In this document: positions 1 through 64,000 of the stretch, piece by piece
Layout of the letters: every line of letters begins with the position of its first letter
Numbering within the stretch: the stretch's first letter is position 1
DNA from: Caldicellulosiruptor kronotskyensis 2002
Lineage (GTDB): Bacteria; Bacillota; Thermoanaerobacteria; Caldicellulosiruptorales; Caldicellulosiruptoraceae
Assembly (NCBI RefSeq): GCF_000166775.1
Contig: NC_014720.1
Coordinates: forward strand, 1,854,501 to 1,918,500
Direction of reading: 5' to 3'
DNA: 64,000 nt
Notes under the pieces: model-generated
Told to the model about the DNA's origin: nothing
Databases searched by the model: none
What the model saw: the letters and a program-made list of their open reading frames with translations, nothing else
Program-made: the position numbers and the translations under genes

Positions 1-734
1 TCGTCAATTATAAGGTCAATTCCTGTAACAGTCTCAAATGTCTTTATGTTTCTTCCTTCTCTACCTATGATTCTACCTTTCATTTCATCATTTGGCAGTG
101 TAACAACAGATACAGTGTTTTCTGCAACATAGTCTGACGAATAGCGCTGGATAGCAGTAGCAATAATTTCTCTGGCTTTTTTGTCAGCCTCTTCTTTTGC
201 TTGCTGTTCAAGCTCTTTTATCATGAGTGCAACATCATGTTTGACATCCTGCTCAACACTCTTGAGTATAATTTGTTTTGCTTCTTCCTGAGTGAGCCCA
301 GAAATTCTTTGTAGCTCTTCCTGCTCTTTTTGTTTTAAAAGTTCAATCTCCTCTTGAAGTTTTTGAATATCTTTCAGCTTCTGATTGAGCTGCTCTTCTT
401 TTTCTTCTACAGAAGCCATCTTTTTGTCAAGCATCTCTTCTTTTTGGATAAGTCTTCTTTCGAACCTCTGGAGCTCTGCTCTTCGTTCTCTTACCTCTCT
501 GTCAAATTCGCTCCTTGCTCTGTGTATCTCTTCTTTGGCAAGGAGTGTTGCCTCCTTTTTGTATGCCTCAGCCTGTTTTTTGGCCTCCTCAACAATTCTT
601 TGGGCTTCTTGTTCAGCACTTTTTATGGTCTTTTCTGCAATCTTCTTTCTATATAAATAGCCCAAGAAAAAGGCAACCATTGATGCTACCAAAACAATTG
701 CTCCAATAATTACAAACTTCAATGTCTCACTAAT
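1..734 (-). CDS. rny: Ribonuclease Y, N-terminal part (runs off the window)
   Basis: This is the amino-terminal half of RNase Y, the membrane-anchored endoribonuclease that starts mRNA decay in Firmicutes. The visible protein has one N-terminal membrane helix ([20 protein letters not shown]), then a long charged coiled coil of about 150 residues, then the start of the KH domain ([15 protein letters not shown]). The catalytic HD domain lies beyond base 1. The start codon is unusual. The only good Shine-Dalgarno (GGAGG, complement of 743-747) is 8 nt from an ATT codon at 732-734, but 20 nt from the in-frame TTG at 720-722. An in-frame GTG at 741-743 overlaps the Shine-Dalgarno itself. I chose ATT on spacing; TTG remains possible. 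It lies downstream of recA-recX in the same direction. Confidence 0.9.
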
Positions 735-837
735 CTTTTGCACCTCCTTTGTGTTGAATAAGTTAAAATTAAATTATAAAAACTGCTTCAATTAAATTTT
801 ATTACTTTTTGCATACAGTGTCAACAATGGCGTTTTC

Positions 838-1440
838 TCAATAATCTAAGAATTCTCTAATTTTTTCAACCACTGTATTGTAGTCATATCCTCTTGCCAC
901 AAACCACTTAATAACCTTTAAAATCTCTTTGCTATCCTTATTATTTACTCTTCTTAACTTCTTTTGTAAAAGCTTTACAAGAATTTCTTTATCATTTTCA
1001 GATTTTAAACTTAGCTTTGAAATTGTGGATGATTTGAACCCATTTTTCCGTAAAAGCTGTAATATCTCAAAGCTTGACTTTTTCTTCTGATACTTATTTA
1101 CAAGCCTTTTTGCAGCTTCCAGCTCATCAATGTATCCGCTATTAACAAAATAAGCTACCGCTTTCAAAGCAGTAGCTGAGTCATATCCACGTGAAAGCAA
1201 ATACTTGTAATACCCATATTCAGATTTGAGAGGATATTTTTGAATGTACCCTACAAGAATCTTTTTAGCACTTTTGAGACTGCTCTCAAATAAAACCTCT
1301 TCCAATTCTTTTTGGTTTATCTCATCTTTTGCATACAATCTTTTTTCAAGATAGACCTCTCTGTCTATCTCAACTTCTTTGCCATCGTCAAAAACAAGCA
1401 AAGCTCTGTTCCCAACTATCTTTTTATCCAATATCCTCAT
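838..1440 (-). CDS. recX: RecX regulatory protein
   Basis: RecX binds RecA filaments and modulates recombinase activity. The roughly 200-residue protein is rich in Lys and Glu and made of repeated three-helix modules, with the typical RecX core phrases [19 protein letters not shown] and [14 protein letters not shown]. It follows recA and its start overlaps the recA 3' end by 17 nt, which suggests translational coupling. I placed the start at the ATG at 1438-1440 after GTGGTG; an in-frame GTG 12 nt upstream (1450-1452) is also possible. The family is weakly conserved, so the assignment rests on both the sequence pattern and the position next to recA. Confidence 0.9.
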
Positions 1441-2494
1441 TAATTTCACCACTCAACAACAAATCTTCATCAGAAATCTCTGCTGTTGTCTTTATTTTCT
1501 CAAATGCAAGGTTTGCATTCTGCCTTATCTTTTCAATTATCTCCTGCATTATGTCAGGATTTTCTTTCAAAAACTGTTTTGCGTTTTCTCTACCCTGCCC
1601 AATCTTCTGACCGTTGTAAGTATACCACGCGCCACTCTTTTGAATTACATCAATGTTAACTGCAACATCTAAAACATTTCCTTCTTTTGAGATTCCTTCT
1701 CCATAAATCAAATCAAACTCAGCCTCTTTAAACGGTGGCGCAACTTTATTCTTCACAACCTTAACCTTTACCTTGCTGCCTATTGGTTGACCTTGAGACT
1801 TGATAATCTCACCTTTTCTAACTTCTAATCTGACAGATGCATAGAACTTAAGCGCTCTACCACCTGGTGTTGTCTCAGGATTGCCAAACATTATCCCAAC
1901 CTTTTCGCGAAGCTGGTTTATGAATATGACTGTGGTCTTTGTCTTGCTTGTAATACCGGCAAGCTTTCTGAGCGCCTGTGACATGAGCCTTGCCTGAAGC
2001 CCAACATGCGCTTCTCCCATCTCACCATCAATCTCTGCCTGAGGTACAAGCGCTGCAACAGAGTCAATTACAATAACATCTATTGCATTACTTCTAACAA
2101 GTGCTTCAACAATTTCCAAAGCCTGCTCGCCACTGTCTGGCTGAGATACAATAAGATTGTTTATGTCAACGCCAAGTTTTTTAGCATAAAATGGGTCAAG
2201 CGCATGCTCAGCGTCAATAAATGCTGCCTCACCACCCATTTTCTGTGCCTCTGCAATAATATGAAGCGCAATAGTGGTCTTACCAGATGACTCTGCACCA
2301 TATATCTCCACAATCCTACCTCTCGGAACTCCTCCAACGCCAAGCGCAATGTCTAAAGAAAGCGCACCTGTGGGTATAACATCAATATTTTCTTTTGCCA
2401 TCTCGCCAAGCTTCATTATAGCGCCTTTCCCGTAAGCCTTCTCAATTTCCATAATAACCTTGTCTAAAGCTTTTTTCTTATCTAAGTTTTCCAT
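1424..2494 (-). CDS. recA: RecA recombinase
   Basis: RecA is the DNA-dependent ATPase that forms filaments on single-stranded DNA, drives strand exchange and triggers LexA self-cleavage. The 356-residue length is normal. The Walker A motif GAESSGKTT is at residues 66-73, the Walker B region ends in [10 protein letters not shown], and the loop segments NQLREKVG and the MAW-like core [12 protein letters not shown] are intact. The C-terminus is acidic, as is usual. It has its own promoter with an SOS box in the 62-nt gap after cinA, so it is probably damage-inducible while also receiving read-through from cinA. recX overlaps its end. Confidence 0.98.
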
Positions 2495-2512
2495 TTTTAA
2501 CCCCCATCTTTT

Positions 2513-2560
2513 CGAACATATGTTTAGAATTATTATATACTTTTGCCTCTAATTTTTCAA
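2513..2560 (-). promoter_or_regulatory. recA promoter with LexA (SOS) box
   Basis: On the minus strand, TTGAAA (complement of 2555-2560) is 17 nt from TATAAT (complement of 2532-2537). A palindromic CGAACATATGTTTA at 2513-2526 lies just downstream of the -10. It matches the Gram-positive LexA/DinR pattern CGAAC-N4-GTTYN closely, so bound LexA would cover the transcription start. The -35 overlaps the cinA stop codon. Confidence 0.85.
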
Positions 2561-3792
2561 TAATCAATTATCTTTTTTCTCAAAATATTGAGGGCAGCCT
2601 TTGAAGTCATCTCTTTTATCCTTAATCTGTCACCTGAAAACCTGAATTCAAAACTTTCAACATTCTCTTTTGTTGCAATACCAATATATACAAGCCCTAC
2701 AGGTTTTGTTTCACTCCCACCGCCTGGCCCTGCAATTCCTGTCACAGACAGTGCAATATCTGCTAGCGAATTTGAAAGTGCTCCCTGTGCCATAAACCTT
2801 GCTGTCTGAGAACTTACTGCCCCGTGCTCTTTTAACACTTGCTCTGGTACACCAAGCAGTTTCATCTTAGCTTCATTCGAATATACTATGAACCCTCTGT
2901 CAAATACTTCAGATGCGCCCGGAACATTGGTAAGCTTGTTACAGATAAGCCCTCCCGTGCACGACTCGGCAACGCTAACCTTTAATTTCTTTTCTTTTAG
3001 CAAGCCTATCACAACTTCTTCCAAAAGCTGTCTGTCAACACCATAAATATACTCTCCTAAACGTTCTCTTATTCTATATTCCATCGATTGAAGAAGTGAC
3101 TTTGCAAGCTCTACACTTTCTTTTTTTGTTGTAATTCTCAGCTCAACTTCAAACGGTTTTGCATAAAGAGCCATCGTTGGGTCTGTCTGAGAGAGAATTA
3201 AATCCTTCAGAGCCTCTTCAATAGAAGATTCTCCTATCCCAACAAACTTTAAAACTCTTGAGTAAATCTTTTGTTTTGAAAACTTCTCTAAATAAGGTAA
3301 GACTTCTTCTTCAAACATCGGCTGCATCTCAAAAGGAGGTCCAGGAAGTAAAATTGCAATCTTGCCGTCTTTTTCAATGATAAGTCCAGGTGCTGTACCA
3401 TTTTTGTTATGAAGAATTTTGGCGTTTTCAGGAACATATGCCTGTTTTTTATTAATCTGAGGCATCATTACCTGCCTGCGTTCAAAAAACTTTTCAATTC
3501 TTCTTAATACATCTTCATCCAGCACAAGCTTCAAACCAAAATAATCTGCTACTGCTTCTTTTGTAATATCATCAGATGTTGGACCAAGCCCTCCTGTAAA
3601 AATCAATATATCAGCCCTCTTTGTGGCTATATCAATTGCCATTTTGAGCCTTTCCATATTATCCCCAACAGTTGTCTGAAAATAAAGGTCAATACCAAGC
3701 TCGGCCAATTTTTGAGCAAGGTATTGACTATTTGTGTTCAAAATCTGACCAAGCAACAGTTCTGTACCCACACAGATTATTTCAGCCACCAT
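2557..3792 (-). CDS. cinA: CinA: competence/damage-inducible protein, NMN deamidase family
   Basis: CinA has an N-terminal MoeA/MogA-like (COG1058) domain with GTELLLGQILNTNSQYLA and FTGGLGPTSDD, and a C-terminal pyridine-nucleotide deamidase domain with the motif SVAESCTGGLICNKL (about residues 275-290 from the chosen start). It is thought to salvage or clean up nicotinamide nucleotides. I chose the ATG at 3792 because GTGAGG sits just before it; a GTG at 3805-3807 that overlaps the pgsA stop is the alternative. The pgsA-cinA-recA order is common in Firmicutes, and transcription probably continues into recA. Full length is normal at about 411 residues. Confidence 0.95.
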   Translation of the reverse strand: MVAEIICVGTELLLGQILNTNSQYLAQKLAELGIDLYFQTTVGDNMERLKMAIDIATKRADILIFTGGLGPTSDDITKEAVADYFGLKLVLDEDVLRRIEKFFERRQVMMPQINKKQAYVPENAKILHNKNGTAPGLIIEKDGKIAILLPGPPFEMQPMFEEEVLPYLEKFSKQKIYSRVLKFVGIGESSIEEALKDLILSQTDPTMALYAKPFEVELRITTKKESVELAKSLLQSMEYRIRERLGEYIYGVDRQLLEEVVIGLLKEKKLKVSVAESCTGGLICNKLTNVPGASEVFDRGFIVYSNEAKMKLLGVPEQVLKEHGAVSSQTARFMAQGALSNSLADIALSVTGIAGPGGGSETKPVGLVYIGIATKENVESFEFRFSGDRLRIKEMTSKAALNILRKKIIDY

Positions 3793-3803
3793 AAATTTTC
3801 GCC

Positions 3804-4352
3804 TCACTTTTTTGTAAAATCTATCACTTTCCAGTTTGCTTTTATATAATCAAAACCTGAATAAATTGTAAGTATTACTGCCACGTACAACATTATCTTA
3901 TCAAAAGGAAACCCCAGAAGAATAAAAGGATAGTTGTCAAGCAAAAGAAGCACAACTGCCACAATCTGGCTTATTGTTTTCAGTTTTCCCCATAAATTTG
4001 CAGAAATAACTACACCTTCAGCAGCTGCAACCATCCTAAGGCCAGTTACCACAAATTCTCTTCCAATTATAATCATGGCAACCCAAGACGAAATTTTTCG
4101 CAGCTCCACTAAACCCACAAGTGCTGCGGTTATCAACAACTTGTCTGCAAGAGGGTCCAAGAATTTACCAAAATTTGTTACAATTTTTCTTGACCTTGCA
4201 ATATATCCATCTAAGCTATCAGTAATTGCAGCAATTATAAATATTACCGCTGCTATAACCTTTGAATATGGAATACTACTGTAAAGCAAGAAGAACATAA
4301 ATGCAGGTATCAACAATATTCTCACACTTGTTAAAATATTGGCAACATTCAT
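3804..4352 (-). CDS. pgsA: CDP-diacylglycerol-glycerol-3-phosphate phosphatidyltransferase
   Basis: PgsA makes phosphatidylglycerophosphate, the first committed step to phosphatidylglycerol, in the membrane. The CDP-alcohol phosphotransferase signature is complete: DSLDGYIAR followed by G and FLDPLADK at about residues 45-70, matching DG-x2-AR-x8-G-x3-D-x3-D. Four to five hydrophobic segments cover the rest. The start overlaps the rimO stop codon (ATG at 4350-4352 after GGAG; a TTG one codon earlier is possible). It sits in the rimO-pgsA-cinA gene string typical of Firmicutes. Confidence 0.95.
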   Translation of the reverse strand: MNVANILTSVRILLIPAFMFFLLYSSIPYSKVIAAVIFIIAAITDSLDGYIARSRKIVTNFGKFLDPLADKLLITAALVGLVELRKISSWVAMIIIGREFVVTGLRMVAAAEGVVISANLWGKLKTISQIVAVVLLLLDNYPFILLGFPFDKIMLYVAVILTIYSGFDYIKANWKVIDFTKK

Positions 4353-5674
4353 CAAATTATCTCTCCTACTAAATCATACTCAAATGCATCGAGTATCTTC
4401 ACATTGACAAACTGGCCAGCTGTCAGTTTCTTTTGAGAGAACACCAAAACTTTTCCGTCAACTTCTGGTGCTTCAAACTGGCTCCTTCCAATATAAAAGT
4501 TGTTTTTATCTTTTGCCTCTATAACAACTTCGTATTCTCTGCCAACTCTCTTTTTGTTCTGCCTTTTAGAAATTTTTCTCTGAATATTCAAAATATTTTC
4601 ATACCTTCTCTGTTTTACCTCATCGTCAATCTGAGGAAGCTGCGAAGCAAGTGTCCCTTCCTCTTGGGAATACATAAAAGCACCAAGCCTGTCAAACTCA
4701 GCCCATTTTATAAAGCTGCAGAGCTCTTCAAATTCCTCATCAGTTTCTGTAGGGAACCCAACTAAAACTGTTGTTCTTATAATAACCTCATCAAAGCTTC
4801 TTCTTATCTTCTCTATCAGCCTTTTTATACCTTCTTTTGTTGTTTTTCTGTTCATGAGTTTTAATATTCTATCATTTATATGCTGAATTGGAATGTCAAA
4901 ATAGTTAACTATTTTAGAAGAAGATTTTACCACCTCAATAAGACTTTCATCCACATCCTCAGGGTAAGAGTATAAAAATCTTATCCACTTGATTTTTTCA
5001 ATCTTTTCAAGCTCTTCAAGCAAAGCATGTAACATCTTTTTGCCATATAAATCCAAACCATACTTTGTAGTATCCTGAGCTGTGAGGACAATTTCTTTAT
5101 ATCCTTTTTCTGCTAATTCTTTTGCTTCCTTTACTATATCCTCAATGGGTCTGCTTGTATATTTGCCTCTAATAAGTGGTATGGAGCAATAAGAGCATCT
5201 GTTGTTGCACCCTTCTGCTATCTTTATGTAGGCATAGTAACTGGGTGTAGCGATCATTCTTGGCATTGAACTTAAGTATACAAAAGAAGAAGTATCATCG
5301 AACACTTTTATCTTCTGCTTACCTTCGTACAAATCTTTTATTACCTCAGGCAGTTTTAACATTTCTTTCACACCAAGTATTGCATCAATTTCTGGCATTT
5401 GTTCTAATATCTCATCCTTGTATCTTTGTGTCAAACAGCCTGTTACTATCAAAAATTTGCATTTTTTGTTCTTATATTCAGCCATATCTAATATGGTATC
5501 TATGGATTCCTGTTTTGCATCGTTTATAAAACCACACGTATTTACAACAATCACATCAGCATCTTCTGCATTTGAGGTTATCTCAAACCCAGCTTTGACA
5601 CATGCGCCCATCATTATTTCACTGTCAACAAGGTTTTTGTTGCACCCCAGTGAGACAAATCCAACCTTTATCAA
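4352..5674 (-). CDS. rimO: Ribosomal protein S12 methylthiotransferase RimO
   Basis: RimO is a radical SAM enzyme that adds a methylthio group to an aspartate of ribosomal protein S12. The N-terminal UPF0004 domain (VSLGCNKNLVDSEIMMG) carries cysteines for the second iron-sulfur cluster. The radical SAM motif is EGCNNRCSYCSIP (C-x3-C-x2-C) at about residue 155. A TRAM domain ends the protein (YIGRSQFEAPEVDGKVLV). The opening phrase SLGCNKNLVDSE points to RimO rather than MiaB. It is adjacent to folD upstream and overlaps pgsA downstream. Confidence 0.95.
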   Translation of the reverse strand: MIKVGFVSLGCNKNLVDSEIMMGACVKAGFEITSNAEDADVIVVNTCGFINDAKQESIDTILDMAEYKNKKCKFLIVTGCLTQRYKDEILEQMPEIDAILGVKEMLKLPEVIKDLYEGKQKIKVFDDTSSFVYLSSMPRMIATPSYYAYIKIAEGCNNRCSYCSIPLIRGKYTSRPIEDIVKEAKELAEKGYKEIVLTAQDTTKYGLDLYGKKMLHALLEELEKIEKIKWIRFLYSYPEDVDESLIEVVKSSSKIVNYFDIPIQHINDRILKLMNRKTTKEGIKRLIEKIRRSFDEVIIRTTVLVGFPTETDEEFEELCSFIKWAEFDRLGAFMYSQEEGTLASQLPQIDDEVKQRRYENILNIQRKISKRQNKKRVGREYEVVIEAKDKNNFYIGRSQFEAPEVDGKVLVFSQKKLTAGQFVNVKILDAFEYDLVGEII

Positions 5675-5691
5675 TTCTTGGCACTCCTTTT

Positions 5692-6561
5692 TTACACCAG
5701 ATTGTTTTGAAGCATGGTAGCAAAAAGTGTATTTTTCATAAGCATAGCAACTGTCATTGGCCCAACACCACCGGGAACAGGTGTAATAAACGATGCCACT
5801 TTTTCTACAGTTTCAAAGTCAACATCACCAACAAGTTTCTGGGTAGCACCGTCTCTATTTATTCCAACGTCAATAACAACTGCTCCTTCTTTTACCATAT
5901 CAGATGTAACAAACCTTGGCTTTCCAACTGCAGCAACAAGTATATCTGCCTGTTTGCAAATCTCTTTTAAATCTTTTGTATATGAATGACAAATGGTAAC
6001 TGTTGCATTTTCTCTCAAAAGAAGCAAAGCCAAGGGCTTCCCAACAATATTGCTTCTTCCTATCACAACAGCATGTTTTCCTTTTATCTCTATATTTTCT
6101 CTTTTCAAAAGCTCAATAATCCCAAATGGCGTGCACGGTTTGATTGCTCTTTCAAATTCTATGCCAGTTGCAACCATTCCAACATTTAGCGGATGAAATC
6201 CATCAACATCCTTGTGTGGAAGGATTTTTGTGCAAATCCTTTTCTCATCAAGTCCATTTGGCAGCGGAAGTTGAACCAATATACCGTTTATTTTCTCATC
6301 CCTGTTCAGTCTGTCAATCAAGCTCTCAAGTTCATCTTGAGTTGTGTCTTTGCTAAGGGCAAACTCCACAGAATTTATTCCAACCTCGCTACATGCTTTT
6401 TTCTTGGAATTTACATAACTTCTGGATGCCGGGTCATCTCCAACAATCACAACAGCTAAGGTTGGCTCTATTCCCCTTTGTTTTAGTTTTTCAAGCTCAG
6501 TCTTTACTTCATTTTTTATTTCTTGCGCTATCTTTTTTCCGTCTATTAACTTCGCTGACAT
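5692..6561 (-). CDS. folD: Bifunctional methylenetetrahydrofolate dehydrogenase/cyclohydrolase
   Basis: FolD interconverts 5,10-methylene-, methenyl- and 10-formyl-tetrahydrofolate in one-carbon metabolism. Family landmarks are present: [14 protein letters not shown] with the catalytic Lys, [24 protein letters not shown], the Rossmann phrase [13 protein letters not shown] and the C-terminal [15 protein letters not shown]. The first in-frame ATG (6574-6576) is part of the Shine-Dalgarno itself (GATGGAGG), so the real start is the ATG at 6559-6561, 8 nt after GGAGG. That start lies inside the 3' end of the upstream radical SAM gene, an overlap of about 50 nt. Confidence 0.96.
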
Positions 6562-8377
6562 TTTTATTACCTCCATCTTTTGGTTTTGGTGGAATTAAGC
6601 AGTCTTTGCTATATCCTATCAAATCTTCTCTTTTTGCTATCTTCAAAGCCTCATAAACCAAATCATAATTTTTGGGATTGTTAAAGTGCAAAAGGGCTCT
6701 TTGCATCATCTTTTCTTTTAACGTCTTTGGAACATAGACCTTTTCTAAGGTAAAGGGGTCCAATTCGGTGTAATACATTGTAGTTGATACAGTTCCAGGT
6801 GTGGGATAAAAGTCCTGAACCTGCTCTGGTACAAATCCATTTCTCTTTAGAAATACTGCAAGTTCAATTGCATCTTCAAGCTTTGTCCCAGGATGCCCCG
6901 ACATAAGATAAGGAATGATAAACTGTTTTTTATTCAGTCTTTTATTTGTCTCAAAATATTCTTTTACAAATTTTTCATATACCTCTTTCGGAGGTTTACC
7001 CATATATTTTAACACATTATTAGAGACATGTTCAGGTGCTATTTTTAACTGACCAGAAATATGGTACATGCAGAGCTTTTCCAAAAACTTTCTGTAGTTT
7101 TTGTCAAGTAAAAGGTAGTCATACCTTATCCCCGACCTTATAAATACCTTCTTTACACCTTTTATCTTTCTTATCTTCTCTAAAAGTTCAAAATATTCGC
7201 TGTGGTCAACCTCCAAATTTTTGCACGGCTGAGGAAAAAGACACTGCCTATTTTTGCAAGCACCTCTTTCAAGCTGAAGACGACACGCAGGATTTCTGAA
7301 ATTTGCAGTAGGTCCACCAACATCGTGAATATATCCCTTAAAATCGGGAAGTTTTGTTAGCTTTTTAACTTCCTCTAAGATTGACTTCTGGCTCCTTTTT
7401 TGAATAATTCTTCCCTGATGAAAGTGAAGAGCACAGAAATTACAGCCTCCAAAGCACCCTCTGTGAGATACAATGCTGAATTTGACCTCTTCCAGTGCTT
7501 TTATACCGCCTTCTTTTTCATAAATGGGATGATAGTTTCGCTCATACGGCAGAGAATAAACATAGTCCATCTCTTCCACTGTTAAAGGCTTTGCTGGCGG
7601 ATTTTGAACCACATATAAATTTTTATGTGGCTGGACAATTATCTTCCCAGTGTACGGGTTTTGTTCCCTGTACTGGATAGCAAAAGCACGGGCGTACGCC
7701 ACTTTGTCTTCTTTTACTTTTTCATAGCTGTCAATGACGATGTAGTCTTTTCCCTCAAGATGCTGAATATCCTTTGCAACATAACACGTCCCTTGCACGT
7801 CTCTTATCTCTTTTATGTCCTCTCCCTTTTTGAGCCTTGGTAGAATCTCAAACAATGGTTTTTCTCCCATTCCGTATATCAAAAGATCAGCACTGCTGTC
7901 TATCAATATCGAAGCTCTCACCTTATCCGACCAGTAATCATAATGAGCAAATCTTCTCAAAGAAGCCTCTATCCCACCAATTATGATAGGAATGTCACCA
8001 TACTCTTTTCTTATCAAATTACAATAAACAATTGTTGCTCTGTTTGGTCTTTTTCCTCTTTTCATACCGGGTGAATAATAATCCTCGCTCCGTGGCTTTT
8101 TAAATGAAGTGTAATGTGCAACCATGGAGTCAAGGTTTCCTGCCGACACTAAAAAAGCAATTCGTGGTCTTCCCAGCACTGTTATGCTTTTTGAATCTCT
8201 CCAATCCGGTTGAGGAATTATTCCAATCTTAAAACCATAATCCTCAATTATTCTTGATATTATTGCATGTCCAAAAGAAGGATGGTCAACATACGCATCT
8301 CCGCACACAAATACAAAGTCAAGCTCGTCCCACCCACGCTTTTTCATGTCTTCTTTGCAAATAGGTAAAAAAGCCAT
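6509..8377 (-). CDS. YgiQ-family radical SAM protein
   Basis: This 622-residue protein matches the YgiQ family of large radical SAM proteins (UPF0313), whose reaction is not established. It opens with an N-terminal region typical of the family ([19 protein letters not shown]). The radical SAM motif [18 protein letters not shown] (C-x3-C-x2-C) is at about residue 310. A second Cys group follows ([21 protein letters not shown]), then the family C-terminus with [14 protein letters not shown] and [11 protein letters not shown]. The tail after residue 590 is very basic. It is the gene before folD and overlaps its start; both lie on one likely transcript with ftsK upstream. Confidence 0.9.
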
Positions 8378-8386
8378 TCTACTTTC

Positions 8387-10573
8387 TCACTCCATATTCA
8401 TAAGCATCTCATCAAACTGTTCCTTAGTTATTAAAACCTGGCGCTTGCCGGTAGAATCCATCTTGCTAATTATTCCTCTTTCTTCCATCTGATCAATTAG
8501 CCTTGCCGCTCTTGAATAACCTATTCTGAGTTTTCTTTGCAAAAATGAGGTTGAAACATTCTGTGCTTCCACCACAAGCTGGATAGCCTTGATTAAAAGC
8601 TCATCAGCCTTATCATCTTTAACATCTAAAACCTTGCTGTTTATCTCTTCAATCACTTCCTGATTATACTCAATGTTAAAGTTCTGTTTTAAAAACTCCA
8701 CAACCTTCTCAACTTCACTTTCAGAAACATACGCACCTTGAACTCTCATAGGTTTTGCCAAACCTATTGGAAGATATAGCATATCACCTCTTCCCAAAAG
8801 CTTTTCAGCACCCGCCTGGTCTAAAATTGTGCGTGAGTCAACTTGGGATGACACTGCAAAGGCTATCCTCGACGGAATATTCGCTTTTATAAGACCAGTG
8901 ATGACATCTACAGAAGGTCTTTGTGTTGCAACAACAAGATGCATACCCGCTGCTCGTGCCATCTGCGCAAGCCTGCATATGCTGTCTTCAACCTCGGCAG
9001 GTGATACCATCATAAGGTCGGCAAGCTCATCTATGATAATTACAATATATGGAAGTTTTTCTTGTCCATTTTCTTCACACCACTTGTTATAACCCACAAT
9101 GTCTCTTACACCTGCTGCAGCAAAGAGCTTGTACCTGTTTGTCATCTCTTGAACTGCCCAGGCAAGTGCGTTTGCAGCTTTTTTGGCATCTGTCACAACA
9201 GGTATCAAAAGATGAGGTATACCATTGTAAAGACTCAGCTCAACAACCTTTGGGTCAATTAAAATCAGTTTTACCTCATCAGGCATGCACCTGTAAAGAA
9301 TACTTATTATAAGCGAATTTATACAAACACTCTTACCTGACCCTGTTGCACCTGCAATCAAAAGGTGAGGCATTTTTGTTATATCTGCTATTACAGGAGT
9401 TCCTGCAACGTCTTTTCCTATGGCAAATGGTATCTTGTACTGCGGTGTGTAAAAATCTGGACTTTCAATCAGCTCTCTTATATAAACAGGTTTTGGTTCT
9501 CTGTTTGGAATTTCTATTCCTATTGCAGACTTGTTTGGAATTGGTGCCTCAATTCTGACAGATGGTGCTGCAAGTGCAAGCGCAATGTCATCAGAAAGAT
9601 TGACAATTCTGCTGACCTTTACACCCTGGCCAGGCTGCAGCTCATATCTTGTAATTGTGGGTCCAACACTTACTTCTGTCACCTGAGCTTCAATGCCAAA
9701 GTTTTTTAATGTCTCTTCAAGCTTTCTTATGTTTTCATTTATATCTTTTCTTGAAACCTGCAAGTTATCATTTGGCTTTTTAAGATAATCAACGGGAGGA
9801 TAAAGATACTGCTCGCTTGAAGGTAAAAAAATTTTTTTATCTGCAGTTTTGTCATTTCTTCTTCCCTTTTTAGACGATTTTACAGGAACTTCTTCACTTT
9901 TTTTTTCTTCAGTTTTAGTATCAAAATTAAAATTGTAAAAACCATTAGTTTCAAGTTTTATATTCTCTTCTTCAGTAATCTCTTCTTCCCTTTTCACATC
10001 TTGCTGAGTATCCTTAGGTTTCTTTTTTTTCAATAAACCTCTTATAGAAAAACTGAAAACAATCATGCTCATGATTATAAGCGTAGAAAAACAAATAATT
10101 AGCGTGCCTGTAAAACCAAATAACGATACAAAAGGGTATGTAATGGCAGAACCAAAAACACCAAATCCCTTGAAGTTCAAGCCATCAAAGTATGCATCTT
10201 TTAAAAACTTTATAAATGAATCATAAGGTTTTATGTTTGCTTGAATAAAGGTGGTAAAAATCATAAATATAAGAAGTATATAGGTAAATACAATTATATC
10301 CCTTTTGTCAAATACTCTTGGTCTTCTTAAAATTGAATCAAGTGATACATAGAGCATGAAAGCAAGAATTAAGAAAACACCTACTCCAAAACATCCCAGC
10401 AAGGTCTTCTTAACAAAATCGCCAACTATTCCAACTTTATCTGTTGCAACTGAAAAAACAAAAATTAGAAAAACAAAAAATAAAAAAGTCCCATACACTT
10501 CGGCATTTAACCTGTCAAAAACCTCTTTTTTTATCTTATATCTCTTCTTTTTTGATACTGCCTTTGCTCTCAT
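8387..10573 (-). CDS. ftsK: DNA translocase FtsK/SpoIIIE
   Basis: FtsK/SpoIIIE is a membrane-anchored hexameric motor that pumps chromosomal DNA through the division or sporulation septum. It has about four N-terminal membrane helices, a charged linker, then the motor: GPTITRYELQPGQGVKVSRI in the alpha/beta part, Walker A GATGSGKSV, Walker B VIIIDELADLM, and a C-terminal gamma winged helix (TSFLQRKLRIGYSRAARLID) that reads KOPS-like sites. An upstream in-frame start at 10669 would overlap the dpaB terminator, so I take the ATG at 10571-10573 after GTGAAGGG. Confidence 0.95.
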   Translation of the reverse strand: MRAKAVSKKKRYKIKKEVFDRLNAEVYGTFLFFVFLIFVFSVATDKVGIVGDFVKKTLLGCFGVGVFLILAFMLYVSLDSILRRPRVFDKRDIIVFTYILLIFMIFTTFIQANIKPYDSFIKFLKDAYFDGLNFKGFGVFGSAITYPFVSLFGFTGTLIICFSTLIIMSMIVFSFSIRGLLKKKKPKDTQQDVKREEEITEEENIKLETNGFYNFNFDTKTEEKKSEEVPVKSSKKGRRNDKTADKKIFLPSSEQYLYPPVDYLKKPNDNLQVSRKDINENIRKLEETLKNFGIEAQVTEVSVGPTITRYELQPGQGVKVSRIVNLSDDIALALAAPSVRIEAPIPNKSAIGIEIPNREPKPVYIRELIESPDFYTPQYKIPFAIGKDVAGTPVIADITKMPHLLIAGATGSGKSVCINSLIISILYRCMPDEVKLILIDPKVVELSLYNGIPHLLIPVVTDAKKAANALAWAVQEMTNRYKLFAAAGVRDIVGYNKWCEENGQEKLPYIVIIIDELADLMMVSPAEVEDSICRLAQMARAAGMHLVVATQRPSVDVITGLIKANIPSRIAFAVSSQVDSRTILDQAGAEKLLGRGDMLYLPIGLAKPMRVQGAYVSESEVEKVVEFLKQNFNIEYNQEVIEEINSKVLDVKDDKADELLIKAIQLVVEAQNVSTSFLQRKLRIGYSRAARLIDQMEERGIISKMDSTGKRQVLITKEQFDEMLMNME

Positions 10574-10626
10574 AAATCCCTTCACTTCTTCTCTCGCATT
10601 TTCTAAGAATATTATAGCCTTTTTCC

Positions 10627-10664
10627 AAAAAAATAAAACCCCCAAAAATATTCTTTTGCGGGGG
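10627..10664 (-). terminator. Intrinsic terminator after dpaAB
   Basis: On the minus strand CCCCC-GCAAAAGAATATTTTT-GGGGG is followed by TTTTATTTTTTT. It lies directly after the dpaB stop codon and separates the sporulation pair from ftsK. Confidence 0.88.
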
Positions 10665-10669
10665 CTCAA

Positions 10670-11266
10670 TCACTTTTTTGCACCAGGACAAAGCAAAAGC
10701 GGCTGAATTTGCCTGCCAGAAAGTGCTTCAATTATTGTGGGAATGAGAAGAGTGTATTCTGCAACAAGTGAATTTGGCTTTGCCAAAGGGTCATCCTGCC
10801 TAAATGGGACAAAGTAGATATTTTTTGTGTTAAGAAGTGTAGCAATATTCTTGCAGTTAAGACCAAGTGCATCGTTTGTAGATATCGCAACAACCACCGG
10901 TCTTTGATTTCTAAGGTGGGCTTTTGCGCACATAACAGGAGTTTCATCAACAATTCCATTTGCAAACTTGGCGATAAAGTTCCCTGTTGCAGGTGCAACA
11001 ACCATCACATCAAATAGTTTTTTAGGTCCCACAGGTTCTGCTTCTACAATATTTGTTATTGGCGGATTCCCACAAATAGAAACTATTCTCTTCACAAATT
11101 CTTCCGCTTTTCCATAGCGTGTATCGGTTGTCTGTACTTTTTCACTGAATATTGGTGTTATGATTGCACCTTGTTTTTTGAGTTCTTCAATTACAGGTAT
11201 TATTTGGTCAAATGTACAGAACGACCCTGTAATAGCAAACCCAATTTTCAAATTGTTCAAGTCCAC
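10670..11266 (-). CDS. dpaB: Dipicolinate synthase subunit B
   Basis: DpaB (SpoVFB) is the flavoprotein-like partner of DpaA. Together they convert dihydrodipicolinate to dipicolinic acid, the calcium chelator of the spore core. The 198-residue protein has the flavoprotein fold phrases IGFAITGSFCTFDQ at the start and VMVVAPATGNFIAKFANGI in the middle, with PVVVAISTNDALG after it, as in SpoVFB. It follows dpaA by 4 nt and ends at a strong terminator, so the pair is a two-gene operon. It indicates that the organism makes endospores. Confidence 0.95.
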   Translation of the reverse strand: MDLNNLKIGFAITGSFCTFDQIIPVIEELKKQGAIITPIFSEKVQTTDTRYGKAEEFVKRIVSICGNPPITNIVEAEPVGPKKLFDVMVVAPATGNFIAKFANGIVDETPVMCAKAHLRNQRPVVVAISTNDALGLNCKNIATLLNTKNIYFVPFRQDDPLAKPNSLVAEYTLLIPTIIEALSGRQIQPLLLCPGAKK

Positions 11267-11270
11267 TCTA

Positions 11271-12152
11271 TCACCCCCAGATTTCTTCCAGCAAACTCAA
11301 CAGCACCTCAGATATATATTTGGCAGCTGTAACTGGTGCCACCTTGCCAGGAAGAGAAAGCGCATGTACCACTTCAATACCCTTTTCCCTTGCATATTCA
11401 AAGTCTACTCCACCCGGTTTTGAAGCAAGGTCAATTACAAGAGTATCGGCTCTTATCCTATCTATCACTCCTTTTGTAACAACCACAGCAGGAATGGTAT
11501 TAATAATCAAATCCATTTTATTTACATACTCTGCTATATCACACAGGCGGACCGGTAGAAAACCAAATGCTTTGCACCATGTCAAATCTGAGCTTTTTCT
11601 TGAAGCCACATATATATTTGCTTCAAATCCTCTCAAGACCTTAGTAAGGACTTTGCCTATTCTTCCATATCCAAGTATTAAGATATTCGAGGAGTGAAGG
11701 GTAATCGGCATCTTCTCAATTGCAATCATCAAACATCCTTCAACAGTAGGTATTGCGTTCAGAATTGCAAGCTCTTCTTTCTCATAAAGGTCAAAAAATT
11801 TTACACTTTTTTCCCTGCAAAGATTTTTCACACTTTCAGGAATTACACTTGCAATGAGCACAATCTCTTTGCCAGACAGTTTTTCTATTAAACTTTGTAT
11901 CTCTATTGAATGCTGTGAAAGAGGTGCAAATATATGCTTTCCATCCTGTGTGAAGGGAATTGGTCCTATTAATACCTTTGATTTTTCAATAATTTCATCT
12001 AAACTTTTTGCAAAGTTTATATTTGGGCTACTCAGCACTTTGCTTTTATCAGTTGCCCAGAGCAAAATATCAAATCCTTTATCAGCCAAGCTTTCCGCTA
12101 AAATCAAAATCCTTTGGTCCCCACCAATAACACCTATATGTTTTTCCATCAT
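11271..12152 (-). CDS. dpaA: Dipicolinate synthase subunit A
   Basis: DpaA (SpoVFA) is the dehydrogenase subunit of dipicolinate synthase in the mother cell. It opens with a family N-terminal domain (HIGVIGGDQRILILAESLAD) and has a central NAD(P)-binding Rossmann motif ILGYGRIGKVLTKVL at about residue 155. Later phrases such as DLIINTIPAVV and VHALSLPGKVAPVTAA are typical. The start is one of two adjacent ATGs after GAGGGATA. A sigma-K-like promoter precedes it, which fits late mother-cell expression. Confidence 0.95.
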   Translation of the reverse strand: MMEKHIGVIGGDQRILILAESLADKGFDILLWATDKSKVLSSPNINFAKSLDEIIEKSKVLIGPIPFTQDGKHIFAPLSQHSIEIQSLIEKLSGKEIVLIASVIPESVKNLCREKSVKFFDLYEKEELAILNAIPTVEGCLMIAIEKMPITLHSSNILILGYGRIGKVLTKVLRGFEANIYVASRKSSDLTWCKAFGFLPVRLCDIAEYVNKMDLIINTIPAVVVTKGVIDRIRADTLVIDLASKPGGVDFEYAREKGIEVVHALSLPGKVAPVTAAKYISEVLLSLLEEIWG

Positions 12153-12188
12153 TATCCCTCTTTTTTTGTTCTTGCTGCAAAGCTAATA

Positions 12189-12216
12189 TAATCTATGTAT
12201 TAATTTCAAAAAAGGT
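12189..12216 (-). promoter_or_regulatory. Candidate sigma-K promoter of dpaAB
   Basis: The minus strand reads AC, 17 nt, then CATAGATTA (complement of 12189-12197, AC at 12215-12216). This fits the sigma-K pattern AC-N16/17-CATANNNTA. It is about 37 nt before the dpaA start. The short motif could occur by chance, but its position before a mother-cell gene supports it. Confidence 0.5.
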
Positions 12217-12224
12217 GCTTGGAC

Positions 12225-12254
12225 AAAAAAATAAAAGCCACTTTTAGTGGCTTT
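12225..12254 (-). terminator. Intrinsic terminator after yraN
   Basis: AAAGCCACT-AAA-AGTGGCTTT-type hairpin followed on the minus strand by TTTATTTTTTT. It ends the rnhB-ylqG-ylqH-yraN string. Confidence 0.85.
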
Positions 12255-12274
12255 CTATCTCTCTCAATCTTTTT

Positions 12275-12634
12275 TTAAAATGCATCTTTGATAAGATTTA
12301 TTTTAGTTACATTATTTTTGCCATCTATAAATATCTCCACAACATCAAATCTGTACAAATACTTATCTTGCGAAAGATGGTATGCAATGAAATACTCAGC
12401 AACCTTTTTTATGTGAAGCTGTTTTTTAAAGTTGACAGATTCTGAAGGCAAACCAAATTTCAAGCTCTTCCTTGTTTTTACCTCAACAAATACAATTGTC
12501 TTGCCTTCTTTTGCTATTATGTCAATTTCGCCAAGCCTGCATCGAAAGTTGGTTCTCAAAATCTCATATCCCTGTTTCTTTAAAAAATCAACCGCCAAAT
12601 CCTCACCAAATCTTCCCACCTGTTTTAAATTCAT
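12275..12634 (-). CDS. yraN: YraN/UPF0102 family nuclease-like protein
   Basis: The protein belongs to the small YraN (UPF0102) family, which has a restriction-endonuclease-like fold with the core E-x-D-x-I ... FVEVKTR. Here it reads CRLGEIDIIAKEGKTIVFVEVKTRK, keeping the catalytic-type E, D, E and K. Its cellular substrate is unknown. I chose the ATG at 12632-12634 (MNLKQVGRFGED), with GGAG 12 nt upstream; an earlier ATG at 12650-12652 lies inside the end of the upstream FlhB-like gene. The gene ends the operon before a terminator. Its usual genomic neighbour is rnhB, as here. Confidence 0.92.
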   Translation of the reverse strand: MNLKQVGRFGEDLAVDFLKKQGYEILRTNFRCRLGEIDIIAKEGKTIVFVEVKTRKSLKFGLPSESVNFKKQLHIKKVAEYFIAYHLSQDKYLYRFDVVEIFIDGKNNVTKINLIKDAF

Positions 12635-12638
12635 TTTT

Positions 12639-12917
12639 TTACTTTGCTCCATTCTTACTAATTTTATCAAGATACCCAATGAAAACTAATATCTGCGCAA
12701 TAACCTCATACAAGTCTTCCGGAATATACTCCTGAAGCTCTAAATTAAATAGCTTTTCTGCCACCTTTTGGTCTTCATATACAGGAATATCTTCTTGTTT
12801 TGCTTTCTCTATAATCCTTTCGGCAACATAACCTTTTCCTTTTGCAATGATTTTTGGTGCTATATCTTCAAGGTCATACTTTATAGCCACAGCTTTTTTT
12901 AACTTCTTCTTATTCAT
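12639..12917 (-). CDS. FlhB C-terminal-like protein (YlqH type)
   Basis: This 92-residue protein looks like the cytoplasmic C-terminal domain of the flagellar export switch FlhB, without its membrane part. It has AVAIKYDLEDIAPKIIAKG and a helical segment ending IPVYEDQKVAEKLFNLEL. The NPTH autocleavage motif of true FlhB is absent. In Bacillus the stand-alone homologue YlqH sits next to rnhB and ylqG, the same context as here. Its role is not established; export-related function is only an inference from homology. It starts 4 nt after the upstream gene. Confidence 0.8.
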   Translation of the reverse strand: MNKKKLKKAVAIKYDLEDIAPKIIAKGKGYVAERIIEKAKQEDIPVYEDQKVAEKLFNLELQEYIPEDLYEVIAQILVFIGYLDKISKNGAK

Positions 12918-12921
12918 TATC

Positions 12922-14334
12922 TCACACCTTCAAATCAAGCCTGCTTAAAGTATTATCAAATATCAAATAGTCGAACGCAAGAGAAGAATTAGAGGTTTGG
13001 TCTATCTTGTATTCAATATCAAGTTTATACCCATTTTCTTTTAGAAGCTCTAAGAGCTTCTGCTGGTTTTCTCTTATCAAATTCAGAGTTGACAGCCTTT
13101 CACAAACTATGATTGATTTGAAACTACCTTGGGAAACCTTTTTAACATAAATGCCTATTGTCCCAATGTTCTGGGTTGCCAATTTTAGCATAATGGAATT
13201 TGCTTTGAAGTTTGAAACTCCCTTCTTTTTGTTAACAAAAACTGAAATTTCATATTGGTGGTTATTAAGCTCATACTTGAGATTAAGAATATTCATGTAA
13301 AAGGTATCAAAATCAAGTGTGGTTTGCTGGTTTTGATTTGAGTTCATCTTCTCCAGCAACTGAAACATCTTTTGTTCTGAAAACTCTTTGTGAGAGTCAG
13401 TTATCTTGAAAAGTAAGAATTCCTCTTTCTTATTCAAAGTAATATCTTGATTTTTAACTTCTTCTTTATTTTGAAATCTTTCAAAAATCTCTTTAATCTT
13501 CTCCACAAACCTTATAAATTCACTTTTTTCTTTTATAAATTCCTCTTTTGACAAAGGCTTTTTAGAAAAAATCAAGCCCAGAAAAGCAAATAAGTCATTT
13601 TCATTATCTATTTTAACATCAAACTTTCCTATATGATCATTTAACATACTTTTAAAAAAATCCTTCATGAAATTCTTCTGAGGAACAAAAATCAATCCTT
13701 CCCCTTTTTCGAATACCACTATAAAACTCTCACTTTTGTAGTCAGAAAATTTCAGCTTTTCCAATATCCTATTTTCATTTTGACTTCCCAAAAAAACCTC
13801 TTTTCTAAATTCAAAGGTTTTATCAGACAACTTCAAAAAGACATTTTCATCATTTTCAATTTCCAAAGAAGCAACAAACATTTTTTCTTTCTCTGCAAAC
13901 TCCAAAAACTCAGCTGTAAACCTATCTTTAGGAATAGTAAAAATCTCTTCTTTTGCATTTTGTGCAAGGTCAAACACGTTATTTAACTTTACAGCATCGA
14001 AGGTTTTAAATAAAGTCTCTTCATGTAGTTTATTTTCAAAGTAAGATATACTATTAAAATTTTCTTGTCTATAAACAACCTCCTTTATCTTGAATGTAAG
14101 CTTGCCATCTTCCCACACAGGATTTGCAAGACGCACCCTGTCACCTGGATTGAAAAAAAATGAGGAGCTATTTTGAGCTAAAATTGTTTTTGAACCTACA
14201 TTCAGAATAAGTCTATCTCCTTCGACCCCGACAACCTCAGCGTCAAATTCTTTTTCTTGATTGCCAAAAAGGTTAAGTATCTCTTTTATGTTATTTTGTT
14301 TTAAGAAGGTTATGAGATTATTTGTATAATTCAT
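12922..14334 (-). CDS. Large Lys/Glu-rich protein, YlqG-like, possible FliK-like C-terminus
   Basis: This 470-residue protein has no signal peptide or membrane helix and is rich in Lys, Glu, Phe and Asn. Its N-terminus holds an OB-like stretch (VVGVEGDRLILNVGSKTILA, then FNPGDRVRLANP). The last 120 residues (YEISVFVNKKKGVSNFKA through GSFKSIIVCERLSTLNL) resemble flagellar hook-length control C-terminal domains. It sits between rnhB and the FlhB-like gene, the place of ylqG in Bacillus. The FliK/FlhB-like pairing suggests a remnant or relative of an export-switch pair. The function is unknown and the family call comes mainly from context. Confidence 0.6.
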   Translation of the reverse strand: MNYTNNLITFLKQNNIKEILNLFGNQEKEFDAEVVGVEGDRLILNVGSKTILAQNSSSFFFNPGDRVRLANPVWEDGKLTFKIKEVVYRQENFNSISYFENKLHEETLFKTFDAVKLNNVFDLAQNAKEEIFTIPKDRFTAEFLEFAEKEKMFVASLEIENDENVFLKLSDKTFEFRKEVFLGSQNENRILEKLKFSDYKSESFIVVFEKGEGLIFVPQKNFMKDFFKSMLNDHIGKFDVKIDNENDLFAFLGLIFSKKPLSKEEFIKEKSEFIRFVEKIKEIFERFQNKEEVKNQDITLNKKEEFLLFKITDSHKEFSEQKMFQLLEKMNSNQNQQTTLDFDTFYMNILNLKYELNNHQYEISVFVNKKKGVSNFKANSIMLKLATQNIGTIGIYVKKVSQGSFKSIIVCERLSTLNLIRENQQKLLELLKENGYKLDIEYKIDQTSNSSLAFDYLIFDNTLSRLDLKV

Positions 14335-14345
14335 ACTTTTTCACC

Positions 14346-14966
14346 TTAAAGAGAAAGAATATTTTTTAAAAACGAAATCCTGTGAATTTCGCATGGACCA
14401 TATTTTTGCAGAATCTCTATGTGCTCCTTTGTGCCGTATCCTTTGTGTTTTTCAAATTTATAGAGTGGGTACTTTGAAGAAATCTCTACTATAAATCTAT
14501 CCCTTGAAACCTTTGCTAAGATTGACGCACAGGCAATAGAGTAGGATTTTTTATCACCTTTTATGATAGCCCTTTGATTAAAGCTCAGGTTCGGAATTTT
14601 ATAACCATCCACTAACACTATGTCGGGCTCAATTTTTAAGTTTTCAATAGCATTTTTCATAGCCAAAAAAGTTGCATTGTTTATGTTTATCTCATCTATG
14701 ACTTTGCTGTCTACCATCGCAACAGAATACGCTATACTCTCTTTTATTATCTCTTCAAAGAGTTTTTCTCTCTTTTTAGGAGTCAGCTTTTTTGAATCTC
14801 TCACACCTTCAATTATCCTTTTTCTGTCCATAACAACTGCTGCAGCAAAAACAGGTCCTGCCAAAGGGCCTCTTCCTGCCTCATCAACTCCACAAATAAA
14901 TCTGTAACCTTCATTCAAAAGCTTTTCTTCTATTTCAAAATAGTTTTCATCTTCTGACAACCTCAT
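14346..14966 (-). CDS. rnhB: Ribonuclease HII
   Basis: RNase HII cuts RNA in RNA/DNA hybrids and removes single misincorporated ribonucleotides. Catalytic landmarks are ICGVDEAGRGPLAGPVFAA (first Asp-Glu pair, about residue 24), SKKLTPKKRE, VLVDGYKIP and the last acidic region SILAKVSRD. Length is normal at about 206. The start overlaps the rbgA 3' end by 20 nt and follows GGAGG, so translation is probably coupled. The start could be the ATG at 14964-14966 or the TTG one codon before it. Confidence 0.96.
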   Translation of the reverse strand: MRLSEDENYFEIEEKLLNEGYRFICGVDEAGRGPLAGPVFAAAVVMDRKRIIEGVRDSKKLTPKKREKLFEEIIKESIAYSVAMVDSKVIDEININNATFLAMKNAIENLKIEPDIVLVDGYKIPNLSFNQRAIIKGDKKSYSIACASILAKVSRDRFIVEISSKYPLYKFEKHKGYGTKEHIEILQKYGPCEIHRISFLKNILSL

Positions 14967-15795
14967 CAAGTGTTATCCTCCCAATCCTTCCTTTTCTCAA
15001 ATCGTCCAAAAACATTGTTGCTGCTTTAAGAGTATCAATCCTACCCTCTTTGAGTATACATCCTCTCTTCTTTCCTATTTCTGTTAGGTACTCTTCCTCC
15101 GAAAGGGTGGAAAAATCGATTAAATACTTGGTATTCAAGAGGTGAGAATACCTTTCTTTTATCATTCCAATTGTTTTCTTTGCAACAAGTTCTTTGTCAA
15201 AGAGGTCCTCTTTAATACTACCTATCGCACAAAGCTTTATAGCAACATTGTCATCTTCAAGCTTTGGCACAAGTATTCCAGGGGTGTCGAGCATTTCAAA
15301 ATAGTCGTTGATTTTTATCCACTGTTTTGCCCTTGTAACACCAGGCCTGTCACCTGTTCTTGCCTTGGCTGAGTTTGTTATCTTGTTTATAAGTGTCGAC
15401 TTTCCGACATTTGGTATACCAAGTACCCCAAATCTTATAATTTTCTTTCTTCCTTTTTGTTTTGCCTCTTCAATCTTGTCTTTTAATAAATTTTCGGCTA
15501 TTTTCAATATATTCTTTACGTTTGTACCTTTCAAAGAATCAATGCACACAGCAACCTGGTTATTTTCCTGAAAATACTTTACAAATTCTTGGTTTTTTGT
15601 TTCGTCGGCTAAATCTGATTTGTTCAGAACATAGATTTTAGGCTTATCTTTTATTAAGCTTTCTAATTGTTCGTTTCTGGAACTCAAAGGCGCTCTCGCA
15701 TCAAGTAAAATTAGATACAAATCAATATACTTGTTTAGATCTAAAATTTCTCTTTTTGCCTTTTGCATATGTCCAGGATACCACTGAACGATCAA
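14947..15795 (-). CDS. rbgA: Ribosome biogenesis GTPase RbgA (YlqF)
   Basis: RbgA is a circularly permuted GTPase needed for late assembly of the 50S subunit. The permuted motif order is visible: G4 (YVLNKSDLA) comes first, followed by G1 (GIPNVGKSTLINK), then G3 (EMLDTPGIL). The N-terminus WYPGHMQKAKREI is the family signature. The start is a TTG 9 nt after GGAGG. It follows rplS but is separated from it by an intrinsic terminator, so expression depends on read-through or a promoter I could not place. Confidence 0.96.
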   Translation of the reverse strand: MIVQWYPGHMQKAKREILDLNKYIDLYLILLDARAPLSSRNEQLESLIKDKPKIYVLNKSDLADETKNQEFVKYFQENNQVAVCIDSLKGTNVKNILKIAENLLKDKIEEAKQKGRKKIIRFGVLGIPNVGKSTLINKITNSAKARTGDRPGVTRAKQWIKINDYFEMLDTPGILVPKLEDDNVAIKLCAIGSIKEDLFDKELVAKKTIGMIKERYSHLLNTKYLIDFSTLSEEEYLTEIGKKRGCILKEGRIDTLKAATMFLDDLRKGRIGRITLDEVVRR

Positions 15796-15824
15796 AGCAA
15801 AAATCCTCCTCTTTTTGTTGTAAA

Positions 15825-15864
15825 TATAAAAAAGAGACTAAGCTTTTTTAAGCATTAGTCTCTT
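15825..15864 (-). terminator. Intrinsic terminator overlapping the rplS stop codon
   Basis: On the minus strand AAGAGACTAA, a loop, then TTAGTCTCTT is followed by TTTTTAT. The ascending arm contains the last rplS codons, so the terminator would compete with the terminating ribosome. Confidence 0.85.
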
Positions 15865-16234
15865 CGGTATTGTTATTTTCTTTATCTGGTTGCTGAACAA
15901 GTTCCTTAATTTTTGCAGCCTTACCTATCTTTTCTCTGATGTAATAGAGTTTTGCTCTTCTTACTTTACCTCTTCTTATAACTTCAATCTTCTCAAGCCT
16001 CGGTGAGTGAAGAGGGAATACTCTTTCAACACCAATACCATATGAAATTCTTCTGACTGTGAAAGTTTCCGAAAGTCCTTTTCCTCTTCTTTTTATGACA
16101 AGCCCTTCGAAAGCTTGCACTCTTTCTCTTCCACCTTCAATAACCTTAAAGTAAACTCTTACTGTGTCGCCAGGTTTGAAATCAGGAATATCTTTTCTTA
16201 GCATTTCGCTTTCAATCTCTCTAATTATATCCAT
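15848..16234 (-). CDS. rplS: Ribosomal protein L19
   Basis: L19 lies at the 30S-50S interface. The protein has the family core [32 protein letters not shown] and [18 protein letters not shown], then [20 protein letters not shown]. The acidic C-terminal extension (about 15 residues after the core) is longer than in many L19 proteins but not unusual. It has its own promoter behind trmD and a leader of roughly 100 nt. Its stop codon lies in a terminator stem. Confidence 0.97.
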
Positions 16235-16335
16235 CTTTCACTTTCCCTCCTTCCAGCAAATAAGGATGTTCTTGCAAACCGTGTTTGCAGAGGACCATGT
16301 ACTTTACTCACAATAAAAAAGCCCAAAAATGAACA
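16235..16335 (-). ncRNA. rplS 5' leader with a 7-bp hairpin (possible ribosomal-protein leader)
   Basis: Between the rplS promoter and its start the RNA would contain TGCAAAC-acg-GTTTGCA (complement of 16273-16289), a perfect 7-bp stem, then the Shine-Dalgarno GGAGGG. L19 leaders that act in autoregulation are known in Firmicutes. Whether this one belongs to that family was not tested. Confidence 0.4.
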
Positions 16336-16341
16336 TGTGTA

Positions 16342-16370
16342 ATTATAACACAATTTTTTGCGTCTCACAA
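16342..16370 (-). promoter_or_regulatory. rplS promoter inside the trmD 3' end
   Basis: TTGTGA (complement of 16365-16370), 17 nt, then TATAAT (complement of 16342-16347), with an upstream TG giving an extended -10. It overlaps the last codons of trmD and would start a transcript just before rplS. Confidence 0.75.
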
Positions 16371-17086
16371 TATTTTATTAAAAATTCTCTGTCTTCGTTG
16401 GTTAGCTCAAAATTTTCAAGCAAATCAGGTCTGTTTTTTATTGTTTTCAGTAAACTCTGATACCTTCTCCACTTTCTTATCTTCTCATGGTCTCCACACA
16501 AAAGTATCTCAGGAACCTTTTTCCCTCTGAACTCAGCCGGTCTTGTATACTGCGGATATTCCAAAAACCCTGTTGAAAAACTCTCTTCTTGAGCTGACTT
16601 TTCTTCAATGACACCCTTTACAAGCCGTGAAACTGAGTCAATCACCACAAGTGCAGCATACTCTCCTCCAGTTAAAACATAGTCTCCTATAGAAATCTCA
16701 TCTGTCACAATCATGTCAATTACTCTCTGGTCAATTCCTTCATAGTGCCCACATATTATTACAATCTCTTTTTCTTTTGACAGCTGCTCTGCATAGCGCT
16801 GAGTGTATGTTTTGCCTTGAGGTGTAAGATAAATAACTCTGTGAGGTTTGGCTGGTTTTATACTCTCATATGCATCAATTATTGGCTGAGCAGTCATAAC
16901 CATTCCAAACCCGCCGCCGTATGGATAGTCATCTGTCCTCTTGTGCTTGTTCATAGTAAAATCTCGTATATTAATTGCCTCTATCTTTATCAACCCTTTT
17001 TGCTGAGCTCTTTTTAATATGCTGTAGTTTGTCGCAGACAAAATTATTTCTGGAAATAAAGTTAGAACTTTGAATACCATTTTCAA
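16343..17086 (-). CDS. trmD: tRNA (guanine-N1)-methyltransferase
   Basis: TrmD methylates G37 of tRNAs that read CNN and CGG codons and prevents frameshifting. The trefoil-knot SAM-binding region is intact: [14 protein letters not shown] and [20 protein letters not shown]. The N-terminal LTLFPEI and the tail [11 protein letters not shown] are typical. Length is normal at 247. It overlaps the rimM stop, and the best-spaced start is TTG at 17084-17086 after AAGGG, with an ATG two codons later as the alternative. Confidence 0.97.
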
Positions 17087-17592
17087 TCTAACAACCCTTC
17101 AACAACCTTTATTTTCATATATCCCTCTTCGATATTAACCTCTTTTACAATCTCTTTCAAGGCAGGAATCAGTATGTCTTTCTTTCCTATATAGCTGTCG
17201 CAAATGTAAACATCGTTGCTTCCGGTTTTTAAAACATCCTTTATTCTACCCAGTTTTCTGCCATCTAAATCATACACCTCAAGTCCAATGATATCGCATA
17301 TAAAATAAGCATCCTTTGGCAGTTTTTTGGCTCTTTCTCTTTCTATAACTATATACTTGTTTTTCAGCTTTTGTGCTTCATCTATGCAGGAAATTTCCTT
17401 GAATTTAATAATCACAACATTATCTTTTACTCTATACCTCTCAATTGTGAGCTTTGTTGAAAGGTTGTCTTCCAAAAGAACATATTCAAGCTCAGAAAAC
17501 CTATCAACTTCATCTGTAAGAGGTATTACCTTCACTTCACCTTTGAGTCCAAAAGTATTTACAATCTTGCCTACCTGGAGGTACTTATACAT
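17083..17592 (-). CDS. rimM: 16S rRNA processing protein RimM
   Basis: RimM helps mature the 30S head by binding S19. The protein has the family opening [21 protein letters not shown] and a PRC-barrel C-terminal domain with [20 protein letters not shown] and [19 protein letters not shown]. It lies between the KH-domain gene and trmD, its usual place. Its Shine-Dalgarno AAAGGAGG begins directly after the U-tract of an intrinsic terminator, so its expression is likely lower than that of rpsP. Confidence 0.96.
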
Positions 17593-17605
17593 AGTCTACC
17601 TCCTT

Positions 17606-17643
17606 TTTAAAAAAGAGTTAGGCAAGATACGCCTAACTCTTTT
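17606..17643 (-). terminator. Intrinsic terminator between ylqC/khpA and rimM
   Basis: On the minus strand AGAGTTAGGC, a 7-nt loop, then GCCTAACTCT is followed by TTTTTT. The ascending arm begins at the stop codon of the KH gene. It would reduce transcription from ffh-rpsP into rimM-trmD. Confidence 0.9.
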
Positions 17644-17875
17644 ATTGTAAAATCTCAACTATAACTCTCTTGTTGTCTTTGTTTGCTGCAGCTCTGACAA
17701 CTGTTCTTATAGCTCTTGCTATTCTTCCCTGCTTGCCAATGACCTTTCCCATATCTTCAGGAGCAACTTTAAGCTCAATAATTACTGACTGCTCACCGTG
17801 AATTTCGCTTACCTTTACCTGGTCTGGATTGTCAACAAGAGATTTTGCTATGACTTCAACTAAATCTTTTAGCAT
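17642..17875 (-). CDS. khpA: KH-domain RNA-binding protein KhpA (YlqC)
   Basis: This 77-residue protein is a single KH domain with the GxxG-type loop in MGKVIGKQGRIARAIRTVVRA. In Gram-positive bacteria KhpA pairs with KhpB and affects cell division and RNA metabolism. It begins about 30 nt after rpsP, its standard location, and ends in the stem of an intrinsic terminator. Confidence 0.93.
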   Translation of the reverse strand: MLKDLVEVIAKSLVDNPDQVKVSEIHGEQSVIIELKVAPEDMGKVIGKQGRIARAIRTVVRAAANKDNKRVIVEILQ

Positions 17876-17903
17876 GACAAGCTACCCCTCCTTTTAAAAT
17901 GTT

Positions 17904-18149
17904 TTATTCAATTACTCCAGCTTTTTTAAGCAGAATTTTAACAGTATCTGTTGGCTGAGCACCGTATGATAACCATTTTTTTGCCTTTTCAACATCAACT
18001 TTGATGTCAGCAGGATTCTTCAAAGGATTGTAATAGCCAATTTCATCAATTGTTTTTCCATCTCTCGGTGTGCGTGAATCTGCAATAACAATTCTATAAA
18101 AAGGATTGTTCTTTGCACCCATTCTCTTGAGTCTTATTCTTACTGCCAC
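17904..18149 (-). CDS. rpsP: Ribosomal protein S16
   Basis: S16 is a small-subunit assembly protein. The sequence starts [20 protein letters not shown], followed by [20 protein letters not shown], as expected, and the length (81) is normal. It lies between ffh and the KH gene. An AGGAGG-type Shine-Dalgarno precedes the ATG. Confidence 0.98.
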
Positions 18150-18185
18150 TTCAAAATCACCTCCTCTTTTAAATTTTTTGATGTA

Positions 18186-19517
18186 TTACATGAAAGGAAA
18201 TTTAAATTTTCCTTTCTTGGCAAAGCTGGGATTTGAAAATTGCTTCATCATCCTTTTCATATCCTCAAACTGTCTCAAAAGTCTGTTTACATCCTGAACA
18301 GTGGTACCTGACCCCATCGCAATTCTTCTTTTTCTGCTGGAATTAATAATGCTTGGGTCTTGGCGTTCTTCTTTTGTCATGGAATTTATGATTGCTTCTA
18401 TTTTTTTAAGTTCCTTCTCGCCAGCATCAAAATCCACATCACCTTTTAATTTCACGCCAGGTATCATGGAAATAATCTGAGATAAAGGTCCCATCTTCTT
18501 TATTTGCTTTAGCTGGTCTAAAAAGTCTTCAAGAGTAAACTGCATGCTTCTGAGCTTTTTTTCAAGCTCCTCAGCTTTTTTTTGGTCAATAGCTTCCTGA
18601 GCTTTCTCTATTAGAGTCAAAATATCTCCCATTCCAAGTATTCGGGAAGCCATCCTGTCGGGATGAAAAGCTTCTAAATCTTCCATCTTCTCGCCAACAC
18701 CGGCAAACTTTATTGGTTTGCCAGTTATAGCTTTGACAGAAAGAGCAGCTCCGCCTCGTGTATCACCATCAAGCTTTGTCATAATAATTCCATCTATGCC
18801 AAGCTGCTCATTGAAAGCTGCAGCAACATTCACAGCATCTTGTCCTGTCATGGCATCTAATACAAGCAAAATTTCTGTCGGCTTTATTGCATTTTTGATT
18901 GCAACCAGCTCGTCCATAAGTTCTTGATTTATGTGAAGTCTTCCTGCAGTGTCAACAATGGCAACATCACACCTGCTTGCCTTTGCAAACTCAATGCCTT
19001 CCTTTGCTATCTTAACAGCATCTTTGCTGTTGTAATCTGCAAAACATTTCACTCCAACCTTTTGTGCAACAATCTCTAATTGCTTTATTGCAGCAGGTCT
19101 GTATATATCACAGGCAACAAGCAAAGGGTTTTTGCCCTGCCTTTTTAAAAGCCCGGCAAGCTTTCCAGCTGTGGTGGTCTTACCAGAGCCCTGAAGCCCC
19201 ACCAGCATATAGATGGAAAATCCGCTTGGTGAAAATGCAAGTTTTGTGTCGCTTCCACCAAGAAGGTTTACCATCTCATCATATACAATCTTTATTACCT
19301 GCTGGGCAGGAGTGAGGCTTTCTAAAACTTCTTCGCCCACAGCCTTTTGTGTCACAGTGTTGATAAAATCTTTTACCACTTTGTAGTTTACATCAGCCTC
19401 TAAAAGAGCAAGCTTTACCTCTTTCATTGCCTCTTTGATATCTTTCTCTGTAAGCTTGCCCTTTCCCCTCAGCTTTTTAAATACATCTTGCAGTTTTTCA
19501 GAAAGACTACTAAACAT
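18186..19517 (-). CDS. ffh: Signal recognition particle protein Ffh
   Basis: Ffh is the SRP54 GTPase that binds 4.5S/6S-type SRP RNA and signal sequences and delivers ribosomes to FtsY. It shows the N domain, the G1 motif GLQGSGKTTTAGKLAGLL near residue 106, DTAGRLHINQELMDEL, TKLDGDTRGGAAL, and a Met-rich M domain with MGPLSQIISMIPG and the RNA-binding RKRRIAMGSGTTVQDVN. Length 443 is normal. The start overlaps the ylxM stop by 8 nt. Confidence 0.98.
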   Translation of the reverse strand: MFSSLSEKLQDVFKKLRGKGKLTEKDIKEAMKEVKLALLEADVNYKVVKDFINTVTQKAVGEEVLESLTPAQQVIKIVYDEMVNLLGGSDTKLAFSPSGFSIYMLVGLQGSGKTTTAGKLAGLLKRQGKNPLLVACDIYRPAAIKQLEIVAQKVGVKCFADYNSKDAVKIAKEGIEFAKASRCDVAIVDTAGRLHINQELMDELVAIKNAIKPTEILLVLDAMTGQDAVNVAAAFNEQLGIDGIIMTKLDGDTRGGAALSVKAITGKPIKFAGVGEKMEDLEAFHPDRMASRILGMGDILTLIEKAQEAIDQKKAEELEKKLRSMQFTLEDFLDQLKQIKKMGPLSQIISMIPGVKLKGDVDFDAGEKELKKIEAIINSMTKEERQDPSIINSSRKRRIAMGSGTTVQDVNRLLRQFEDMKRMMKQFSNPSFAKKGKFKFPFM

Positions 19518-19872
19518 CTTCTTGCCACTCCTGAATACTATTTATTATGCTCATAATCTCTTCATCTTTGTATCTTTCGTATATTCTCCTTAGTTTCTGA
19601 AGGACTTCTTCAATTATGCTCCTGTTTTTATAATACTTGTCTGCCAGTCTAAGCTTGGCTTCGTATCTTTTTAAGGCTATTTCTGCTTTTCTAAATGCAT
19701 CAAAAACACCCTGCCGTGATATGCCAAGTTCTTTTGATATCTCTCCCAAGGTTAAATCTTCATTTACATACAGCTCTATAATCTTTTTTTGTCTTTCGGT
19801 CAAAAAGTCCTTATAAAAATCGTAAAGAAGGCTCAAATACACCTTATTTTCTTGCCGCATTTTTAATTTCAT
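19510..19872 (-). CDS. ylxM: YlxM/p13-family helix-turn-helix protein
   Basis: YlxM is a small HTH protein encoded just before ffh in Firmicutes and reported to associate with the SRP pathway. It has the family core YDFYKDFLTERQKKIIELYV, then a sigma-70 region-4-like HTH (LTLGEISKELGISRQGVFDA). The C-terminus is a charged helix. It is the first gene of the transcript, with a promoter upstream. Confidence 0.93.
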   Translation of the reverse strand: MKLKMRQENKVYLSLLYDFYKDFLTERQKKIIELYVNEDLTLGEISKELGISRQGVFDAFRKAEIALKRYEAKLRLADKYYKNRSIIEEVLQKLRRIYERYKDEEIMSIINSIQEWQEDV

Positions 19873-19906
19873 CTCTCTGTAAAGCTTAAAAACTTGACAC
19901 TATTAT

Positions 19907-19935
19907 ATGATAATAAACTTCTGCTCTTTTGTCAA
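19907..19935 (-). promoter_or_regulatory. Promoter of the ylxM-ffh-rpsP transcript
   Basis: TTGACA (complement of 19930-19935), 17 nt, then TATCAT (complement of 19907-19912), about 35 nt before the ylxM start. Confidence 0.7.
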
Positions 19936-19954
19936 AAATTTTTTGTGTTCAACA

Positions 19955-20006
19955 ACAAAAAAGCACCTTCGCCATTTTTGCTCGCAACTTCAAGGGCAAA
20001 GGTGCT
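19955..20006 (-). terminator. Intrinsic terminator after the 20-24 kb ABC operon
   Basis: On the minus strand AGCACCTTTGCC pairs with GGCGAAGGTGCT across a 28-nt loop and is followed by TTTTTTG. It lies directly after the ABC ATPase gene. Confidence 0.8.
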
Positions 20007-20034
20007 ACGCTTTTTCAGGCAACTCAAGTCAAAC

Positions 20035-20901
20035 TTATACGGAATTTAAATCTGTTATCTGGTAGTAACCACTTTTAATTTCCTGCATACCTTCTTTTCC
20101 TCTTAAATAGCCAATTATAATTTGATTTAATCGGGGATATTCTCCCATATCCTTCTCAGTTCTTACTAAAACCTCACCGTCAAGCAAACCTATAACTTCT
20201 GCATCCTTCAAGTTTGCCATTGAAGAGACTATTCTGTGTTTTTGTTTAGCATCATCAATTGAATCGCAGTATAAAATTGTGCCATTTTTGATTATCGCAA
20301 TATTTGTTGCATACTCTTCAAGTTCAAAAATCTCGTGTGAAGACACAATAACTGCTATATTTTTCTCTTGAACATATTGTTTTATAAGTTGTATCAACTC
20401 AAATCTTACAGTTGGGTCAAGGTTTTGAGTTGGTTCATCTAAAAGCACCAGCTCTGCATTTGTTGCCAATGCTAAGATAACAAGGATAAGTGTTCTTTGT
20501 CCCATTGAAAATTTAGAAAGTTCTTGACTTGTACTAAACCCATAGCTTGAAAGAAAATTTTTGAAAAATAAATCATCCCAATTTGGATACAAGGCTTGAT
20601 ACATCTTATAGTAATCACCTAATGTCAACCTTGAAAAAACTTTTCTGTGCTCAGAAACAAATGCTATGTTCTTCTTTAAAGAAGGCTCAAAAGGCTTGCC
20701 AAAAATCAAAACTTCTCCGGTATCTCTGGAAGCTGCATTTATTATACACTTTAGAGTTGTCGTTTTACCAGCCCCATTTGGTCCAACAAGAGCCAATATC
20801 TCACCTTTTTGAACTGAAAAATTCACGTCGGCTAAAATCTGTTTCCCGCTTATTCTTTTGCTCAAATTTTTGACTTCTAATACTACCATCTCAGTACTCA
20901 C
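20035..20901 (-). CDS. ABC transporter ATP-binding protein (YtrB-like)
   Basis: The 288-residue protein is a single ABC ATPase. Walker A is GPNGAGKTTTLK (about residue 39), the signature region is LSKFSMGQRTLILVILALA, in which the canonical LSGGQ is degenerate (FSMGQ), and Walker B is LVLLDEPTQNLDP, followed by the switch His in VSSHEIFELEEYA. Such proteins pair with small permeases next to YtrA-type GntR regulators and often respond to cell-wall or membrane stress. The likely permease is the 22,026-22,649 gene. The substrate is unknown. The start is GTG at 20901 or ATG at 20889. Confidence 0.88.
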   Translation of the reverse strand: MSTEMVVLEVKNLSKRISGKQILADVNFSVQKGEILALVGPNGAGKTTTLKCIINAASRDTGEVLIFGKPFEPSLKKNIAFVSEHRKVFSRLTLGDYYKMYQALYPNWDDLFFKNFLSSYGFSTSQELSKFSMGQRTLILVILALATNAELVLLDEPTQNLDPTVRFELIQLIKQYVQEKNIAVIVSSHEIFELEEYATNIAIIKNGTILYCDSIDDAKQKHRIVSSMANLKDAEVIGLLDGEVLVRTEKDMGEYPRLNQIIIGYLRGKEGMQEIKSGYYQITDLNSV

Positions 20902-20926
20902 CGCCTTCTCTTTTATTAAGACCTCG

Positions 20927-22021
20927 CTACATACTTCTATTTTTTTGTAATTCTATTGCATTATCAAAAAACTCAACTATTTGCTCCATCATGTCTTGAT
21001 CAATCTCAGACATTAATTTGCGGTTTATACTAGCTTGAAAGTCCTTAAGTATTTTTTTAGGAATTTTTTTGTAGCTGCCATACTTACTTGTTAACTCTTT
21101 AAATTCATTTCTTTTTTGTCGAATATATTTCAAGGCATTGTCTGATAAAAAAATATCATGTCCTTTATTATCAAATAGTTTTAAACTAACATTAGTTTTA
21201 TTTAAATGTTTGCACGCCTCAAAAATACTATTTTCCAATTTCACTGTATCATCATCCTTACTATGTATGACCAACACAGGTACTGAACTTTTCTTTATCC
21301 CATCTATTGCAGATACGTTTGCTAATTTGCCAAACTTTATTTTTTCAAGCAAACTTAAATAAGGCAAAATAACTTTCCCCCATCTTCCATAAGAGTCCAT
21401 TGCAGTTGTTTTTATTATTTCATCCGGGGAATTGAAACCAGCACACGAAACCACACCTGCAATTTTATGAGAATAGGATAAAACAGCACAAACAGCATAA
21501 CCACCCCAACTATGTCCAAAAAGCAATATGGGCATGTTTTTAAATTCATTATTCTTTTCAATAAAACGTAACGCATAATCAAGATCAACAACAGCCTGTG
21601 GAAGCCCAATCATTGAATCCCCTTCACTTTCACCACATCCAGTATTATCAAATCCAAGAACGTAATATCCTTTGTTCGTAAAATAATTTATTTCATCTAA
21701 ATAATTGATATGGGTTCCGCCAAATCCGTGTGATACAACAATTAAACCTTTTTTAGCTTCGATATTATTTTTCTTATAATAAATATAACCTCTTAACATT
21801 TGTCCTGCATTTGATTTGAATTGTACTCTTTTGTAAACTAAATTAGGATACTTTTTCACAAGAGAATACACTTTATCATCTTTGGAGGTACATCTCTTAA
21901 AAGCTTGACTATATAAAACAGTGGTAATTAGTAAACAAATTGAAAAACTTATTAAGATAATAAAAAGTATTGCAGCTATAATCTTGTTTTTATTTTTTTG
22001 AGTCTTTGCTATTAAATTCAT
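20927..22021 (-). CDS. Membrane-anchored alpha/beta hydrolase
   Basis: A 364-residue protein with an N-terminal membrane helix (IIAAILFIILISFSICLLIT) and an alpha/beta-hydrolase domain outside. The nucleophile elbow is FGHSWGGYAV, the oxyanion region is VVSHGFGGTHIN, the acid is in IHSKDDDTVKLE and the base His in NKGHDIFLS. These are the marks of a serine hydrolase (esterase or peptidase type); the substrate cannot be inferred. It lies inside an ABC transporter operon between permease and ATPase genes, an unusual place that suggests a shared role. Its stop codon is TAG. Confidence 0.88.
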   Translation of the reverse strand: MNLIAKTQKNKNKIIAAILFIILISFSICLLITTVLYSQAFKRCTSKDDKVYSLVKKYPNLVYKRVQFKSNAGQMLRGYIYYKKNNIEAKKGLIVVSHGFGGTHINYLDEINYFTNKGYYVLGFDNTGCGESEGDSMIGLPQAVVDLDYALRFIEKNNEFKNMPILLFGHSWGGYAVCAVLSYSHKIAGVVSCAGFNSPDEIIKTTAMDSYGRWGKVILPYLSLLEKIKFGKLANVSAIDGIKKSSVPVLVIHSKDDDTVKLENSIFEACKHLNKTNVSLKLFDNKGHDIFLSDNALKYIRQKRNEFKELTSKYGSYKKIPKKILKDFQASINRKLMSEIDQDMMEQIVEFFDNAIELQKNRSM

Positions 22022-22025
22022 CTTT

Positions 22026-22649
22026 CTATCCCTCCTTTTTTACATATGCAAAATATGCAAAAAAGCAAATCAGAGCAGCATACAAAAAGGCTAAAATCAT
22101 GCTTCCCTGCTTTGTAAAGCTTATTAAACTATATGGATTAAAATCAGCTGCATTCAAATTAGTTGAGCCTAAATCTCCCAGCAAAGCATCTGCAATTGTT
22201 ATTACAATACTCCAAATAAAACCATCATGTCCTAATGTCGTGAATAACATACTTATCCCGTAAATTGCTAAAAGCGCAATGATTGTTTTTAAAATAGCCA
22301 ATAATCCTTCTAAAATGGTCAGGTTATAGTATATTTTATCAATTGCCGATGTTATTGAAATTATAAGAACTAAAAACATTAGATTATACAGGAAAAGCTC
22401 TCTTTTTGAGAACGGCAAAAAATACAAAAGCTCAACATTTTTATTCTTAATATCATTCACAAGCATTGCAGAGCAAAGAAGTATTATGCCAATAACTCTT
22501 ATGGTAAAACTCGGTATAAACAATATTAGCGTGAAAAATAGTATTTGACCTGTTTTTTCTTTTAATTCTTTTCCAATATAAATATCCATTTTTGTTAGAT
22601 TTTCTTCGATGTTAAAATTTAAAATTCTTGAAAATTCAAACCTCCTCAT
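22026..22649 (-). CDS. ABC-type membrane subunit (putative permease)
   Basis: A hydrophobic protein of about 207 residues with five to six predicted membrane segments (for example ILFFTLILFIPSFTIRVIGI and MILAFLYAALICFFAYFAYV). A charged N-terminus precedes the first helix (FEFSRILNFNIEENLTKMDI). No motif identifies a family. The position between a GntR regulator and an ABC ATPase suggests the transporter's permease. I chose the ATG at 22647-22649 after GAGGAGG; it overlaps the 3' end of the regulator gene. Confidence 0.75.
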   Translation of the reverse strand: MRRFEFSRILNFNIEENLTKMDIYIGKELKEKTGQILFFTLILFIPSFTIRVIGIILLCSAMLVNDIKNKNVELLYFLPFSKRELFLYNLMFLVLIISITSAIDKIYYNLTILEGLLAILKTIIALLAIYGISMLFTTLGHDGFIWSIVITIADALLGDLGSTNLNAADFNPYSLISFTKQGSMILAFLYAALICFFAYFAYVKKEG

Positions 22650-23007
22650 TTTTCCACACCTCCTCAAATAAAATCATGGCTGTGTAAAAATCTATTTGAT
22701 GACTTTTAAGTTCCCTAACACACTCTTTTATTATCTCAATTATCTTTTTATCAACATCAATATCCTTCTTCACAAAATACCCTATCCCTTGCTCTGCTTC
22801 AATAAAACCTTCAGCTTTTAGTTTTTCCAGTGCTTTTAAGACAGTGTTTATATTCACATCAAAAATTGCCTGAAGTTCTCTCACAGTTGGAAGCTGTAAA
22901 CCTTGCTGAAGATTTCCAAGTATTATCTCTGATTTAATCATGTTGACAATCTGCACGTATGCAGGCACACCGCTGTGTTTATCAACTTTTCTCAGCATTT
23001 TAATCAT
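22636..23007 (-). CDS. GntR-family transcriptional regulator (YtrA subfamily)
   Basis: A 123-residue regulator with the GntR winged helix (GVPAYVQIVNMIKSEIILGN, then LPTVRELQAIFDVNINTV) and only a short C-terminal helical part. The small size and the ABC transporter neighbours mark the YtrA subfamily. It starts within the stop codon of the upstream gene. The 26-bp palindrome at 24,148-24,173 over the operon promoter is the likely operator, so the operon is probably autoregulated and induced by an unknown signal. Confidence 0.9.
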   Translation of the reverse strand: MIKMLRKVDKHSGVPAYVQIVNMIKSEIILGNLQQGLQLPTVRELQAIFDVNINTVLKALEKLKAEGFIEAEQGIGYFVKKDIDVDKKIIEIIKECVRELKSHQIDFYTAMILFEEVWKNEEV

Positions 23008-24122
23008 CACTCTCTTATAAGTTTTACATAACCTGAAGTTTTAGTTGTAACAGGTGCACTATAAAGGTTATTGATTTTTACAATACCACCTGTTGCTTCA
23101 ATGTTCAAAATGCCCTTTTCATTTTCGCTATTTAAAATATTAATTGATCCATTCAATCCTGTTGCATTAATATCAAACTCCTCAAACCTTGCTTTTGCCC
23201 TGATATTCAATCCTGTTGAATCAATCTCAATTTTATCAAATATCAACTGTGAATTTATATTTGCCCCAGAAGAATTAACCTTCAAATGCTTCCCCTTAAA
23301 ATCAGCTCTCAGCTCAAGCCCTGCACAGTCTAAAGAAATATCATCTGTTGCTTCAATCTGCCCTTGAATAAAGCTGCCAGTTGAATTTACTGTTAGATTT
23401 TTGAACTTCCCATCACCTCTTGTTTTTAGCCCTCTACAGGAAATTTTTACATTTCTCAAAGATTTTGTACCAAGTTTTACTTCATATGTTGTATCAAATT
23501 CTGTATTTCTGTCAAAGACTTTCAAAGTTTTTCCTGAAACTTTTGTTTTGAGCACTGAAGGAAAATAGATGGTATCTTCATCATCAATGAGTTCTAAATC
23601 TATTCCGCCTGAACAGCTAATTACAATTTCATCAAAATTCTTAATTGACATATCCTGGTCTGCAGAATAAGTAATTGAATGATAAACCTCAATAAAGTCG
23701 CTGCTGGTAATCACATCAGAAATTATTTGTGAAATACTTTTTGATAACCTAGAAAACTTAAAATCTTGCTTATCAGAAGAGTAGTAGTGAAGTTGAGATA
23801 TAATTGAACCAACAACAACCAATATGACTAAGATTATAGCAATAACCATTCCCAAAGAAGTTTTCTTTATTGGAAAAATACTAAATAAAAACAAAATGCA
23901 GCTCAATACAAACAAAACCTTTAATGCAGTCCACGGAAAAATCCATGCAAATAAAATTGACAACAGTGATAAAACAAGTCTCATTGTTTGGCTGGTGTGA
24001 AATTTTTTAATCTGAAATATGTTAGAGCTATTTTTGGATATAAGATAGAAAAGCCCAAGTACAATGAAAAAAATGACCACCAGCAAACCAATAAGTCCTA
24101 AAACATTTTGATTAAAATGCAT
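23007..24122 (-). CDS. Membrane protein with DUF4097/DUF2807-like beta-solenoid domain
   Basis: The 371-residue protein begins with four hydrophobic segments (for example VLGLIGLLVVIFFIVLGLFY and MVIAIILVILVVVGSIIS). After residue 120 it becomes a repetitive beta domain with phrases such as KTRGDGKFKNLTVNSTG, ISLDCAGLELRADFKGKHLKV and IEIDSTGLNIRAKARFEEF, a pattern like the adhesin-type DUF4097/DUF2807 repeats. It is the first gene of the regulated ABC operon, after GGAGGG 6 nt from the ATG. Sensing or protecting the envelope is plausible but not shown. Confidence 0.75.
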   Translation of the reverse strand: MHFNQNVLGLIGLLVVIFFIVLGLFYLISKNSSNIFQIKKFHTSQTMRLVLSLLSILFAWIFPWTALKVLFVLSCILFLFSIFPIKKTSLGMVIAIILVILVVVGSIISQLHYYSSDKQDFKFSRLSKSISQIISDVITSSDFIEVYHSITYSADQDMSIKNFDEIVISCSGGIDLELIDDEDTIYFPSVLKTKVSGKTLKVFDRNTEFDTTYEVKLGTKSLRNVKISCRGLKTRGDGKFKNLTVNSTGSFIQGQIEATDDISLDCAGLELRADFKGKHLKVNSSGANINSQLIFDKIEIDSTGLNIRAKARFEEFDINATGLNGSINILNSENEKGILNIEATGGIVKINNLYSAPVTTKTSGYVKLIRE

Positions 24123-24147
24123 AACCTACCCTCCTGTTTGATTTTTA

Positions 24148-24190
24148 TAGTGTTATATAATTATATAACACTAAAATTTGATTCTGTCAA
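24148..24190 (-). promoter_or_regulatory. Operon promoter with a 26-bp palindromic operator
   Basis: On the minus strand TTGACA (complement of 24185-24190), 17 nt, then TATATA (complement of 24162-24167). The -10 lies within a perfect 26-bp palindrome at 24148-24173 with arms TAGTGTTATATAA and its complement. The outer AGTGT/ACACT arms resemble operators of YtrA-type GntR regulators. Confidence 0.85.
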
Positions 24191-24329
24191 CTGTATTTTT
24201 CGATGATTTTTAAAATTTTTAAATTATATATTCCGAGTACTTTTGATATGGATAAACGGAATTCTAAACTAATATTTCTAATAAATATAATTACGATATA
24301 ATGTATTATATGAAATTATTTCTATCCTG

Positions 24330-25263
24330 AGGTTGTTGAATAAAAGAAATAACCATGTTATAGTAAACGTAGCAACAAAAGAAAATACCCCTCTTGTGTT
24401 ATAATTTTAATTTAAGAGAAAATCACAACAAAACACAAGGGGGAAAAATTTCAGAGAATTAAAATATCGAATAAACTAAGACACAGAGTTTAAAAGAGCA
24501 ATAGGTATGGAAGAAAGTCCAAACTATTCATATTTTGCAAAGTTGTCAAGAACAATATAGAAAGAATACATGCAAGATATAAAGGACATAGTAATAGCTG
24601 AAATAAAACCTGATATGAGTATAGCAAAAGTTGACTCGCCGTCGCTGAGAAGTGCCAAAAATGATTTAGAAGCAAAAATATGTATACATATTACAATAGG
24701 ATTTTTCAGGGGATACAAATTACATCTTTTGTGTGCAGGTAAAGAAGAAGTAATACCACTTTTCTGAATTTTAGCAACAGCAAACGAACATGACTCAAGA
24801 CAAAAAGAGCTTTTGTATAGGGCATGGGGCTTGAGCTGTGAGATTGTTTTAGCAGATGCGGGATACGATTGTAGCAGCTGATTTAATATAGCAAATAAGC
24901 TTAAAGTTAAATTTGTTGCTGGGATAAATAAAAGAAACATGAAAAATAAAAACAATGTTAGCAATAGTTTTAGAAGCAAGAACATAAGATTTTTAGAAAC
25001 TGAAGAGGGTAAAAAGCTATACAAGCAGAGAACAAAGATTGAAAGACTATTTAGCAAATTAAAAGGAGAATATAATCCTGAGAATGTGAGGCTCAAGGAA
25101 TTTAGAAATCATAAAAGATTTATTGATTGGATATTAATTACTTTTCTATTTGAGCAACTTTTTAGAAAATTAGAAGGTAAGAAGTTTTCTTTTACTTATG
25201 AATGGAATCAAAAACTTTTGTTTATTTTATGTATTGTTGGTAATATTTATTATTCAACAACCT
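24330..25263 (+). mobile_element. Degenerate insertion sequence with 14-bp terminal inverted repeats
   Basis: The ends are perfect inverted repeats: AGGTTGTTGAATAA at 24330-24343 and its complement at 25250-25263, giving an element of 934 bp. The interior carries remnants of one DDE transposase on the plus strand. Near the left end a hairpin-forming pair (CTTGTGTT at about 24393 and AACACAAG at about 24434) brackets a short AT-rich loop. No target-site duplication is visible. Its right end forms the last codons of the neighbouring minus-strand ORF. Confidence 0.85.
24442..25262 (+). pseudogene. Broken DDE transposase (IS4/IS5-like)
   Basis: Plus-strand translation shows transposase fragments in different frames with several stops. 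One is SRQKELLYRAWGLSCEIVLA followed by DAGYDCSS at 24,798-24,881. Another is an open stretch at 24,939-25,265 with EEGKKLYKQRTKIERLFSKL and NVRLKEFRNHKRF, the C-terminal catalytic region of IS4/IS5-type transposases. The N-terminal part is scrambled by stops near 24,490-24,620. It cannot give a working enzyme. The exact family was not resolved. Confidence 0.8.
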
Positions 25264-25806
25264 AATTGATTGTCCATAATAAATATCTACAACATTTTGT
25301 ACAATAACATTTAACAAACTAATTTTGGTACTATAATCAATTATTCTTATCCCCCAAAATTCAGGACTTATTGCAGTGATTCTTCTGTCTATTAAGTAAT
25401 AATGAATTTTGTTTTCAGGTATATTTCTTTCAAATTCTAACACATCAAAAGTACAAATATTGTCCATTGATTTCTTAATTCTTTTAATTCGTGAACCATA
25501 GACTACTAACAATTTATATTTATTACTATCCACCTTTCTCAGTTTTTCTAATAGTTTCTGGACACGATAGCTTTTATTTTTATCATACCCTAACACTAAC
25601 AACATATTAACCTCATATTCTACAAAACTGTCTCGCCAAATAATTTTTTCTATTTCTTTGTCACTCTCTATCCAACCAATATAATAAGTTTTAACTTCAA
25701 AAGGTATAATAGGATATATATACCACCAAAAAATAAACATACCTACACTGATTGTTAATATTGCCCAACAACCCATCCCTTTTTTGCTTTCACCCTTTTC
25801 CATCAT
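25222..25806 (-). CDS. Hypothetical single-pass membrane protein, copy A
   Basis: I do not recognise the family. The protein has a short charged N-terminus with GMGCW, one membrane helix (AILTISVGMFIFWWYIYPII), then about 150 residues with NKSYRVQKLLEKLRKVDSNK, VVYGSRIKRIKKSMDNICTF and IHYYLIDRRITAISPEFWGI. A near-identical broken copy lies at 28,400-28,896 after the large caspase-like gene. The last 14 or so residues here are encoded by the right end of the insertion sequence, so the native C-terminus is replaced or extended. The short DNA upstream is the decayed 3' end of another caspase-like gene. Confidence 0.6.
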   Translation of the reverse strand: MMEKGESKKGMGCWAILTISVGMFIFWWYIYPIIPFEVKTYYIGWIESDKEIEKIIWRDSFVEYEVNMLLVLGYDKNKSYRVQKLLEKLRKVDSNKYKLLVVYGSRIKRIKKSMDNICTFDVLEFERNIPENKIHYYLIDRRITAISPEFWGIRIIDYSTKISLLNVIVQNVVDIYYGQSIRLLNNKYYQQYIK

Positions 25807-25925
25807 AATTACTTATCACCTCTATCTCTACTAAAAATTTATCACACCAATATAAACATTTCATCCTTCCATTTCTATCTTTAAAATATATGACCTTCCT
25901 AACAGGTAATACTTTTATTCCGAAA
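25285..25925 (-). repeat. Duplicated segment, copy A
   Basis: About 640 bp closely matching 28,376-29,015. It holds the hypothetical membrane protein gene plus, at 25,807-25,925, a remnant of the 3' end of the caspase-like gene. Similarity stops abruptly at the shared ATTCCGAAA. From 25,926 to 26,095 I see no gene. Confidence 0.85.
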
Positions 25926-26095
25926 ACCATAAATAAAACACTTACTAATACCAATAAGTTAAGCTAAATACTTCTTAAAAGCTGAATTAAGTAAAATTTG
26001 AATGTTATTTTTATTTGGTATATTATATCCCCTACCTCTTGACATTCTGCTGTTTGTCTATTATACAAAATTATTTATAGTCTAATACTCAATCT

Positions 26096-28327
26096 TCATC
26101 TGAATTTTATTTGTACCGGAATAGATGAAGAGGAAAGAATCTCTTTGCTAAGATCTCTGTCACATTCAATCCCCCACACCCATACTGTTCCATCTTTTTT
26201 AAGCGCTACTGAATGAGTATCTCCTGCAGCAATTGCCACAACATTGTCAAGCTTTTCTACTTTTAAAGGAACTGTTGAAAATTCTATATTTCTTCTACCA
26301 AGCTGCCCTCTAATGTTTGAACCCCATACCCAAACAGTTCCATCTTTTTTCAGTGCCATTGAATGGTAATCCCCTGCAGCAATTGCTACTACATTGTTTA
26401 GACCTTTCACACGTACAGGAACAAAAGATGTCTCTCTTGTCCCATTCCCAAGCTGACCATAAGCATTATATCCCCAACTCCAAACAGTACCATCCTTTTT
26501 CAAAGCCAAAGAATGATATTTACCAGCCGCTACTTTTACTACTCCACTCAATCCCTTTATTTTAACTGGCTTTTCTGAAAAATTAAGATATTTCTCTTTA
26601 TTATCTAAATTAGTATCACCCCATGACCAAACAGTCCCATCAGTTCTCACAGCCAATGAATGAAAGTAACCTGCTGCAATTGACCTCACATTTTTTATAT
26701 TATCTAAACGTATTAATTTAGTCACAGAACTTACTGAACTGTCGGTAAATTTGCGAAAATAAAAATCATTACCACACCCCCATATGTTCCCATCTTTTCT
26801 TAAAACCAATATGTAATCTAATCCACCAGCTATTTCCGTAATATCGTTTAATTTTCCAATCTTTATTGGTAGTGGAGATAATATATCTTTAGTATTTTTT
26901 TCACTCCACACACTTTCAATAAATCCCCATACCCAAACAGTGCCATCTTTATCTACTGCTAATGAATGTTGAGATCCAGCCTCCACTAACACAGCTTTGT
27001 TTAGTCCCTTTACACACGTAGGAATATACGAAGATTTATAAGTCCCGTTACCAAGCTGACCTTTGTTATTAGCACCCCATGACCAAACTGTTCCATCTCT
27101 TTTTATTGCTAACGTATGAGAACCACCCGCAGCAATTGCTACAACATTGTCAAGCCATTTCACTTTATATGGAAGATTTAAAGAAAAGCTATTATTCTCT
27201 CTTCCCAGCTGACCAAAAGCATTATTCCCCCATGCCCAAATAGTACCATTTTTTGTTAAAGCAACTGAATGCAATCTGCCTGCGGCAACTGCTACAACGT
27301 TCTTTAAACCCTTAACCTGAACAGGCAAAAATGAATGCTCACCAACATTACTACCAAGCACACCATAAGAATTATGTCCCCATACCCATACTGTCCCATC
27401 ATCTTTCAATGCTATTGAATGACGATAACCGGCAGCAATAGCTACAACCTTATTTAACCATCTTATACGTACAGGAATATATGAATTATCTATTTTCCCA
27501 TTTTTCTCAATTATACCTCCACCCCAAATCCAAACAGCGCCATCTTTATTTAGTGCTATAGAATGAAAACCACCTGCTGAGATTGCTATAACATCAGATA
27601 ATCCCTTTACACGGACAGGAACAGAAACAGTATAATCTTCAGTTGGTCTGTTCCCGAGCTCACCATCTTCATTATATCCCCAACTCCAAACAGTACCATC
27701 ACGTTTCAGTGCCAATGAATGATAAAGTCCTGCTGAAACTGCTACTACATCTTTTAACCCTTTCACCTTTACTGGAACAGCTGATGGTTTTAAACTCCCA
27801 ATTCCAAGCTCCCCATGATTGTTTATACCCCATGCCCAAACGCTTCCGTCAGAACCAACAGCCAATGAAAAATCCCACCCAGCTGCAATCGCAACTATAT
27901 TTTTTAGTTCTTTTACCTTCACTGGTGTTGTAAAATCTCTATATACATCGCTTTTTCTCTGTCCATAGTTAGTATGACCCCAAATCCATACACTCCCATC
28001 CTTCTTTAACGCCAAAGAATGAAACGTCCCTGCTGATACTGCCACCACATCCTTGAGCCCCTTAACACGAACAGGAATACACGAATCTTTATATGTGCCA
28101 TTGCCAAGCTGCCCAAAACCATTATATCCCCATGCCCACACTGTTCCATCATCTTTAATTGCCAACGTGTGAAGACTCCCGGCACCTGATGAAATAACCT
28201 TAAAATTTTCTCCCTGCAACTCTTTGCTGTTTTCTTTATTCTTTGAATTTGCATTTGATAAGGTCATACTTAGAAAACTAAAAATTAAAAACAATAATAC
28301 TGCATACTTTATTTTTCTCATTTTCAT
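26096..28327 (-). CDS. Secreted RCC1-repeat beta-propeller protein
   Basis: The 743-residue protein has a signal peptide (KYAVLLFLIFSFLSMTLSNA) and then 14 tandem repeats of about 50 residues, each built as GLxxVVAIAAGxxHSLALKxDGTVWxWGxNxxGQLGxG. This is the RCC1/BNR-type propeller repeat; 14 repeats would make two seven-bladed propellers. Repeats 9 to 11 are the most diverged. Bacterial secreted RCC1 proteins are thought to bind ligands or surfaces; the partner is unknown. It lies between two copies of a membrane-protein locus and next to a large caspase-like secreted protein. The start is one of two ATGs after GAGGTG. Confidence 0.88.
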   Translation of the reverse strand: MKMRKIKYAVLLFLIFSFLSMTLSNANSKNKENSKELQGENFKVISSGAGSLHTLAIKDDGTVWAWGYNGFGQLGNGTYKDSCIPVRVKGLKDVVAVSAGTFHSLALKKDGSVWIWGHTNYGQRKSDVYRDFTTPVKVKELKNIVAIAAGWDFSLAVGSDGSVWAWGINNHGELGIGSLKPSAVPVKVKGLKDVVAVSAGLYHSLALKRDGTVWSWGYNEDGELGNRPTEDYTVSVPVRVKGLSDVIAISAGGFHSIALNKDGAVWIWGGGIIEKNGKIDNSYIPVRIRWLNKVVAIAAGYRHSIALKDDGTVWVWGHNSYGVLGSNVGEHSFLPVQVKGLKNVVAVAAGRLHSVALTKNGTIWAWGNNAFGQLGRENNSFSLNLPYKVKWLDNVVAIAAGGSHTLAIKRDGTVWSWGANNKGQLGNGTYKSSYIPTCVKGLNKAVLVEAGSQHSLAVDKDGTVWVWGFIESVWSEKNTKDILSPLPIKIGKLNDITEIAGGLDYILVLRKDGNIWGCGNDFYFRKFTDSSVSSVTKLIRLDNIKNVRSIAAGYFHSLAVRTDGTVWSWGDTNLDNKEKYLNFSEKPVKIKGLSGVVKVAAGKYHSLALKKDGTVWSWGYNAYGQLGNGTRETSFVPVRVKGLNNVVAIAAGDYHSMALKKDGTVWVWGSNIRGQLGRRNIEFSTVPLKVEKLDNVVAIAAGDTHSVALKKDGTVWVWGIECDRDLSKEILSSSSIPVQIKFR

Positions 28328-28375
28328 TTTGCACCTCTACCAAAATTAATTATAGTTTTACCTTTTTATATTTTA

Positions 28376-29015
28376 TATTACAACATTTTGTATAATAACA
28401 TTCAGCATGCTAATTTGGCACTATAACCAATTATACTTATCTCCAAAGATCAAAATTTGTTGCAGTGATTCTTCTGTCTATTAAGTAATAATGAATTTTG
28501 TTTTCAGGTATATTTCTTTCAAATTCTAACACATCAAAAGTACAAATATTGTCCATTGATTTCTTAATTCTTTTAATCCGTGAACCATGGACTATTGCCA
28601 ATCTATATTTATTACTATCCACCTTTCTCAGTTTTTCTAATAGTTTCTGGATACGATAGCTTTTATCTTTATCATCTCCTAACCTTAATAACATACTAAC
28701 TTCGTCTTCTATAAGCTCGTCTCGCCAAATAATTTTTTCTATTTCTTTGTCACTCTCTATCCAACCAACATAATAAGTTTTAACTTCAAAAGGTATAATA
28801 GGATATATATACCACCAAAAAAATAAACATACCTACACTGATTGTTAATATTGCCCAACAACCCATCCCTTTTTTGCTTTCACTCTTTTCCTTCATAATT
28901 ACCTATCACCTCTATCTCTACTAAAAATTTATCACACTTATATGAACATTTCGTCTTTCCATTTCTATCTTTAAAATATATGACCTTCCCAACAGGTAAT
29001 ACTTTTATTCCGAAA
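28376..29015 (-). repeat. Duplicated segment, copy B
   Basis: This segment matches 25,285-25,925 with scattered substitutions and small indels. It includes the last 40 or so codons of the caspase-like gene and the broken membrane protein gene. Confidence 0.85.
28400..28896 (-). pseudogene. Broken copy B of the hypothetical membrane protein
   Basis: This copy starts at the ATG at 28,894-28,896, overlapping the end of the caspase-like gene by 17 nt, and encodes the same GMGCWAILTISVGMFIF start. An A-run of seven at about 28,816 (six in copy A) shifts the frame in the membrane helix. A second small indel near 28,440 truncates the C-terminus after NFDLWR. The middle part (NKYRLAIVHGSRIKRIKKSM) is still open. 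It is probably inactive unless the run slips. Confidence 0.8.
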
Positions 29016-30907
29016 GGATTATACGAGAGTCCAACCGGCCTTGGAAAATTTTTGTGCCTTTTATAATTCTCTAATTGCTCAAGCTGTTCGTGAAAAGAAC
29101 TCTGGTCTAAAGCAATTCTTGGAAAACATGTGCCCCCGAAAAAACTCAATGAACCATCAAACCCCTCTACTTTCTCAACATTCTGCGTTTCTAAAAATGC
29201 CTGTGCCACGTTACCAAGGGTAACTAATTTTTTATCTTTTTCACTTATTGTTGCTTTTGTGTCTATAGCATCAAGCAAACCATTATTGCAACTTAGCAGT
29301 ACTAGTTCCTTTATTTTCTTTTCCTTTAATTTCCTTATTTCAGTTGCTAAATCATCATGTAGTGTCTTCCCGTCTGGATTGACTGTTAGGTTTTCTTTAT
29401 CTGTTTTATTATCACGATCAACGTCTCTATCATTATTTATCATTATAGCATAATACTTACTGTGAAAAAACAAAATTACGTTGTCAATCCCTTCATCTCT
29501 CATATTATTCCATTCCCTCACAAATACTTCCTCTGTTTCTACTTGGATGGATTTAACCTGTTCTATACTCTTGTATCCATTTTTAAATCTAACCCATTTT
29601 CTCGCAAACTCTGCTTGTGATTTAAAGTTTTTTGGATCATAAAATATATAACTTATTCCCTTTGTGTTATTAAAAATACCCCTGCTAAAATCTTTGCTAA
29701 ACATCAGTGGATCAACTTCTACTGGTCGCCCTGAATATCCGTAATTTACATCAAATCTAATATTATCTATCAACACAGCTGTCGTATATATGGTATCAAC
29801 CGCATCTTTAACGCTAAATTTCAGAACTGCATTCTGCCCTCTGAATGGTGTTACATCAAATTCTGTGGTCTGCCAGTCTGTCATCCATACATCGCCTTTA
29901 TCAAACACTATCTCAGGTGAAACTTTTATTAAATTCCCACCGTTAGTTTCTGTCGCATTAAACATTGAAGCTATTTTATTTATGTCCAAATCTAAAATCT
30001 TAACCTCCTGCCCATTTTCACCCTCTAAGGTTATTGTTACAACAAATGGATCATCGTAGCGTGAACCTATCCATTCTAAAAATTCTTCTGATAAAACATT
30101 CCAATCAAATATTAACTTGTTGGCATATTCAGGTATAAATATTCTTTGCTTTAGCTCACCATGTTCTAACGTATAGCCTAAACCTGTTGAAATAATCCCC
30201 ATCTTGCTTCCATCTGTCGGCTTTACAAAGCCAAGCCCAGTTGTTGCTCTCCCATCTCCGTCCGTTTGCCACCCAATAAGGTCATTTTCAAAACTACCAT
30301 TAATCAATCCATATGGCATCTTCAAATTTGTCTGACCTTTTATCTGAAACATCCCATTATCATTATAATAAGTATCTAAAGTTGGTACATAGGCTTCAAC
30401 TGTACACCTACCATTCAAAATTATCTCTGTAAGTAAATGCACGCTATTTATCACTATACATTCATTCGTTACTTTATCACTATAACCAAAATATGCACAT
30501 GCTCCTCTTTGAGCAAATGCATTCCAAAGTAAATCTGTTGCTGTGCTATAGCAAGAATTATTTACTATTATGCTCTTGGCAAATCTATCAGAAAGATTAT
30601 TTTCAAACCATTTGTTGCTTACTGCATAATAGGTTTCAGAATTTTTATTATCTATATCTGCTATTGTAAATATACCAACTTCATCTTTCTGCTGTTCTAT
30701 TTTGTATTTAATGTTTTCTCCCAATTTTTCTCCTGTCACCAACCACTGACCATTATGACCATGAGTTGCAAATATAATCATACCATATTTTGTAACATCC
30801 CTCAGTGACTCTACATTGGCTTCAGTATCTCTTACTATGTCCAACTTATAACCATACGGCGAAGAATTTACAATCTCTTCAACATATCTTGTCTCGTCGG
30901 CCTCGCC
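28880..30907 (-). CDS. Caspase-like (clan CD) secreted protein, C-terminal segment after an in-frame TAG
   Basis: 676 codons follow a TAG at 30,908-30,910 in the same frame as the two upstream segments. The first internal ATG is at 30,842-30,844. A caspase-like fold is suggested by MIIFATHGHNGQW (catalytic-type His) and SIIVNNSCYSTATDLLW (Cys), followed by ACAYFGYSDKV. A lectin-like beta region follows (NGSFENDLIGWQTDGDG to VLIDNIRFDVNYG). A second, altered His/Cys pair lies near the end (NVILFFHSKYYAIM and ELVLLSCNNGLLD). The family resembles CHAT/C25-type peptidases, but protease activity is an inference. Alone this segment has no signal peptide or ribosome-binding site. Confidence 0.7.
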   Translation of the reverse strand, partial: GEADETRYVEEIVNSSPYGYKLDIVRDTEANVESLRDVTKYGMIIFATHGHNGQWLVTGEKLGENIKYKIEQQKDEVGIFTIADIDNKNSETYYAVSNKWFENNLSDRFAKSIIVNNSCYSTATDLLWNAFAQRGACAYFGYSDKVTNECIVINSVHLLTEIILNGRCTVEAYVPTLDTYYNDNGMFQIKGQTNLKMPYGLINGSFENDLIGWQTDGDGRATTGLGFVKPTDGSKMGIISTGLGYTLEHGELKQRIFIPEYANKLIFDWNVLSEEFLEWIGSRYDDPFVVTITLEGENGQEVKILDLDINKIASMFNATETNGGNLIKVSPEIVFDKGDVWMTDWQTTEFDVTPFRGQNAVLKFSVKDAVDTIYTTAVLIDNIRFDVNYGYSGRPVEVDPLMFSKDFSRGIFNNTKGISYIFYDPKNFKSQAEFARKWVRFKNGYKSIEQVKSIQVETEEVFVREWNNMRDEGIDNVILFFHSKYYAIMINNDRDVDRDNKTDKENLTVNPDGKTLHDDLATEIRKLKEKKIKELVLLSCNNGLLDAIDTKATISEKDKKLVTLGNVAQAFLETQNVEKVEGFDGSLSFFGGTCFPRIALDQSSFHEQLEQLENYKRHKNFPRPVGLSYNPFGIKVLPVGKVIYFKDRNGKTKCSYKCDKFLVEIEVIGNYEGKE

Positions 30908-31306
30908 CTACTTTGTGTCAAACGGTGCCCACAGCAGAATGTCCTTTGATAATGTAAAGTCATAATTAAAATCAATAATTTTACAATCAGATTCTGGTTT
31001 TAAATCTATCTGTTGAAAACTTCCACTACCTCTAACCATTGTCTCAATACTGCTATTTTCTGTTATTAGAACATATAACTTCAAACCGCTCGTCAATGTG
31101 ATTTCTAATGAATCATTAACAACATTTACTTCTTTTATCCTGTCATCCACACTCAGTTCCAGCTTTAGTAGATTTGCTAATTCATTAACGCTTGTGTTAA
31201 CATTGAAAGTAAAATAACTTTGAATATATTCCCTCACGTAGTTATTAATATCAATAAGTGTTTGGAATGCCACATCAGGTAAAGGTTCAATAACTTCTAT
31301 GCTAAA
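30908..31306 (-). CDS. Middle segment of the caspase-like gene, between two in-frame TAG codons
   Basis: 132 codons lie between the TAG at 31,307-31,309 and the TAG at 30,908-30,910, all in the frame of both neighbours. The translation FSIEVIEPLPDVAFQTLI continues the upstream Ig-like protein. The end, DILLWAPFDTK, then TAG, then GEADETRYVEEIV, reads like one continuous lead-in to a caspase-like domain. A GTG at 31,271-31,273 could start a 121-residue product, but no Shine-Dalgarno is evident. I treat it as part of one ancestral gene. Confidence 0.6.
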   Translation of the reverse strand, partial: FSIEVIEPLPDVAFQTLIDINNYVREYIQSYFTFNVNTSVNELANLLKLELSVDDRIKEVNVVNDSLEITLTSGLKLYVLITENSSIETMVRGSGSFQQIDLKPESDCKIIDFNYDFTLSKDILLWAPFDTK

Positions 31307-32944
31307 CTATTTGCTAATTTGAGTTCCATCAGCTCTGTAAACTACAATTTTCAATCTTAGTTTTCCCTGCTGAGTTTCATTAAAGTCAAAAATATTTGTG
31401 TACACTTGGTCAGCTTTGATTTCATCGCCATTTATACTTAAATTGCCATTGTCAAAAAGAAAACCCTTTGATAACCACTCGCCTGAAGCATTCATCATAA
31501 ATAGCTCCACAGGTGTACTGTTTTGTGTTTCGCTTCTTAACTGGTTCTTCTCGTAAAGCACTTTTACGCTTATTCGGTTTTTAACCGGTTGATTTGTTAA
31601 AATAGTTTTATATTGAACAAATATCTCGTTAAGTAACTTTTGCAGAATGATTGTATTCGAATATACATTACCTGCTGTTAAACTTATCTTTTCATAAACA
31701 ACTTGTTTGTAATTATCTTTCCCTATTTTAAAGGTATAATTTCCCTCAGGCAAACTAAAATCAGCAATACCCTGTTCATTAGAATAAAATACTTTACTTG
31801 CATTATCAGCCGCACTATCCAAGGATAAAACGGTTATTTGGGCTCCACTTACAGGTAAATTGTTATTATCCACAATGTATAAATTAATAATTGCTTGATT
31901 CTTCACAAAATTAAGTACTATAGATTTGCTCAAACCCTTCTTTGTGGTTATAGTTAGCGTAATTGATTCATTCATACTATCCGAAATAATAATAGTTGCT
32001 CTTCCATCACTATTGGTCGTAACAGAACTTGGTGCAGTTGCATTGCCTGTAACACTTATTGAACAGATAACATTCGGTACTGGTTTGCCAAACTTGTCCA
32101 CTATCGTAAATGATATTTTATGTTCAATATTGCATTCATATTCATTTCGAATTTGATCAAAAATTATATCTGTTTCTCTGTAAATTAAATCTATATCCTC
32201 TTTGCTACTCTGTACATTTAAAGTACTTCCTCTAAAAATTATTTTATTTGCCAGTAACCTTCCTTTCAAAGTAAATATTCCCGAATTAATAGTAACAGTT
32301 CCTTTAGGCGCATAAATGATACCCTTTATATTTACCTCAGAACCATTAAAGGTAATATTACCTGTTTCAGAACAAATAACACTCCCATCTTTAAAGCCAA
32401 TTTCACTTTTCGCCACATTAATTGAAATATCTTTCGTTGCTATTATATAGTCATTAGTTGTAAATTTCGAACCATTTACAAAAATACTCCCATTAGCAAT
32501 GATAGATTTCTCGAATACTATACTGTTCCCATGGTATTTCTGGTCAGCTTCAAATATCTCAGCATTTTCACTTGCTATTGTTTTAATCTCAGTAGTATAA
32601 TCCGACATTTCAATAATGGGTGCACATTCAATTTCTTTGGTTATTAAAGCTTTTGCATTCTTTGCACTCACTTTACCTGAAGCTTCACATACACCGTCAA
32701 TAACAAGCTCTGAACCTTGATACACAAAGTCCGCATTAGTATGCACATCACCCTTTATGCTGATTCTTGAACCATTCAGTAATAATGCGTTCTCTCGACT
32801 TGCAGAAAACAAAGCATAATCAACAGCTTCCCGTCCAGACATCTGAACTTCTTCATCAGCAGCAAACGTATTGAACGGTAAAAATTGGAGTACCAAAAAC
32901 ATTGCTAAAATCATACTTAAAAACTTCTTATTTCTTGCATTCAT
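31307..32944 (-). CDS. Secreted surface protein, N-terminal segment of the caspase-like gene
   Basis: A 545-residue secreted protein starting at ATG 32,942-32,944, 8 nt after GGAGGAGG (an upstream TTG overlaps that Shine-Dalgarno). It has a signal peptide ending NTFAA, then a repetitive beta region (residues 40-240) with alternating phrases ANGSIFVNGSKFTTNDYII and GNITFNGSEVNIKGIIYAP, like polymer-forming or adhesin beta-solenoids. Next come an Ig-like domain (FTIVDKFGKPVPNVICSIS) and a carboxypeptidase-regulatory-like domain (DNNNLPVSGAQITVLS). It ends at a TAG, and the same frame runs on for 132 and then 676 codons. On its own it would be a surface adhesin-like protein. Confidence 0.75.
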   Translation of the reverse strand: MNARNKKFLSMILAMFLVLQFLPFNTFAADEEVQMSGREAVDYALFSASRENALLLNGSRISIKGDVHTNADFVYQGSELVIDGVCEASGKVSAKNAKALITKEIECAPIIEMSDYTTEIKTIASENAEIFEADQKYHGNSIVFEKSIIANGSIFVNGSKFTTNDYIIATKDISINVAKSEIGFKDGSVICSETGNITFNGSEVNIKGIIYAPKGTVTINSGIFTLKGRLLANKIIFRGSTLNVQSSKEDIDLIYRETDIIFDQIRNEYECNIEHKISFTIVDKFGKPVPNVICSISVTGNATAPSSVTTNSDGRATIIISDSMNESITLTITTKKGLSKSIVLNFVKNQAIINLYIVDNNNLPVSGAQITVLSLDSAADNASKVFYSNEQGIADFSLPEGNYTFKIGKDNYKQVVYEKISLTAGNVYSNTIILQKLLNEIFVQYKTILTNQPVKNRISVKVLYEKNQLRSETQNSTPVELFMMNASGEWLSKGFLFDNGNLSINGDEIKADQVYTNIFDFNETQQGKLRLKIVVYRADGTQISK

Positions 32945-32991
32945 TACACTTTCCTCCTCCAAATTTTAAAATTTAATTTAGCCTTTTGCAG

Positions 32992-33010
32992 AACGCTCAA
33001 TATGAGCGTT
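32992..33010. promoter_or_regulatory. Palindrome upstream of the caspase-like gene
   Basis: AACGCTCA-ATA-TGAGCGTT, 48 nt before the ATG. A shorter form of the same element (ACTCA-ATA-TGAGT) precedes the second caspase-like gene. It could be an operator or an RNA hairpin. From 33,011 to 33,300 I see no gene. Confidence 0.5.
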
Positions 33011-33299
33011 ATCAATCATTTAAAACATCTAAACAGTCTGGTCACTTTCCTCATATTTGTAATATTTTCTTGCTTCCTTGATACATAAACTAAATCTTTT
33101 TATTTGTCCACTTTCTGGATTGAATTTTATGCTAAGATTTTATCAAAACATTTCATAATATGCCAACATCCATCTTTTGTTTTTAACTTTCATTTCACAA
33201 ATTTAGCCGACTCAAACTTCAATTCGCTCATTTATTTATTAAAATTTCTATGCAGTCTATGAAATTGAAAACAAAAAATCAGTCCTCTCAACAGCATTT

Positions 33300-33690
<391 letters not shown>

Positions 33691-33744
33691 TTATCAAAAA
33701 TTACTGTCTTGAGACACCTCTACATAAACAACCAGTCCGAACTT

Positions 33745-34683
33745 TTACTCTATAGCCGGAACAACAGCATCAAATTTTTCTACTTTTCCATCTTCAGTCA
33801 CAGCCTCCCCGGCAAATACCCAAACAGGTTGCAAATATGGCTGCTCTTCAATTGTACCTGCATCTTCCCAGTAAGCAAGAAAAACTTCTTTGATTGTTGC
33901 AGACTTTGCCATAGGATTGATACTATTCGATGATTTTCTATTTTTAACTTTTTCAAAAGCTTTCTCTGCAGGCATTATCTTTACCTTTTTGTATTCTTCA
34001 ACCTCCTTATACCATTTATAAACTTCTACTATCTTTCCATTATCACCTACAACCACTATTATCCTTGAAACACCATACACAGGCTTTCCTTTTATCTCGG
34101 GATAAAAATATACATTCTTGTGATGAACCTTATAATCATTTGTAATTTTATCGCCAGATGAAGAGTCTGTAACTGCACAATAAATAAATCTTTTATCATA
34201 AAGACCATTCTTTTTCAAAAAGTCAAGTGCAATTTTTTTTGCTTCTTCATCAGAAGGTAGATTTTGTGGATCATCATTATCAAGTCCTTTGCTATCTTCA
34301 TAATGCCATCTCCCTGTGTCAATTTCATATTCCAATGCACGATAATACTTTTCATCTATTTTCTCTTTTATCAAATAAGTTCTCCATATAGGTTGATATT
34401 CCATTTCACCTTTTAGTCCAAATATTTTAGCTAAAGATTTAATCTCTATATCTATGTTTTTTGGCTTTATAAATCTGTATACCATAGCTTCAACAGGTAA
34501 ATTGTCAAATTTGGCTGTCACTTTATAGTCTATTTCAGGTATTTCATTCCCTGGCATAGGAATATTAAGCGGCGGTATCCTGTTTGGTCTTATATACAAA
34601 AAATAACCTGCTATAAAAGCAATTATTAGCACTATAAAAGATATTTTTGATATACTATGTATTTTAGCAGTTTTTATCTTCAT
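33745..34683 (-). CDS. Membrane-anchored partner protein of the caspase-like gene
   Basis: A 312-residue protein with a short basic N-terminus, one membrane helix (ISFIVLIIAFIAGYFLYI) and an extracytoplasmic domain of about 270 residues. The outside part has two PepSY/YcdB-like stretches (SDEEAKKIALDFLKKNGLYD and KIMPAEKAFEKVKNRKSS) and a conserved-looking LQPVWVFAGEAVTEDGK. These resemble families that inhibit or chaperone secreted peptidases, but I cannot name the family with certainty. It follows the caspase-like gene by 19 nt after AAAGGAG, so the two are almost surely co-transcribed. Confidence 0.7.
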   Translation of the reverse strand: MKIKTAKIHSISKISFIVLIIAFIAGYFLYIRPNRIPPLNIPMPGNEIPEIDYKVTAKFDNLPVEAMVYRFIKPKNIDIEIKSLAKIFGLKGEMEYQPIWRTYLIKEKIDEKYYRALEYEIDTGRWHYEDSKGLDNDDPQNLPSDEEAKKIALDFLKKNGLYDKRFIYCAVTDSSSGDKITNDYKVHHKNVYFYPEIKGKPVYGVSRIIVVVGDNGKIVEVYKWYKEVEEYKKVKIMPAEKAFEKVKNRKSSNSINPMAKSATIKEVFLAYWEDAGTIEEQPYLQPVWVFAGEAVTEDGKVEKFDAVVPAIE

Positions 34684-34702
34684 TTAGCTCAACTCCTTTC
34701 AT

Positions 34703-35548
34703 TTACCTGATAACAACTCCAGTTGGAGCTATTTTTTCCTCTGCTATTATACCATATCCTTGCTTGTAATTTCTATACCATTCTTTTTCAGGTCGACAAC
34801 CATAAAAACTATAAAGAGTATCATTTGCTGCTAATTTATATCCCATTATACGAACAATACTGCTTTGCCCATCTTGCCTTTGTGGCTGATAAATTTTTGC
34901 AGCTTCCACAAATGCTTTTACAAAGCTATATTTGTATCCCGTTAAAAACTTTACAAAATCAACTGCTTCACGACTATCTAAATACATGGTAGATGCAAAA
35001 CCCATAACAAGTGTTGCGCCCTCAAATGTTTTATAAATATTCTCTAATTTTTCTTGATCCCCGTTGCTATTTAGCCAGTTACATGTATACATTATAACCC
35101 ATTTTAGATTACTGTGCCCAAATCGAACTTCGTTTGTCCTTGCATTTACCTCATCATTATATTCCATTGAACTGTTATGCCAAGTTTCACCTGTACTTCT
35201 TGCAAAAAAGTGAGCAGCATTCTCTTTAGAAAAACACAGTCCATGTCCAGAATAAACTAACAAATCAGCTTGTGATGTAAGCGAAGTATTCTTCAAATAG
35301 GACTCATTCGCTTCACTATTGAGTTTTATAAGATAAGCAGTTACCCATGCATTTCTCCATAAACTATCAGCTAAATTATAAACATAATGAGCACCTGCTC
35401 TATCGCCATATGTGCATGAGCCATTTGGACTACTGTAAGTGCTAACGCCAAGGTAAATACCTTTTAAATTTGCCGAAAAAGCTACATAAAAGTTAAATAT
35501 CAGTATTATAATTAAAGCAAGAGAAATATAAAATTTATTTTTAATCAA
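34703..35548 (-). CDS. Secreted caspase-like protein (DUF6345-like)
   Basis: The 281-residue protein has a signal peptide (ISLALIIILIFNFYVAFSA) and a single domain. The catalytic-type His is in DLLVYSGHGLCF (about residue 102) and the Cys in WVIMYTCNWLNSNGD (about residue 156), each after a hydrophobic beta strand, as in caspase-fold peptidases and the DUF6345 group. Later landmarks are LVMGFASTMYLDS and a C-terminal YGCRPEKEW. The start is a TTG 10 nt after AAGGGGGC. With its membrane partner it forms a two-gene unit lying between the two gltX copies. Substrate and activity are unknown. Confidence 0.7.
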   Translation of the reverse strand: MIKNKFYISLALIIILIFNFYVAFSANLKGIYLGVSTYSSPNGSCTYGDRAGAHYVYNLADSLWRNAWVTAYLIKLNSEANESYLKNTSLTSQADLLVYSGHGLCFSKENAAHFFARSTGETWHNSSMEYNDEVNARTNEVRFGHSNLKWVIMYTCNWLNSNGDQEKLENIYKTFEGATLVMGFASTMYLDSREAVDFVKFLTGYKYSFVKAFVEAAKIYQPQRQDGQSSIVRIMGYKLAANDTLYSFYGCRPEKEWYRNYKQGYGIIAEEKIAPTGVVIR

Positions 35549-36039
35549 TTCTACTTAGCCCCCTTGCTTTTGTTAAATTTTTTATAGTAAAAACTCAATA
35601 TGAGTGTTATTATAAGAACTTTCTAAAAGTTTTCCTTTGTCTATATTCCATTAAAGTAATTTAAGAAGAACAAGGTAACAGTTATTGCTAATAGTTATTA
35701 ATATCAGAATTATCAAAATAAACCTTGTTAGAATAATAAATTTTTAATGTTAATTAATCAACTTTGAGTCCTTTTTGACGGGAAATAGTTTTGAAGTATT
35801 TAAAAGGTGTCATATATACAAACAATCATCAACTCCTTTCATTGGATAAAGTAACTGTAAATAGTTATATCAAAAAAAAACATAATGCAATGGGCAAATT
35901 AGATAAATTTTTTATGTTATAATTGGAAATTTTCATAAATTAAAATTAATTTTTTATTTACAAATCCTAAACAGTTTTTTGCAAATGTAATATATTTTTG
36001 CTCTATCGTGAATTATAAGGTAGATAAAAAGATAAGATA
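35549..36039. other. Intergenic region between the caspase-like gene and gltX
   Basis: About 490 bp, very AT-rich. It holds the palindrome ACTCA-ATA-TGAGT at 35,593-35,605, about 45 nt before the caspase-like start, and runs of A and T. I see no gene or RNA. Confidence 0.6.
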
Positions 36040-36057
36040 CTCTTTCATTAACATTTT

Positions 36058-36068
36058 TATGTTATAAT
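36058..36068 (+). promoter_or_regulatory. gltX promoter (extended -10)
   Basis: TG-T-TATAAT with -10 at 36,063-36,068; no good -35 is visible at 17 nt. The same TGTTATAATACAATCTGT block is kept in the truncated copy at about 33,303. Confidence 0.6.
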
Positions 36069-36129
36069 ACAATCTGTCACAAAACTAACACTGAACCAAA
36101 ATAAAGCTTTAAATGAAAGGAGTAAAAAG

Positions 36130-37572
36130 ATGGTAAGAGTTAGATTTGCACCAAGTCCAACAGGTCAGCTTCACATAGGCGGTGCAAGGACAGCACTTTT
36201 TAACTATCTATTTGCCAAAAAACACAATGGAAAATTTATTTTACGTATAGAAGACACCGACCTTGAAAGGTCAAGAGAAGAGTGGGCAAAAGGTATTATG
36301 AGAAGCTTGAGATGGCTTGGAATTGAATGGGATGAAGGACCTGATGTTGGCGGTGACTTTGGACCGTACTTTCAATCTCAGAGAAAGGAAATCTACCTTG
36401 AATACATTAAAAAGCTTTTAGAAGAAGGAAAGGCTTATTACTGTTTTTGTACACAGGAAGAGATAGAAAGAGAAAGGGAAATTGCAAGGCAGCAAAAAAT
36501 ACCGTACAAGTACAGCAAAAAGTGCAGGAACATCAGTTTAGAAGAAGCAAAAAAGAGAATCAAAAACGGCGAAAAGGCAGTTGTTAGAATAAAAGCACCT
36601 GTGGAAGGAACAACAGTTGTGCATGATATCATACGCGGAGATGTCGAATTTTCAAATGACCAGTTAGATGACTTTATAATCTTAAAGTCTGATGGAAATC
36701 CAACATACAACTTTGTTTGTGTAATTGATGATTATCTTATGAAAATATCGCATGTTATAAGGGCTGAAGAGCATCTTTCGAACACCCCAAAACAGCTAAT
36801 AATATATGAAGCCTTAAATATTCAGCCGCCACAGTTTGCACATGTTCCCATGATTTTAGCACCCGACAGAAGCAAGCTCAGCAAAAGACACGGTGCAACC
36901 TCAGTTGAAGAGTTTTTTGAAAATGGATACTTAAAAGAAGCAATTGTCAATTACCTTTTGCTCCTTGGCTGGTCACCTGGCGAAGACAGAACTATCATAA
37001 GTCTTGACGAAGCAATACAGAAATTTGAACTTGAAAATGTTTCAAAAAATGCAGCTATTTATGATATAAACAAGCTTACTTGGATAAACGGGTACTACCT
37101 CAAAGAAATAGACATTGATGATTTATATGAGAGGATGAAATATTTTTATTCCAAAAATGGTATTGATATATCAAGCTTTGATAAAGAATATGTGAAATCT
37201 GTTTTAAAGCTTGTGCGCGAAAAGGTCAAAACACTTGCTGAAGTAGTTAGTGCAAGCAGTTACTTTTTTGACTCAAATTATGAATATGAACAAAAGGGTG
37301 TGGAAAAATATTTTACGGCTGATAACCTAAAATACCTTCAACTTCTTCTTAATGATTTAAAAAATGTACAACCTTTTTCAGCAGAAGAAATTGAAAAACT
37401 TGTGAGGTCAAAAGCTGAAGAATTTAATACAAAAGCTGCAAATCTTATTCATACAATAAGGATGTGCATAAGCGGAAGAACTGTAACACCTGGCCTTTTC
37501 GAAATGATGGAAGTTCTCGGTAAAGATGAAGTAATAAATAGAATAGAAAAAACACTTAAAATATTTGCGTAA
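36130..37572 (+). CDS. gltX: Glutamyl-tRNA synthetase
   Basis: GltX charges tRNA-Glu (and in organisms without GlnRS also tRNA-Gln). The class I HIGH motif appears as [14 protein letters not shown] at residue 12, and KMSKS as DRSKLSKRHGATS near residue 253. Length is normal at 480. The start follows GGAG by 7 nt. It is the only complete copy here; a truncated, nearly identical 5' copy lies 2.8 kb upstream in the same direction. It ends at a terminator shared with the convergent gal operon. Confidence 0.97.
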   Translation: MVRVRFAPSPTGQLHIGGARTALFNYLFAKKHNGKFILRIEDTDLERSREEWAKGIMRSLRWLGIEWDEGPDVGGDFGPYFQSQRKEIYLEYIKKLLEEGKAYYCFCTQEEIEREREIARQQKIPYKYSKKCRNISLEEAKKRIKNGEKAVVRIKAPVEGTTVVHDIIRGDVEFSNDQLDDFIILKSDGNPTYNFVCVIDDYLMKISHVIRAEEHLSNTPKQLIIYEALNIQPPQFAHVPMILAPDRSKLSKRHGATSVEEFFENGYLKEAIVNYLLLLGWSPGEDRTIISLDEAIQKFELENVSKNAAIYDINKLTWINGYYLKEIDIDDLYERMKYFYSKNGIDISSFDKEYVKSVLKLVREKVKTLAEVVSASSYFFDSNYEYEQKGVEKYFTADNLKYLQLLLNDLKNVQPFSAEEIEKLVRSKAEEFNTKAANLIHTIRMCISGRTVTPGLFEMMEVLGKDEVINRIEKTLKIFA

Positions 37573-37574
37573 AT

Positions 37575-37625
37575 ACAAAAAGGGTTGGAAGGAAAAAATG
37601 CACAACTTCTTCCAACCCTTATTCT
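37575..37625. terminator. Bidirectional intrinsic terminator between gltX and galE
   Basis: AAGGGTTGGAAG (37,580-37,591) pairs with CTTCCAACCCTT (37,609-37,620). T-rich tails on both strands suit the convergent gltX and galTKE transcripts. Confidence 0.85.
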
Positions 37626-37629
37626 TTGT

Positions 37630-38613
37630 TTATTCTTCATATCCATGGGGATGTGTTGAATGCCATTTCCACGCTGTAGATATTATTGTCTCCAAACTAT
37701 TATATTTCTGCTGCCACCCAAGAAGCTTTTGAGCTTTCTGTGATGATGCAACCAAGATTGAAGGGTCACCTGCTCGTCTTGGTCCAATTTCATATGGGAT
37801 TTTCTTGCCAACAACCTCACTTGCCTTTTCGATTACTTCCATTACAGAAAATCCCATCTCATTTCCAAGATTAAATATTTCACTTTTGTTGCTCTTTTCT
37901 AAATACTCCATAGCTTTTAGGTGTGCATCGCAAAGGTCAATAACATGGATGTAGTCTCTTATACAAGTGCCATCTTTTGTATTGTAATCATTGCCATATA
38001 CAATAACCTTTTCACGAATACCAAGTGCTGTTTGAAGCACTATTGGAATAAGGTGTGTCTCAGGATTATGGTCTTCTCCAATAATCCCGTCGGGGTGGCT
38101 ACCTGCAACGTTAAAATACCTCAGTGAGACAAATTTTACTCCATAGGCAATATCCATCCATTTTAGCATCTTTTCAATTGCAAGTTTTGTCTCACCATAA
38201 GGATTTGTAGGCTGGGTTTTGTCCTCTTCAAGTATAGGGATGTTTTCTGGTTCTCCATAGACGGCAGCTGTTGAAGAAAACACAAGTTTTTTTACATTGT
38301 GTTTTATCATTGTGTCAACAAGGTTGAGAGTACCATAAACGTTGTTATAGTAATACTTTATAGGATTCTGAACGCTCTCTCCCACCAAAGAAGACGCAGC
38401 AAAATGGATAACTGCCGAGATGTCATTTTCAGAAAATACTTTTTCCAAAAATTCTTTATCTTTGAGGTCACCATTATAAAACTTTCCGCCTAAAACGGCT
38501 TTCTTGTGACCTTTTTCAAGGTTGTCAATAACTACAATATCATATCCCTTTTCAAGCAAAAGCCAAACCATATGGCTTCCAATGTATCCTGCTCCACCAG
38601 TAACCAAAATCAT
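37630..38613 (-). CDS. galE: UDP-glucose 4-epimerase
   Basis: GalE interconverts UDP-galactose and UDP-glucose, the last step of the Leloir pathway. The NAD motif GGAGYIGSH starts at residue 6. The catalytic pair is in FSSTAAVYGEPE (Ser/Thr) and NPYGETKLAIEK (Tyr-x3-Lys). The substrate-binding phrase RYFNVAGSHPDG is intact. Length 327 is normal. It is the third gene of galT-galK-galE. Confidence 0.96.
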   Translation of the reverse strand: MILVTGGAGYIGSHMVWLLLEKGYDIVVIDNLEKGHKKAVLGGKFYNGDLKDKEFLEKVFSENDISAVIHFAASSLVGESVQNPIKYYYNNVYGTLNLVDTMIKHNVKKLVFSSTAAVYGEPENIPILEEDKTQPTNPYGETKLAIEKMLKWMDIAYGVKFVSLRYFNVAGSHPDGIIGEDHNPETHLIPIVLQTALGIREKVIVYGNDYNTKDGTCIRDYIHVIDLCDAHLKAMEYLEKSNKSEIFNLGNEMGFSVMEVIEKASEVVGKKIPYEIGPRRAGDPSILVASSQKAQKLLGWQQKYNSLETIISTAWKWHSTHPHGYEE

Positions 38614-38645
38614 CTCTTATCAATCCTTTCTTATTAAAAGAATTT

Positions 38646-39815
38646 TTAAATTTCTATCTCCCTTGCACCATCGTCAATCTCAAATGTGTAAAAATCTGCT
38701 TTAAGACCTGTCTTTGCATAATAGCTTTCCCCTACTTTTCTTATAAACTCTTCTATTGCATCCTTATGAACAATTGAAACTGTGCAACCACCAAAACCAG
38801 CACCAGTCATTCGTGTACCAATTACACCCTCTATTTTCAGAGCTTCTTCAAAAAGTGTATCAAGCTCAAGTCCTGTTACCTCATAGTCATCTCTTAGTGA
38901 TATATGAGATTGTATCATAAGCTTGCCAAAAGCTTCAAGGTTACCTTTTTGCAAAACTTCAATGGATTTTAAAACTCTATCGTCTTCGTACACAACATGT
39001 CTCACTCTTTTTAGGATTATTTTGTCATCAATTAAATCTTTGTACTTTTCAAACGTCTCAACGTCAAGCTCGCCAAGACACGAAATGTTAAGTTCCTTTT
39101 TCAAAAGTTCAAGTCCTTTTTCGCACTGAGACCTTCTTTCATTGTATTTTGAGTCTGCAAGACTTCTTTTCTTGTTAGTGTTGCTAATGACAATCCTGTA
39201 ATCACCAAGTTTTAAAGGTACATACCTGTACTCCATAGTGCGTGTGTTGAGAAAAATGGCATGGTCTTTTTTCCCAAGACTTGAAGCAAACTGATCCATA
39301 ATACCACAGTTTACCCCAACAAACCTGTTCTCAGCTCTTTGGCATATGAAGCTAAGCTTGAGCCTGTCAATTGGCTTGCTATTGAACAGGGAGTAAACTG
39401 CTATTCCAGTTGCACACTCAATTGCAGCAGATGATGAAAGCCCTGCTCCGTGCGGTACAGTGTCGTGAAAGAGCATGTCAAGACCTCCAACTTCATATCC
39501 TGCCTCTTTTAGCTCTTTTACAACACCAAGCTGGTAATTTCCCCATCTGATATTTTTATACTCATCAATCCTATCGATGTCTGCTTCAACAAGCTCTTTT
39601 AGGTCGGTTGCATACAAACAAATTTTTTTGTCGTTTCTTTTTCGAGCAAGAACAGTGGTACCAACATTGAGTGCCGCAGGGAAAACATACCCACCGTTGT
39701 AGTCTGTGTGCTCACCGATTAGGTTTACTCTCCCACTTGAGAAAAAGCACCTGATAGGCTCTTTATTTTCGCCATACACATCTTTGAACATCTTCAAAAG
39801 TTCTTCAATCTTCAT
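38646..39815 (-). CDS. galK: Galactokinase
   Basis: GalK phosphorylates galactose at C1. It is a GHMP kinase with the galactokinase signature GRVNLIGEHTDYNGGYVFP near residue 28, the ATP-binding VPHGAGLSSSAAIECATG near residue 118, and the third motif RMTGAGFGGCTVSIV near residue 340. Length is normal at 389. It starts 1 nt before the galT stop region, so the two are translationally coupled. Confidence 0.96.
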   Translation of the reverse strand: MKIEELLKMFKDVYGENKEPIRCFFSSGRVNLIGEHTDYNGGYVFPAALNVGTTVLARKRNDKKICLYATDLKELVEADIDRIDEYKNIRWGNYQLGVVKELKEAGYEVGGLDMLFHDTVPHGAGLSSSAAIECATGIAVYSLFNSKPIDRLKLSFICQRAENRFVGVNCGIMDQFASSLGKKDHAIFLNTRTMEYRYVPLKLGDYRIVISNTNKKRSLADSKYNERRSQCEKGLELLKKELNISCLGELDVETFEKYKDLIDDKIILKRVRHVVYEDDRVLKSIEVLQKGNLEAFGKLMIQSHISLRDDYEVTGLELDTLFEEALKIEGVIGTRMTGAGFGGCTVSIVHKDAIEEFIRKVGESYYAKTGLKADFYTFEIDDGAREIEI

Positions 39816-40805
39816 TTACTTGATTCCTCCTTGCATCTTTTTCATAAATCTTTTATAAGCCTGTCTCAGCTCTTCTGCCTTTTCCTCGGGTGAGGTGGTG
39901 TTACACGGTGCCCATGCCCCTGTTTCACTCGACGCATTAAACTTTTGTTTATCTTTCGACCGCATAGGTGGATAAAATTCTACATGAAAATGGTAAAATT
40001 TTGAATAGTCCTCATCGACATTGACAGGTAGCTGATGCATACACATCATGTACGGGAACTGATAGTCAAAAAGACTATCCAATGTTCCTGTTGTCTCTTT
40101 TAATATCTTTGCAAAGCTGTCTTTTTCTTCTTCTGAAAGGTCAGCAATCGTCCCCACATGTCGTTTTGGAGATATAAACACACCATAAGGATATTCAGTA
40201 AAGAAAGGTAGGTATGTTACAAAATGGTCGTTTTCTATGATTATTCTCTTTTTAAACTCCATCTCTTCTCTGTCAATCCTGCAGATTAAACACTCACCAT
40301 GATCTTCATAGTGCATCTTAGCACTTTCAAGTTCACGCAAGATTTTTAGTGGTATCCATGAATATCCATATATCTGACCATGTGGATGCGGCATTGTGAC
40401 ACCCACTACCTCACCTCTGTTTTCAAAGATGAATATAAACTTTATGTTTTTATCTTTCCTTAAGGTTTCAAATCTTTCAACCCACAAGTCCACAAGCTTT
40501 CTTATATGAGAGACCTCAAGCTCAGGCAGTGTTATGGTATGATTTGGAGAGTATAAAATCACCTCACACTTGCCGTACGCAGGTGCAACCTTGTAAAAAG
40601 ATGTTGCAACATCATCTGGTTGTGGTGGATTTTGCATCAAAGCTGGAAAGTCGTTATCATATTCTAAAACATCATAACTTTCTGGAACCTTGCCAGAACC
40701 AGGACAAAACGGACACCAGTCTTTGGGCATTTGGGGTCTTTCTTGTCTGTGCGATGCAATCATTACCCAGTCACGCAAAAGAGGATTCCATCTAAGTTCT
40801 GCCAT
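39816..40805 (-). CDS. galT: Galactose-1-phosphate uridylyltransferase
   Basis: GalT exchanges UMP between UDP-glucose and galactose-1-phosphate. The active-site HPH motif appears in VGVTMPHPHGQIYGYSWIP near residue 155, and the zinc-binding-type Cys pair in WCPFCPGSGKVPES. The N-terminus MAELRWNPLLRDWVMIA is family-like. Length 329 is normal for the Firmicutes form. It is the first gene of the gal operon, after GGGGGAG. No promoter was clear in the 95 nt upstream. Confidence 0.96.
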   Translation of the reverse strand: MAELRWNPLLRDWVMIASHRQERPQMPKDWCPFCPGSGKVPESYDVLEYDNDFPALMQNPPQPDDVATSFYKVAPAYGKCEVILYSPNHTITLPELEVSHIRKLVDLWVERFETLRKDKNIKFIFIFENRGEVVGVTMPHPHGQIYGYSWIPLKILRELESAKMHYEDHGECLICRIDREEMEFKKRIIIENDHFVTYLPFFTEYPYGVFISPKRHVGTIADLSEEEKDSFAKILKETTGTLDSLFDYQFPYMMCMHQLPVNVDEDYSKFYHFHVEFYPPMRSKDKQKFNASSETGAWAPCNTTSPEEKAEELRQAYKRFMKKMQGGIK

Positions 40806-40865
40806 TTTTTCTCCCCCACAATCAAAATAAAACTTTTTCTCCTTTCTTCCTATTTTTCATTCTAA

Positions 40866-40900
40866 AAAAAAAGAAGTGCAATTTGAATGCACTTCTTTTT
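40866..40900 (-). terminator. Intrinsic terminator after the AraC-type regulator
   Basis: AAGAAGTGCA, a 7-nt loop, then TGCACTTCTT with T/A-runs on both sides; on the minus strand it ends in TTTTTTTTT. It closes the 41,775-40,900 gene. Confidence 0.88.
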
Positions 40901-41775
40901 TATGTATTAGCATTTTTTTTAGGTGTATCATAAATATATTTATCCTTCTTGTAATTCATTGGAGACACTCCATACTTTCTTTTAAACAATCTGCTAAAAT
41001 AGTTCTGGTCTTCTATTCCAACCATCTTTGAGATTTCTCCTATCGGAAGGTCTGTTGTTTCTATGAGCTCTTTCGATTTTTTAAGCCTTATGTTAATAAG
41101 ATATTCCTTGAATGTCACACCAAGTTGCTTTTTGAAAAGATAGCTCAAGTAAGTTGGAGATAAATATACCATTTTAGCCAAATCATCAAGTGTTATCTCT
41201 TCCATATAGTGGTTTTTAATATATTCAATTATCCTTTCAATTGACGAGAGAGAAGAAATTCTTATCATCTCTGAGTCTATAATGTATTTTGCCACTATAT
41301 GCATCATATCAAGTACACTTTTCAGTTTTTCCTGGTCAATGAAGGTAAGCTTGAAAAAGCTCTCTCTTGCTCGTTGTATATCAACTGGCTGACCGTCTAA
41401 TTTCTTTGCAATTTGTTCCCACATCTTTTCTGATGGTGGTTCCAAAAGAATCTGACCAATAAAAAGTGAGCCTATATAGCTTGTGTTGAAAAACAGTGGA
41501 ATAACTGCCTCAACAAGACCCATGTGACACTTATAAACATGTATACCCTTTTTCTTTTGAGCAGTCTGTGCACCGTTTATATCAGATTCTCTGCACGCTT
41601 CACCATTTTTATAATAGTTTTTCATTATAGTACAAAATTCACATGTGCCTTTCTTCTTATTTTCTACCCATTCGTTGTCAGCTGTCAAAAAGTTTGCTGA
41701 GATTCCTGTAATGTAAGAAAAGTTATCTAAAACCGAAATCAAATCGTCATACTTGATAATCTCTTTAAAATCCAT
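40900..41775 (-). CDS. AraC-family regulator with an N-terminal PocR sensor domain
   Basis: The 291-residue regulator joins a PocR ligand-binding domain (residues 1-165; Cys-rich CEFCTIMKNYYKNGEACRES and YKCHMGLVEAVIPLF) to an AraC double helix-turn-helix (residues 185-280; ITLDDLAKMVYLSPTYLSYL and ISKMVGIEDQNYFSRLFKRK). PocR domains often bind small hydroxylated compounds. It lies directly upstream of galTKE in the same direction but behind its own terminator, so it may or may not control the gal operon. Confidence 0.9.
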   Translation of the reverse strand: MDFKEIIKYDDLISVLDNFSYITGISANFLTADNEWVENKKKGTCEFCTIMKNYYKNGEACRESDINGAQTAQKKKGIHVYKCHMGLVEAVIPLFFNTSYIGSLFIGQILLEPPSEKMWEQIAKKLDGQPVDIQRARESFFKLTFIDQEKLKSVLDMMHIVAKYIIDSEMIRISSLSSIERIIEYIKNHYMEEITLDDLAKMVYLSPTYLSYLFKKQLGVTFKEYLINIRLKKSKELIETTDLPIGEISKMVGIEDQNYFSRLFKRKYGVSPMNYKKDKYIYDTPKKNANT

Positions 41776-41799
41776 ATCCTTTTTACACCCTCTATAATC

Positions 41800-42216
41800 T
41801 TAATCAATACAGACCACTTTGATACCATTTTGCATAAAAATATCAGCTGTAATGCCACTTCCTTCAACCAGTTTTCCTGAAAAGTTACCATCATAGATTT
41901 TGCCACAGCCACAAGAAGGACTTTTAGACTTTAAAAATGCAATTTGTGCACCGAAAAAACTTGCAAGTTTTAGAGCTTCATACGCACCTTTATAAAAATT
42001 ATCGGTAAAATCATTGCCATGTATATCTATAACCCTGCCATCTTTTATCTCACAGGGATTTCGTGGTGTTGGAAGTCCCCCAAGCTGTTCAGGACAAATG
42101 GGAATAAGAATGTACTCATTTTTCAATCTTTCAACAACTTCTTCTCTCAAATTGTTTGTCCCATCATATTTTGTATTAAGACCTATAAGACAGCTGCTAA
42201 TAAGTGCATATTTCAT
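41800..42216 (-). CDS. DUF523 family protein
   Basis: This 138-residue protein matches DUF523: the opening ISSCLIGLNTKYDGTNN, then IPICPEQLGGLPTPRNPCEI, and the Cys cluster SKSPSCGCGKIYDG. The several conserved cysteines suggest metal binding, but the biochemical role is unknown. It overlaps the engB stop codon by 4 nt, so it is translated from the lon-engB transcript. Confidence 0.9.
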   Translation of the reverse strand: MKYALISSCLIGLNTKYDGTNNLREEVVERLKNEYILIPICPEQLGGLPTPRNPCEIKDGRVIDIHGNDFTDNFYKGAYEALKLASFFGAQIAFLKSKSPSCGCGKIYDGNFSGKLVEGSGITADIFMQNGIKVVCID

Positions 42217-42839
42217 TTTCTTCCCTTCTCCTGCAAAATTGCCTCTTCCATAAACTTAATTATGGCATATTGGACCTGTTTTACTCCCATGCCAGACTTA
42301 GCAGAAAATTGGTAAAATAACTCCTTCTCAATTCCAAGCTCTTTTGAAATAAGTTCTGTATTTTTTGTAAGTTCATTATTCGAAAGTTTATCACACTTTG
42401 TTAGTACAATCATGATAGGAATTTCTTTTTTGTCAAAAAAGCTCAGCATTATTTTATCATCCTCAGTGGGGATATGTCTTGAGTCTAAAAGTAAAACAGA
42501 TAGTTTTAGTTCTTCCCTTTCAAGCAGGTACTCCTCAATCATACTTTTCCATCTTCGTTTTTCTTCTTTTGAAACCTTAGCATAACCATAACCTGGAAGA
42601 TCCACAACCCTGAACTTGTTGTCTATATTGAAAAAATTGATTGTTCGGGTTTTCCCCGGGGTTGACCCAACCTTTGCAAGCTTGTCTTTGAACACAGCAT
42701 TTATAAATGATGATTTCCCTACGTTTGACCTTCCGCATATGCACATTTCTGGCATTTTAATTGGCGGATAGTCTTCTTTTTTCACAGCAATCTTTTCAAG
42801 CCTCGCATTGGAAAGATTGATTTTCAAATTAATTTTCAC
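42213..42839 (-). CDS. engB: Ribosome biogenesis GTPase EngB (YsxC)
   Basis: EngB/YsxC is an essential GTPase for 50S assembly. The G motifs are GRSNVGKSSFIN, TPGKTRTINFF, VDLPGYGYAKVS and VLTKCDKLSNNE. The position directly after lon is the usual one in Firmicutes. Length 208 is normal. It starts 6 nt after the lon stop. Confidence 0.96.
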   Translation of the reverse strand: MKINLKINLSNARLEKIAVKKEDYPPIKMPEMCICGRSNVGKSSFINAVFKDKLAKVGSTPGKTRTINFFNIDNKFRVVDLPGYGYAKVSKEEKRRWKSMIEEYLLEREELKLSVLLLDSRHIPTEDDKIMLSFFDKKEIPIMIVLTKCDKLSNNELTKNTELISKELGIEKELFYQFSAKSGMGVKQVQYAIIKFMEEAILQEKGRK

Positions 42840-42845
42840 CCCCCT

Positions 42846-45173
42846 TTACTTTACTATTGCAACATCAAACACCTCATCAATTGTTTTTACAAATATAAAG
42901 TTCATATCTTTTTTTACATAGTCTTCAAGCTCATCTACATCCTTTTTATTTCCGATAGGTAGTATTACATTTTTAATACCCATTCTCTTTGCTGCTAAAA
43001 CCTTCTCTTTAACCCCGCCAATTGGAAGTACTCTGCCGCTCAAAGTAATCTCACCTGTCATGGCAATATCGTATCTAACCTTTCTCTGTGACAGTGCCGA
43101 AACCATTGCAGTTGCCATTGTCACTCCAGCAGACGGTCCATCTTTTGGAATAGCACCTTCTGGAACATGAATGTGAATATCACACTCTTTGTAAAAGTTT
43201 TGGTCAATTCCAAGTTCTTTCGCCCTTGACCTTATAATACTCACTGCAGCCTTTGCTGACTCTTTCATAACATCGCCAAGCTGACCTGTAAGTTCTAACT
43301 TGCCAGACCCTGGCATAACAAGTGCTTCGACAAAAAGAGTTTCACCACCAAATGGAGTCCATGCAAGACCCGTCACAATACCAATCCTATTTTCTTCTAT
43401 TAACTCATCTCTTCTGTACTTAGGTGTACCTAAGTACTTCTCAAGATTCTTTGATGTGATTTTTACCATTTTTTTGTTTTCTTCTAAAATTTCTTTAGCA
43501 ACACGCCTACACAATCTCGCAATTTCTCTTTCTAAATTTCTCACACCTGATTCACGTGTATAAAATGCTATAATATCCTTTATAGCACTCTCTTCACATC
43601 TCAGTTGAGATTTTTTAAGCCCATTCTGTTCTAATTGCTTGGGCAAAAGGTACCTTCTTGCAATCTCAAGCTTCTCTTCTTCAGTATACCCTGTAATCTC
43701 AATCACTTCAAGCCTGTCAAGTAAAGGTCTTGGAATTGTCTCAAGTGTGTTTGCTGTTGCTATGAACATTACTTCAGACAAATCAAAAGGAATTTCAATA
43801 TAATGGTCGCGGAATGCAAAGTTCTGTTCACTGTCCAAGACCTCTAAAAGCGCAGATGCAGGGTCACCCCTAAAATCGTTCGACATCTTGTCAATCTCAT
43901 CCAAAAGTATAAGAGGGTTTTTTGTTTTTGCCTGACGAAGAGCATAAATAATTCTTCCTGGCATTGCACCAACATAGGTTTTCCTGTGTCCTCGTATCTC
44001 TGCTTCATCCCGAAGACCACCAAGCGAAATTCTTACATAATTTCTGTTAAGTGCACGTGCTATTGATTTTGCAATTGATGTCTTCCCAACACCAGGTGGT
44101 CCTACTAAACACAAAATAGGCCCTTTCATGTCATTTTTTAGTTTTCTTACAGCAATATACTCAAGTATCCTTTCTTTTACTTTTGTAAGCCCATAGTGGT
44201 CTTCATCAAGCACTTTTTTGACCACATTTATATCAATCTTTTCATCGCTTCTCACATTCCATGGAAGGTCAACAATCCAGTCAAGGTACGTTCTTATAAC
44301 CCCAACCTCGGGCGAGTTTGGAGGCAATTTCTCAAGCCTGTCTATTTCTTTGAACACCTTTTGAAGGCTTTCCTGGCTCAGTCCCAGTTTTTTGACCTGC
44401 TCTCTATATTCCTCTGCCTCAGAAAAAAGGCTGTCTTTTTCACCAAGTTCGCTCTGGATTGCCTTTAGCTGTTCTCTCAGATAATACTCTTTTTGGGTTT
44501 TATCAATCTGTTTTTTTACCTTGATAGCAATTTTTCTTTCAATCTCAATTATCTCTTTTTCCTTAAGTATCAGCTCATATAGCTTTGCAAGTCTTTCTTT
44601 TAAGTCAACTTTTTCAAGTAAAAGCTGTTTATCTTCAAGCTTCACAACAACATTTGCGGCTATAACATCTGCAAGCTGGTCAGGGCTTTGAATTGTAGTG
44701 ACAGACAAAATAGCATCAGGTGGAATTTTGTTTGTAAGTCTTGCAAACTCTTCAAATGCTCCAACCACATTTCTTATGAGCGCTTCTAATTCAGGGTCAT
44801 CTTCTAATTTAATTTCATTTTCTTTATACTCTTCAACCTCAACCAAAAAATATGGGTCTGTTGACAAATATTTTATTACCCGTGCTCTATAGAGCCCCTC
44901 AACAAGTATCCTTGAAGTCTCACTCGGCAGTTTTAACATCTGCTTTACCTTTGCAACTGTGCCAAACTGATACATATCATCCGGTGTTGGTTCTTCTTGT
45001 TTTGGGTCTTTTTGAGAAAGAAGCAAAACAAGCTGGTCATTTTCCATAGCTTGTTCTAATGCCTTAAGAGAAATTTGTCTTCCAACGTCAAAGTGAAGCA
45101 TCATATATGGAAAAACCACAAGCCCACGCAGAGGAATTACTGGTATTGTTCTTGTAGATACTGTGCTGCTCAA
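42846..45173 (-). CDS. lon: ATP-dependent protease La
   Basis: Lon degrades misfolded and regulatory proteins. It has the N-terminal substrate domain ([20 protein letters not shown]), a coiled region, the AAA module with Walker [16 protein letters not shown] near residue 358 and Walker [13 protein letters not shown], and the Ser/Lys protease domain with [14 protein letters not shown] (catalytic Ser near 681) and [14 protein letters not shown] (catalytic Lys). Length is normal at 775. The start codon is TTG, 9 nt after GGAGG. It is divergent from glpP. Confidence 0.97.
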
Positions 45174-45251
45174 ATTTTATCTGCCTCCGTTTTTATAATT
45201 TTATTTCTGGGTGTATAATTATATTAAAACTCTTCAAAGGAGCTAATGGCT

Positions 45252-45818
45252 ATGATGGAAAACTTGATAGACAAACTCATTCAAAATCCTATTATACCAG
45301 CTATAAGAGACAAAGCAATACTTGAATATGCAATAAATTCTGAATGCAGTGTCATTTTTCTTCTTCACTCTTCTATTTTAACCATAAAAGATGAAATTAA
45401 TATGATAAAACGAAAAAACAAAACAGTTTTCGTCCACATAGACCTAATTGAAGGTGTGGGAAAAGACGAAAAAGGGATTGAGTTTGTTATAAACTGTGGT
45501 GCTGATGGTATTATATCAACAAGGCAAAACTTAATCAACTATGCTTCTTCTCTTTCTGTACCTTGCGTTCAAAGAATATTTTTGATAGACTCGCAGTCCA
45601 TAACATCCGGTCTTAAGATAATTGAAAACTCTAAGCCAACACTAATTGAGGTGTTGCCAGGTGTAATACCAAAAGCAATACAAAGGCTGGCCATTTCAAC
45701 TACAATCCCTATTATTGCAGGCGGGATGATTGAAACAAAAGAAGAGGTAATCCAGGCTCTCTCTTCCGGTGCTGTTGCAATCTCAACAAGCAAACCTGAC
45801 CTCTTTTCAATCATCTGA
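45252..45818 (+). CDS. glpP: Glycerol-3-phosphate-responsive antiterminator GlpP
   Basis: GlpP binds glycerol-3-phosphate and then the leader RNA of glp genes, preventing termination and stabilising the mRNA. The 188-residue TIM-barrel-like protein has the family phrases NPIIPAIRDKAILEYAI, VFVHIDLIEGVGKDEKG, GADGIISTRQNLI and LPGVIPKAIQRLA, with IIAGGMIETKEEV at the end. The start is the ATG at 45,252, 9 nt after GGAG; the ATG at 45,246 is too close. Its 3' end overlaps the convergent DUF1667 gene of the glp operon it probably controls. Confidence 0.93.
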   Translation: MMENLIDKLIQNPIIPAIRDKAILEYAINSECSVIFLLHSSILTIKDEINMIKRKNKTVFVHIDLIEGVGKDEKGIEFVINCGADGIISTRQNLINYASSLSVPCVQRIFLIDSQSITSGLKIIENSKPTLIEVLPGVIPKAIQRLAISTTIPIIAGGMIETKEEVIQALSSGAVAISTSKPDLFSII

Positions 45819-46184
45819 TGAGTCTTTTTTGCCAACCCTTCTTGTTGCAACAACATCAGCACCAGTATCAAGAATATTTTTCACAATCACACTTCCTATC
45901 TCAACTGGTGCTAAAACTTCTATGCCTTTTAAGATTGAGATAGCTTCAAAAATTTTCTCCTTAGGAATAGGTATGTTAGTTCGAACAGGCACAAAGTCTA
46001 TTTCACCATTTTTAACATGGACGGTAGTTGTAAGAATTCTTTTAGGGTTTGTAAACTCTTCTTTTGCCCACTTCATCCCTCTTTTGCACCCAAATCCAGT
46101 AAACTCAAAAGTATCACCTTGTGCCTTTTTTTCAATTGTGCAGCCTCTTGGGCAAAGAATGCATGTGACTTTATTTTTCTGCAT
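45807..46184 (-). CDS. DUF1667 protein, glycerol-3-phosphate dehydrogenase accessory subunit
   Basis: A 125-residue DUF1667 protein with CILCPRGCTIE (C-x2-C-x3-C) at the start and a fourth Cys in FTGFGCKRGMKWA, consistent with an iron-sulfur or metal site. Later it has LTTTVHVKNGEIDFVPVRT. DUF1667 genes regularly follow glpA-like and NAD(FAD) oxidoreductase genes, as here, so it is likely a small subunit of that complex. It overlaps the 3' end of glpP by 12 nt. Confidence 0.9.
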   Translation of the reverse strand: MQKNKVTCILCPRGCTIEKKAQGDTFEFTGFGCKRGMKWAKEEFTNPKRILTTTVHVKNGEIDFVPVRTNIPIPKEKIFEAISILKGIEVLAPVEIGSVIVKNILDTGADVVATRRVGKKDSSDD

Positions 46185-46212
46185 TTTGGCTTCTACTCTC
46201 CTTTTTTTGCCT

Positions 46213-47475
46213 TTAAATGTTTTGCAAGCTTACCACAATATCATTAGAAAACTCCAGCTGAGAGAGAATCTTTTGTGAAATTTCTATACCCTCCATCTCA
46301 CCAGGTGTTAAAATGCTTTTTTTGATCTCAATAAGAATTTTGCCTGCATTGGAAATAGTCACAACAGCATCTTTATAAAAATTATCTACCCTAAACCTGA
46401 GAACAAAGGGCTGGACAAAATTTTTGTTTAGCTTTTGCGGCACAACATATCTTATACCCTCTTTTGCCACAATATTTATATGAATGTTATTTTCAAAAAG
46501 CTCAGAGTACTGAGAATATATTGCAGCATACCTTCCTGCTGTCTGCGCCTCTTTTGTAACATTGTCAACAAGGTCATGAACATGAAGAACATTTCCACAG
46601 GCAAATATCCCTTTTTGCGAGGTTGAAAATGTATTGTCAACAACTGGACCTCCTGTTTTTGAATCAAGAACAACTCCAGCTTTTTTACTCAGTTCATTTT
46701 CAGGTATCAGCCCAACAGAAAATAGCACCGTGTCGCATTCGATAAACCTTTCTGTTGACGGAATTTCTTGCAGTTGAGAGTCCACCTTTGCAATTGTAAC
46801 ACCTTCAACTCTGTACTTTCCGTGAATCTTTACAACCTTGTGCGATAAAAGAAGAGGTATCCCAAAATCATCTAAGCATTGAACAATGTTTCTTCTTAGC
46901 CCTGTAGAGTAGGGCATTATCTCCACCACTGCCTTTACCTCTATCCCTTCTAAAGTAAGACGTCTTGCCATGATAAGACCTATATCCCCAGACCCAACAA
47001 TTACTGCTTTTTTGCCAATCCTGTACCCTTCAATGTTTATAAACCTCTGAGCCTGACCTGCTGTGAAAATCCCCGCAGGTCTTGTTCCAGGTGTCATTAT
47101 AGCACCCCTTGTTCTTTCCCTGCATCCCATTGCAAACACAATAGCATCTGTTTTTATCCTCTTAAGCCCTTTTTTATTGACAGCTACTATTTCCTTTTCT
47201 GGGGTTATGTCTATCACATGAGTTTCGGTAAGATATTCAATTTGGCTTTCAATCACTTGTTCAATAAACCTGTGGGCATACTCAGGTCCTGTTAGTTCTT
47301 CCTTGAAATAGTGAAGTCCAAAGCCAGGATGAATACACTGGTTTAAAATCCCTCCTAAAAACTTGTCTCTCTCTATGATCAGCACTTTTTTATCATCCAA
47401 GCTCTTAAAACTTTCTAAAGCAGCCGCAAGTCCGGCTGGTCCACCACCTATGACAACTACTTTATATTTTTCCAT
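46213..47475 (-). CDS. FAD-dependent pyridine nucleotide oxidoreductase, GlpA partner
   Basis: A 420-residue two-dinucleotide-binding flavoprotein. The FAD motif VVIGGGPAGLAAALES is at residue 7, the NAD(P) motif AVIVGSGDIGLIMARRLTLEG near residue 152, and the second FAD motif TSQKGIFACGNVLHVHDL near residue 290. It resembles the oxidoreductase subunit encoded beside glpA in clostridial glycerol operons and probably passes electrons between glycerol-3-phosphate dehydrogenase and NAD(H). It begins 1 nt after the glpA gene. Confidence 0.9.
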   Translation of the reverse strand: MEKYKVVVIGGGPAGLAAALESFKSLDDKKVLIIERDKFLGGILNQCIHPGFGLHYFKEELTGPEYAHRFIEQVIESQIEYLTETHVIDITPEKEIVAVNKKGLKRIKTDAIVFAMGCRERTRGAIMTPGTRPAGIFTAGQAQRFINIEGYRIGKKAVIVGSGDIGLIMARRLTLEGIEVKAVVEIMPYSTGLRRNIVQCLDDFGIPLLLSHKVVKIHGKYRVEGVTIAKVDSQLQEIPSTERFIECDTVLFSVGLIPENELSKKAGVVLDSKTGGPVVDNTFSTSQKGIFACGNVLHVHDLVDNVTKEAQTAGRYAAIYSQYSELFENNIHINIVAKEGIRYVVPQKLNKNFVQPFVLRFRVDNFYKDAVVTISNAGKILIEIKKSILTPGEMEGIEISQKILSQLEFSNDIVVSLQNI

Positions 47476-47476
47476 C

Positions 47477-48916
47477 TCAGTCTTCCCACCTTTTCTCGGT
47501 CAGAATATAAGAGTTTTTCCCAAACTTTGTTATTTGAGTTTTGTCAATTTTTAGCTCCCTTGAAAGTATATCCATCACACGAGGTAGACAAAATCCTCCC
47601 TGGCACCTTCCCATACCAGCTCTTGTTCTTCTTTTAATACCATCTATGGTCCTTGCACCTCTTTTTATTGCTTCAACTATCTCATATTCAGACACAAGCT
47701 CACATCTGCACACAATGTTCCCAAAGCTCGGATAAAGCTTTATCATTCTTTCTCTTTCTTCATTAGAAAGCTTTGAAAACCTTTTTATATCTTCTCTATA
47801 AGGATTAAAATTGAGATTTTTCTTCGCGTTAAGTTTTCTGCTTACCAGTCCAGCGATATACCTTCCTATTGCCAACGATGCGGTAAGACCTGGTGACTCA
47901 ATTCCTGCAACGTTTATAAAGTTTTTGACATCTTCGTCTTCTTCAATAATAAAGTCATGAGTATCCGGTGTTGCTCTGATTCCCGAAAAGATTGTTATTA
48001 CATCTCTCTTGCTTAAGTTTGGCAATACTTTCCTTGCCTTTTCAAATACCTCATCAAGCCCCTTTTGGGTTGTAGCTGTGTCATCCTTGTCATCTATATA
48101 CTCAGAGTTTGGTCCAATAAGTACATTTCCATCTACAGTCGGGGCAACTAAAATTCCTTTTCCCTTTTCTGTGGGTACCTGAAAAATGACTCTGGTAACT
48201 GGCATCTTCTCAGGTTTATCTAAGATGTAGTACTGTCCGCGTCTTGGATATATTTTAAAAAGCTTTGCTCCTGCCAATTTACTTATTTCATCTGCATACA
48301 CTCCTGCACAGTTTATTAAAACCCTGGTTTTTATAAAGCGACTGTCCGTTGAATGAACCACAAAATAGTCTCCATCTTTTTCTATTTTGCAGACTTCAAA
48401 GCCAAATATCACATCTGCTCCATTTTGAATAGCATTTTCAAAAAGGGCGACTGTTAATTTATACGGATTTGTAATTCCAGAGTATGGAGCAAAAAGTGCT
48501 GCTTTTATGTTTCTGCTCAAATTCGGCTCATTTGCAAAAACCCACTCTTGACTTTTTATCTCAAGCCCTTTAACACCATTTCTTTTTCCTCTTTGCAAAA
48601 GTTCTTCCAATACATTTATTTCATGGTCATCAAACGCAACCACAAGCGAACCAATTATCTTATACTCAACATCAAGTTCATTGCAAATATCTGCAAATAT
48701 ATTGTTACCCTCAACATTGAATCTTGCCTTTTGGGTCCCCTCAATTGGGTCATAACCTGCATGCACTATTGCGGAGTTTGCTTTGGACGCACCTTCTGCA
48801 ACATCTTCCATCTTTTCAAGACTGCATACTTTTAATCTGTAACGTGTTAGCTCTCTTAAAATTGACATGCCAACAACTCCCGCTCCTATTACAGCAACAT
48901 CATAAATTCTGCTCAT
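47477..48916 (-). CDS. glpA: Glycerol-3-phosphate dehydrogenase, GlpA-like with C-terminal [2Fe-2S] domain
   Basis: The 479-residue protein is a DAO-family flavoprotein (FAD motif VAVIGAGVVGMSILRELTR) with ANSAIVHAGYDPIEGTQKA, GIRATPDTHDFIIEE and VAGIESPGLTASLAIG. The C-terminus is a BFD-like [2Fe-2S] domain: VCRCELVSEYEIVEA and RAGMGRCQGGFCLPRV give the C-x-C and C-x4-C pairs. It would oxidise glycerol-3-phosphate to dihydroxyacetone phosphate. I chose the ATG at 48,914-48,916 after AAGGGTG. The gene is behind a leader terminator that GlpP could control. Confidence 0.9.
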   Translation of the reverse strand: MSRIYDVAVIGAGVVGMSILRELTRYRLKVCSLEKMEDVAEGASKANSAIVHAGYDPIEGTQKARFNVEGNNIFADICNELDVEYKIIGSLVVAFDDHEINVLEELLQRGKRNGVKGLEIKSQEWVFANEPNLSRNIKAALFAPYSGITNPYKLTVALFENAIQNGADVIFGFEVCKIEKDGDYFVVHSTDSRFIKTRVLINCAGVYADEISKLAGAKLFKIYPRRGQYYILDKPEKMPVTRVIFQVPTEKGKGILVAPTVDGNVLIGPNSEYIDDKDDTATTQKGLDEVFEKARKVLPNLSKRDVITIFSGIRATPDTHDFIIEEDEDVKNFINVAGIESPGLTASLAIGRYIAGLVSRKLNAKKNLNFNPYREDIKRFSKLSNEERERMIKLYPSFGNIVCRCELVSEYEIVEAIKRGARTIDGIKRRTRAGMGRCQGGFCLPRVMDILSRELKIDKTQITKFGKNSYILTEKRWED

Positions 48917-48940
48917 ATTATCACCCTTTTCAAAATATGG

Positions 48941-48991
48941 TAAATAAAAAGCCTGCAAATAGCCTCTTTTTAAATGAAGCTATTTGCAGGC
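48941..48991 (-). promoter_or_regulatory. Leader terminator before glpA, likely GlpP antitermination site
   Basis: A 13-bp perfect stem (GCCTGCAAATAGC and its complement, loop of 15 nt) followed on the minus strand by TTTTTATTT. It lies 25-75 nt before the glpA start and downstream of a promoter. It could also simply end the small upstream gene. Confidence 0.7.
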
Positions 48992-49015
48992 TCTCCACAT
49001 CTCTTGCCAAGCTTT

Positions 49016-49044
49016 ATTTTAAGACAATTCAAGCAAAAAATCAA
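49016..49044 (-). promoter_or_regulatory. Candidate glpA operon promoter
   Basis: TTGATT (complement of 49,039-49,044), 17 nt, then TAAAAT (complement of 49,016-49,021). It would give a leader of about 95 nt containing the terminator hairpin. Confidence 0.55.
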
Positions 49045-49073
49045 TAAAAATTTTCAAAGACCCATTACAAACT

Positions 49074-49244
49074 CTATGTCTGGTCCATGCTGGTCAGAAC
49101 ATTATCAAAATAGTTTATATTGCACCTTTTCCCATCCCAGTGAATACAAACTTCACAGCTTATATCACCTTTGTGAGAATAACCACCATCGTTAAACTCT
49201 GGGCAGAGTTTTGCAACTGCTCTTTGCTGTTCCTTGCTCGCCAT
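49074..49244 (-). CDS. Small cysteine-containing hypothetical protein
   Basis: A 56-residue protein (ATG at 49,242-49,244 after AGGGGTG; a GTG four codons earlier is the alternative). It has four Cys, three of them in SCEVCIHWDGKRCN, which could bind a metal, plus KLCPEFNDGGYSH. I do not recognise a family. It lies alone between the glp leader and the alcohol dehydrogenase gene on the other strand. The Cys pattern and Shine-Dalgarno support a real gene. Confidence 0.6.
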   Translation of the reverse strand: MASKEQQRAVAKLCPEFNDGGYSHKGDISCEVCIHWDGKRCNINYFDNVLTSMDQT

Positions 49245-49397
49245 GTTTTTTATCACCCCTGGCTTGGTCTTAAAATACTTTCTATAATAAATAACTTTTC
49301 CTGTGAAGATGGTCTTTTATACGTCTTTAACACAAAATATGTGCTATAATTTATTTTAAAGCACAAATAGTATAGTAATGTGAAGGAGGCTTTAAAA

Positions 49398-50492
49398 ATG
49401 AGCAAATTTTTTATGCCAACAAAGGTCATATTTGAAAAAGATGGTGTTTTGAAGAATAAAGACCTTTTCAAGCTTGGCAAAAGAGCTTTTATCGTGACAT
49501 CTCCATCTTCTCTTATGAATGGTTCCTTAGAAGATGTAACAACTGTATTAAAGGAACTTTCAATTGAATATTCAATATACAGCAAAATTGCTCAAAACCC
49601 AAGCGTAGAACAGATAGATGAAGTTTCAAAATTGGCAAGAGAGTTTTCCCCAGACTTTATAATTGGAATTGGTGGAGGTTCTCCTCTTGACTCATCAAAG
49701 GCAGTAGCAGTGCTGTGTGCTGAAAAAAATCTAAAAGCTCAGGAACTTTTTGACTCAAAATTTGAAAAGTGCTTACCTATTGTTGCAATTCCAACAACAT
49801 GTGGCACAGGAAGCGAGGTTACTCCATATTCAATTCTTACAATTAAAACCATTGAAAACAAAAAGAGCTTTGCGTCAGAATTAATTTTCCCGAAAATAGC
49901 AATCGTGGATTACAAATATCTTTTAACATTGCCACATAACGTTATTGTAAACACCCTCTTTGATGCTCTTTCTCATGTGATAGAAGGCTACCTTTCAAAA
50001 TCCTCAGACCATATAATTGAAGCTTACGCTAAAAAAGCCTTGAGCTTGTTTGCAAGTTCAAAAGGTAATCTAAAAGAAAACACTCTAAAAGAAACTGACC
50101 TTGAAAAGTTTGCATGGATATCATTGATTGGTGGAATAATCATTGCACAGACAGGTAGTTTAATTGTTCATCCTTTAGGTTACAACCTTACTTATTACCA
50201 TGACATCCCACACGGAAGAGCCAATGCAATCTTACTTTCAAGCTTTTTGAGGCTTGAGAGCAAATATTTAAAAGAAGAAGTAAGCTTTGCTTTAAACTGC
50301 ATGGGCTTTGAAAGCATAGACGAATTTTCTGAGTTTGTAAGATTTTTTGTTAAAGAATCTATTCCAAAATTGTCAAGTGACAGAATAGAATATTATGCAA
50401 AAAGAGCCCTCGAGTCTAAAAATGTAGCAAATTTAAGACATGCAGTCTCGCTTGATGAAATGATAGATGTTGTAAAAGGTTCGGTTGAGTAA
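49398..50492 (+). CDS. Iron-containing alcohol dehydrogenase
   Basis: A 364-residue group III (iron-type) alcohol dehydrogenase. NAD-binding phrase GIGGGSPLDSSKAVAVL; TTCGTGSEVTPYSILT; metal ligands in DALSHVIEGYLSK and HPLGYNLTYYHDIPHGRANA. It would reduce an aldehyde or ketone with NAD(P)H; the substrate cannot be inferred. The start is the ATG at 49,398, 8 nt after AAGGAGG; an in-frame GTG 18 nt upstream overlaps that site. It appears monocistronic or with the azoreductase gene 100 nt downstream. Confidence 0.92.
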   Translation: MSKFFMPTKVIFEKDGVLKNKDLFKLGKRAFIVTSPSSLMNGSLEDVTTVLKELSIEYSIYSKIAQNPSVEQIDEVSKLAREFSPDFIIGIGGGSPLDSSKAVAVLCAEKNLKAQELFDSKFEKCLPIVAIPTTCGTGSEVTPYSILTIKTIENKKSFASELIFPKIAIVDYKYLLTLPHNVIVNTLFDALSHVIEGYLSKSSDHIIEAYAKKALSLFASSKGNLKENTLKETDLEKFAWISLIGGIIIAQTGSLIVHPLGYNLTYYHDIPHGRANAILLSSFLRLESKYLKEEVSFALNCMGFESIDEFSEFVRFFVKESIPKLSSDRIEYYAKRALESKNVANLRHAVSLDEMIDVVKGSVE

Positions 50493-50592
50493 TTTAAAAT
50501 AAATTCATAGTTATATAATCGATTTACAAGGGTATAATATAATCAAGAAAATTACTTATATGAGAGGTATATTGAGAAGAGGAGAAGTTCGA

Positions 50593-51198
50593 ATGGCAAA
50601 GCTACTGTATATAAAAGCTAATCCAAAGAGCAACCAGAGTTCAAGAACATTTATAATCTCGGAACATTTTATAAAGGTATACAAAGAATTTCATCCAAAC
50701 GACCAGATTATTACTTTAGACCTTTACAAAGAAGGAATTCATTTTCTTTCTCAAGAGGACATCAACAATATCTTCGCTCCAAAGACTGAGGAATCAAAGC
50801 ATCACCATATTTTGAAGTATGCCTATCAGTTTGCTGAAGCTGACAAGTATGTGTTTGCAGCACCTATGTGGAATTTGGGCATTCCCGCAATCCTTAAGGC
50901 ATATATAGACTACATCACAGTCTCAGGAATAACCTTTAAATACACTGAACAAGGGGCTGTGGGTCTTCTTCACGGTAAAAAAGCAGTTCATATCATGGCA
51001 ACAGGCGGAGAGTACAAAACACCACCATTTTCGGACTTTGAGATGGCAAACAGGTACCTGAAAACAATTTTGGGTTTTATGGGAGTTGAGGATTTTCAGA
51101 CGATAACAGCTCAGCGGCTTGACATCGTAGGTGAGGATGTAGAAAAGATTATATCAAATGCTCTGAAAGAGGCTGAGGAGATAGCAAAAGGATTTTAA
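50593..51198 (+). CDS. azoR: FMN-dependent NADH-azoreductase
   Basis: The 201-residue flavodoxin-fold protein matches AzoR/AcpD: KLLYIKANPKSNQSSRTFII at the start, AAPMWNLGIPAILKAYIDYI in the middle, and HIMATGGEYKTPPFSD. These enzymes reduce quinones and azo dyes with NADH. The start is the ATG at 50,593 after GAGGAG; an ATG 33 nt earlier lacks a good ribosome site. A terminator follows. Confidence 0.92.
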   Translation: MAKLLYIKANPKSNQSSRTFIISEHFIKVYKEFHPNDQIITLDLYKEGIHFLSQEDINNIFAPKTEESKHHHILKYAYQFAEADKYVFAAPMWNLGIPAILKAYIDYITVSGITFKYTEQGAVGLLHGKKAVHIMATGGEYKTPPFSDFEMANRYLKTILGFMGVEDFQTITAQRLDIVGEDVEKIISNALKEAEEIAKGF

Positions 51199-51228
51199 AA
51201 AGAAAATTTTGGAGAAAGAATTAAAACA

Positions 51229-51266
51229 GGGGCTGTCAAAAAAAGATAATTTGATAGCCCCTTTCT
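51229..51266 (+). terminator. Intrinsic terminator after azoR
   Basis: GGGGCTGTCAAA pairs with TTTGATAGCCCC across a 9-nt loop (one G-U or mismatch) and is followed by TTTCTT. Confidence 0.85.
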
Positions 51267-51327
51267 TGCAATACAAAGTGTTTGTTTATTTAATACTTTG
51301 ATACAGTAATTAAATTTAACACTCTTT

Positions 51328-52410
51328 TTATTTCCCATATGAAACTGTCATGCTTGTTATAAAAGTATTCTTTTTTTCAAATATCTTTCGCACCTTTTTC
51401 TCTTTTAAATCATATTCAAAAACAGCGCTTGGATAAGCTTCAATCCCTTCACCAAACATCATTCTCTTTGCATCTTTAGGAATACCGATAAACCAGAGTT
51501 TTTTCCCATCATTACTTAAATAACCTTCTATCGGAGAGGCAAACTCCTCAACAGGTGTATCTTTTATTTTTTTTAGCATACTTTCAGTTAGTATTGGCAC
51601 TATTACTTTTGACTTTAGATCTAACTTGTATATGCCCGTTTCTCCCTTTTTTCTGGTAGAGTTTAGATAAATATTGGTTGCACTAAAAGTAATAATATTA
51701 CTCTTTGGTACAAAACTTAAAGCTCCAATTGACCCCGCTTTGAGTTCAGTAATTTTCGTATATTTTTGATTTTTTAAATCAATGATGTAAAAAGTATGTT
51801 TTATTGAATCAACAGAGGAATTATCCTCATACATCTTTTTCTCATCCTTAGATGAATACGTGATAGTCAAAATATGATTACTATCAATTACTTCAATGCT
51901 ATCAAATACCATATCAGAATTTATAGGTTTTACCATTTGAGCTTTTTTCATTTCAACATCAAAAATCCATATTCTTGGTATTGGAGAACTCAATCCACCT
52001 CTTGATACACATATTTTCAAAGGTTTTTCACTGAGAATTTCAATATCTATTTCTCCAGCTTGATCATTATTAGTAACTTGAAATACTTTTCGATTTTTTA
52101 AATTCTTCACAAACAACTCCCAAGGCCCAGTTCCAATTGCATCATCATACGCAAGCCATTCTTCATTTGTGGAAATATCACCAAAGGTCATGACTTCCCT
52201 GTTTTTAAGAATTAGTTCTTCCTTTTTCTTTTTAGGTATAACCTTCCACATATGAGTCTTTCCATTTTTATCATATACTGAGACAAGTAACTTTTCCACT
52301 ACCTCTTCTTTACCGGCTTCTGCTTTATTATAAATTCCTAAAGATAAGGATAGTAGCAATAAAATTGCTATTATCCTTATTACATCTATTTTTAACTTTG
52401 AATAGGCCAT
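51328..52410 (-). CDS. Secreted or anchored beta-propeller-like protein
   Basis: A 360-residue protein with an N-terminal hydrophobic segment (VIRIIAILLLLSLSLGIYNKA) that could be a signal peptide or anchor. The rest shows repeated short strands with motifs such as WLAYDDAIGTGPWELFVKN, RIWIFDVEMKKAQMVKP, TFYIIDLKNQKYTKITEL and GIYKLDLKSKVIVPIL, as in TolB/WD40-like propellers. The family and function are unknown. It follows a related gene (52,511-53,710) and has a palindromic leader upstream. Confidence 0.65.
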   Translation of the reverse strand: MAYSKLKIDVIRIIAILLLLSLSLGIYNKAEAGKEEVVEKLLVSVYDKNGKTHMWKVIPKKKKEELILKNREVMTFGDISTNEEWLAYDDAIGTGPWELFVKNLKNRKVFQVTNNDQAGEIDIEILSEKPLKICVSRGGLSSPIPRIWIFDVEMKKAQMVKPINSDMVFDSIEVIDSNHILTITYSSKDEKKMYEDNSSVDSIKHTFYIIDLKNQKYTKITELKAGSIGALSFVPKSNIITFSATNIYLNSTRKKGETGIYKLDLKSKVIVPILTESMLKKIKDTPVEEFASPIEGYLSNDGKKLWFIGIPKDAKRMMFGEGIEAYPSAVFEYDLKEKKVRKIFEKKNTFITSMTVSYGK

Positions 52411-52446
52411 TCTATTTTTCCCCTAAAAATCCTTTGTAATTTAAAT

Positions 52447-52493
52447 TTATTTTACGTGCCTTCATGAGCGCTCATGAAAAGGTGAACGCCGTT
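52447..52493 (-). repeat. Palindromic leader element, copy 1
   Basis: TTCATGAGCGCTCATGAA at 52,461-52,478 is a perfect 18-bp palindrome. It sits within a block of about 47 nt shared with 55,646-55,692, and both are about 40-50 nt before a gene for a secreted protein. Confidence 0.7.
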
Positions 52494-52510
52494 GGACTAA
52501 AATAAAAACT

Positions 52511-53710
52511 TCATTTTGAAATAACATCATAACTCACAATACCGCCCTTTATTTGAAATAATAGCTCAACCTTTTTATTTTTTAGTCTATAAATATTGGT
52601 ATCAAAAATTTTATTAGGTACAAATGACTGATAGTTTCTGTCAATAAAATAAATTGCTTTATCATTTCCATATATCGGCCAATAGGCATTAATGTCTTTG
52701 GGCACATCGTTAACAATCTCCAACTTTCCAGTATTAAGGTCAAGAATAACCGGTTTTGATCTAAACGGGTCAATAATAGAAGAATAATCCCCAAATTCTT
52801 GATATTCTGGTTCTCCCTGTGCAAACATGTATTTATCATTTGAAATAAAGAAACCTGGTGAGTTGCATAAACCTGTAATTTCAGAAAATTCTCTTACAGT
52901 TCCGCTTTTTAAGTTTACAGCCATTAGATATACATATGGTGGAGACGCCGATGAGGAGGTGCTAATTACAACCCACTTATTATCGTTGCTTATAGCAGTA
53001 GAAAATATCAATCTATAATCTTGTGTTAAAGGTAAATTATTTATTTTTTCAGAGATAAGCTTTTTCTTTGTATTACTCAACAAATCAATCAAAACAAGCG
53101 ACATTGCAGAAACTTTATTACTCTCTATTTCACCACATACTATATATCTTGAATCATTTGAAATTGAAGGACACCAAAATTTACCTTCTGCTACACGTTC
53201 CAATATGAACGGAAATTTTTTCTCGTTTTCTCGTTCATTCTGATATTTCAATATATACAGTGCTTTTTCAGTAGCTACTAAAAACTCTTCTTTTTCCTTA
53301 TCTACATTAATATACTCAACTCTCTCATTCAGTCTTTGCCTATAAACTTCTTTCCCAGTCTGATAATCAATCAGGATTACTTCTTTGAGATTTTGTGTAT
53401 AAGCTACATAATTCTTTCCCCATGCAAAAAATCGACGTGGAAAAAGTGTAAAATTCTTGTCAATCTCAGTATCTGTTGTTCTAAATTTGAATAATAATTT
53501 ATCATCTCTCCTGCCGTCAACAAGTCTTCCCTCAAACTCTCTACCATACAATAAATCTTGATTTTTGTTATTAAATACTCTTACATATCCTATTTTTTCA
53601 ATGTCTGATTGAAGAAAATATGCATATACAAATTCTATTAAAACTATTGCAAATAATGTCAGTCCAGCAAAAAGAAACTTTTTCATAGTAACTTTATTAT
53701 ATGACTTCAT
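52511..53710 (-). CDS. Anchored beta-propeller-like protein
   Basis: A 399-residue protein with an N-terminal membrane helix (FLFAGLTLFAIVLIEFVYAYF) and repeated strand motifs: EVILIDYQTGKEVYRQRL, EFLVATEKALYILKYQ, SLVLIDLLSNTKKKLIS and PVILDLNTGKLEIVND. The layout resembles TolB-like or lactonase-like propellers; it looks like a diverged relative of the neighbour at 51,328-52,410. No catalytic motif was seen. AAGGA lies 9 nt before the start. Confidence 0.65.
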   Translation of the reverse strand: MKSYNKVTMKKFLFAGLTLFAIVLIEFVYAYFLQSDIEKIGYVRVFNNKNQDLLYGREFEGRLVDGRRDDKLLFKFRTTDTEIDKNFTLFPRRFFAWGKNYVAYTQNLKEVILIDYQTGKEVYRQRLNERVEYINVDKEKEEFLVATEKALYILKYQNERENEKKFPFILERVAEGKFWCPSISNDSRYIVCGEIESNKVSAMSLVLIDLLSNTKKKLISEKINNLPLTQDYRLIFSTAISNDNKWVVISTSSSASPPYVYLMAVNLKSGTVREFSEITGLCNSPGFFISNDKYMFAQGEPEYQEFGDYSSIIDPFRSKPVILDLNTGKLEIVNDVPKDINAYWPIYGNDKAIYFIDRNYQSFVPNKIFDTNIYRLKNKKVELLFQIKGGIVSYDVISK

Positions 53711-53899
53711 GTACTCACATCCTTTTTCTTATTTTGTTATAAAATTATCAAAATTTTATTTAACACATTTGCAATAGACGTTTTTAAACATCGTAAACCT
53801 AACAAATTTAAAGTTAAGAAATATGAAAATCCTCTCTTATGGTCAATTAGATATACAACCACAAGAGAGGCATCACTATCACGCATAATGCAATCAATA

Positions 53900-54311
53900 A
53901 AAATATACTTAATTACTTACAAAAGGACATTTGTATGCACCATATGAACTTTCTACATCAGACTTACTTCGCGCGCGATGAATAACTTGACCATAACCTG
54001 GTCTTCGCTACAAATTAGGATTTGCTACCTTTGTACCATCATAATTTTATTTCAAACAATACCATTTGTAATTATTGTACTGGTAAGCAATAGACATTAT
54101 TTGGTCTCTTGTCAGACCAGAAGTACCTATACTATATTTAGTAGTTTGCTCTTTAAACTGTGTAGCATAGTTCTTGTTTTCAATTAAATTTTCATTACTT
54201 CTCAATGATTATTTATATTTGATATACTGCTCACTTGTCATCCATGAATCGACTTTTAATACATATACATTCTTTTCACACGGCAACAATACAAAAACAT
54301 CACCGCCTTAA
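53900..54311 (-). pseudogene. Decayed secreted-protein gene
   Basis: Minus-strand translation of 53,905-54,311 reads as one protein interrupted by at least three stops: GGDVFVLLPCEKNVYVLKVD, a stop, then TSGLTRDQIMSIAYQYNNYK, a stop, then NYDGTKVANPNL and RPGYGQVIHRARSKSDVESS, ending PFVSN. The LTRDQIMSIAYQY segment recalls secreted NlpC/P60-like or amidase-type proteins, but the match is weak. From 53,711 to 53,900 there is no gene. Confidence 0.55.
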
Positions 54312-54779
54312 TCACTTACCGTGAAATTTTTGTTTTTTACTTCGAAGTTTTTCTATCAGCCTTTTTAAAGATTCTTTTCTAAAATCAAAAGAGTCTTTAA
54401 AAATGTCTAATCTGTGACCATTAATTATAACTACATGATTATTTATCCATTTAACATCAGCTTTATCTTCCGGGTAGTTCCAGTATATGTTTCTAATTTT
54501 TAAGCCATTTTTATAACACAGCTCTCCTCTAACTCCATATGCTGTTGTTGCACCACCATTGATTAAGTAAAATTTAATTTTATATTTTCCATCAGGGGAT
54601 AAAGATTCACTTAAAAATTCGCCATGCGGAAGTCTGTTTATATCAAAAAATAGCCAGTAGACAAAAAAAGAAAATAATAATATAAGCATTAATATTGTTT
54701 TCAGTAATTTGATTAATATTCTTTTAAAAGAACCATTGTTTACTTCAGCTGAACCATTAGATTTATAAACCTTGCTCAT
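54312..54779 (-). CDS. DUF5412 membrane protein, possible immunity partner
   Basis: The 155-residue protein has one membrane helix near residue 30 (ILIKLLKTILMLILLFSFFV) and an outside domain with DINRLPHGEFLSESLSPDGK, INGGATTAYGVRGELCYKNG and WNYPEDKADVKWINNHVVIIN, the marks of DUF5412. The ATG at 54,777-54,779 overlaps the end of the toxin-like gene by 17 nt, as in translationally coupled toxin-immunity pairs. An immunity role is an inference from this overlap only. Confidence 0.75.
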   Translation of the reverse strand: MSKVYKSNGSAEVNNGSFKRILIKLLKTILMLILLFSFFVYWLFFDINRLPHGEFLSESLSPDGKYKIKFYLINGGATTAYGVRGELCYKNGLKIRNIYWNYPEDKADVKWINNHVVIINGHRLDIFKDSFDFRKESLKRLIEKLRSKKQKFHGK

Positions 54780-55623
54780 ACCATGATATCCCTTTCCTAA
54801 TTGCTTCTTGATCTTTCGGATCATCAAAATAGCTTTTATAGTAAGAAATATCCCATGTTCCAGATATTATTTGAACAAGTCCAGCAGCTGCACATAAAAC
54901 TTCTGCTGGAAGAGGTAATGATCTACCTGTATATCCATAATGAATATTACCAATATCTTCTCCATGTATATACTCTATCTTACCATCAACAACGATTTTA
55001 TATACCATATATTCTTTTGTAATCCCAATCACCACCTTCTCTTACTTTAGATGTCCAATATGCAACTTTTGCAGAATACGCTAAGGCAGCATTTCCACTA
55101 ATAATTAATGTTGATAAATAAATACAGTTCAATTCATTTACATTAGCTCTGCACATTTCTATCAAATATACACGCTCTGGCTCATCTGGATCACGCTGAA
55201 TAACAATTGAATTTTTATCGCTTTTTTCACTTTTATTTTTTAGTTGTATATTTTTTGAAAGCTGTATACTAAAATCATCTTTTACTTCTATAATTCCTTC
55301 CTCTATAGCTAAGTTAAGGTATTTTATGCATTCTTTATACTTCAATATTAAATTATCATCTTTGACTATATCTTTTATTGATTCATTGACAGTAATACTT
55401 CCATCATCATTAATCCTTAAATAATTTTTGGGACTTTTTAGCACAAGACTATTAATGTTGAGCAAACTTTCTATCAATTTACTATCTTGCAATGTATAGT
55501 TGCCAACTATCTTATATATTTTTCATCTTCAGCATATGACAAAGAGAAGTTAAATACATTAAATATAAATACAAAAATCGTCATGATACTTAAAAAAGCT
55601 AACTTCTTTTTACTGCTTTTCAT
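54763..55623 (-). pseudogene. Secreted toxin-like gene (Ntox44-like C-terminus) with two compensating frameshifts
   Basis: The ancestral frame starts at ATG 55,621-55,623 (GGAGG 9 nt before) with a signal peptide (FLSIMTIFVFIFNVFNFSLS). A missing base in an A5 run (complement of 55,519-55,523) shifts the frame just after AEDE. It resumes as KIYKIVGNYTLQDSK and runs to KVREGGDWDYK. An extra base in an A4 run (complement of 55,015-55,018) shifts it again, and it ends with GEDIGNIHYGYTGRSL and FDDPKDQEAIRKGISWY. The last 90 residues resemble the polymorphic-toxin type 44 domain. As read, no full-length toxin is made. Confidence 0.7.
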
Positions 55624-55645
55624 ATTCCCATTCCTCCTACCTATT

Positions 55646-55692
55646 TTATTTTGCATCCTCTCATGAGCGCCCATGAAAAGTTGATGCCATTG
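55646..55692 (-). repeat. Palindromic leader element, copy 2
   Basis: TCATGAGCGCCCATGA at about 55,661-55,676, an imperfect palindrome in the same 47-nt block as 52,447-52,493. It is 37 nt before the toxin-like start. From 55,693 to 56,015 I see no gene. Confidence 0.7.
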
Positions 55693-56015
55693 TAACTTGA
55701 AATCTTTTAAGTATAATAAACAAATAGACAAATAATGGTAACAAACATAAACATGTTGCAATATATTCTTTTTATATTCCCTGGCATACCATCCTATTTG
55801 CATATAAACTATCTCATTTGCGAGAGGCAATGTGCAAATTGCTATATTTATTAATATTCTCCTTGGCATTTCTCTTTTAATTCTACATTAGTAATTTTAC
55901 TTTTTCAAACTTGTTTTTTTCTTTTTTAGGCTAATTTTAAGCAATTTTTAGCTATTAGCTCCTTCTTTCTTCAAATATCTCTAAATTCCTTAAATTTTCT
56001 CATGTCTTTTCGCAA

Positions 56016-56047
56016 ACAAAAAGCTGCCCCCTTCTCTGGAGGCAGCT
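56016..56047 (-). terminator. Intrinsic terminator after the MMPL pseudogene
   Basis: AGCTGCC pairs with GGCAGCT around a short G/C-rich loop and is followed on the minus strand by TTTTTG. Confidence 0.8.
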
Positions 56048-56073
56048 ATCTAAATTGCTTTTTAAAAGCATTT

Positions 56074-57266
56074 TTAAACTATATCCCTTTTTATCCTCAT
56101 CAAAGTATTGTACAAAAATGGCAGCAGGAAAAATGCAAGCAAAACAAGGCCTATCACAACGCAGATGGAAACCTGCATTAATGTCAAAATCCCAGATGGC
56201 AGCATTGCCGCAAATGTGCCGGCTAAAATTATCACCGCTGATGTTACAACATGACCAATGTTTGCTGAGGTAAACTTTAGTGCTTCAGAAAGCTCTAAAT
56301 TTCTATATTCATAAAACCTTATCAACAAAAATACACTGTAGTCTATACCCAGAGCTAAAAACACAACAAATGTGAAAAATGGCACTGCCCAATTGAGTGC
56401 TTCGTACTTGAATATTCCTTTGAAAATCATCTCTGTTATAGAGAGTGCAAGGTAGTAGTCGACAAAAACTATTACTACCATCACAGCTGCATTGAAGATT
56501 GACCTTGAAATAATGAACATGAGTATCAAAATGCTTATTATCATTATTAGTCTTAAAGTCTTGAAATCCTTAAAATAAATGCTTCTCAAATCATTGTTTG
56601 AAGATGATATTCCTCCAACTCCTATTGATATAAACTTGGTATATACAAATTCTAAAGAGTTATTTAAAACTTTTTCCACATTAGCAACAATGTCAATTGC
56701 CTTGTTTGTGTACGGATTTGTGTCAAGAATCAAGATTATCTTTGTTATTGTTCTATCTTTGTTCATATATGAATCTAAAGCCTTTCTGAAGCTACTGCTT
56801 TTTATAGCCTCTGGTGTAACATAAAAGATGTTTGTTGTTTTGTATCCTTCAAAATAACTCTTCATACTCTGCATAGAATTTGCCATCTTGTTAAGTGCAT
56901 CAGAAATCTGCAAAAGCGCTGATTTTAAGCTTGTAAACCCTGTCTGAAGTTCATCCATTTTTTACAATCTGTTCTTTTTGTTTGTCAAACTCCTGAATTT
57001 TTGAATACATAAGATTTACACCTGAGATTATTTGCTTTTGCCCCTTGTCAATTTTGTTATAACCACTTACAACTTTTCCTTGAGCATCTGCAAGATGTTT
57101 GGTAGCTACAGCAATACTGTCAATCGAATTTGAGATAAAGTTTTAAAGAATTATCTGCCTCTGAAATTTGTAATGAAATCCTTTCACATTCAGATGAAAA
57201 TTCTTTTAGCTTAAGGGCAAGTTTGCTGCTTTCACTTTCAATCTTCGATAGAATCTCTGCAGCCAT
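56074..57266 (-). pseudogene. Broken MMPL/RND-type transporter, C-terminal part
   Basis: The open part (56,074-56,958, 294 codons) holds the last membrane domain of an MMPL/RND exporter: FVVFLALGIDYSVFLLIRFY, EALKFTSANIGHVVTSAVII and VCVVIGLVLLAFFLLPFLYN-like helices. Upstream, 56,960-57,266 encodes the preceding coiled-coil loop (AAEILSKIESESSKLALKLK, then IDSIAVATKHLADAQGKV), with frameshifts near 57,140 and in the A6 run at about 56,962. The first membrane half is missing altogether. YdfJ/YdgH-like lipid or drug exporters have this layout. It is not expected to function. Confidence 0.8.
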
Positions 57267-57556
57267 AATATAATTGATACACTTTTCGCTTGCAAAATTT
57301 ACATAAATTTATGGATGCTTTCAACTTTCTTTTGTTTTTAAATAAAACTACTTTCTTTGCTGAAAATGCACATTTTATATTACCGGTAATGCTTTGTTAT
57401 TATCTATTTTACCCAACATTGAACCAACAATAAATATACCCTTGCGCAAAAAAATAAATCTAACTTCTATAAAAATTGAGTCTACTATTGATATTTCGTC
57501 ATCGTTCTATCAATCTAATTCATCGCTCTAATTCATAGATATAACAAAACAAATCT
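57267..57556. other. Gene-free AT-rich gap
   Basis: 290 bp between the transporter remnant and the modified-peptide cluster. I see no gene, strong hairpin or repeat. Confidence 0.6.
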
Positions 57557-59173
57557 TTATTTAACTAATATTACTTCTGCCATTGTTGTAGGATCATTTA
57601 TTGCTAAAAACCAACAACCCAAATAATTTATTTTATCAATATTTTTATCTACTTTTTCATTAACTTGAATATCAAATAAAAATCTGTTGCCCTGTTTTGG
57701 ATTAATTAATATAACATTCCAAGGAATTTTTAGCTGAAGTAAAAAGCTATCATCGTTTTTTGTTATTTGTACTTTATCAAGTATATTTTCTAACATCTTA
57801 TCTTGATTAACATTATACTCACCTTCAATTATTCTTTTCTCCCCACTAACATCTTTGATTTTAATATCTATCATCTTTAATATTTGATAATTGTAAAAAC
57901 TTAAAATAATTTCCATATCTTTTTTATACCAATGCTCTAATTCTGATGATGGTAATTTTATTACAATAATGAAAAAACTATAGTCCCAGCTAACTCCAAT
58001 AGAAATATTTTCTCCATTTAAAATTATTTCATTCCTTTCATATGTTTCTGTATTTAACAAACAACATTTCAAATTATAAAATAATATATTTTCGCAAGAT
58101 TTTCTAATTTTATATGGGCAAATAAGAAATATATCTTCTCTCAATTTAAAAATAGCTGTTTTTATTATGTCTGCTTTGTTACTAAAAATAAGCTTTGAAG
58201 CATTATATTTCAATAACTCTTTAATAACTTTTTTTCTAAAACCTTCTTTTACATTATGAAGAGAGTTATGATAGACATTTTGGAGTTCAACTATATATTT
58301 TTGATACATTCCTTTAGGAAATATTTCTGAAATTAACTTTAATGCAAATAGAACTTCACCTACTATATTTAGTTTTTCGGCATTTTTTAATATCTCCTCC
58401 CAAACAATCTTATTTCTATACTTATTCTCAAAAAGTAAAATATCTATAAGTAGTAATAATCTTAAGTATGGCTCCTTCCCTTCTGTTAACATAGAATAAT
58501 AATCCAAGATAAAATCCTTTGAAAAATGATATAATAAATATAAAAAATTATTGTTAACATCTAACCGATAGAAAATTTTCCCTTTAACTTTATATTGTTC
58601 TGCTTTATTTATCAATTGTTTTATAAACTCATTTTCATCATCCCAGTTACATGTAAATTTTAAATGAACTTCTATCGGAACATTAACTAGCATACTCCCA
58701 ATAATTAATTGTTTGTTCATAGAAGGTAAATGATTATGTCCTCGTAGTTTTAAATCATAAACGTTAATTAAATTATCACCTACATGTAATCCTTTTTCAT
58801 CTTTATATCCTAACTTACCTAAATGGTCTAATAATACTGGTAAATCGTCACAAGTAACTAAAATATCTATATCACTTGTTTTTCTAATTTCTGGGTATTT
58901 ATATAAATCATAGCTTAGTAAAATACCTTTCAAAAACAAAACTTTTATCTTCGAACAAATTTCATTTATATTTAACATCTCGTTAAATATAATATCATTG
59001 ATAAATTTTTGAAATTTTATTTTTGCGGTTGTTCTATTTAAGATTTCGTCATCTAAATTATATTTTGAAAATAATACTCTATCTAGTTCGTAACTTTCAG
59101 CAAATTTATATAGAAGACTCTCATCTTTTATATAATTTATCAAGTAATTATATAAAACCTCATATACTTTCAT
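57557..59173 (-). CDS. Nucleotidyltransferase-family protein fused to a DOMON/CBM9-like domain
   Basis: The 538-residue protein begins with a PF14907-type (NTP_transf_5) nucleotidyltransferase: LFLKGILLSYDLYKYPEIRK followed by TSDIDILVTCDDLPVLLDHL, with the D-x-D of the polymerase-beta fold, then a helical part to residue about 340. The last 170 residues form a beta domain (SIGVSWDYSFFIIVIKL, then IPWNVILINPKQGNRFLFDI and LGCWFLAINDPTTMAEVILV) like DOMON or CBM9 modules. NTP_transf_5 genes are frequent in lasso and other RiPP clusters, where their role is unclear. It is the last gene of the cluster. Confidence 0.75.
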   Translation of the reverse strand: MKVYEVLYNYLINYIKDESLLYKFAESYELDRVLFSKYNLDDEILNRTTAKIKFQKFINDIIFNEMLNINEICSKIKVLFLKGILLSYDLYKYPEIRKTSDIDILVTCDDLPVLLDHLGKLGYKDEKGLHVGDNLINVYDLKLRGHNHLPSMNKQLIIGSMLVNVPIEVHLKFTCNWDDENEFIKQLINKAEQYKVKGKIFYRLDVNNNFLYLLYHFSKDFILDYYSMLTEGKEPYLRLLLLIDILLFENKYRNKIVWEEILKNAEKLNIVGEVLFALKLISEIFPKGMYQKYIVELQNVYHNSLHNVKEGFRKKVIKELLKYNASKLIFSNKADIIKTAIFKLREDIFLICPYKIRKSCENILFYNLKCCLLNTETYERNEIILNGENISIGVSWDYSFFIIVIKLPSSELEHWYKKDMEIILSFYNYQILKMIDIKIKDVSGEKRIIEGEYNVNQDKMLENILDKVQITKNDDSFLLQLKIPWNVILINPKQGNRFLFDIQVNEKVDKNIDKINYLGCWFLAINDPTTMAEVILVK

Positions 59174-59202
59174 TATATACCATTCTCCTCCTAAAATAAA
59201 AT

Positions 59203-60807
59203 TTAATTGAAATCGATTTGATAAATTTTATTAAAATATCTCAATAAGTTCCTTTCATGAGTAACCATAATAATAGTAGTGTTTGGATCTTCTAGCAGAC
59301 TGGAAATAACTTTTTTCCCCTCTTCATCTAAATTTGCAGTTACTTCGTCAAACAAATAAAATTGCCTCCCTTTGAGCATTGCTCTCCCAAGAGAAATTCG
59401 TTGTTTTTGCCCACCTGATAAATAAATTCCATTATCACCCGCACGTTTGTCTTTTATTTCTTCCAACATTAGTTTTTTCATAACGCTCTCTAAAGTATTT
59501 ATTTCTTTGTTGAATTTCACCATCTTGATATTATCTTCCACTGAAAAGTTAAATATAAATGGCTGTTGAGAACAATACCCAATACTTTCTCTTAAACTCT
59601 CTAAATTTATTTCCTTGAGTTCAATCCCATTAATGTAAATTTCACCTTCATAGTCCTCATAGAAACCCAAAAGAATTTTTAAAAAAGTAGTCTTTCCAGA
59701 CCCATTTTCACCTATTATTGCTACTTTATCTCCTTTTTTTATGTCAAGAGAAATATTCTTGAAAATATAATCTTTATCAAACCTATATCCTATATTTTTT
59801 ATCTCTACAATTTCTATATCCTTTGTTAGTACTTTTCCTCCATGTCTTTCTGGAGAGTTTATTAAATCTAATATCCTCTTTGAGAATATTTTAAGTTTAT
59901 AAAACTGGTTAATCGTATTAATGATGTAATTTATCATTCCCTTTATCAAAATTGAATATCCAGCTATTTTTATAAAATCTCCCAAGGAAATTTTATTTCT
60001 TAACATAAAATAACTGCCCAAAATATACATAAATAGCATTGAAATCTGAGAGAAAGTATCATCCATTGTCTTTAAAATAACTGAAGTTTTGATCTTCTCT
60101 TTTACATACTTTTCAATAAAGTCTTGGTAGCACTTTTTTATCATTTCCTCTATTTCCTTTTCTAATGAATGAACTTTGATATACATAAAACTTTGAACAA
60201 CTTGATTTTCTAATTCTCTTAATTCATCTTTCCTCTCCTGACCATATTTTGTAATTCTCTGGTTTTGTTTTTTTGTGATTAGAGGAACTATTATAGGAAG
60301 TAAAACTAATATAAAAGATAATATTGAATAAAAAATTTCTATTTTTATCATTACATATAGTACGTAAAGTATGAATATACAAGAAAATAAAATTTCAACA
60401 ACATCCAAAATTGCAAATCTAAATAATCTTATATCATCATTAAATCTTGTCAGCACTTCACCAACTGTCAATTTACTTAATTTCAAAAGCTTTTGACACA
60501 AAAATTTTTTGTAGATATTAGTATCGTGTAGGACTACTACCTTCCCAAACAATAAAGCTCTATATATAGAAGATATGCACGGCAAAACAAAAATAACAAT
60601 ACACAGAATAAATAGAAGATTAATTATGTTGTTTTTCAATAAATAAAAATCTCTTTTTAATGCTGCATCCATATAAACTCCTAATTTTGATACCAAATAT
60701 ATGTCTACAATATTTTGTAGAGAGAAAATAATTATATCACACAACAATACATACCAATATTTAACCAAAAAATCTTTAACTAATTTATTTTTTTCTTTAA
60801 TCACCAT
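59203..60807 (-). CDS. ABC exporter half-transporter
   Basis: A 534-residue fusion of a six-helix membrane domain and an ATPase. Walker A is GENGSGKTTFLK near residue 360, the signature is LSGGQKQRISLGRAML and Walker B is FYLFDEVTANLDEEG with the catalytic Glu. There is no N-terminal C39 peptidase domain, so it would not cleave a leader itself. It probably pairs with the next half-transporter to export the modified peptide. It follows that gene by about 17 nt. Confidence 0.88.
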   Translation of the reverse strand: MVIKEKNKLVKDFLVKYWYVLLCDIIIFSLQNIVDIYLVSKLGVYMDAALKRDFYLLKNNIINLLFILCIVIFVLPCISSIYRALLFGKVVVLHDTNIYKKFLCQKLLKLSKLTVGEVLTRFNDDIRLFRFAILDVVEILFSCIFILYVLYVMIKIEIFYSILSFILVLLPIIVPLITKKQNQRITKYGQERKDELRELENQVVQSFMYIKVHSLEKEIEEMIKKCYQDFIEKYVKEKIKTSVILKTMDDTFSQISMLFMYILGSYFMLRNKISLGDFIKIAGYSILIKGMINYIINTINQFYKLKIFSKRILDLINSPERHGGKVLTKDIEIVEIKNIGYRFDKDYIFKNISLDIKKGDKVAIIGENGSGKTTFLKILLGFYEDYEGEIYINGIELKEINLESLRESIGYCSQQPFIFNFSVEDNIKMVKFNKEINTLESVMKKLMLEEIKDKRAGDNGIYLSGGQKQRISLGRAMLKGRQFYLFDEVTANLDEEGKKVISSLLEDPNTTIIMVTHERNLLRYFNKIYQIDFN

Positions 60808-60824
60808 AAAATACTACCTCACTG

Positions 60825-62432
60825 TTAATAAATTTCAGCAATTTCGTTTACTGATTGGTTTTCGATTCTCCAAATTCTATTTACACAACTTGTCAATTCA
60901 ATATTATGTGAAACAATTATTATTGTTTTTTCACTTTTACAAAGAATATCTTTCAAAATTTCTATACTTTTAGTATCAAGATAATTAGTCGGTTCATCAA
61001 TTATTAAGATTGAAGACTTTTTCAACAACCCTCTTATTATTGATATTTTCTGTTTTTGCCCATCTGAAAGTTGATTAATTTTTTTTGATAAAATATCATC
61101 CAAACCAAACAAGTGCAGTAAACTTCTTTTTCTATCTTCCAAATTGTCTTGAATCACCATATTGAGGTTATTATCTATATCCTGTGTAAAGAAAGTAAAA
61201 TTTTGGGGAATAAATGAAATGTGTTTACTGAAACTCTTAAAATCTACTTTTGAAAGTGGTACACCATTAATAAGAATATCACCTTTAAAAGATTCATAAA
61301 GCCCCATTATAAGCTTCAAAAGAGTAGTTTTTCCACTTCCATTAGAACCCATAATCAATATCTTATCTCCTTTGTTGATACGAAAATTTATTTTGTTGAA
61401 GATACTCTTAGAATTTTCATAGGAAAACGAAACATTTTTAAACACAATATTTTCAATTTCATTTATTTGTATCATATTCCCATATTGATTTTCTATATCA
61501 AAATTTAGTATTTCACTAATTCTTTCAAAAGAACTTTTTTCAACCCTCAAATTTTGAAAACCTTTTGCTGCTACTTTAAAATTATCAATTACAATAGGAA
61601 AAAGTGATATAAACACTACAACCAAATCAGGAGTTATTAATTTTTTATATAAAAATAAACCTAACATGATATATGTACCAAATTTTGCTATATTGTTGCA
61701 TAAGTTGTAAAGTATATCTTCAATTGTTCCTACTTTTTCCATTTCATTTGCACATTTTTTACTGACTTCTTCCAAGGAAAGAAATCTTAAAGAGGCCCAT
61801 TCATAAAGATTATATGCTTTTATTACTTCAATTCCTTCAAAAGACTGTTTAATAAAACCTGTTAACTCATCATCTGCACGATGACTTTCCTCAACTATTT
61901 TATTCATATATTTTATTGTAAAAAACAGTGGAAATATAGGTAAAATCCAAAGACCAAAAAAAATAACTGAAAGAGAAAAATTTTTTAGACCCAAAAAAAT
62001 AAAATAACCTGCTAAACATATTAAGGCTGAAAAAACTGAAGAATAATGAACATAAAAACACTTTACTATATCATTAAAGTCCTGCTCTAATCTATTTAAA
62101 ATCTCACCTTGTCCATATTTTTCTATTAATGAATATTTGTTATTCAAAAACAACATAAATAACTTTTTCTTTAGTTCAATAATTCTATTCTCTTTAAAAA
62201 ATTCAATTAACAATGAAAAAAATAATTTGCCAGAAATAATAATAAGATAAATTAAAAGAAAGGTAACTACATTACATATAAAAACCTCCATATCTTTTTG
62301 GATAGCTAATGAAAATAATTTAGCAAAGGTATTAGAAATATATATGTTTATGATACCCTCAATTAAATTTATAAAAACAATGAAAATAGTAGGTAATAAC
62401 AATACTATTTTTACATAGTATTTAAAATTCAT
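60825..62432 (-). CDS. ABC exporter half-transporter
   Basis: A 535-residue ABC exporter half with membrane helices to about residue 300, Walker A GSNGSGKTTLLKLI, a slightly altered signature LSDGQKQKISIIRGLL (LSDGQ for LSGGQ) and Walker B SILIIDEPTNYLD. It is likely the heterodimer partner of the 59,203-60,807 protein, with an asymmetric ATP site. I chose the ATG at 62,430-62,432, 7 nt after AAGGGTG; an earlier in-frame start at 62,471 sits nearer the upstream gene. Confidence 0.88.
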   Translation of the reverse strand: MNFKYYVKIVLLLPTIFIVFINLIEGIINIYISNTFAKLFSLAIQKDMEVFICNVVTFLLIYLIIISGKLFFSLLIEFFKENRIIELKKKLFMLFLNNKYSLIEKYGQGEILNRLEQDFNDIVKCFYVHYSSVFSALICLAGYFIFLGLKNFSLSVIFFGLWILPIFPLFFTIKYMNKIVEESHRADDELTGFIKQSFEGIEVIKAYNLYEWASLRFLSLEEVSKKCANEMEKVGTIEDILYNLCNNIAKFGTYIMLGLFLYKKLITPDLVVVFISLFPIVIDNFKVAAKGFQNLRVEKSSFERISEILNFDIENQYGNMIQINEIENIVFKNVSFSYENSKSIFNKINFRINKGDKILIMGSNGSGKTTLLKLIMGLYESFKGDILINGVPLSKVDFKSFSKHISFIPQNFTFFTQDIDNNLNMVIQDNLEDRKRSLLHLFGLDDILSKKINQLSDGQKQKISIIRGLLKKSSILIIDEPTNYLDTKSIEILKDILCKSEKTIIIVSHNIELTSCVNRIWRIENQSVNEIAEIY

Positions 62433-62476
62433 CCTTTTGCACCCTTCCCCAATAAATATAAGCTTATTCAATAATT

Positions 62477-63550
62477 CTACTCTGTATTGTTATATAAATT
62501 ATCTAATAACCAATTACATGTTACTTTTGAATCAATCACCTTTTCTTCTAAATTCCAATCTGGCAAAAGTAATCTGTAATAGGTACATTTATTAGAAAGC
62601 TTCTCAAATAACTCAAGTGGAATGTACAAATCAACAATTCGTTTGTTAGGATTAATTTTATTCTTCAAAAAAAAATATAACGCTTCTTTCCTATTTAATC
62701 TTTTTATTTTCGGTTCACTTATTGGCACTTTTTCTACAAATATAACATAATCAATCTTTGAAAAAGCAATAAATTTATCTCCCAAAACCTCTCTTGCTTT
62801 ATAATATGTTTGACAATTATCACAATATAATGGTTTATGATTATTCGTTAACAAAGACCAATAATTATACAATAACTTATTATTTCTATCAACCCTCAAT
62901 CCTATGCTTTCATCAATACAATATCCAGTTATATCATTTGATATTATTAAGCAAATAAGATCATTTGATAACAATTTACCTCCCTCATATATTAATTGCA
63001 ACGCCAAGGTTGACTTCCCTACTTCACTTTCACCTACAAAAATTATACCTTTATCGCCTATTTTTACAGCAGAAGCGTGCAAAGGTAAACTAAAATGAGA
63101 ATACAGTGAACTAGCAATATAAAATTCAATTATTGATTCACAACAAGTAATTGAAGCTGGACTATTTTGATTTAAAAATACTTTTAAATATCGATTTTCA
63201 TAACTATATACTAAGCAAGAAAGAATTACATCTTTTTCTCTTTGCACTATTATTCTAAATTTATTGTTTTCGAAATGATATAATTCCGGTATATAAGTAA
63301 CATTCAAAGTTTTATTGTAATTCTTTAATTTTGATACGAATTCATTGAAGTTATTTTGTATTTTAAATTTTGTTCTTATATCTATTAATAAAGTTCTTTC
63401 ATTTTTTTGTAACACATTTTTATAATCCATAAATTTACAAAATCTCTCAATTAAATTTATGTCATCACACCTTATAATTAAATCCAAAACTGGTAATTTA
63501 AATCTTTTAATTGTAATTGATGATTTGCTATTTTTCAAATTACAGTTCAC
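62477..63550 (-). CDS. HPr kinase-like P-loop protein
   Basis: A 357-residue protein with an N-terminal domain of about 150 residues of unknown type and a C-terminal P-loop domain like HPr kinase/phosphorylase: PLHASAVKIGDKGIIFVGES, then EVGKSTLALQLIYEGG (Walker A GESEVGKST) and LLSNDLICLII. HPrK-like proteins occur in lasso and other RiPP clusters, where one type phosphorylates the precursor; that role here is inferred. It lies between a radical SAM gene and the exporters. Confidence 0.75.
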   Translation of the reverse strand: MNCNLKNSKSSITIKRFKLPVLDLIIRCDDINLIERFCKFMDYKNVLQKNERTLLIDIRTKFKIQNNFNEFVSKLKNYNKTLNVTYIPELYHFENNKFRIIVQREKDVILSCLVYSYENRYLKVFLNQNSPASITCCESIIEFYIASSLYSHFSLPLHASAVKIGDKGIIFVGESEVGKSTLALQLIYEGGKLLSNDLICLIISNDITGYCIDESIGLRVDRNNKLLYNYWSLLTNNHKPLYCDNCQTYYKAREVLGDKFIAFSKIDYVIFVEKVPISEPKIKRLNRKEALYFFLKNKINPNKRIVDLYIPLELFEKLSNKCTYYRLLLPDWNLEEKVIDSKVTCNWLLDNLYNNTE

Positions 63551-63591
63551 CTCTTTATAATAATTTAGTTTAAATTATTAAATTTATAGGA

Positions 63592-64000
63592 TTATCTAAA
63601 TAAAAACGGAGTAAGTTTATCTCTATAGATATTATTAAACAACGTTTGAATACATACAAGCGGAGATGGATATGTTATATCATTCCAATATTTATAGTTT
63701 TTTGCTATACATACAACACAATCATGCAATAATTCACATCTTAAACATTTTTGAAATGCATGATCTTTGACTTTTCTTATCTCCTCTATTAAAGTATTTC
63801 CATTAATTATTTCTTTGAACGATTTTTCCTTTAAATTATCTACGTTTTTGATATAGTGTTCTTTATCAATTACAAACTCCGGACAAGGATATACATATCC
63901 TTTATAATCTATAAAAAACGAACTTCTTCCCGCTTTGCATGTTATTCTTTTTTTAGAGGAATTTTCCTTGATTGTTCTAGAAAACTTTTCAAACATGCTT
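63592..64000 (-). CDS. Radical SAM protein, C-terminal SPASM domain (runs off the window)
   Basis: The last 130 or so residues of a protein whose start lies beyond 64,000. The visible part is a SPASM domain: RITCKAGRSSFFIDYKGYVY then PCPEFVIDK, followed by the cluster CLRCELLHDCVVC (C-x2-C-x5-C-x2-C) and a later Cys in PSPLVCIQ. SPASM domains bind auxiliary iron-sulfur clusters in enzymes that modify peptides, for example thioether or carbon-carbon crosslinks. With the kinase-like, exporter and nucleotidyltransferase genes it suggests a RiPP maturase. The radical SAM core itself is not visible. Confidence 0.75.
   Translation of the reverse strand, partial: SMFEKFSRTIKENSSKKRITCKAGRSSFFIDYKGYVYPCPEFVIDKEHYIKNVDNLKEKSFKEIINGNTLIEEIRKVKDHAFQKCLRCELLHDCVVCIAKNYKYWNDITYPSPLVCIQTLFNNIYRDKLTPFLFR

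What the first reader, a model, noticed from the sequence alone, without database searches (positions are those of the whole stretch)
28880..32944. One 1,355-codon secreted caspase-like gene with two in-frame TAG codons
Three open segments (31,307-32,944; 30,911-31,306; 28,880-30,907) are in exactly the same frame, separated only by TAG at 31,307-31,309 and TAG at 30,908-30,910. Domain logic runs across both: signal peptide, beta-solenoid, Ig-like domains, then a caspase-like lead-in (LLWAPFDTK-TAG-GEADETRYVEE) and the His/Cys region. Either two recent nonsense mutations hit an otherwise intact gene, or TAG is read through to make a short adhesin and a long protease-like form from one mRNA. 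Both stops are amber and no other stop or frameshift occurs in 4 kb, which is notable. A nearby gene (20,927-22,021) ends normally with TAG, so general reassignment is unlikely.
Basis: partly seen in the sequence, partly recalled or inferred. Interest (0 to 1): 0.75.

Follow-up and report, generated by a model that had tools for sequence, protein, structure and literature searches.

The report
Secreted caspase-like gene, now broken
A 1,354-residue secreted protein gene with a caspase-like protease domain, probably a competition toxin, is still whole in one close relative but has been broken in this bacterium by two point mutations that each made a stop codon; it is an ordinary decaying gene, not a case of stop codons being read through.

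Summary
One minus-strand reading frame (window 32944-28880) is interrupted only by TAG at codons 546 and 679. It is one gene: a same-genus genome (G007) carries a collinear intact copy of 1,354 residues, 99.3% identical with no indels, holding Glu and Trp codons at the two sites. Fifteen distant homologues read without a stop across the sites they align to.

The readthrough idea is not supported. The stops are absent from every other copy, replace two different residues, and are about what 28 neutral substitutions would give (expected 0.9-1.4 stops). Three other genus members carry a wrecked copy: a shared 1,642-bp deletion plus frameshift(s). This genome also changed HG to HS in a second caspase-like motif. 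Release factor 1 is present; no PylS and no CUA tRNA were found.

The ancestral protein was a secreted, multi-domain surface protein with an internal clan CD (CHAT/separase-like) domain. AlphaFold pLDDT is 87, and Foldseek matches SAVED-CHAT at probability 1.00. Its C-terminal module sits behind RHS repeats in another Firmicute, suggesting a polymorphic-toxin-like origin. Verdict: recent pseudogene, low interest.

The parts
28880..32944 (-). Interrupted gene: secreted multi-domain protein, 1,354 codons, two in-frame TAG
   Evidence: intact collinear ortholog L011:6338-10402 in G007
31307..31309 (-). Premature TAG 1, codon 546; Glu codon in the intact relative, mixed residues in distant homologues
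30908..30910 (-). Premature TAG 2, codon 679; Trp codon in the intact relative, mostly Phe, Leu or Trp in distant homologues
31904..32122 (-). Big_1 Ig-like domain (PF02369)
   Evidence: E 5.4e-13
31643..31882 (-). CarboxypepD_reg domain (PF13620)
   Evidence: E 8.8e-13
31280..31627 (-). Third beta-rich (Ig-like) region, spans TAG 1; shared with distant homologues
   Evidence: alignment; no Pfam hit
30335..30943 (-). Internal clan CD (CHAT/separase-like) domain, spans TAG 2; putative His 728 (30761-30763) and Cys 798 (30551-30553)
29750..30307 (-). Region shared with all full-length homologues; in two of them it scores as 'choice-of-anchor L'
29078..29653 (-). C-terminal module with a second HG...SC motif; homologous to a domain C-terminal to RHS repeats in G213; HG is HS here (codon 1162, 29459-29461)
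28443..28890 (-). Frameshifted copy of the small single-TM partner gene, overlapping the 3' end of the main gene
25222..25806 (-). Intact copy of the small single-TM partner gene (possible immunity protein, unproven), behind a leftover 3' tail of the main gene (25796-25945)

Best explanation
This is one gene that has recently become a pseudogene. The ancestral product was a Sec-exported surface or secreted protein: signal peptide, beta-rich and Ig-like stalk, an internal clan CD cysteine peptidase domain, a further beta-rich domain, and a C-terminal module that looks like a polymorphic-toxin tip. By analogy with known polymorphic toxins, the internal peptidase would have cut off the C-terminal module outside the cell (inferred, not shown). 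In this genome two independent single-base substitutions made TAG stops at codons 546 and 679. Translation should end at residue 545, before the peptidase, leaving at most a secreted fragment with no catalytic part. The locus is decaying across the genus: three other species carry a large deletion plus frameshift(s).
For: Intact, gap-free ortholog in G007 with 28 differences in 4,068 nt and Glu/Trp codons at the two sites. Fifteen distant homologues in Firmicutes, Cloacimonadota, Bacteroidota and Hydrogenedentes have no stop within the aligned ORF. G004, G008 and G011 share a 1,642-bp deletion and a frameshift at nt 608; G011 has one more at nt 2737. Two stops among 28 substitutions fit neutral expectation (0.9-1.4 expected, P(>=2) 0.24-0.40). 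Gene dN/dS is 0.86, against 0.46 pooled for neighbours (not significant, P 0.24). Where outgroups allow polarising, all 8 changes on this genome's lineage are non-synonymous, against 4 of 8 on G007's (P 0.08). One of them turns the HG of the C-terminal motif, Gly in G007, G011 and G213, into HS. The peptidase fold is confident.
Against: No reads were available, so base-calling errors at the two sites cannot be formally excluded. The selection statistics are weak because counts are small. The N-terminal fragment keeps its start, ribosome-binding site and signal peptide and may still be made. No proteomic data.
Confidence: 0.93

Rival explanations
1. Programmed or selected TAG readthrough makes a short adhesin and a long protease form from one mRNA.
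For: Both stops are TAG, the frame is kept, and there is no other lesion in 4 kb.
Against: The stops are private to this genome and replace two different residues. Release factor 1 is present, no PylS passes the cut-off although the Methanosarcina control does, and no CUA tRNA was found. TAG is an ordinary terminator in this genome. Relatives are losing the gene altogether. The second motif is altered here.
Confidence: 0.03
2. Sequencing or assembly errors: the gene is intact in the organism.
For: Single-base differences only; raw reads not available here.
Against: The assembly is a single 2.84-Mb contig. The other 26 substitutions look like real divergence and include further decay-like changes. 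Two independent errors would both have to make stops.
Confidence: 0.04
3. The truncated N-terminal product (545 residues) is a retained functional secreted adhesin, with the rest discarded.
For: Start, Shine-Dalgarno and signal peptide are intact; domains before the stop are mostly complete.
Against: In three relatives the N-terminal half is itself frameshifted at nt 608, and the polarised changes in the N-terminal part of this lineage (codons 31, 52, 230, 319) are all non-synonymous.
Confidence: 0.1

Closest known systems
Clan CD (caspase-like) cysteine peptidases, CHAT/separase branch
   Same: Predicted fold matches SAVED-CHAT (8tl0), separase and Csx29/TPR-CHAT, most at Foldseek probability 0.9-1.0; invariant HG and Cys in all 15 family sequences.
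   Different: No Pfam or solved-structure sequence match. It sits in an exported multi-domain protein, not in an intracellular defence complex.
Polymorphic toxins with internal caspase-like releasing peptidase (PMC3482391)
   Same: Exported protein, internal caspase-like domain upstream of a distinct C-terminal module; that module also occurs behind RHS repeats in another Firmicute.
   Different: Toxic activity and immunity are untested; the small partner gene has no detectable similarity to the one beside the RHS protein. Distant homologues lack the C-terminal module.
Ordinary bacterial nonsense pseudogenes
   Same: Private stops, relatives with intact or differently broken copies, relaxed substitution pattern.
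   Different: Nothing distinctive beyond two stops of the same kind.

Membership tests
Clan CD / CHAT-type peptidase domain | Caspase-like alpha/beta fold | tested here: met
   pLDDT 86.9, Foldseek 8tl0_C E 4.2e-05 probability 1.00, separase and Csx29 among the next
Clan CD / CHAT-type peptidase domain | Catalytic His-Gly and Cys dyad | tested here: met
   H728-G729 and C798 invariant in 15 sequences
Clan CD / CHAT-type peptidase domain | Proteolytic activity | not testable with these tools
   No assay
Polymorphic toxin system | C-terminal module shared with unrelated N-terminal architectures | tested here: met
   One case: RHS protein in G213, 37% identity, E 4e-30
Polymorphic toxin system | Cognate immunity gene immediately downstream | tested here: inconclusive
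   Small single-TM gene overlaps the 3' end and is duplicated downstream; no similarity to the neighbour of the RHS protein
Polymorphic toxin system | Toxicity of the C-terminal module | not testable with these tools
   No assay
Functional stop-codon readthrough | In-frame stop conserved among orthologues | tested here: not met
   Sense codons in G007 and the aligned distant homologues; region deleted in three others
Amber reassignment / pyrrolysine system | PylS and CUA tRNA | tested here: not met
   No PylS over cut-off with positive control ringing; 7 pattern hits hold only a tRNA-Arg(TCT); a pattern search, not a full tRNA census
Bacterial pseudogene | Disabling lesions absent from intact orthologue | tested here: met
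   Two private TAG plus HG to HS

The most novel reading that the evidence does not exclude
The two amber codons are suppressed at a useful level, so that both a short secreted stalk and a full caspase-like protein are made, in a bacterium with no known amber suppressor.
Probability: 0.02. Interest if true: 0.65.

Novelty: new member of a known kind. Interest (0 to 1): 0.14.

Why it matters
It closes a tempting readthrough lead. It also uncovers a small family of exported proteins with a CHAT/separase-like domain, spread over several phyla and without a Pfam model, with an intact copy available for study in a close relative. It shows a toxin-like locus being lost in different ways within one thermophilic genus.

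Tried and rejected
Peptidase_C14, Pfam and PDB sequence searches do not recognise the peptidase domain. A family accession guessed from memory for a pyrrolysine gene was wrong; TIGR02367 was then used. The first genome-collection scan found nothing; an alignment query found 12 loci. A structure prediction with a 3-sequence alignment failed (pLDDT 46); 15 sequences gave pLDDT 87. Internal restart after the stops was considered; no convincing Shine-Dalgarno is seen by eye in the sequence printed. General TAG reassignment was rejected.

Full report
OBSERVATION. The frame at window 32944-28880 (minus strand) holds 1,354 codons broken only by TAG at codon 546 (31307-31309) and codon 679 (30908-30910); it ends with TGA at 28880-28882. 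The ATG at 32944 has a strong GGAGGAGG just upstream.

ONE GENE. The window lies in a single 2,843,785-base contig; the size fits Caldicellulosiruptor kronotskyensis (my recall, not tested). Another genome of the genus, G007 (2.92 Mb contig, size of C. bescii by recall), carries the same gene as one 1,361-codon open frame. Over 4,068 bases there are 28 differences and no indel. At codons 546 and 679 it has Glu and Trp codons. Two different residues at the two sites argue against any single meaning of TAG.

DISTANT HOMOLOGUES. Three genomes of the phylum and twelve loci from the species collection encode relatives of the middle part. All fifteen align within one uninterrupted ORF; residues at the two sites vary (Lys, Glu, Leu, Val, Ile, Asn at the first; Phe, Leu, Trp, Asp at the second). 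In the two homologues with the weakest match, L034 and L056, the alignment around the first site is uncertain.

DECAY. Three other genus genomes (G004, G008, G011) share a deletion of gene bases 998-2639, which removes both sites, and a 1-base deletion at nt 608; G011 has another at nt 2737. The remaining seven genus genomes have no copy. Between this genome and G007 the gene has 6 synonymous, 20 missense and 2 nonsense differences, dN/dS 0.86 against 0.46 pooled for neighbours (P 0.24). Using the deleted copies as outgroups, 8 of 8 changes on this lineage are non-synonymous and 4 of 8 on G007's (P 0.08). These tests are weak individually but agree. Under neutral mutation 28 changes would give 0.9-1.4 stops; two are unremarkable, and both being amber has probability about 0.10-0.14.

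NO READTHROUGH MACHINERY. Release factor 1 is present. PylS is absent at the curated cut-off while Methanosarcina rings. A pattern for CUA tRNAs found seven sites, of which only one holds a tRNA, and that is tRNA-Arg(TCT). TAG ends 4 of 43 larger minus-strand ORFs in the window.

WHAT THE PROTEIN WAS. The N-terminal part has Big_1 and CarboxypepD_reg domains. The middle domain (residues about 668-870) folds with pLDDT 87 and matches SAVED-CHAT, separase and Csx29 structures, with invariant His-Gly and Cys: a clan CD cysteine peptidase fold, unrecognised by Pfam or PDB sequence searches. A following region is shared by full-length homologues and scores as choice-of-anchor L in two of them. The last 290 residues are absent from the distant homologues, but about 200 of them resemble a domain C-terminal to RHS repeats in another Firmicute. 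This second HG...SC motif reads HS here and HG in G007, G011 and G213. Zhang et al. (PMC3482391) describe internal caspase-like domains as releasing peptidases and C-terminal ones as toxins in polymorphic toxins; the layout here fits, but toxicity, self-cleavage and immunity are inferred only.

PARTNER GENE. A small single-TM gene overlaps the 3' end of the main gene in frameshifted form (28443-28890), and an intact copy (25222-25806) lies behind a leftover 3' tail. It could be an immunity gene; it shows no detectable similarity to the gene beside the RHS protein.

CONCLUSION. A recently inactivated gene. It is ordinary as a finding, with a modest by-product: a distinct family of exported CHAT/separase-like proteins. 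The main remaining uncertainty is the absence of reads and of protein data.

Noticed in passing
window 26096-28327, repeats 25283-25925 and 28375-29015: An RCC1-repeat protein gene is flanked by about 640-bp direct repeats (about 92% identical); G008 has a single repeat copy and lacks the gene, suggesting gain or loss by recombination.
   Followed up: partly
window 34703-35548: Neighbouring exported DUF6345 protein (E 1.3e-21) with its own HG...C motif, possibly another caspase-like protein.
   Followed up: no
window 20035-36579: This stretch is mostly 92-99% identical among several species whose flanking DNA, where compared, is only 79-88% identical, as if exchanged between species.
   Followed up: no
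L033, L035, L045-L056: A family of exported multi-domain proteins with a CHAT/separase-like domain in Paenibacillus, Ammoniphilus, Halanaerobiaceae, Cloacimonadota, Bacteroidota and Hydrogenedentes, without a Pfam model for that domain.
   Followed up: partly
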